This document shows, one piece after another, positions 1-21,702 of a stretch of 21,702 nucleotides of DNA. A program made the translations under genes and the position numbers. The first letter of the stretch is position 1. Every line of letters starts with the position of its first letter. The notes beneath the pieces were generated by a model. The model saw nothing but the letters and a program-made list of their open reading frames with translations, had not been told where the DNA came from and ran no database searches. This DNA is from a virus. The stretch is taken from IMG/VR virus record IMGVR_UViG_3300048919_000568, positions 1 through 21,702 of that record. One strand, written 5' to 3'.

Positions 1-1035
1 TCACTTGGTCGGGGTGACTTTTTTGCCGATCCTCTTCCGGATGTAATTCTCCGTCATCACCACGGTAGTGTGCCCGAGCTGATCCTTGGCCTGCATGATG
101 TCGCCGCTTGATTCCGCTTTGTCGGTGCCGGCCTTGGCGCGAAGATCTCGCATTTGGAAATCCCCTTTTTCAACTCCAGCGGCCTCGCGCGCCGCGTCAA
201 ATCGCCCCCGCAACATGCTGCTGGTCATCGGCTGGCCGTTGTCCATCACAATCAGCCTACTGGTACGGATCCTGTGTCCCGCCTTCCGGGCTAGGATTCG
301 ATCAATCACCACCTTGAGCTCTCCGACAATCTCAATCCTTCTCTTTGCTCGCGTTTTGCCCTGCTGGACCGCGAGACGGTCGTCACGGATATCCTTTTCG
401 TCCATTTTCAACGTGTCGGCGATGCGCTGGCCGGTCAGGTAGAACAGATCAAGCGCGTCTTTTAGTGGCTGATCAGCATGCTTGTAGACCGCTGCAAACA
501 TCTCATCTTCGATATAGGCATCCCGACCGGTCTCTTTGTGGCCCTTTACGCCTGCGCACGGATTCGCCAGCGAGGTATAGCCACTTGTCCTGGCGAAGTT
601 CCATATTGCGCTCAGCAGCGCCTTTTCTCTGTTCGCCCTGATTGGCGCTTCTTTTCCACGCTTCCTGAGGTATTGGACGATGTGTTGCGGCTCGATCGCT
701 TCGAGGGGCGCAGGTGGATCATCAAAAAACTTCAGTAGCTGCTTCAGCTCGCGGACGTTATCTCTCTGCGTGGCCGGCGCCTTCGTTGGAACCACTTCCT
801 CCATGTAGATGTTGGCGACGTAGGCGAAGGTCAGCACGGTCTGAACTATTGCCGACGATGCGCGGCTCTTCTCCAGCTTGGCATACTCAACGATCGCCAT
901 TCCGTAATCGCTGCCCAGCGGGATTTCTTTTCGCGGAGTGCCGCCGGTGTCGTAGTAGTAATAAACAGTGCCACTGCGCTGTGTGCGCTTGCGTAGACGC
1001 GTGACACTGTCAGGCTTCGTTGGCTTTCTTCCCAT
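1..1035 (-). CDS. int: Phage tyrosine integrase
   Basis: A 344-residue tyrosine site-specific recombinase that would integrate and excise the phage at attP/attB. An N-terminal arm and SAM-like core-binding region (about 65-150) precede the catalytic domain (about 170-335). Visible catalytic residues are Arg204 (TGQR), Lys227 (QQGKTRAKR), Arg299 in the box RDLR, His322 (LGHTT) and the nucleophile Tyr331 (ENYIRKR). The usual HxxR histidine is arginine (Arg296), a substitution I recall in other phage integrases of this type. The TGA stop is the first triplet of the window, so the gene is complete. Its ATG directly abuts the TAA of the upstream DUF4224 gene, so the two are probably co-transcribed. 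attP would be expected just left of base 1. Family assignment is firm; activity is inferred. Confidence 0.95.
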   Translation of the reverse strand: MGRKPTKPDSVTRLRKRTQRSGTVYYYYDTGGTPRKEIPLGSDYGMAIVEYAKLEKSRASSAIVQTVLTFAYVANIYMEEVVPTKAPATQRDNVRELKQLLKFFDDPPAPLEAIEPQHIVQYLRKRGKEAPIRANREKALLSAIWNFARTSGYTSLANPCAGVKGHKETGRDAYIEDEMFAAVYKHADQPLKDALDLFYLTGQRIADTLKMDEKDIRDDRLAVQQGKTRAKRRIEIVGELKVVIDRILARKAGHRIRTSRLIVMDNGQPMTSSMLRGRFDAAREAAGVEKGDFQMRDLRAKAGTDKAESSGDIMQAKDQLGHTTVVMTENYIRKRIGKKVTPTK

Positions 1036-1245
1036 TTATCCCACCAGGCGCGGCTGCCATTTCGGTTTTTCTACTGCTACTACCGGTTCGCCGGTCAAGG
1101 CAGATGCCAGGACACATGGCCATCCGCTGCGCTTGATGGTGTGCCGTATTCCGTTCCTTTTGAGTACCATCAGCTGACCGGCCTTCGTTTTAGCTCCTGT
1201 GAGGGTGCAAACTTCTTCATGCGTTAGAAAATGTATGCCGTCCAT
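1036..1245 (-). CDS. DUF4224-like small protein next to integrase
   Basis: This 69-residue protein resembles the DUF4224 family, small proteins usually encoded directly upstream of phage integrases. The N-terminal part (FLTHEEVCTLTGAK, then MVLKRNGIRHT) has the family's 'threshold' helix pattern, followed by a basic strand and a WPCVL stretch. A possible role is excisionase-like control of integrase direction, but that is inference from position and size. The start is set by a strong GGAGG a few bases upstream of ATG at 1245. Its stop touches the integrase ATG. Confidence 0.75.
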   Translation of the reverse strand: MDGIHFLTHEEVCTLTGAKTKAGQLMVLKRNGIRHTIKRSGWPCVLASALTGEPVVAVEKPKWQPRLVG

Positions 1246-1338
1246 GATTAGCCTCCATTTCCGGCCTTGGGCCGCGATGCGTTAAATATCTCATTCATGC
1301 AATGCTCCATGCCGCGCGTGGCGGCAGAAGGTGGTGGG
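1246..1338. other. Short gap between DpdA-like and DUF4224 genes
   Basis: About 90 bases with no convincing gene. On the minus strand a 20-codon frame from ATG at 1310 to the stop at 1248 exists (begins MEHCMNEIF), but it has no Shine-Dalgarno sequence upstream. The GGAGG for the next gene lies in this stretch. Confidence 0.4.
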
Positions 1339-2064
1339 TTAGATGGCCATCTCGGCCTGGGTTTCTCGTTGCCAGATCGGCGAACTGTTGTGCGATTCGA
1401 TGCGGTCGGCGATGACGTTGGCGCGCTGGCCGGCGGTCGGCGGGGCATACATGCCGAAGCGACTGATGCTCCCACCGTTCACTGCTGCGTTCGTGGAGTC
1501 GGCGGAGGCGAAGGGCAGGTGCTGGAATATCGCAGGGTCGAGCATTCGCAGGCCGTGAAGTCTGCAGGCTGGACGGCCTTGGTCATCGCAGATAGCATCC
1601 ATCGCGACGCCCATCCGCTTCCACCATGCTCCAGTGCCCGGCGCAGCCCATTGCCCAGAACTGCCGAGGGCCACCGTTCGCCAACACCTCGCAAGCCGCT
1701 GCAGTCGCTCAAGCGACTCGTGCAAGTGCCAGACTGGCACCCCGCGAAGTTCCTCTGGCCACTGCCGAACAAGGTCGTCGTTGGCCTCTTCGTCGCCATC
1801 AATGACGTCCGGAATGAGCGCCCAGGTGAATCCAGGGTGTCGGTGCCAGTCTTCGACCCAGCGTGTGTAGCCGTCGACATCTACCTGTCCACCTTTCTTC
1901 CAGACTGTGAATGCGCCGTTATCGAAAACAAATGATTTGCACACATCGGCGACAATCCCGAGATCGTCCTTGCGTGGGAACGGTACCAACGCGTGCCGGC
2001 CGGCCAGGAACTTAGCGGCGTCCTCGCGCTTACCGCCGATAGGTGTGCCGTGGTAATGGATCAT
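1339..2064 (-). CDS. TGT/DpdA-like transglycosylase-fold protein (putative DNA deazaguanine insertion)
   Basis: A 241-residue protein whose motif order resembles the tRNA-guanine transglycosylase TIM barrel and its phage DNA-modifying relatives (DpdA). It has FDNGAF (about 48-53, compare DSGGFQ of TGT), ALIPDVID (about 82-89), VPVWHLHES (about 109-117), VALGSSG, HGLRMLDP and ASADSTNAA (the last compares with the TGT nucleophile-Asp region). DpdA proteins exchange guanine for a 7-deazaguanine base in DNA. No deazaguanine synthesis genes are seen here, so the base would have to come from the host queuosine pathway. The ATG at 2064 overlaps the upstream TGA (ATGA), so it is translationally coupled to the chain of small genes before it. 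Family assignment is from recalled motif patterns; substrate and activity are inference. It could be a TGT-fold protein with another role. Confidence 0.55.
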   Translation of the reverse strand: MIHYHGTPIGGKREDAAKFLAGRHALVPFPRKDDLGIVADVCKSFVFDNGAFTVWKKGGQVDVDGYTRWVEDWHRHPGFTWALIPDVIDGDEEANDDLVRQWPEELRGVPVWHLHESLERLQRLARCWRTVALGSSGQWAAPGTGAWWKRMGVAMDAICDDQGRPACRLHGLRMLDPAIFQHLPFASADSTNAAVNGGSISRFGMYAPPTAGQRANVIADRIESHNSSPIWQRETQAEMAI

Positions 2065-2306
2065 CCGCTGAGCCTCAATGTCTCGATCTCGATGCCCTGG
2101 TGCGTGGCGACGATGGTTTGATCGCCACCGAGCATCTCGGAAAGGCTGTCAGCGATCTGCTCATGCCAACCCTGCTTGATCAGCGCTGTAACTGTTTTGA
2201 TGTGCTCGACGTGGATCATCGATGTCGAGCGCAGTTCAAGGCGATAAATGATCATTTCGCCGTCTGCCGGGCAGACGGCTGCGAAGGTGTGTCGATAAGT
2301 GTTCAT
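2061..2306 (-). CDS. Hypothetical 81-residue phage protein
   Basis: Unrecognised protein beginning MNTYRHTFAAVC. It shows alternating strand-rich (EMIIYRLEL) and helical (IKTVTALIKQGWHEQIADSLSEML) segments, with no membrane segment or metal motif. The start at 2306 was chosen over the longer frame from 2402 because AGGGGG lies at a suitable distance and because this ATG overlaps the TGA of the 18-codon ORF before it. Its own TGA overlaps the ATG of the DpdA-like gene. Function unknown; the tight coupling suggests co-expression with the DpdA-like protein. Confidence 0.7.
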   Translation of the reverse strand: MNTYRHTFAAVCPADGEMIIYRLELRSTSMIHVEHIKTVTALIKQGWHEQIADSLSEMLGGDQTIVATHQGIEIETLRLSG

Positions 2307-2359
2307 CGCCACGGCCCCCTGTAGATCAGGTAGGTCATGTAGAGCGGGGCGAAGATCAT
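2303..2359 (-). CDS. 18-residue micro-ORF coupled by ATGA overlaps on both sides
   Basis: A tiny frame encoding MIFAPLYMTYLIYRGPWR. Its ATG at 2359 overlaps the TGA of the 124-residue gene upstream, and its TGA overlaps the ATG of the 81-residue gene downstream, both as ATGA. It fills what would otherwise be the only gap in a run of coupled genes from 3340 to 1339. The first 13 residues are hydrophobic and the end is basic, so a small membrane-associated peptide is possible. Alternatively it acts only as a translational bridge. It is too short to judge by composition. Confidence 0.4.
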   Translation of the reverse strand: MIFAPLYMTYLIYRGPWR

Positions 2360-2730
2360 AGTAGGTCTGCTCCTGCTTCAAGTAGGGCGTCGCGGTCTTC
2401 ACGCAGGTTGGCGAGCTCGGCCTTGAGTTGGTCGCGCTCCCTGATCAAAGCCTTGATGGCTGTCGAGATGTTGCGGTGACCCAGCGTGCTGGTGATGGTC
2501 TGGGCCTCGTCGAACAGCTTGACCTTCTGGTTTCGGTCGTCCGCTGCTCGCGCGGCCAGCTCTTTTTCGTGGATTTTGAGGCAGCGCTTGCAGGTCACGT
2601 ACCGCCAGTCATTGGTGAGCTGCTCATCGGTGGCGTCGCCTTCGGTGCCGCAATACACGTGCTCTGGCGGGTCCTGATCGGCTTCGGTGCCTCCGTCCCA
2701 TGGGTAGAGGTGAACCGCTCGCTTGCTCAT
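2356..2730 (-). CDS. Hypothetical protein with Cys cluster and C-terminal coiled coil
   Basis: An unrecognised 124-residue protein. The N-terminal half has YCG and a CKRC pair (TCKRCLKIHEKE), compatible with a small zinc ribbon. Residues about 70-118 are highly charged with heptad-like leucines (IRERDQLKAELANLREDRDALLEAG), compatible with a coiled coil. GAAGGTGAC lies upstream of ATG 2730, and the start overlaps the stop of the preceding gene as ATGA. It is a small early phage protein of unknown role. Confidence 0.75.
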   Translation of the reverse strand: MSKRAVHLYPWDGGTEADQDPPEHVYCGTEGDATDEQLTNDWRYVTCKRCLKIHEKELAARAADDRNQKVKLFDEAQTITSTLGHRNISTAIKALIRERDQLKAELANLREDRDALLEAGADLL

Positions 2731-2969
2731 GGCGTCACCTTCGCTGCTTCGGGAAACGACGCCTCGGCCTCGGTCCGGAACTTGATGTCCGCACCAGCGC
2801 CATGGCGACCTTCGGACCAGGTGATCCGCTTTCCGCAGTAGCAGCCCGTTCGCTGTGACAGATCGAAGTTCTGTCTGAACTCCATCGATACACCGGTCAT
2901 ACCGTGCTGGCGCGCCAGTGCGACAACAGCCTGAGCGAATGCAACGTCGTGTTCGGTGATTGCTGTCAT
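2727..2969 (-). CDS. Hypothetical 80-residue phage protein
   Basis: Begins MTAITEHDVAFAQAVVALARQHG: an N-terminal helix, then CYCGKRITWSEGRHG, a possible half zinc site. The longer frame to 3254 is rejected because its first 95 residues lie over the HNH gene and are Arg/Pro/Gln-rich shadow sequence. GAGAAGGTG precedes the chosen ATG at 2969, which overlaps the HNH stop as ATGA, while its own TGA overlaps the next ATG. Function unknown. Confidence 0.75.
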   Translation of the reverse strand: MTAITEHDVAFAQAVVALARQHGMTGVSMEFRQNFDLSQRTGCYCGKRITWSEGRHGAGADIKFRTEAEASFPEAAKVTP

Positions 2970-3340
2970 GGATTCACCTTCTCGAAGTAGAAGACCACCG
3001 GCGCGCCAGTCTCGGCGATCAGTCCGTAGGACTTGGCCAAGCGGTAAATGGGGTGGTAGTTGTTCAGGCTGTTGACGTGGCCGGCGATCCAATCGCGCCA
3101 AGCTTCCAACGGCATCGCGTGCTTGCTCAGGTTGCAGGGGATGCAAGCGGGCATCATGTTGGCGAGGTTGTGGTTCTCCGGTTTGAGCGCGGGCACCAGC
3201 TTCGCCTCCTTGCCCCAGTTTCGCTGGACGGCTTCGAGGTGATCGGCGTGCCACTTCTCACCCAGCAGCACACCGCAGTAGGCGCAGTGCCCGCCGTATT
3301 TCAGGCGCACTTGCTCGCGCTCAGCTTTCTTCAGGCGCAT
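2966..3340 (-). CDS. HNH endonuclease
   Basis: A 124-residue protein with a compact HNH (beta-beta-alpha metal) nuclease domain. A CAYC knuckle (Cys19, Cys22) is followed by the HADH motif (His31-His34), then the N-x-N-L-A-N segment at about 56-61 and a second zinc pair in ACIPCN (Cys66, Cys69). The four cysteines would form the structural zinc site around the catalytic histidine and metal. Many such genes in early phage arms are nicking or homing-type nucleases or recombination accessories; which applies is not visible. AAGGAT lies before ATG 3340. It heads the ATGA-coupled run that ends with the DpdA-like gene. Confidence 0.85.
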   Translation of the reverse strand: MRLKKAEREQVRLKYGGHCAYCGVLLGEKWHADHLEAVQRNWGKEAKLVPALKPENHNLANMMPACIPCNLSKHAMPLEAWRDWIAGHVNSLNNYHPIYRLAKSYGLIAETGAPVVFYFEKVNP

Positions 3341-3350
3341 AGGTATCCTT

Positions 3351-3364
3351 GCCGCTATAGCGGC
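3351..3364. promoter_or_regulatory. 14-bp perfect palindrome upstream of HNH gene
   Basis: GCCGCTATAGCGGC reads the same on both strands. It lies about ten bases before the HNH ATG, just upstream of its Shine-Dalgarno sequence, where a dimeric repressor could block expression or an RNA hairpin could form. No second copy was noticed, so its function is unproven. Confidence 0.35.
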
Positions 3365-3385
3365 TGACTTTGAAGGGGGAGGGAG

Positions 3386-3565
3386 TTACGGGTAGTTGGT
3401 GCTGATGCGCTGGGCGATTTCTTCGAGCTCACCGGCAATTTCAAACATTTGGTTGTTGTCGCGCCGGGACACAACGGGGGAGCGCTGCACGTTGCGGCCG
3501 CTCAGGATCTTGGCGGCCAGCCGGATCAGCCAGGCTTCAAACTTGCGGCGGACGAAGCGCTTCAT
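3386..3565 (-). CDS. Hypothetical basic 59-residue protein
   Basis: Begins MKRFVRRKFEAWLIRLAAKIL: a strongly basic, amphipathic N-terminal helix, then an acidic C-terminal helix (EIAGELEEIAQRI). AAGGAG lies at good spacing before ATG 3565, which overlaps the TGA of the 199-residue gene as ATGA; the frame extending upstream lies within that gene and is a shadow. Not recognised. It could bind nucleic acid or membrane, but nothing shows which. Confidence 0.7.
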   Translation of the reverse strand: MKRFVRRKFEAWLIRLAAKILSGRNVQRSPVVSRRDNNQMFEIAGELEEIAQRISTNYP

Positions 3566-4161
3566 GCTGCGCGCTCCTTCTGGTAAAAGTCCCACGCGGC
3601 CTTGTCGCCCTGGGCCACGTACCAACTCAGGGTGCCGTCGCCGTCGTGATCACTCACCGACCCGCCATACCGAGAGCCAGGGAACTGGAACTTGGCCGAC
3701 ATAGAAATCCGTGGCCACCCGATGCTCCACTCGGTAATGGTCAGATCAGGTCGCTCTGCCAGTACCTTTGCCTTAAAGGCTTCGCCCTTGGCGTTCGCGT
3801 CGGAGATCTCCTTGTCCCGCGCATCTTTGCAGCTCTGATCGCAGTAAGCGTGCCGGCCGTCGTAGACGATGGCGAGCGGATTGCCTTCGTCGTCTTCCTC
3901 GTCCTCGTAGAGCTGGTTCTCGCAGTTGTTGCAGTACATCCACCAGCCCTGCTCGTGGTAAGCCTTGGCCGGGATGAAAGGTTGGCCAGCGAACTGATCG
4001 GCCCACGGCGCGCGGCGGCAGAACTCCACCTCTTCGAAGGTCAGATTCAACTCGTTGCCGCCCTCGCGGCGCGCCGTAGCGCTGTTGGTGGCGAACGTGA
4101 TCACGTGTTCACCTTCAGAGCCTTCACCGACGTGATAGGCCTTCATCTTTTCTGTGGGCAT
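3562..4161 (-). CDS. Hypothetical protein with paired Cys motifs
   Basis: An unrecognised 199-residue protein. CNNC (Cys77, Cys80) and CDQSC (Cys107, Cys111) enclose an acidic loop (YEDEEDDEG), which looks like a treble-clef or zinc-ribbon module. The C-terminal part is rich in aromatic residues and strands (SMSAKFQFPGSRYGGS, TLSWYVAQGDKAAWDFY). AGGAC lies before ATG 4161. It is the first leftward gene after the rightward AbiC-like gene, so leftward transcription here must start in the 4162-4260 gap or read through from further right. Function unknown. Confidence 0.75.
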   Translation of the reverse strand: MPTEKMKAYHVGEGSEGEHVITFATNSATARREGGNELNLTFEEVEFCRRAPWADQFAGQPFIPAKAYHEQGWWMYCNNCENQLYEDEEDDEGNPLAIVYDGRHAYCDQSCKDARDKEISDANAKGEAFKAKVLAERPDLTITEWSIGWPRISMSAKFQFPGSRYGGSVSDHDGDGTLSWYVAQGDKAAWDFYQKERAA

Positions 4162-4260
4162 GGGGCGTCCTATGCCGGGGCATGCCCGGGCGGTGGATTA
4201 CGTTGTGGTCAGGTCACGCTTAACTAAAGTAGAGTCAGAAAAAAAGCCTGGAGCGGTAAA
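4162..4260. other. Divergent intergenic region with imperfect GC palindrome
   Basis: About 100 bases between divergent starts. Around 4174-4191 lies a near-palindrome centred on GGGCATGCCC, which is perfect over ten bases and has one mismatched pair further out. A weak rightward promoter candidate is TTGTGG (4203-4208), a 16-base spacer, then TAAAGT (4225-4230), followed by GGAG before the ATG at 4261. No convincing leftward sigma70 promoter was found. Confidence 0.4.
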
Positions 4261-4965
4261 ATGACTGAAACCAAAAAATCTGTTGAGAACCAGGAGACTT
4301 TTACTAATTCGTCAAAGAAGAGATATGTTTTAATCGACGCATTTTCAGCGTGTTTAGTTGGTGCGGTATTTGTTTCAGTATGCTTGTCTATTTATTTTTA
4401 TCGAAAGTCATTTGGCGGCGAGCTCTCAGTAAAACCAGAAGAGTGGTCAGCATTCGGAACATATGTTGGTGGCTTGTTTAGTCCCCTGATTTCATTTCTC
4501 ACACTTTTGGCGATATTAAAAACGATAAGTCTTCAAAGGGAGTTGCTAGATACGCAGCGAACTGAATTCTCAGCAATGGAGCGACTTCAAGCGAAGACGC
4601 TTGCTTCGCAGCTATCCCAAATCGAACGTTCTGATGCGGACGCGGATAGACGGCTGATTGAAGAGTCCCGTTTGAATATACTGAAAACTCTGGATAACTA
4701 TTCATCAGCGTTACACAAGGAGTATGAAACCAAGCAAAGAGGGTATGAGATGCTATTAGACTGGGCAATGAAAGGGCATGGTAATCCCTCCAGAGAACAA
4801 ATTACTCAGTTGCGCGGTAAGCTTGATGATTATGAAGCTCGTTTGGCAAAATTAACTGTTCTGTATGGCGATTTATGTTTCGATGACTTCACTGATATCG
4901 CTTCGCTCAAAGTGGCTTATCAAGTTGGGATGGAAGAGATATGTCATGATTGGAATAAAGGTTAG
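4261..4965 (+). CDS. AbiC-like two-helix membrane protein (putative phage exclusion)
   Basis: A 234-residue protein with two predicted membrane helices (about 24-47 and 66-88), followed by a long charged helical or coiled-coil cytoplasmic part starting at LQRELLDTQRTEF. The segment EEWSAFGTYVGGLFSPLISFLTLLAILKT resembles the N-terminus I associate with putative AbiC-type abortive-infection proteins. These are widespread in prophages but poorly characterised. The gene is visibly A+T-rich: bases 4321-4380 are 22/60 G+C, against 41/60 at 12841-12900. It is also oriented against the surrounding early genes, as expected for a recently acquired moron. GGAG lies seven bases before ATG. Membrane topology is clear; the Abi role is inference. 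Confidence 0.6.
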   Translation: MTETKKSVENQETFTNSSKKRYVLIDAFSACLVGAVFVSVCLSIYFYRKSFGGELSVKPEEWSAFGTYVGGLFSPLISFLTLLAILKTISLQRELLDTQRTEFSAMERLQAKTLASQLSQIERSDADADRRLIEESRLNILKTLDNYSSALHKEYETKQRGYEMLLDWAMKGHGNPSREQITQLRGKLDDYEARLAKLTVLYGDLCFDDFTDIASLKVAYQVGMEEICHDWNKG

Positions 4966-5051
4966 AGCCTGCGCCTATGATCATTGCCGTCGTGAAATAG
5001 TGATCCTCGCCGGCTGGCGTGATTCGTAGAAGTGGGGTATTTGTGTTCGGC

Positions 5052-5066
5052 CCGGCATGGAGCCGG
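5052..5066 (+). promoter_or_regulatory. Small hairpin just before HEPN gene ribosome binding site
   Basis: CCGGC and GCCGG arms around the loop ATGGA lie directly before AAAGGAG and the GTG start at 5079. It could modulate initiation or be chance. Confidence 0.25.
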
Positions 5067-5078
5067 AAAGGAGAAGCA

Positions 5079-5588
5079 GTGAGTACCAGACGAGTTTTCG
5101 ATTACGCCCATAAAATGACTGAAGCGATGGTTGTGCTGCGCGATGCAGGTCACACTGTTCCAGCGCTGATGCTTACCTATGCCGCGATTGATCAGATGGC
5201 ATGGTTGTCTGCTCCTCAGGAGAGGACAACGAACGCTGACTTCAAAAGATGGGTTAGCACTTACATGCTCGCTAATAACCCGATGGCAGTGACAGTTGAA
5301 GAGCTTTGGGAGGCTCGCAACGGACTACTGCATACTGGCACTGCTGAGTCGTCCGCTAACCAGCGGGACACCACCATTCGCAAGGTTTTCTATACGGTCG
5401 GGGGTGTTCAAAACACCGTCAATAACGACCCGACAGTAGTCTTCGTGAATGCTGGTGATTTTTTCGGCCGATTTCTAAACGGTGTCATGTGGTTCATGAG
5501 CGCCTTGGAGTCTGATGCTCCGATGATGGCCAATGCGCTTGCGAAACTGGACCGCATGTTAATCGAGCAGGGGCTATCTGAGACTTAA
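5079..5588 (+). CDS. HEPN-domain protein (putative RNase, defence-related)
   Basis: A 169-residue helical protein carrying WEARNGLLHTG: Arg80-Asn81-x-x-x-His85, matching the Rx4-6H active-site motif of HEPN ribonucleases with the common Asn after Arg. The preceding helices (ALMLTYAAIDQMAWL, FKRWVSTYML) fit the HEPN four-helix bundle. HEPN proteins are typical RNase effectors of toxin-antitoxin, Abi and other defence systems. The GTG start at 5079 was chosen because AAAGGAG precedes it at correct spacing; the in-frame ATG at 5019 has no such site. It lies 113 bases after the AbiC-like gene on the same strand. Its TAA overlaps the stop of the convergent gene within TTAA. No antitoxin is obvious unless the membrane protein takes part. 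RNase activity is inference. Confidence 0.6.
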   Translation: MSTRRVFDYAHKMTEAMVVLRDAGHTVPALMLTYAAIDQMAWLSAPQERTTNADFKRWVSTYMLANNPMAVTVEELWEARNGLLHTGTAESSANQRDTTIRKVFYTVGGVQNTVNNDPTVVFVNAGDFFGRFLNGVMWFMSALESDAPMMANALAKLDRMLIEQGLSET

Positions 5589-5953
5589 TTTGACGACGGC
5601 TTCTCGACTACGTCCTCAGGTTCTGGCGGATCGTCAGCGAGCGACTTCCTTCCGGCCGCTTCGATCAGTCGCGACACCTTTTCAGTAACAACAAAAGGTG
5701 TCGTGACACACTTGAGCATCTTGGCCTGGGTTTCGAAGTCGGCCGCGATCAGGTTCCGTAGCAGGTTCTGATACACCTCCTGTTGGTTGTTGAAGCCGTG
5801 GGCGGCCATGACCCGCTTGAGGTCGGGCTTGAAAACCCCGGCGACTTCAACCGTAAACTTCTCTACGCCCAACGCAGCGTCCTTTGCTGCCGCCTTCTCG
5901 CGCTTTTTCTTCTGCTTGATCGCTTCCTTCGTCGGCTCCTGTACTTCGGCCAT
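5585..5953 (-). CDS. Hypothetical protein, possible ribbon-helix-helix DNA binder
   Basis: A 122-residue protein. A Lys/Ala-rich N-terminal helix (about 8-28) is followed by KFTVEVAGVFKPDLKRVMAA and the helix QQEVYQNLLRNLIAADFE. This strand-helix-helix order suggests a ribbon-helix-helix fold, though I cannot confirm it. The C-terminus is acidic and proline-rich. AGAGGT precedes the ATG at 5953. Its stop overlaps that of the HEPN gene on the other strand. Probably a small phage early regulator; function unknown. Confidence 0.7.
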   Translation of the reverse strand: MAEVQEPTKEAIKQKKKREKAAAKDAALGVEKFTVEVAGVFKPDLKRVMAAHGFNNQQEVYQNLLRNLIAADFETQAKMLKCVTTPFVVTEKVSRLIEAAGRKSLADDPPEPEDVVEKPSSN

Positions 5954-6034
5954 GGCCTACCTCTTCAATTCCGCTGGCAGGCAAGTCCAGCCAGGTCTGT
6001 CGGCGGCGCGTGGCCGCCTGGTTGATGGTTCGCT

Positions 6035-6349
6035 TCACTTAGGCCCCGGGAAGTTGATGCTGTTTTCACGGGCTATGAGACGGGCGCGCTTCGTTTCCAT
6101 GCCCATCTCTTTCGCTGCCTCGATGACGGTGAGGCCTTTGTGGGCCAGCGCCTTCAGCTGCGGCGCCAGTTTGTCGCGTTCGGCGCGCAGCCTGGCTGCG
6201 TGGGAGGTGCCGAACATCGCGTCCCGCACACCGGTTGCGCCGGGGTCGACCTGCTTGACCTTGTTGCCGGCGCCGAAGAACGCGTCCAGCTGCTGGTTCA
6301 GGTTGTCGATCAGTTGATCCCGCGGGTTTGGAAGTGGGACGCCGATCAC
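6035..6349 (-). CDS. Small HTH-domain protein (GTG start)
   Basis: A 104-residue protein with a C-terminal helix-turn-helix: HKGLTVIEAAKEMGMETKRARLIARENSINF (about 70-100) has the spacing of a resolvase- or MarR-like recognition unit, so DNA binding is likely. A charged helix (ARLRAERDKLAPQLKAL) comes before it. The GTG start overlaps the TGA of the upstream gene as GTGA and is served by AGGGGGTGA. The specific target is unknown. Confidence 0.7.
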   Translation of the reverse strand: MIGVPLPNPRDQLIDNLNQQLDAFFGAGNKVKQVDPGATGVRDAMFGTSHAARLRAERDKLAPQLKALAHKGLTVIEAAKEMGMETKRARLIARENSINFPGPK

Positions 6350-6621
6350 TGCTCACCCCCTGCTGGCCGGTTGGCCTTTTCTTCGAACTGAATCGCCATG
6401 TCGAGCGCTCCTTTGTAGGTCCAGCGAAACGCCTTGGTCTTGCCGGTGGACAGGTCCACAACATGGAAGGCCTTGCCGACCGTCTTCACCTGGAAGCGCA
6501 CCTTTTTCTCCGGCATCACCAGGTCGGCGAGGCGGGCGAACGTCTCGCGCGCTGCCTGGGTGCGAATCATCAGTACGCGCAGAACATCGACGCGCTGTTG
6601 CATCAGTGGGTGCATTTGCAT
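6346..6621 (-). CDS. Hypothetical 91-residue phage protein
   Basis: Begins MQMHPLMQQRVDVLRVLMI. An N-terminal helical half is followed by a strand-rich half (KKVRFQVKTVGKAFHVVDLSTGKTKAFRW) and a final helix. The longer frame from 6687 is rejected because GAGGGATC precedes the ATG at 6621 and the extra residues are Arg-rich. It is coupled to the HTH gene by a GTGA overlap. The 5' leader contains a long hairpin (6655-6711). Function unknown. Confidence 0.7.
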   Translation of the reverse strand: MQMHPLMQQRVDVLRVLMIRTQAARETFARLADLVMPEKKVRFQVKTVGKAFHVVDLSTGKTKAFRWTYKGALDMAIQFEEKANRPAGGEQ

Positions 6622-6654
6622 GGCTGATCCCTCGGTGGTGGGGTTGCGTGTATT

Positions 6655-6711
6655 CGTCAGCACTCTGCGCCGCCTGCTGGTTGCCATTGGGCGCAGAGGA
6701 GAGTGCTGACG
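6655..6711 (-). ncRNA. Long hairpin in the leader of the 6621 gene
   Basis: CGTCAGCACTCT at 6655-6666 is a perfect 12-base inverted match to AGAGTGCTGACG at 6700-6711. Inside it, GCGC at 6667-6670 can pair with GCGC at 6691-6694, or an alternative CTCTGCGC/GCGCAGAG pairing (6663-6670 with 6691-6698) can form. The two alternatives share bases, so a switch is conceivable. There is no T tract, so it is not a standard terminator. It ends 34 bases before the start codon of the leftward gene. Confidence 0.45.
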
Positions 6712-6730
6712 GATAAAGGCGGGGCGAAAA

Positions 6731-6754
6731 AAAGCCCGGGTTACCCCGGGCTTT
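6731..6754 (-). terminator. Rho-independent terminator, leftward
   Basis: A perfect ten-base stem, AAAGCCCGGG with CCCGGGCTTT around TTAC. Read leftward it is followed by a run of seven T. It would stop leftward transcripts before the 6621 gene. Confidence 0.85.
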
Positions 6755-6969
6755 CGTCCTCAAGTAGACCTCCCTACGTTGAGGGGGAGTTGCCTCCCGA
6801 AGGAGGGCTTTGATTGTCGTTTACATGGCTGCCAATCCTCCGTGCTGAGTTGATCTACCCAGAATTCCTCGGTAGTTGGTTGTGGTGCAGGTGTCCGGCA
6901 TCTGCTGCACAGGTGTTGCACCGAGTGTTACGCTTAATGCTCTACCAAGACGCACAACAGAGGACGTGT

Positions 6970-7149
6970 ATGAGTCAGGAAAGCAGTGGAACAGTTGAGT
7001 CCATCGATAAAGCTCGGGCTGCGGCGAACAAACTCGCACTTCATGGCGAATCGAAGGATGTAAAGGAAGCGGCGGCGGCGATTTTCTCGCTGTGCAACGT
7101 CGTAACCGTACTTTTGGGACGAATCGAAAACCTAGAATCCAAGAAGTAA
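6970..7149 (+). CDS. Hypothetical 59-residue protein, isolated rightward gene
   Basis: Begins MSQESSGTVESIDKARAAANKLALHG; predicted almost wholly helical, with a more hydrophobic C-terminal part (AAAAIFSLCNVVTVLLGRIENLESKK) that could form an amphipathic or coiled-coil dimer helix. AGAGGA precedes the ATG at 6970, whereas the upstream extension to TTG 6814 has no good site. It is a single rightward gene within the leftward arm, with terminators on both sides, as seen for moron cassettes. Function not recognised. Confidence 0.65.
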   Translation: MSQESSGTVESIDKARAAANKLALHGESKDVKEAAAAIFSLCNVVTVLLGRIENLESKK

Positions 7150-7161
7150 CTCGTTAAATTG

Positions 7162-7186
7162 CCGAGACCCAATCTTCGGGTCTCGG
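7162..7186. terminator. Terminator between convergent genes
   Basis: A nine-base perfect stem, CCGAGACCC/GGGTCTCGG with loop AATCTTC, flanked by AATT-type bases on both sides. It sits between the stops of the rightward 59-residue gene and the leftward LuxR-type gene. The T tracts are short, so efficiency is uncertain. Confidence 0.7.
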
Positions 7187-7194
7187 TAATTGCG

Positions 7195-7578
7195 TCAGGC
7201 ATACAGCTCAGGTTGTTCGGCGCGGCGCACCATTCGAACTTGCGCTGTTCTGCGCTCCGGCACGCGGCGATCTCGGCGCATGGCGTCATCCCCAATCATT
7301 GAGTGCATCGCGATGAGCGCCGCGAGAGCGATGCACATCGGCGAAATGATCTGGCGGCGTATTGCTTCGGCGACCATAGCGGTCTGGCGGTGAACTCCAA
7401 GCTTGAACATCGCGTTAGAAAGCCGCTTAACCACAGTGCCCGGCTCAACATTGAACACCCGGGCAATCTCTTTCGCTGTCATGCCTTGAGCAGCAGAAAG
7501 CACGAACTGAAGCTCGCGCGGTGCAAGGCCGCGACCGAGATAGCCCTTCCATGCACCGCTAACGATTTCCGATTCCAT
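7195..7578 (-). CDS. LuxR-type HTH protein, first gene of the PL operon
   Basis: A 127-residue protein. Residues about 16-75 are a LuxR/GerE DNA-binding domain: LAPRELQFVLSAAQGMTAKEIARVFNVEP, then TVVKRLSNAMFKLGVHRQTAMV. No sensor domain is present. A hydrophobic stretch follows (ISPMCIALAALIAMHSMI, about 76-93), then a very basic tail (MRRDRRVPERR), so membrane association is possible. ATG 7578 (GGGAG upstream) is preferred; ATG 7629 would add 17 residues and cannot be excluded, while ATG 7680 lacks a ribosome site. It is the first gene downstream of PL and its operators, the position of lambda N, which suggests an early regulatory role. That role is inference. Confidence 0.75.
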   Translation of the reverse strand: MESEIVSGAWKGYLGRGLAPRELQFVLSAAQGMTAKEIARVFNVEPGTVVKRLSNAMFKLGVHRQTAMVAEAIRRQIISPMCIALAALIAMHSMIGDDAMRRDRRVPERRTAQVRMVRRAEQPELYA

Positions 7579-7825
7579 TTGTTGTGACTCCCGGTTGTTT
7601 TCCCAATGCGCCCGGGTAACCAGGCGCATCAGTGAAACTTTCCGTGTCCCTTCGGCGCTGCTGGCGCGGTACGGGCTCATTCAAGTTGTTCGTCCGACCG
7701 CGACTCTGTCCGCCGGATAACTGTTTCTGGTGATTTACGCTGCACACCCGGGTCAGTTGCCAACCCTCTGAACCGTTAAGGCCGATTCATCGCTGCCTGG
7801 CCGGTTGTTATCCGGCGATGGGCAA
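7579..7825 (-). other. Long untranslated leader of the PL transcript
   Basis: About 240 bases between the predicted PL start and the LuxR-type gene, with no supported gene. It contains an 11-base inverted repeat, CGCCGGATAAC at 7711-7721 and GTTATCCGGCG at 7807-7817, which could fold the leader into a long stem or serve as paired binding sites. A local CCGG-CCGG hairpin overlaps the right arm. Confidence 0.45.
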
Positions 7826-7854
7826 AATATAGGGCAGCCTTTATTTTGAGTCAA
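7826..7854 (-). promoter_or_regulatory. PL-like early leftward sigma70 promoter
   Basis: On the minus strand: TTGACT (7854-7849), a 17-base spacer, then TATATT (7831-7826), close to consensus in both boxes. One operator lies in the spacer and touches the -10; another abuts the -35 from upstream. It would drive the LuxR-type gene and the leftward arm. Confidence 0.8.
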
Positions 7855-7867
7855 CAGGTATGCCTTT
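7829..7867. promoter_or_regulatory. OL-like repressor operators (two sites)
   Basis: Two 14-bp sites of the pattern AAAGG-N4-CCTTT, each with one mismatch: ATAGG-GCAG-CCTTT at 7829-7842 and ACAGG-TATG-CCTTT at 7854-7867. Their centres are 25 bases apart, and both overlap or abut PL. They match the sites between cI and cro, so CI and Cro probably control PL as well. Confidence 0.7.
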
Positions 7868-7888
7868 ATTTTTTCTTTTGGGCAAAAA

Positions 7889-7911
7889 AAATCCCGCGAC
7901 TTGCGGGATTT
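7889..7911 (-). terminator. Terminator of the repressor gene
   Basis: A nine-base stem, AAATCCCGC/GCGGGATTT around GACTT, followed leftward by a run of T. It lies about 20 bases after the cI stop and separates cI transcription from PL. Confidence 0.85.
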
Positions 7912-7930
7912 CTAACAGGTGGTGGCTGAT

Positions 7931-8647
7931 TTACCAGAGCGCGGAAGACCAGAACACACGGCCTAGAACAGCGATTTCCTTCTCGAGCATCTCTTGCGGC
8001 GTGTACTCTTCGTCTGGGTGCTCGTCGCGGTTGAAGCTCCGCATACGGATACCGCCGCCAGGTATTCGATACAGAGTCTTCACTCGGAGCTGGCCGCCGT
8101 GATCCAGGGCATACATCTTCCCGTCTGTGATGGTGGTAGTGCCCCGATCCACGCCGACAGTGCTTCCATCAGGAAGCACGGGTTCCATACTGTTGCCAGA
8201 AACCGTCACGCAGACGGCCTCAGATGGCTGTACACCCTGACGGCGAAGAGTCATTTTTCCGAACCGCAGCTTCTGCCTTGGCGATTCGTGAACTGCCGTA
8301 CTTCCAGCACCTGCGGACAACTCAACTTCCTTGAGAAACGGCACATAGACCTCGTCATCATCCAGCGGGGTCTCATCGTCCCATACATCGAAAGAGCCGA
8401 TTAACACGGCGTTTGATTCGACTGTAGAAGGGCGCTGATTGCCTTCCGGCGAACCAGTACCTTCTGAAAGCCATACGGGGTCTACGCCGCATATCTGAGC
8501 CAGCTTTATCAGGTGTCCAGACGTGCGAGTAAGCCCTCGCTCTATCTCCGAGACGGACGCCTGTTTTATGCCTGCGCGATCAGCGAGTTCAACCTGGGTG
8601 AGCCCAGCGCCTTTTCGTGCTTGTTTCAATCTGTCTTTGAGTTCCAT
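7931..8647 (-). CDS. cI: CI-like phage repressor (HTH plus S24 peptidase)
   Basis: A 238-residue lysogeny repressor. Residues 4-62 are an Xre/lambda-type HTH (LTQVELADRAGIKQASVSEIERG); residues about 100-230 are an S24/LexA-type self-cleavage domain. Ser153 (SGNSMEP) and Lys190 (LRVKTLYR) form the Ser/Lys dyad, and the Ala-Gly pairs in LSAGAGS (about 112-115) are the likely RecA-stimulated cleavage site, so induction by DNA damage is expected. The start at 8647 was chosen because the HTH begins at once and upstream sequence holds the operators. There is no good Shine-Dalgarno sequence, but the predicted PRM start lies only a few bases upstream, suggesting a nearly leaderless message as for lambda cI from PRM. 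Confidence 0.93.
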   Translation of the reverse strand: MELKDRLKQARKGAGLTQVELADRAGIKQASVSEIERGLTRTSGHLIKLAQICGVDPVWLSEGTGSPEGNQRPSTVESNAVLIGSFDVWDDETPLDDDEVYVPFLKEVELSAGAGSTAVHESPRQKLRFGKMTLRRQGVQPSEAVCVTVSGNSMEPVLPDGSTVGVDRGTTTITDGKMYALDHGGQLRVKTLYRIPGGGIRMRSFNRDEHPDEEYTPQEMLEKEIAVLGRVFWSSALW

Positions 8648-8656
8648 GCCCGCCAA

Positions 8657-8685
8657 TTTATAGGCCAACCTTTGTAGTTGCAAAA
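8657..8685 (-). promoter_or_regulatory. PRM-like promoter for cI
   Basis: On the minus strand: weak -35 TTTTGC (8685-8680), a 17-base spacer, then strong -10 TATAAA (8662-8657). Transcription would start near 8650, about three bases before the cI ATG at 8647. The weak -35 next to the central operator fits activation by bound repressor. Confidence 0.6.
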
Positions 8686-8720
8686 AGGTATCCCTTTCCA
8701 TAACATAAAGGCATCCCTTT
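8660..8720. promoter_or_regulatory. OR-like operators between cI and cro (three sites)
   Basis: Three 14-bp sites: ATAGG-CCAA-CCTTT (8660-8673, one mismatch), AAAGG-TATC-CCTTT (8684-8697, perfect) and AAAGG-CATC-CCTTT (8707-8720, perfect). Centres are spaced 24 and 23 bases. The first overlaps the PRM -10, the second lies in the PR spacer, and the third follows the PR -10, so they can switch the two promoters. Confidence 0.85.
8678..8706 (+). promoter_or_regulatory. PR-like promoter for cro and the rightward early operon
   Basis: TTGCAA (8678-8683), a 17-base spacer consisting mostly of an operator, then TAACAT (8701-8706). The start would fall near 8713, inside the last operator. Confidence 0.7.
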
Positions 8721-8737
8721 ATATGGGCGGAGATTCG

Positions 8738-8959
8738 ATGAACAACACTTTCAAAAAACTTGTAGAGCACTTCGGCTCCCAAGCAGCAACCGCAGCCGCC
8801 CTTGATGTGAAACAGGGGACTGTAAGCGGTTGGGTCAGGGGGCTTCACGGCTGTTCCGCCGAGGCCGCCTTGAAGGCGGAGATCGTGACGGATGGAAAAT
8901 TTCTTGCGCGTGATCTGCGACCAGGACTTCCAGAGAACGCTTCTCGACTGTTGAGCTGA
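8738..8959 (+). CDS. cro: Cro/YdaS-like DNA-binding protein
   Basis: A 73-residue HTH protein: KLVEHFGSQAATAAALDVKQGTVSGWVRG is a Cro/YdaS-type helix-turn-helix, followed by AALKAEIVTDGKFLARDLRP, a tail common to phage Cro/YdaS proteins. Encoded divergently from CI across the operators, it should be the lytic counter-repressor. The ATG at 8738 has GGAG seven bases upstream; the earlier in-frame ATG at 8678 lies inside the promoter and is rejected. Confidence 0.85.
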   Translation: MNNTFKKLVEHFGSQAATAAALDVKQGTVSGWVRGLHGCSAEAALKAEIVTDGKFLARDLRPGLPENASRLLS

Positions 8960-9041
8960 TTATCCAGCAGCCCGTGTTGCTCTGGCAGTGCTTCAGAAAT
9001 GCTGGGAATCCATACAGTAAAAAATCGCAGACGAAAAAAAA

Positions 9042-9057
9042 CCGGTGGCTAGACCGG
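9042..9057 (-). terminator. Hairpin with T run leftward (possible bidirectional terminator)
   Basis: CCGGT-GGCTAG-ACCGG stem preceded by eight A. Leftward it reads as stem plus T8; rightward the tail is only CTTCTTC. It could block antisense transcription towards cro and, more weakly, attenuate the PR transcript as lambda tR1 does. Confidence 0.55.
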
Positions 9058-9088
9058 CTTCTTCAAACAACAAACTTCAGGGGCCAGT

Positions 9089-9829
9089 ATGAACACGAAC
9101 GTCACCCCCGGCAATACCCCGAATCCTGCGACACGTTTTGCACAATCTCAAACCGTGTCGCGACACATGTCGTCTCGCGAGATCGCCGAACTGATCGGCA
9201 GCTCTCACGACAACGTGCTGAAAACGATCCGTGCGCTGGTCGCGAAGGGTGTCGTTTCTTCAAACGACACCCCCTACGTGCACCCGCAGAACGGGCAGGT
9301 GTACCGCGAGTTCCTGCTGTCTCAGCGCGACACGCTGGTTGTAGTGTCCGGTTACAGCGTCGAGCTGCGTGCCCGGATCATTGATCGCTGGCAGGAACTG
9401 GAAGCCCAAGCGGGCCAGTTCCAGATCCCGGCCACCTACGCGGAGGCGCTTCAGGCTGCTGCTGATCAGGCGAAGGACAACCAGACCCTGCGCCTGGTCA
9501 TCCTCGATCAGGCCCCGAAGGTTGCAGCCATCAACCGTCTGGCAGCCGCTGGCGGCGCGATCTGCATCACCGACGCTGCGAAGCATCTGCAGGTCAAACC
9601 TTCGAAGCTCTTCGCCTGGATGCAGCAGAACCGGTGGATCTTCCGCCGCCAAGGGGCCGGGCGCTGGACTGCCTACCAACCACGTATCACCTCTGGACTC
9701 ATGGTCCACAAAGTCACTGCTCTAAAGCCTGACTCTGAAACCGGTGCTGACCGTGCCGCTTTCGATCCTCTCGTTACCCCAAAGGGGCTTGCCCGTTTGG
9801 CCGAATTGAATATCGGAGCCTCGCTGTGA
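9089..9829 (+). CDS. Rha-type regulator / phage antirepressor with KilAC domain
   Basis: A 246-residue two-domain protein. The N-terminal part (about 22-105) matches the Rha family (MSSREIAELIGSSHDNVLKTIRAL, then YREFLLSQRDTLVVVSGYS and RIIDRWQELE). The C-terminal part (about 125-215) matches the KilAC/ANT antirepressor domain (DAAKHLQVKPSKLFAWMQQNRWIFRRQGAGRWTAYQP). Such proteins interfere with repressors or regulate lytic onset. AGGGG precedes ATG 9089. Its stop overlaps the next gene's GTG-AGC region by four bases, so it heads the replication genes of the PR operon. Confidence 0.85.
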   Translation: MNTNVTPGNTPNPATRFAQSQTVSRHMSSREIAELIGSSHDNVLKTIRALVAKGVVSSNDTPYVHPQNGQVYREFLLSQRDTLVVVSGYSVELRARIIDRWQELEAQAGQFQIPATYAEALQAAADQAKDNQTLRLVILDQAPKVAAINRLAAAGGAICITDAAKHLQVKPSKLFAWMQQNRWIFRRQGAGRWTAYQPRITSGLMVHKVTALKPDSETGADRAAFDPLVTPKGLARLAELNIGASL

Positions 9830-10617
9830 GCGTTCAAGCAATGTCATGGGCGTTGTCTTTGCCCACGCAAGTTCTCAAGGATGCCAGTGCCCGGCACGTG
9901 CTGCTGTGCCTGGCCAACTATGCCGGGTCGAATGGCGCTGGCGCGTTCCCGTCGGCTACCACCCTGGCTCAGGACACCGGCCTCTCCGAGCGCACCGTGC
10001 GCTACAAGCTGGATGACTTGGAAAAGTCCGGACTGATCCAGAAGGGCAACCAGGCGATCGCCGCTGTTCACATTGATCGCCACGACCGTCGCCCAGTCGT
10101 TTACGACCTTCAACTATTGCGGGGTGCAAATGCTGCACCCCGTACAGAACGGGGTGCAGATGACGGCACGGGGTGCAATCCACAACAGAACGGGGTGCAA
10201 CCTACGACAGAGCGGGGTGCAGCGGCTGCACCCAATCCGTCACTTAACCATCAATTAACCGAAGAGCAGCTGCAGCAGCGCGAGATTGATGCCGCTCTCG
10301 CCGAACAGAACAGCGCCGCCATCGAGCCGCAGGATGATCGCCAGCGCTTCGCCATGTTCGCCACCTGGGTGCCCAACGAGAAAGCGTTGTCGGATCAGAT
10401 CGCCATTGCGGGGCTTCCGGATGACTGTGTGCCTGACGAAGCGGTTCGCAAGTTCAAGGGCTTCCACTGCGCCAAGCCAAACACTCTCGATTCCGGCTCC
10501 GGCTGGTGCTACCGCCTGGTTCAGTGGGTGAAGCGTGAGCGAGTGCAGGCAGCAGGCCGGGGGCAGGAGCCTGATTTCAATGACACCAGTTGGGGTGATG
10601 ACCTGGGAGGTCTGTGA
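9826..10617 (+). CDS. O-like replication initiator with HTH and DnaT-like domain
   Basis: A 263-residue protein (GTG start) overlapping the antirepressor stop. Residues about 10-80 are a winged HTH (SATTLAQDTGLSERTVRYKLDDLEKSGLI) typical of phage O/DnaD-type initiators. A low-complexity linker (about 98-145) follows, encoded by the iteron block. Residues about 175-245 resemble a DnaT DNA-binding domain (FATWVPNEKALSDQIAIAGLP, WCYRLVQWVKRER). By analogy with lambda O it should bind the iterons within its own gene and recruit the P-like loader encoded next. The initiator role is inferred from domains, position and the internal repeats. Confidence 0.8.
   Translation: MSVQAMSWALSLPTQVLKDASARHVLLCLANYAGSNGAGAFPSATTLAQDTGLSERTVRYKLDDLEKSGLIQKGNQAIAAVHIDRHDRRPVVYDLQLLRGANAAPRTERGADDGTGCNPQQNGVQPTTERGAAAAPNPSLNHQLTEEQLQQREIDAALAEQNSAAIEPQDDRQRFAMFATWVPNEKALSDQIAIAGLPDDCVPDEAVRKFKGFHCAKPNTLDSGSGWCYRLVQWVKRERVQAAGRGQEPDFNDTSWGDDLGGL
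10120..10233 (+). repeat. Iterons inside the O-like gene: putative replication origin
   Basis: Five exact direct copies of CGGGGTGCA begin at 10120, 10150, 10169, 10191 and 10213. An exact inverted copy lies at 10134-10142 and a shorter inverted one (TGCACCC) at 10227-10233. Spacings of 30, 19, 22 and 22 bases put copies in all three reading frames (giving RGA, GCN and GVQ peptides), so the repeats are conserved as DNA rather than protein. An A+T-richer stretch follows at about 10234-10260. This matches the position of lambda ori within O. Confidence 0.75.
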
Positions 10618-11279
10618 TGAAGTCTGTTTCGAGTGTTCTGCAAATGTTGCCCAACGTGGCGTCGGCTGAAGTCGCGCCAGTGAAAGCGGATGCCGGTACC
10701 GTGCAGGTCATCAACGCGCTGTTCCGCGAGCTGATGGCAATCTTCCCGGCCTGGAAGCAGGCCTGGCCTGATAACGAGGCCGTCAACGCCGCGAAAGCCA
10801 CATGGACCAAGGCTTTCATGGCCGAAAAAATCACGAAGGTCGAGCAGATTCGCTTCGGCATCGAGCAGTGCCGGAAGCTTGGCTCTGACTTCGCGCCGAG
10901 TGTCGGCAAATTCATCAATCTTTGCCAACCAACACCGGAAATGCTCGGCCTTCCACCTCTCGAAGCGGCGTTTCGCGAAGCGTGCCGCAATGTCCATCCG
11001 TCGATGGCCGGCCAGGCGAACTGGTCGCACGATGCGATTTGGCACACAGCCAAGGAGTCGGGTTTCGAGAATCTGAACCGCCTTGAAACCTCGCTGGCGC
11101 GCAAGCTGTTTGAGCGCAACTACGTGATCACCGTGCGCCGTTTGATCGATGGGTTACCGCTCCAGAAGATGCCGCTGGCATTGCCCGCCCGAGTTGATGG
11201 CCGCCGCACACCTGAGATCGGAAACAGAGCGCTTGCCGAGCTGCGCGCCATGCGATCGGGGGCTGCCCGTCATGCCTGA
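10617..11279 (+). CDS. P-like helicase loader
   Basis: A 220-residue protein resembling lambda replication protein P: LFRELMAIFPAWKQAWPDNEAVNAAKATWTKAF (about 35-68), then ITKVEQIRFGIEQCRKLGSDFAPSVGKFINLC, the family's signature helical block. It would load the host DnaB helicase at the origin. The ATG at 10617 overlaps the O stop (TGATG) with GGGAGG six bases upstream; the GTG at 10614 is too close to that site. The C-terminal tail is basic. The O-P gene order is as in lambda. Confidence 0.85.
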   Translation: MKSVSSVLQMLPNVASAEVAPVKADAGTVQVINALFRELMAIFPAWKQAWPDNEAVNAAKATWTKAFMAEKITKVEQIRFGIEQCRKLGSDFAPSVGKFINLCQPTPEMLGLPPLEAAFREACRNVHPSMAGQANWSHDAIWHTAKESGFENLNRLETSLARKLFERNYVITVRRLIDGLPLQKMPLALPARVDGRRTPEIGNRALAELRAMRSGAARHA

Positions 11280-11481
11280 CCGTCGCCTGGCTGTTCCTGA
11301 GATCGAAACCTACCGCTGGGCCGTGTTTTGCTGCTCGTTCAAGGTCGATTTGAGTTCGCCACCTGATCACGCGCTGGCGCTGTTCGCCGATGAGGCGATG
11401 GCCAAGCGTTATGGATCGTGGATGTGGCCGGGCACCTACGAAGTCGTCGACGTCGTCACGGGGAGGCCGGCATGCGAGTGA
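11272..11481 (+). CDS. Hypothetical 69-residue nin-region protein
   Basis: Begins MPDRRLAVPEIETYRWAVFCCSF. A strand-rich first part, then a helix (HALALFADEAMAKRYGSW) and a terminal strand (TYEVVDVVTG). The longer frame starting at 11149 lies within the P gene and is rejected. Its start overlaps the P stop by eight bases and its end overlaps the YbcO-like start, so it belongs to a tightly packed operon. Not recognised. Confidence 0.7.
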   Translation: MPDRRLAVPEIETYRWAVFCCSFKVDLSSPPDHALALFADEAMAKRYGSWMWPGTYEVVDVVTGRPACE

Positions 11482-11774
11482 GTTCGAGAAAGCTCCGCGC
11501 CTCGGCCAATGGCCAAGAGTGCACCGTCCGGATGCCGGGCATCTGCAATTACAACCCAGAAACCACCGTCCTTGCGCATCTGCCATGCGGGCAGAAGGGC
11601 ATGGGCATGAAGGGCTTCGACACCGTCGCGGTGTACGCCTGCAGCGCTTGCCACGACGTAATCGACGGCCGCGCCGCCGGCGACATCGACTGGCAGGACA
11701 TGCCGCGCGCCATTGCCGAAACCCACGAAGGCCTGATCCGGGCCGGAATTCTCACCGTAAAGGGGGCTGCATGA
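11472..11774 (+). CDS. YbcO-like (DUF1364) putative nuclease
   Basis: A 100-residue protein matching DUF1364, the family of the DLP12 prophage protein YbcO: KLRASANGQECTVRMPGICNYNPETTVLAHLPC, then YACSACHDVIDG. Cys17, Cys25, His36, Cys39, Cys57, Cys60 and His61 are candidates for zinc binding and an HNH-like site. In lambdoid nin regions such proteins accompany recombination genes. GGGGAGG precedes the ATG at 11472. Its TGA overlaps the rusA ATG (ATGA). Confidence 0.85.
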   Translation: MRVSSRKLRASANGQECTVRMPGICNYNPETTVLAHLPCGQKGMGMKGFDTVAVYACSACHDVIDGRAAGDIDWQDMPRAIAETHEGLIRAGILTVKGAA

Positions 11775-12142
11775 TCGACATGACGCTGCCGTGGCCGCCA
11801 AAGGAATTGAGTCCTAACGCGCGCGTGCACTGGCGGCAAAAACACAAACACGCGAAGGCGTATCGCCGCACCTGCGGCCTGATCGCGTTGGCGCTGGATG
11901 CACCGCGCCTCAGCGGCAAAAAGTACTTCTGGGTCACGTTCTGCCCGCCGAATCGCCGTTCCTACGACGATGACAACCTGGTGGCGCGCTTCAAGGCCGG
12001 CCGGGACGGCATTGCCGATGGCCTGGGCATTGATGACAAGAACTTCGTCACCACGATCAACATCGGCAAGCCGGTACCGGGCGGCGCGGTGCGTGTGCAT
12101 ATCCGGGATTACCCGATCGACCCGGAGCCAAACACGCCATGA
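11771..12142 (+). CDS. rusA: RusA-type Holliday junction resolvase
   Basis: A 123-residue RusA-family endonuclease that cuts Holliday junctions as a dimer. The N-terminus MIDMTLPWPPKELSPNARVHWR is typical. The acidic active site is visible in RRSYDDDNLVARFKAGRDGIADGLGIDDKNF, with Asp66-68 and Asp88-89 and the conserved Asn69-Leu70. The start at 11771 overlaps the YbcO-like stop; the frame extending upstream to 11390 is a shadow of other genes. The end overlaps the recombinase ATG. It probably acts on branched replication and recombination intermediates before packaging. Confidence 0.92.
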   Translation: MIDMTLPWPPKELSPNARVHWRQKHKHAKAYRRTCGLIALALDAPRLSGKKYFWVTFCPPNRRSYDDDNLVARFKAGRDGIADGLGIDDKNFVTTINIGKPVPGGAVRVHIRDYPIDPEPNTP

Positions 12143-13419
12143 GCCAGAGCTTGCTGACCACGTTTTCTGATGCCGAGATCCGCCGGCAATCGGCCAACGC
12201 CTCTATCCGCGACATGCGGGACGCACGGCACCCGGGCGTTTACTTCCGCTTTCACAAAAGCCGCGAGCGCGGCACCTGGTACCTGGTGGTCGGCAAGAAG
12301 TGGGAGAAGATCGCCGGTTTCCCGGAGCTGCAGGTGAAAGGGCTGATCAATGCGCTGCCGAAGATTCGCGAACGCCTGGCCGCGGACCCGAAGGCATCAG
12401 CCGCCGCCGGCACCCTGCAGACGGTCGGCCAGTTGCTCGATTGGTTCACAGCGCGCCAAGCCGTTGATCGCAGCCTTTCGGCCAAGCGCCGATCAACCAA
12501 CACTTCGATCATCGCCTGCCATCTGAAGCCGCGGCTCGGTGAGCTGCTGATGGAGGAGGTCGACCGCTTCACCCTGGACAAGCAGCTGATGTGGCCGATG
12601 CAGGCCGAGTTCTCGCTGTCTTATGTGCGGCTGATGTGGGGTGTGCTGGTGGTGGCGTTCCGGCAGGCCGAGAAGCTGCGCATGATCAGCTCCAACCCGA
12701 TCGCCGGCTTCAAGTTCACCGACTTCACCAAGGCGAAAATCCAGCCCAAGCCTTCGCGGTTGCGCGCCGTCCAGCTCGAGGATGTGATCGGGGACTTGGC
12801 CGCCAGTTTCGAGCGGTACCCGCAGGACTGCATGCTGGCGCTGATGATGCTCTGCCACGGTACGCGCGTCGGCGAAACCCGCATGGCTCGGTGGGCGCAC
12901 CTGACCTTGGGCGAGCAGGGCGAGTGGTTCATTCCGGCCGAGAACACCAAGACCCGCTGCGAGCATCGGCTACCGCTGACGCATCAGGTCTGCGCGCTGC
13001 TGGAGCGGTACCGGGACTGGCAGGCAGCCAAGGGCTACAAGGGCGCGTTCGTCTTCCCGGCGCGTGGCGGTGGGTGCCTCAGCGACAGCCAGGCGTGTGC
13101 CGTGTTCACCCGGTTGGGGCAGGGCGAGTGGACAAGCCACGACCTGCGCAAGGTGGCCCGCACCGGCTGGACTGACCTCGGCGTGGACTTCCTCATCGGC
13201 GAGATGCTGGTGAACCACACGATGACCCGCAACGTGCAGACCTACATCCACACATCCGCCGAACTGCTCAAGCGCGAAGCCCTGAGCAAGTGGCACGAAT
13301 GGTTAGACGGGAAAGGCTTCAGCCTGATCCACCGCTCGACCATGACTAGAAACGGAAATTCGCAGAATGCCGCAGAGGCCTTGAATGGCGCGGCTTCTAG
13401 CCAAATCACGAAACCATAA
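12139..13419 (+). CDS. Second tyrosine recombinase, inside the nin region
   Basis: A 426-residue integrase-family protein with the complete catalytic set: Arg243 (HGTRVGE), Lys271 (ENTKTR), His334 and Arg337 (SHDLRKVA), His360 (LVNHTM) and Tyr369 (VQTYIH). The N-terminal about 90 residues resemble an arm-binding domain; a core-binding region lies at about 95-195. The C-terminal tail (about 395-426) is Asn/Ala/Ser-rich and looks disordered. It is coupled to rusA by ATGA and so is expressed with replication genes, unlike the integrase at the left end. Its target is unknown: resolving concatemers or multimers, inverting a segment, or a second integration site are all possible. Family assignment is firm. 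Confidence 0.9.
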   Translation: MSQSLLTTFSDAEIRRQSANASIRDMRDARHPGVYFRFHKSRERGTWYLVVGKKWEKIAGFPELQVKGLINALPKIRERLAADPKASAAAGTLQTVGQLLDWFTARQAVDRSLSAKRRSTNTSIIACHLKPRLGELLMEEVDRFTLDKQLMWPMQAEFSLSYVRLMWGVLVVAFRQAEKLRMISSNPIAGFKFTDFTKAKIQPKPSRLRAVQLEDVIGDLAASFERYPQDCMLALMMLCHGTRVGETRMARWAHLTLGEQGEWFIPAENTKTRCEHRLPLTHQVCALLERYRDWQAAKGYKGAFVFPARGGGCLSDSQACAVFTRLGQGEWTSHDLRKVARTGWTDLGVDFLIGEMLVNHTMTRNVQTYIHTSAELLKREALSKWHEWLDGKGFSLIHRSTMTRNGNSQNAAEALNGAASSQITKP

Positions 13420-13435
13420 AAGGCGAGGTTTAAAA

Positions 13436-13750
13436 ATGGATAAAAGAACACACGGCCCCGCCTTTGTGCGTCGCCAGATCCCGCTCACCGACTGCCCATC
13501 CTGTGCCGGAAAGGGGTTTATCAAGGGTGTTTTTCACCATCTGGAATGCATCGGTTGCCATGCTTCCGGCATGGTTCACGCCGAGACGCTGGAGCCACTG
13601 CCGGTGGACGAACTGATCGTTCAGCTCGGCATGCTAATCCGGCAGGAGCGGCGATGGTCGTCGATGACGGCGGAACAACTGACCACCGCAGGCCTTTACC
13701 AGCAAACCAATACTCGCGGGCCTGGTGGCTCGTCCTTCAAAGGGGACTGA
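13436..13750 (+). CDS. Small zinc-ribbon protein before Q
   Basis: A 104-residue protein with two CxxC knuckles (CPSC at 20-23, CIGC at 38-41) in a DnaJ-like zinc ribbon, followed by helical sequence (PVDELIVQLGMLIRQERRWSSMTAEQL). GAGG lies eight bases before the ATG at 13436; the extension to 13385 overlaps the recombinase and is not needed. It stops two bases before the Q start. It may bind nucleic acid or act with Q, but that is inference from the zinc ribbon and position. Confidence 0.75.
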   Translation: MDKRTHGPAFVRRQIPLTDCPSCAGKGFIKGVFHHLECIGCHASGMVHAETLEPLPVDELIVQLGMLIRQERRWSSMTAEQLTTAGLYQQTNTRGPGGSSFKGD

Positions 13751-13752
13751 TC

Positions 13753-14106
13753 ATGGCGAGAACGAAGAGCTTCACCGAGCGCACTGCTGAGGATTTGCTG
13801 GAGCATTGGGGCCGTTGGGTCGTGCTGGGCTCCGGCGTGTCGTGCTGCGCATCCCGTGAGAACACGCTGCACACGCCGATGATCACTGACGACGATGCGC
13901 TGATGATTGACGGCCTGATGGGGCGTCTGCTGAAGCGCTACCCGGAATGCGGCAAGGTGCTGATGAAGTACTACACCGCCCGCGACAAGGCGCTGATCGA
14001 CGTCGGTAAGAAGATGGGCTTCGGGGAGGAGAAGACGCGGCAGCTATGGAAAGCCGGCATTGCCTGGATTGATGGCGCACTCGATGTTCGTCGTGAAGCT
14101 GCTTGA
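13753..14106 (+). CDS. Q: Q-type late antiterminator
   Basis: A 117-residue protein resembling the phage antitermination Q family: DLLEHWGRWVVLGSG at the N-terminus, then DALMIDGLMGRLLKRYPECGKVLMKYYTARDKALIDVGKKMGFGEEKTRQLWKAGIAWIDGAL, a sigma-region-4-like HTH. Q would bind near the late promoter and let RNA polymerase pass the terminators that follow. AGGGG precedes ATG 13753; the upstream frame to 13546 is a shadow. Directly downstream are a promoter and two tandem terminators, which strongly supports the assignment. Confidence 0.85.
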   Translation: MARTKSFTERTAEDLLEHWGRWVVLGSGVSCCASRENTLHTPMITDDDALMIDGLMGRLLKRYPECGKVLMKYYTARDKALIDVGKKMGFGEEKTRQLWKAGIAWIDGALDVRREAA

Positions 14107-14130
14107 CAGGCCCGGGGACTGACTATAGAT
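14103..14130 (+). promoter_or_regulatory. PR'-like late promoter
   Basis: A consensus TTGACA at 14103-14108 overlaps the Q stop codon. After 15-16 bases comes TATAGA or ATAGAT (14124-14130). The spacer is slightly short, which fits a promoter modified by Q. Transcription would run into the terminators about 30 bases on. Confidence 0.6.
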
Positions 14131-14159
14131 TTCAGTTACTTTGCGGTTTTTCCGCGTGC

Positions 14160-14188
14160 AAAGCCCGTCCCCGAGACGGGCTTTTTGC
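14160..14188 (+). terminator. First tR'-like terminator
   Basis: AAAGCCCGTC and GACGGGCTTT (14160-14169 and 14175-14184) around CCCGA, followed by a T-rich tail. It would end a short leader RNA of about 50 bases from the late promoter when Q is absent. Confidence 0.85.
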
Positions 14189-14204
14189 TTTCTGCAACTC
14201 ATTA

Positions 14205-14230
14205 AGCCTCGGCATTTGCCGGGGCTTTTT
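14205..14230 (+). terminator. Second tR'-like terminator
   Basis: AGCCTCGGC and GCCGGGGCT (one G-T pair) around ATTT, then five T. Directly after the first terminator, it makes a tandem block to late gene expression. Confidence 0.8.
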
Positions 14231-14318
14231 CGTTTTCGGCTCCACCACGCCCATCGCATCGAGCCGGGAGTGCCGTTGGAGCCGAACCTATTGCACTCCC
14301 CCAAAGGGAGGAATCGAG

Positions 14319-14642
14319 ATGCCAAACATGCCTGAGAAGGATCCCGGTCTGTGGGCCGCAATGATTGCCTGGCTGGTCATGCATCAGCCGCAGCTCTACG
14401 CCGCTGGCCTATCGGTCGGTATCGCTGTTCTGCGGGTGATGTACGGCGGCGGCACACGCCGCCAGATGTACCTGGAAGGCGCGCTCTGCGGACTGGTCAC
14501 GCTGTCGTTGGTGCCACTCCTTGAATGGATGGGCTTACCGCAGAGCATGGCTACGTTCGTCGGCGGTGCAGTCGGCTTCCTTGGAGTCGAGAAGGTTCGT
14601 GGTTACTACGAGCGGGCGGCAGCTCGGAAGGTTGAAGGCTGA
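14319..14642 (+). CDS. Lambda-family holin
   Basis: A 107-residue membrane protein that would permeabilise the inner membrane at lysis. Three hydrophobic segments are visible: LWAAMIAWLVMHQPQLYAAGLSVGIAVL (covering one and the start of two), MYLEGALCGLVTLSLVPLL, and MATFVGGAVGFLGV, with a charged C-terminus (EKVRGYYERAAARKVEG). The YGGG near Arg residues and the GGAVGFLGV...VR end are typical of the lambda-type phage holin family. GGGAGG precedes ATG 14319. It is the first gene after the late terminators; no endolysin or spanin is in the window. Confidence 0.85.
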   Translation: MPNMPEKDPGLWAAMIAWLVMHQPQLYAAGLSVGIAVLRVMYGGGTRRQMYLEGALCGLVTLSLVPLLEWMGLPQSMATFVGGAVGFLGVEKVRGYYERAAARKVEG

Positions 14643-14968
14643 TGGCGAACACATCGCCTTGGCATCACCTCTACAAGACCAAGGAATGGTTTCGCCTTCG
14701 ATGGAGCCAGCTCCAGGCCGAGCCGCTGTGCCGCCGCTGCTCTTCGCAGGGGCGCGTGGTCGCCGCCAACATTGCTGACCACGTCAAGCCTCACCGTGGT
14801 GACGTCACGCTGTTCTTTGATGCGACGAATCTGCAGAGCCTTTGCAAGGTTTGCCACGACAGCGCGAAGCAGAGAGAGGAGAAGTCGGGCGTCGTGGTCG
14901 GGTGTGACGTCAATGGTCTGCCCATCGACCCCAACCATCACTGGAATCGTTCGAAGACTCGGAAATGA
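14642..14968 (+). CDS. HNH endonuclease next to terminase
   Basis: A 108-residue HNH protein: CRRC (Cys30, Cys33), ADHVKPHRGD (Asp46, His47, His51), LFFDATNLQSLC (Asn63) and KVCHDSAK (Cys68-His72). HNH proteins directly upstream of terminase genes in HK97-like phages work with terminase in cos cleavage and packaging. The ATG overlaps the holin stop (TGATG). The cos-like region and TerS follow at once. Confidence 0.92.
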   Translation: MANTSPWHHLYKTKEWFRLRWSQLQAEPLCRRCSSQGRVVAANIADHVKPHRGDVTLFFDATNLQSLCKVCHDSAKQREEKSGVVVGCDVNGLPIDPNHHWNRSKTRK

Positions 14969-14984
14969 GAATGGTTGTCACGAT

Positions 14985-15107
14985 TCGCGCACCGTTTCGG
15001 TGTGGCACGTCACTGCCCCTAGGGGGAGGCTGAAAAGTTCGGAATTTCCGTGCATAGGACCGCCCTCGACCCTCTTTACGCAAAAAGCCAGAATTGGAGA
15101 GTTTTTT
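14985..15107 (+). other. Probable cos (packaging) region between HNH and TerS
   Basis: About 140 non-coding bases lie between the HNH gene and TerS, where cos-packaging phages with an HNH-TerS-TerL order carry cos. It contains the hairpin CACCG-TTT-CGGTG (14990-15002), the perfect palindrome CCCCTAGGGG (15016-15025), then GGAGGCTGAAAAGTTC and a pyrimidine-rich stretch. Nick positions cannot be read from sequence alone. Confidence 0.5.
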
Positions 15108-15566
15108 TTGAAGGGAAGAACCCCCGCCCCGACGACCCAGAAAAAGGTCACCGGCACGTTGCGTGCCAGTCGGGAAAATAAGCGGGAGCCTCAGCTCGCA
15201 GTAGCATCGTACCAGTCGCCGCCGTCAACGATGACGGCCGATGGACAGGCAGTGTGGAAAATCTTCTGCCCTCTTGCTACGTCCATGGGCGTGCTCACCG
15301 AAGCCGATCTTCAAACCCTCGAGCGTTTGTGTGAAGTCGCCGCCGAGGTTCGCCGCTTAACCAAAGTGATTTCCGAAGAGGGCCACACCTACTCGACCGA
15401 AGCCGGGCTGATTAAAGCGCACCCGGCGGTGGCGATGGCGGCTGACGCCGACCGCCGGCTGCTCTCTTACCTTACCCATTTCGGCATGACACCCGCCGCC
15501 CGATCCAAGGTCCAGGCCATTGGCGAACCTCCAGAAAAAGACCCGGAAGACGAGTTCTTCAATTGA
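15108..15566 (+). CDS. Terminase small subunit, P27-like (TTG start)
   Basis: A 152-residue DNA-recognition subunit of the packaging motor. It begins (M)KGRTPAPTTQKKVTGTLR, close to the P27-family start, and continues with AVWKIFCPLATSMGVLTEADLQTLERLCEVAAEVRRL. TTG at 15108 is the likely start: GGAGAG lies eight bases upstream and the family N-terminus begins exactly here. The longer frame to 14772 runs through the HNH gene and cos region and is rejected. The gene begins directly after a run of T that makes up most of the spacer. Its end overlaps the beginning of TerL. Confidence 0.85.
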   Translation: MKGRTPAPTTQKKVTGTLRASRENKREPQLAVASYQSPPSTMTADGQAVWKIFCPLATSMGVLTEADLQTLERLCEVAAEVRRLTKVISEEGHTYSTEAGLIKAHPAVAMAADADRRLLSYLTHFGMTPAARSKVQAIGEPPEKDPEDEFFN

Positions 15567-17307
15567 GGTCAAGAAGGTTTCCTATGCGGTCGACCCTGTA
15601 ACGGCCTGGGCTCAAGAGGTTTACTCCGGCAAGGTTTTGGCCGGTCCCGATATTCGAAACGCATGTGGTCGCCACTTGCGAGATCTGGAAGATGGTCCGA
15701 AGCGCGGTCTGACCTGGGATCTCGAAAAGGCCAACCGGGCGATTCGGTACTTCAAGACGGTGCTCAAGCTAAACGGTGGCGAGCATGAGGGGATGCCCTT
15801 CGTTCTTTTGCCTTGGCAGGCGTTCATCGTTGGATCGATCTTTGGTTGGATGGCGTCGGATGGTTTCCGACGCTTCCGAACGGTGTACATCGAGTCGGGG
15901 AAGGGGTCAGGCAAGTCGCCGCTGGCGGCTGGGATTGGCCTCTACTGCATGACTTCCGATGGCGAGCCGCGCGCAGAGGTGTATGCCGCTGCGACAAAGC
16001 GCGACCAGGCAATGATCCTGTTCCGCGATGCGGTGGCGATGGTTGATCAGTCGCCGTCGCTGATGAAGAAAATCAAGAAGTCCGGGCGTGATGAGAAGGT
16101 TTGGAACCTGGCCTACCTGGCAACCGGTTCGTTCTTTCGTCCGATCAGCTCCGACGATGGACAGTCTGGCCCGCGCCCACACTGCGCGCTGATCGACGAA
16201 GTCCACGAACACAAGAACAACAAAACCGTCGAGTTCATGCGGGCGGGCACCAAGGGCCGGCGCCAAGCGCTGATCCTGATGATCACCAACAGCGGGCATG
16301 ACCGAAACTCGGTTTGCTACAGCTATCACCAGCTCGGTGTGAACGTCTGCGAAGCCGGTGCCAAAGGCGTGACGAAACGGCACCGTCACTTCAACGACGG
16401 TTTCTTCGCGTTTATCTGCTCTCTGGATAAGGGCGATGACCCGTTCAAGGATGAGAAGTGCTGGGGCAAGGCAAACCCATCGCTGGGCCATACCTTCCAG
16501 CCTAAGTATCTGCGCGAGCAGGTGACCGATGCGAAGGGAATGCCGGCCAAGGCGAGCACTGTCCGGCGCCTGAACTTCTGCCAGTGGGTGGATGCTGCAA
16601 ATCCATGGGTCGACATCGACACCTGGCTGTCGTGTTGTACGAAGTTCGATCCCGAGAAGCTGGCCGGTCAGGTTTGCTATGGAGGTCTCGACCTTTCAGG
16701 CAAGCGCGATCTCACGGCGCTCAATCTGTATTTCCCGGAAGAAGGTAAATCAATCGCCGAGTTCTGGACGCCCAAGGACACGATGCTCGACCGCGCCGCG
16801 ATCGATGGCGTGCCATATGACATCTGGCTAGAGGATGGACATATCCACGCCCCGCCAGGGAAGGCAATCAACTACGCGTTCGTCGCCAAGCGCTTGGGCG
16901 AGCTTGCTGCGAAGTACGACATTCAGGCGATTGCCTTCGATCCATTTCACATGAGCTATCTGGAAATTGAGCTTGAGGCCCAAGGCATAGAGCTGACGCT
17001 GGTTCCGCACGGCCAAGGCTTCCGCCCGGCGCGCGAGTCGAACCTCTGGATGACTCACTCCATCGATCTGGTGGAGGACTTGATCCTCACCGGCCAGATC
17101 CAGGTGCTGGCGAATCCATGTCTCACCTGGAACATCGCGTCTGCCGTAATGGAGGCCGACGCTCAGGAAAACAGATGCTTTTCGAAGCGAAAACGAACTG
17201 GCCGGATCGACGGCGCAGTTGCCTTGGCTATGGCCGTGGGCGCAGCAGAGAACAGAACCGTGACGCAGAACCTTGATGACTTCCTCAATCGACCGATGAG
17301 CATGTAA
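15520..17307 (+). CDS. terL: Terminase large subunit (ATPase and nuclease)
   Basis: A protein of about 595 residues that pumps DNA into the prohead and cuts it. The N-terminal ATPase has Walker A ESGKGSGKS (about 125-133) and Walker B CALIDE (about 222-227, catalytic Glu227). The C-terminal RNase H-like nuclease shows GLDLSGKRD, AFDPFH and RIDGAVALAMA, with the three acidic positions. The start is uncertain: TTG 15520 lies within the TerS end with a weak AGG upstream, and a shorter form from ATT 15562 is conceivable; no ATG or GTG occurs near. The TAA overlaps the portal ATG (TAATG). Confidence 0.93.
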   Translation: MANLQKKTRKTSSSIEVKKVSYAVDPVTAWAQEVYSGKVLAGPDIRNACGRHLRDLEDGPKRGLTWDLEKANRAIRYFKTVLKLNGGEHEGMPFVLLPWQAFIVGSIFGWMASDGFRRFRTVYIESGKGSGKSPLAAGIGLYCMTSDGEPRAEVYAAATKRDQAMILFRDAVAMVDQSPSLMKKIKKSGRDEKVWNLAYLATGSFFRPISSDDGQSGPRPHCALIDEVHEHKNNKTVEFMRAGTKGRRQALILMITNSGHDRNSVCYSYHQLGVNVCEAGAKGVTKRHRHFNDGFFAFICSLDKGDDPFKDEKCWGKANPSLGHTFQPKYLREQVTDAKGMPAKASTVRRLNFCQWVDAANPWVDIDTWLSCCTKFDPEKLAGQVCYGGLDLSGKRDLTALNLYFPEEGKSIAEFWTPKDTMLDRAAIDGVPYDIWLEDGHIHAPPGKAINYAFVAKRLGELAAKYDIQAIAFDPFHMSYLEIELEAQGIELTLVPHGQGFRPARESNLWMTHSIDLVEDLILTGQIQVLANPCLTWNIASAVMEADAQENRCFSKRKRTGRIDGAVALAMAVGAAENRTVTQNLDDFLNRPMSM

Positions 17308-18578
17308 TGGCAGATACCGACTACAGCATTGACCTGCGCACCCGTAGCCCATTCTGGGCGCGCTTGGCGAGCTTCTTTGTCGGCGGTCGCTTGTCGACGC
17401 CAGACAAGGGTTCTCAAACGGGGCCAGTATCCGCCACCGGCCAGGTCGGCGACTCGGCTGTAACGGACGAGCGCTCACTGCAAATCGCTACCGTCTTCGC
17501 CTGTGTTCGGCTTATCTCCAGCGTCACGGCGTGCATGCCGTTGGACGTGTTCGAAACGAAAGGGGAGGATCGGGCCAAGGTCGGATTGGACCATCCGCTG
17601 GCCAGACTGTTGAAATACCGACCAAACGATTTCATGACGGCCTTCGACTTTCGCGTCGCGATGACCATGCAGCTTTGCTATTACGGCAATGCGTATGCCT
17701 TGATCGAGCGCAACGGCGTCGGTGATGTCATCAGCCTTGTGCCTTTGATGTCGGTGAATATGGACGTTCGCCTTGAGGGGAAGCGAATCGTTTACCGGTA
17801 TCGAAGGGATACCGAGTACGCCGACTTCAAGCAAACCGAGATATTCCATCTAAAGGGCTTTGGCTTCAACGGTCTGGTCGGCCTATCGCCGATCGCCTTC
17901 GCCGCCAAGACAGCAAGCGTTGCTGTAGCGATGGAGGATCAGCAGCGCGACTTCTATGCCAATGGTGCGAAATCGCCACAGTTGCTCATGACGGGGGATG
18001 GGAAGTTGCTCACCTCTGAGCAGCGCAACCAGACAGAGGCCAACTTCAAGGAGATCGCCGGCGGCCCGGTAAAGAAACGCCTATGGATCCTGGAGGGCGG
18101 GTTTACAACTCAGCCCATCGGTGTAAGTCCTCAAGACGCCGAAACGATGGCCGCCCGCAAGTTTCAAGTCAGCGAGCTGGCCCGTTTCTTCGGTGTGCCA
18201 CCGCATCTGGTGGGCGACGTTGAAAAGTCCACGAGTTGGGGTTCAGGCATTGAGCAGCAAAACCTTGGTTTCCTTCAGTACAGCCTCGACCCATACCTCG
18301 AGATCTGGGAGGGATGCATCCTGCGATGGCTTGTCAAACCGGCAGATCTTGGGCGAATCCACGCCGAGCACAACCGCGACGGATTGATGAGTGGCGACTC
18401 GACTGCGCGGGCGAATTATATGAAGACCAAAGTGGACACGGGGCTTCTAACGATCAACGAAGGACGCCGCATTGATAACCGGCCACCACTACCTGGTGGT
18501 GATGTCGCAACCCGGCAGTCTCAGAACGTGCCGCTTACCCAACTTGGCCAAACGAACCCCGCACCTAGCGGGGTTTAG
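17307..18578 (+). CDS. HK97-family portal protein
   Basis: A 423-residue portal forming the dodecameric DNA gate at one capsid vertex and the docking site for terminase. Family features are VFACVRLISSVTACMPLDVFE, HPLARLLKYRPNDFMTAFDFRVAMTMQLCYYGNAYALIERN, IFHLKGFGFNGLVGLSPIAFAA and ARFFGVPPHLVGDVEKSTSWGSGIEQQNLGFLQYSLDPYL. Length is normal for the family. Its last codons form the 5' arm and much of the stem of a terminator-like hairpin. Confidence 0.95.
   Translation: MADTDYSIDLRTRSPFWARLASFFVGGRLSTPDKGSQTGPVSATGQVGDSAVTDERSLQIATVFACVRLISSVTACMPLDVFETKGEDRAKVGLDHPLARLLKYRPNDFMTAFDFRVAMTMQLCYYGNAYALIERNGVGDVISLVPLMSVNMDVRLEGKRIVYRYRRDTEYADFKQTEIFHLKGFGFNGLVGLSPIAFAAKTASVAVAMEDQQRDFYANGAKSPQLLMTGDGKLLTSEQRNQTEANFKEIAGGPVKKRLWILEGGFTTQPIGVSPQDAETMAARKFQVSELARFFGVPPHLVGDVEKSTSWGSGIEQQNLGFLQYSLDPYLEIWEGCILRWLVKPADLGRIHAEHNRDGLMSGDSTARANYMKTKVDTGLLTINEGRRIDNRPPLPGGDVATRQSQNVPLTQLGQTNPAPSGV
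18555..18575 (+). terminator. Terminator-like hairpin overlapping the portal stop
   Basis: AACCCCGC and GCGGGGTT around ACCTA, followed by TAG and five T. It lies inside the last portal codons and just before the protease ribosome site. It would reduce transcription of head genes unless polymerase is Q-modified. Confidence 0.6.
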
Positions 18579-18596
18579 TTTTTCTGGAGCTACCCA

Positions 18597-19259
18597 ATGT
18601 CAAATATTCAAAAGACTCTGGCCTTTACCGAAACCGAAATAAAGTTTTCCTCCGACGGCAAAGTCGGTGTGTTCGAGGGGTACGCCAGTGTCTTTGATGT
18701 AATCGACTCTGACGGCGACATCATCAAGCCCGGGGCCTACAAGAAGGCTCTGTCTTCTCAAAGCCGACAGGTGGGGATGTTCTTCAACCACCAAACGTGG
18801 GAGATGCCCGTCGGGAAATGGCAAAGCCTGGAAGAGGACAGTAAGGGCCTCATCGTTATTGGCGAATTGACGCCAGGCCTTTCCGTATCCAACGACTTGC
18901 GCGCCGCGATGGAGCACAAGACGGTTGAGGGGTTGTCGGTTGGCTTCACCGTCATGAAGGACGACTACACCATCATCGACACCGGCCGTGCGTTCAACAA
19001 CGTGCAGGCCCTGCGAGAGATCAGCATCTGCACCTTCCCTGCAAATGAGCAGGCGACCATTGAGTCCATGAAGAGCATGGAGTCGATCACAACCATTCGC
19101 GACGTAGAGCACTGGCTGAGGGATTCGGCTGGGCTTTCGAAGTCGCAAGCCCTGGGCTTTATCGCCAGGTTCAAGTCCGCAGTTCGGAGCGATTCCGAAG
19201 GTGGCGAAATTAACGCGCTCATAGAGCGCATCAAGTCCTTCCCATCTGTAGGAAAATGA
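18597..19259 (+). CDS. HK97-family prohead protease (S78)
   Basis: A 220-residue serine protease that trims the capsid delta domain during maturation. It shows FEGYASVFDVIDSDGDIIKPGAY (about 26-48), the catalytic His65 in MFFNHQ and Ser114 in EGLSVGF, the usual S78 arrangement. The C-terminal about 50 residues are removed in many homologues. GGAG precedes ATG 18597. It sits between portal and capsid as in HK97. Confidence 0.93.
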   Translation: MSNIQKTLAFTETEIKFSSDGKVGVFEGYASVFDVIDSDGDIIKPGAYKKALSSQSRQVGMFFNHQTWEMPVGKWQSLEEDSKGLIVIGELTPGLSVSNDLRAAMEHKTVEGLSVGFTVMKDDYTIIDTGRAFNNVQALREISICTFPANEQATIESMKSMESITTIRDVEHWLRDSAGLSKSQALGFIARFKSAVRSDSEGGEINALIERIKSFPSVGK

Positions 19260-19262
19260 CCC

Positions 19263-20426
19263 ATGTCCGAATTGGCCCAAATCCAAAAGGCAATTGAAGA
19301 CGCGCAGAAGAACATGACCGAATTGTTCGATGCGCAGAAAAAAGAAATCACCAGCACCGGTGAGATCAGCAAGAAGCTGCAGGGCGACCTGCAAACCGTT
19401 CAGGATGAACTGAAAACCGCCGGTACCCGCCTGTTCGATCTGGAGTCGAAGCTGGCCGGCGGTACCCTGGACAACCCTGAAACCAAGAAGTCGTTCGCCG
19501 AGCGCGCCGCCGAAGATCTGAAAAAAGGCTGGAATGGTTCCACCTCGGGCAAAGTCGACGTGAAGAGCTTCAGCAAAGCCTTGGGCGCTGGCGCTGCTTC
19601 GGCAGGCGCGTTGGTTCAGCCGCAGCAGAACGCCGGCATCCTAATGCCAGGCCTGCGCCGCCTGACTATTCGGGACTTGCTGGCGCAGGGCCGAACCACC
19701 TCCAATGCCATCGAGTACGTGCGCGAGAACGTATTCACCAACAGCGCCGCGCCGGTGGCTGAAGGCGCGCTCAAGCCCGAGTCGCAGCTGACCTTCACCA
19801 AGGAAACTGCCAACGTCAAAACCATCGCCCACTGGATCCAGGCTTCGCGCCAGATCATGGACGACGCGCCGATGCTGGAGTCCTACGTGAACGGTCGCCT
19901 GCTGTTCGGCCTGGATCTGGTCGAAGAAGGCCAATTGCTCAACGGTGACGGTACCGGCGATAACCTGATCGGTTTGAACAAGGTGGCCAGTGCCTACGAC
20001 GTTGCGCTCAATGCTACTGGCGACACCCGCGCAGACCAGATTGCCCACGCCATTTTCCAGACCAGCGAGTCCGAGTTCGAAGCGTCCGGCCTGATTTTGA
20101 ATCCGCGTGACTGGCACGCGATCGCGCTGCTGAAAGATGCTGACGGTCGCTACATCTTCGGTGGCCCGGCTGCCTTTGCCGCCAAGGTCATGTGGGGGCT
20201 GCCGGTGGTGGCAACCAAGGCTCAGGCTCAAGGTACCTTCACCGTTGGCGGCTTCGACCTGGCATCGCAAATCTGGGACCGCATGGACGCGACTATCGAG
20301 ATCAGCAACCAGGACCGCGATAACTTCGTGAAGAACATGCTGACCATCCTGTGCGAAGAGCGCTTGGCGGTGACCCACTATCGTCCGACCGCAATCATCA
20401 AAGGCACTTTCACCCCTGCAGCATAA
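19263..20426 (+). CDS. HK97-type major capsid protein with cross-linking residues
   Basis: A 387-residue major capsid precursor. Residues 1-105 form the charged, coiled-coil delta domain acting as internal scaffold; the predicted cleavage is after Lys105 (FSK/ALGAGAASAG), matching the site at 103/104 that I recall for HK97 gp5. The mature part keeps HK97 features: the E-loop VAEGALKPES with Lys171 (HK97 Lys169), Asn358 in VKNML (Asn356) and Glu365 in LCEERL (Glu363). All three are shifted by two, so the isopeptide chainmail seen in HK97 is likely here. This alignment is from memory of HK97, not a computed alignment. Confidence 0.95.
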   Translation: MSELAQIQKAIEDAQKNMTELFDAQKKEITSTGEISKKLQGDLQTVQDELKTAGTRLFDLESKLAGGTLDNPETKKSFAERAAEDLKKGWNGSTSGKVDVKSFSKALGAGAASAGALVQPQQNAGILMPGLRRLTIRDLLAQGRTTSNAIEYVRENVFTNSAAPVAEGALKPESQLTFTKETANVKTIAHWIQASRQIMDDAPMLESYVNGRLLFGLDLVEEGQLLNGDGTGDNLIGLNKVASAYDVALNATGDTRADQIAHAIFQTSESEFEASGLILNPRDWHAIALLKDADGRYIFGGPAAFAAKVMWGLPVVATKAQAQGTFTVGGFDLASQIWDRMDATIEISNQDRDNFVKNMLTILCEERLAVTHYRPTAIIKGTFTPAA

Positions 20427-20463
20427 CCACGGGAGCGGGGCAGGCAACTGCCCCGATCACAGC

Positions 20464-20652
20464 ATGAAGACGATTCGCGCCCTGCGTCAGTTCTCGCACT
20501 ATCACGCCGGCCATTTCGATCAATTCGAGGAGCGCCCGGTAACGGATGACATCGCCGAGGCTTTGATCAGTATGGATCTGGCCGAGGAAGTCGAAGCCGG
20601 CGGCGCTCCAAAGGAGAGGCCAACCTCGGTGAAGAAAGCGAAGGCAACCTAA
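20464..20652 (+). CDS. Small hypothetical head-module protein
   Basis: A 62-residue protein beginning MKTIRALRQFSHYHAGHFDQFEERPVTDDIAEALISMDLAEEV, with a Lys-rich tail. Its layout (basic strand, acidic helix, Lys/Ala tail) resembles the 55-residue protein at 21295. Lies between capsid and connector and stops directly before the next ATG. Possibly a minor head component; no function recognised. Ribosome site is weak, so coupling to the capsid gene is not evident. Confidence 0.65.
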   Translation: MKTIRALRQFSHYHAGHFDQFEERPVTDDIAEALISMDLAEEVEAGGAPKERPTSVKKAKAT

Positions 20653-20952
20653 ATGATCGATCTGGCACGCGTGAAGCTCCACCTGCGAGTGGACGGTGAT
20701 GACGAGGATTCGCTCATCACCGGTTACCTTGAGGCCGCGAAGGCGCACGTGGCCATGCACTGTGACCGTGAGCTGGTCGAAGGAACGCCGGCCGGACCAG
20801 AGCAGATGGGGTTTACCCCGGACGTCGAGCAGGCGGTACTGCTGCTCGTTGGGCACTGGTACGCCAACCGCGAGGCCGTGGTGATCGGCACAATCTCATC
20901 GGCTGTTCCTCTGGCCGTTGATCGACTTCTCTGGCCCAGGAAGCGTTTCTGA
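20653..20952 (+). CDS. Head-tail connector (gp6-like)
   Basis: A 99-residue protein of the phage gp6/YqbG-type connector group: LARVKLHLRVDGDDEDSLITGYLEAAKAHVAMHCDREL, then VEQAVLLLVGHWYANREAVV and VPLAVDRLLWPRKR. Helical connectors of this family form a ring below the portal. It abuts the previous stop, and its TGA overlaps the next ATG (TGATG). Confidence 0.88.
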   Translation: MIDLARVKLHLRVDGDDEDSLITGYLEAAKAHVAMHCDRELVEGTPAGPEQMGFTPDVEQAVLLLVGHWYANREAVVIGTISSAVPLAVDRLLWPRKRF

Positions 20953-21284
20953 TGAGAGCAGGCCCAATGCGTCACCGGTGCGCCATCCATAAAGAGGTGC
21001 GCACCCCGAACGGTTCCGGCGGCTTCAAAGTCGTCTGGACTGAGGTTGGAAAGCTGTGGGCGGAGATAACCTTGCCGACGGGGCGCATTGCGCCAGTGGC
21101 TGAGCAGCTAAAGGTCGTAGTTACCGCCGAGATCCGGGTCCGGCCAAGGGCCGATGCCGTCGCAGGAAATCGCATCGTGCACACGGCGAAAGGAATCACC
21201 ACCACCTACCTGATCGGCGCAGCGCTGATCGACAACGAGCACAGCATCCTCCGGCTGCTTTGCTCAAACGTCCCCAACCCTTGA
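20952..21284 (+). CDS. Head closure protein (gp16/gp7-like)
   Basis: A 110-residue beta-rich protein: MRHRCAIHKEVRTPNGSGGFKVVWTEVGKLWAEI, then ITLPTGRIA and an AEIRVRPRADAVAGNRIVH strand pattern, typical of phage head closure (SPP1 gp16 type) proteins that seal the filled head and join the tail. ATG 20952 overlaps the connector stop; Met6 (MRHRC) is an alternative start. Confidence 0.85.
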   Translation: MRAGPMRHRCAIHKEVRTPNGSGGFKVVWTEVGKLWAEITLPTGRIAPVAEQLKVVVTAEIRVRPRADAVAGNRIVHTAKGITTTYLIGAALIDNEHSILRLLCSNVPNP

Positions 21285-21294
21285 GGGTGAATTT

Positions 21295-21462
21295 ATGAAA
21301 GTTATTGCACTGGGCGCCTTGTCGGGCGCTACTGGCGATCGGGAAGAAGGCGAAGAGTTCGTGGTCGATGCCAAGCTCGGCGCCGACCTCATCCAGCGGG
21401 GGCTGGTCAAGCCTGTGGTTGATCTCGCTCCCGCAGAAAAACCGGCCAAGGCCAAGGAGTAA
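21295..21462 (+). CDS. Small hypothetical protein in head-tail module
   Basis: A complete 55-residue frame beginning MKVIALGALSGATGDREEGEEFVVDA and ending with a Lys/Ala/Pro tail (AEKPAKAKE). TTGAGGGTGA gives a Shine-Dalgarno sequence before ATG 21295. It lies between head closure and gp10-like genes with normal spacing. The strand-then-helix pattern (FVVDAKLGADLIQRGLVKPV) resembles small phage proteins that follow head genes; role unknown. Confidence 0.65.
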   Translation: MKVIALGALSGATGDREEGEEFVVDAKLGADLIQRGLVKPVVDLAPAEKPAKAKE

Positions 21463-21465
21463 CCC

Positions 21466-21702
21466 ATGGCTGCCCGCCGGTCGCGCATGTCTGGCGATTT
21501 TAAGTTGCGCAAAACCCTGCGCAACATTCACGCCACGATGGATAACGAGCTGGTCGGCGTGATGCGGGAGGGTGCTGACCAGATCCTGGCAACGATGAGA
21601 CAGCTCATCCCGAAAGACACCGGTGCCGCTGCCGCTGCATTGAGGGTGTTCGTCTCCAAAAGCGGCCTGAACGCCGAGATCGGCATCCGGGGCAAGCGTG
21701 AC
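21466..21702 (+). CDS. HK97-gp10-like tail/neck protein, partial
   Basis: The first 79 codons of a gene cut by the window end. It begins MAARRSRMSGDFKLRKTLRNIH, followed by EGADQILATMRQLIPKDTGAAAAALRVFVSKSG. The LIPKDTG motif and its context are characteristic of the HK97 gp10 family (minor tail/neck component or tail-completion protein). It starts three bases after the previous stop; GGAG within that gene's end can serve as ribosome site. Confidence 0.8.
   Translation, partial: MAARRSRMSGDFKLRKTLRNIHATMDNELVGVMREGADQILATMRQLIPKDTGAAAAALRVFVSKSGLNAEIGIRGKRD

Follow-up and report, generated by a model that had tools for sequence, protein, structure and literature searches.

A conserved leader precedes an HEPN-like gene and many unrelated cargo genes at a candidate exchange slot of Pseudomonas temperate phages

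In a Pseudomonas prophage of the HK97-like (lambdoid) kind, two rightward genes, here called A and B, share one junction of the early operon, which runs leftward. They are probably independent single-gene cargo units, with B placed in a slot headed by a conserved leader. As far as sequence comparison can establish, this leader stands at fixed spacing before about a hundred unrelated ORF families, occurs also in empty versions, and has had its cargo replaced. That it represents a standardised expression-and-exchange slot of Pseudomonas temperate phages is a tentative proposal, to which we would give somewhat less than an even chance. Such a slot would consist of a promoter-hairpin-RBS leader at a fixed junction where ORFs are inserted, swapped and lost, acting as a gene-capture platform for anti-phage and lysogenic-conversion genes, with the leader as a finder of defence genes.

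The window, meaning the whole stretch of DNA that was analysed, is an IMG/VR virus record of 21,702 bp with HK97-like structural genes, and its best relative by coverage among sequenced phages is Pseudomonas phage PotUPM1. The ORF list places two rightward frames at 4261-4965 (+) and 5019-5588 (+), bounded by leftward ORFs at 3562-4161 (-) and 5585-5953 (-). A better start for gene B is the GTG at 5079, which lies 5 nt beyond an AAAGGAG at 5067-5073 and yields a protein of 169 aa. The features of the junction are as follows:

3562..4161, - strand: left flanking gene L, a leftward early gene of 199 aa, phrog_8514, with the N-terminus MPTEK
4148..4197, - strand: conserved 5' element of gene L, containing the palindrome CCGGGCATGCCCCGG
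4261..4965, + strand: gene A, 234 aa, a two-helix membrane module followed by a coiled coil
5079..5588, + strand: gene B, 169 aa, HEPN-like, with R80-NGLL-H85
5585..5953, - strand: right flanking gene R, leftward, phrog_5439

The G+C content is 40-44% in windows of gene A, 51-53% in gene B and mostly 57-63% in the flanks, and a re-count by eye at 4321-4380 gave the 22 G+C in 60 reported earlier for this A+T-rich segment. Both the ORF positions and these windows bear out the earlier note's description of two rightward low-G+C genes inside a leftward early arm, and the prophage context that it assumed is likewise supported.

Upstream of B lies a conserved leader that the earlier note had missed. 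Alignment of this region reveals a palindrome, CCGGCATGGNGCCGG, conserved before the Shine-Dalgarno sequence, and the leader core spans 60 bp, composed of TGGC-N19-TAT and then a CCGGC-ATGGN-GCCGG hairpin, with the Shine-Dalgarno sequence next. In the window, its elements are:

5015..5020, + strand: -35-like hexamer TGGCGT, the TGGC of which is kept in nearly all copies
5038..5043, + strand: -10-like hexamer TATTTG, a weak sigma-70 match, separated from the -35-like hexamer by 17 nt in the main leader subtypes
5052..5066, + strand: leader hairpin CCGGC-ATGGA-GCCGG, with a predicted position at the mRNA 5' end or no more than a few nt from it
5067..5073, + strand: Shine-Dalgarno sequence AAAGGAG of gene B

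The spacing from TGGC to TAT is fixed across leader subtypes that differ in other bases, and the distance from the start of the -10-like hexamer to the hairpin is 12 or 14 nt in the main subtypes. If the hexamers are a promoter, then the mRNA would begin at the hairpin or very close to it. Because the hexamers are weak sigma-70 matches, we infer the promoter role rather than observe it, and a sigma-70 promoter scan of the region at a strict threshold gave no match. Folding of the window leader, and a long fold of 4966-5090, scored no better than shuffles. The right half of the hairpin is intact in 171 of 190 loaded copies and in 18 of 22 empty ones, a difference that is not significant; only this half provides an independent test, since the left half was part of the search pattern.

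Several other identities were considered for the leader and set aside. For a known RNA family such as abiF RNA, the region upstream of the HEPN-like gene gave no Rfam match. An operator shared within the phage is contradicted by the single exact copy of the palindrome in the window, and no intrinsic terminator was found. An RsmA/CsrA site (ANGGA in the hairpin loop) was rejected as the GGA is not kept, the last loop base often being G, and T in L001 and L002. The sigma-54 promoter suggested by TGGC lacks a GC at -12, and a leftward peptide coding sequence is unlikely because the leader subtypes differ by 2 nt in spacing.

The leader precedes B in the window and in L001, L002, L040, L124, L195 and L429; its palindrome also stands before unrelated genes of further Pseudomonas prophages, and the leader occurs in hundreds of Pseudomonas phage contigs. 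A first scan of IMG/VR, for the exact palindrome with a Shine-Dalgarno sequence, listed at least 83 copies, and among these matches an ORF followed in 82 of 83, the proteins falling into 49 clusters. The second search, composed of two scans with the upstream half and left arm only and with no gene required, returned at least 222 distinct leaders. By automatic criteria, 190 of the 222 listed are followed by a Shine-Dalgarno sequence and an ORF of at least 40 aa (86%, versus 3.5% of random positions in the same DNA, from which about 8 of 222 would be expected), and a strict Shine-Dalgarno sequence follows 137 of the 222, versus 0.7% at random positions. The 190 cargo ORFs among the matches listed have a median length of 98 aa and form at least 101 clusters by BLAST at 1e-3, which may be over-split; IMG/VR is itself redundant and the ORF calls are mechanical. 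The matches listed also include 22 empty leaders, in nearly all of which the hairpin abuts the stop codon of the next leftward gene. Empty leaders are found in the cultured phages phiAH14a (L244, 5940-6005) and UFJF_PfDIW6 (L245, 6000-6065), the annotations of which make no mention of them. Beyond phage records, the leader pattern is present in 47 of 299 Pseudomonas genomes, with none for the reversed control. A class-wide sample of 274 genomes had no copy, and plasmids gave no leader at the BLAST threshold used. The strict leader occurs once in 216 of 263 loci and twice in 12.

In 126 of the 190 loaded copies listed, as on the right of gene B in the window, the cargo is followed by a convergent leftward ORF, most often with overlapping stops. 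One cluster of flank genes, to which gene R (5585-5953) belongs, numbers 76 among the matches listed, and its members adjoin 49 different cargo clusters as well as five empty leaders. The 60-bp core of the window is identical to those of L412, L402, L407, L198, L434, L352, L376, L180 and L205. In phages with this identical core, the DNA of flank R is 82-94% identical and the cargo is different; the highest value, 94%, is that between gene R and its counterpart in L412, where another cargo is present. An identical leader core and a closely similar flank around different cargo show cargo replacement at a fixed slot. Judged by these alignments, the locus has the pattern by which a moron or cargo hotspot is recognised: flanks that stay constant, a gene between them that varies, and sites where no such gene is present.

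The cargo includes relatives of defence genes, for which reason part of it is plausibly anti-phage. One is a relative of PD-T7-5 (2e-116), and the leader-headed gene at 6414-7475 (-) of L305 is closely related to this anti-phage protein. Further relatives or domains among the cargo are PDC-S31, AbiP, putAbiC, HEPN_RiboL-PSP, NarE, DUF2971 and SUKH, although most of the cargo families are without a known domain or function. The PD-T7 systems come from a selection of 21 systems, 6 of them with remote similarity to HEPN (PMC9519451).

The two membrane helices and coiled coil previously attributed to gene A are confirmed, and its AlphaFold model consists entirely of helices, including long coils (mean pLDDT 75, pTM 0.44). 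Gene A returned no Pfam, NCBIfam or PADLOC family match, and its N-terminal part matches phrog_8999 and phrog_33781, both annotated as of unknown function. In tblastn and alignments, ORF1 of P2-EC45, which lies in the P2 Z region and is putatively a lysogenic-conversion protein, matches at 32% over the N-terminal 116 aa, and common to both proteins are the two membrane helices and a W-x2-FG-x3-GG-x3-P motif. The putAbiC domain sits in P2-EC45 ORF2, directly downstream of ORF1. Single-protein scans with gene A across viral and genome contigs found no relatives, but a profile of A together with three relatives matched 68 of 399 Pseudomonas genomes. Among 45 aligned members, the common part is the membrane module with its motif, followed by a coil, and putAbiC (PF16872) is present in eight of the 45. 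Gene A shares the N-terminal two-helix module with these putAbiC-bearing relatives in the alignments and lacks the C-terminal domain; it matches neither the AbiC nor the AbiP model of PADLOC, though a few distant relatives do. Membership of the AbiC family, having neither PF16872 nor a PADLOC AbiC match behind it, is therefore rejected, and the resemblance to AbiC proposed earlier is limited to the front half of the protein, where the membrane module is held in common. By inference from this module, A would act at the membrane. In the ten best-scoring loci inspected, A-type genes are mostly lone, and many of them lie in prophage early regions close to integrases or DNA methylases. ORF1 (membrane module) and ORF2 (putAbiC) at 259-1292 of P2-EC45 (L004, AJ512679) resemble the halves of one AbiC-type protein, split in the record. 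In the L085 prophage, two A-type membrane genes, at 3770-4435 and 7579-8571 (-), flank a DNA methylase gene.

With the GTG start at 5079, the Rx4H motif of gene B reads R80-N-G-L-L-H85, in agreement with the earlier numbering. His85 is invariant and Arg80 at least 90% conserved across 20 aligned relatives, which argues that the motif is not a chance occurrence. It agrees with the R-x4-6-H signature of the HEPN superfamily, in which a polar residue comes next to the Arg. Among PHROGs, gene B matches phrog_12390 and phrog_18591 only; it has no Pfam family match, and none to an HEPN model, while its profile found chance matches only among PDB sequences. One viral model, annotated as of unknown function, gave a match at 7e-5. 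The AlphaFold model of B, built from six sequences, is mainly helical (mean pLDDT 85), and its top four PDB fold matches are all HEPN or HEPN-containing (2q00, Csx1-Crn2, 2hsb and 1wol), with a best E value of 2.0 that is not significant. Taken together, support for B as HEPN-like is good but not conclusive. The HMM search of both proteins against Abi and HEPN families suggested by the earlier note thus gave no family model match for either, whereas the AbiC-type N-terminal module and the HEPN-type Rx4H were found to be shared. Like members of the HEPN superfamily (HepT, HEPN_RiboL-PSP, and the archaeal 2q00, 2hsb and 1wol), B is a small helical protein with R-N-x3-H; it differs from them in having neither a nucleotidyltransferase partner, nor the RX4HXY tyrosine, nor a Pfam HEPN match, and in belonging to its own family, phrog_12390. 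A HepT/MntA toxin-antitoxin was rejected on the first two of these grounds, as no neighbour of B matched a nucleotidyltransferase family and His85 is followed by T-G rather than leading to a tyrosine.

In the mechanism that we propose, the leader would drive rightward transcription of its cargo in the lysogen, where the leftward early operon is under repression, and the 5'-terminal hairpin would stabilise the message or tune its translation. On infection by another phage, B would act as an HEPN ribonuclease and cleave RNA, and A would work separately as an exclusion protein at the membrane. Accessory loci are described as often expressed in lysogeny (PMC7067206).

B may alternatively not be a nuclease, but rather an HEPN-fold or unrelated helical protein that acts by binding, in an immunity, antirepressor or structural role. 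This is rather unlikely. In its favour, neither sequence nor PDB fold comparison gave a significant match to an active HEPN RNase; against it, few positions are as well conserved as R80 and H85 in the family, whose members diverge to about 20% identity. A single-gene HEPN-type ribonuclease carried as cargo in an exchangeable slot is the most likely identity of B. The earlier note instead saw A and B as one two-gene anti-phage system, a membrane sensor or effector beside an HEPN RNase. The two genes are indeed adjacent and co-directional in the window and both occur in the same junction of L429, yet the pairing is not borne out elsewhere and we regard it as very improbable. Close relatives of B (40% identity or more) are found at seven other phage or genome loci, of which only L429 also has A; L001, L002, L040, L041, L124 and L195 have B without A, in the first two at 83% identity, and the best genomic homologue of A, at 55% identity in L084, has no B, as is true of the other nearest relatives of A apart from L429. 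The order in L429 is A (72%), two other small genes, and then B (46%) behind its own leader, and this unequal divergence, with genes intervening, argues for separate histories of A and B in a shared junction. Across the loci compared, A and B are adjacent in the window only, where a gap of 113 bp separates them and B again has its own leader. The nearest further co-occurrence, in L047, places them on opposite strands, with 1.6 kb and unrelated genes separating them. Homologues thus occur largely singly with unrelated neighbours, which the earlier note had named as grounds against its pair, L429 being the exception with both genes, and a conserved A-B pair is rejected; its side remark that the genes may have arrived separately is the better reading.

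As for the leader, it might serve the leftward early operon, through RNA processing, an antitermination hairpin or a leftward promoter, with the cargo merely tolerating it. Leaders do persist in empty junctions directly after a leftward stop codon, and the 15-nt hairpin, with its 5-bp stem and 5-nt loop, has what we take to be a boxB-like geometry. The explanation is nevertheless improbable, as 86% of the listed copies are followed by a rightward Shine-Dalgarno sequence and ORF at near-fixed spacing, and the spacing of TGGC to TAT is held across subtypes whose other bases differ. The leader might otherwise be mainly a recombination target at which phage recombinases swap cargo, with transcription secondary, as would suit both the identical 60-bp cores with different cargo between closely similar flanks and the many cargo families per flank. 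This would leave the Shine-Dalgarno sequence and hairpin geometry unexplained, and we consider it quite improbable relative to a leader that expresses its cargo.

The nearest precedent is provided by the SAS/ESAS of cluster K mycobacteriophages, short conserved phage sequences that directly precede the start codons of numerous genes, unrelated to one another and mostly non-structural; the SAS is the 13-bp GGGATAGGAGCCC, is present in 11-19 copies per genome, and in about half of cases has an upstream inverted repeat (PMC3203893). The leader is not itself an SAS/ESAS, as its sequence is different from GGGATAGGAGCCC and it is mostly found once per locus. It has a promoter-like block and a 15-bp hairpin upstream of the Shine-Dalgarno sequence, occurs in Pseudomonas rather than mycobacteriophages, and has exchangeable cargo and empty sites. 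The precedent therefore differs in sequence, copy number and host. Morons and lysogenic-conversion hotspots, such as P2 Z/fun and accessory loci expressed in lysogeny (PMC7067206), are likewise extra genes that lie between phage genes, set against the surrounding transcription and variable between relatives; here, in contrast, a near-identical leader is common to about a hundred unrelated cargo families and is kept when cargo is absent. Integron cassettes carry attC at their 3' ends, whereas the conserved hairpin here lies 5' of the cargo. Text searches of the literature, with subscription literature outside their coverage, returned no report of the leader sequence or of related descriptions.

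If the leader drives its cargo, a short sequence would mark a large and mostly unstudied set of small phage genes that are likely expressed in lysogens, and would offer a neighbour-independent way to mine prophages for defence genes. The source and regulation of morons would also become testable within one phage group. For the locus itself, a plausible but wrong two-gene reading is corrected.

Other features of the window were observed in passing. The CCGGGCATGCCCCGG palindrome element (4148-4197, -) precedes leftward genes that are alike only in their MPTEN/MPTEK start; among the fetched loci, the products of these genes number 52 distinct sequences, which group into about nine clusters. A segment at 3346-3393, upstream of the leftward gene starting at 3340, is 94-100% identical over 41-48 bp in several other phages and is perhaps another shared leader. 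The record also contains two integrase-type ORFs in its 21.7 kb, one at 1-1035 (-) that reaches the left edge and one at 12139-13419 (+) upstream of the terminase and portal genes. The early gene at 1339-2064 (-) matches phrog_887, queuine tRNA-ribosyltransferase, and possibly has a role in DNA or tRNA modification.
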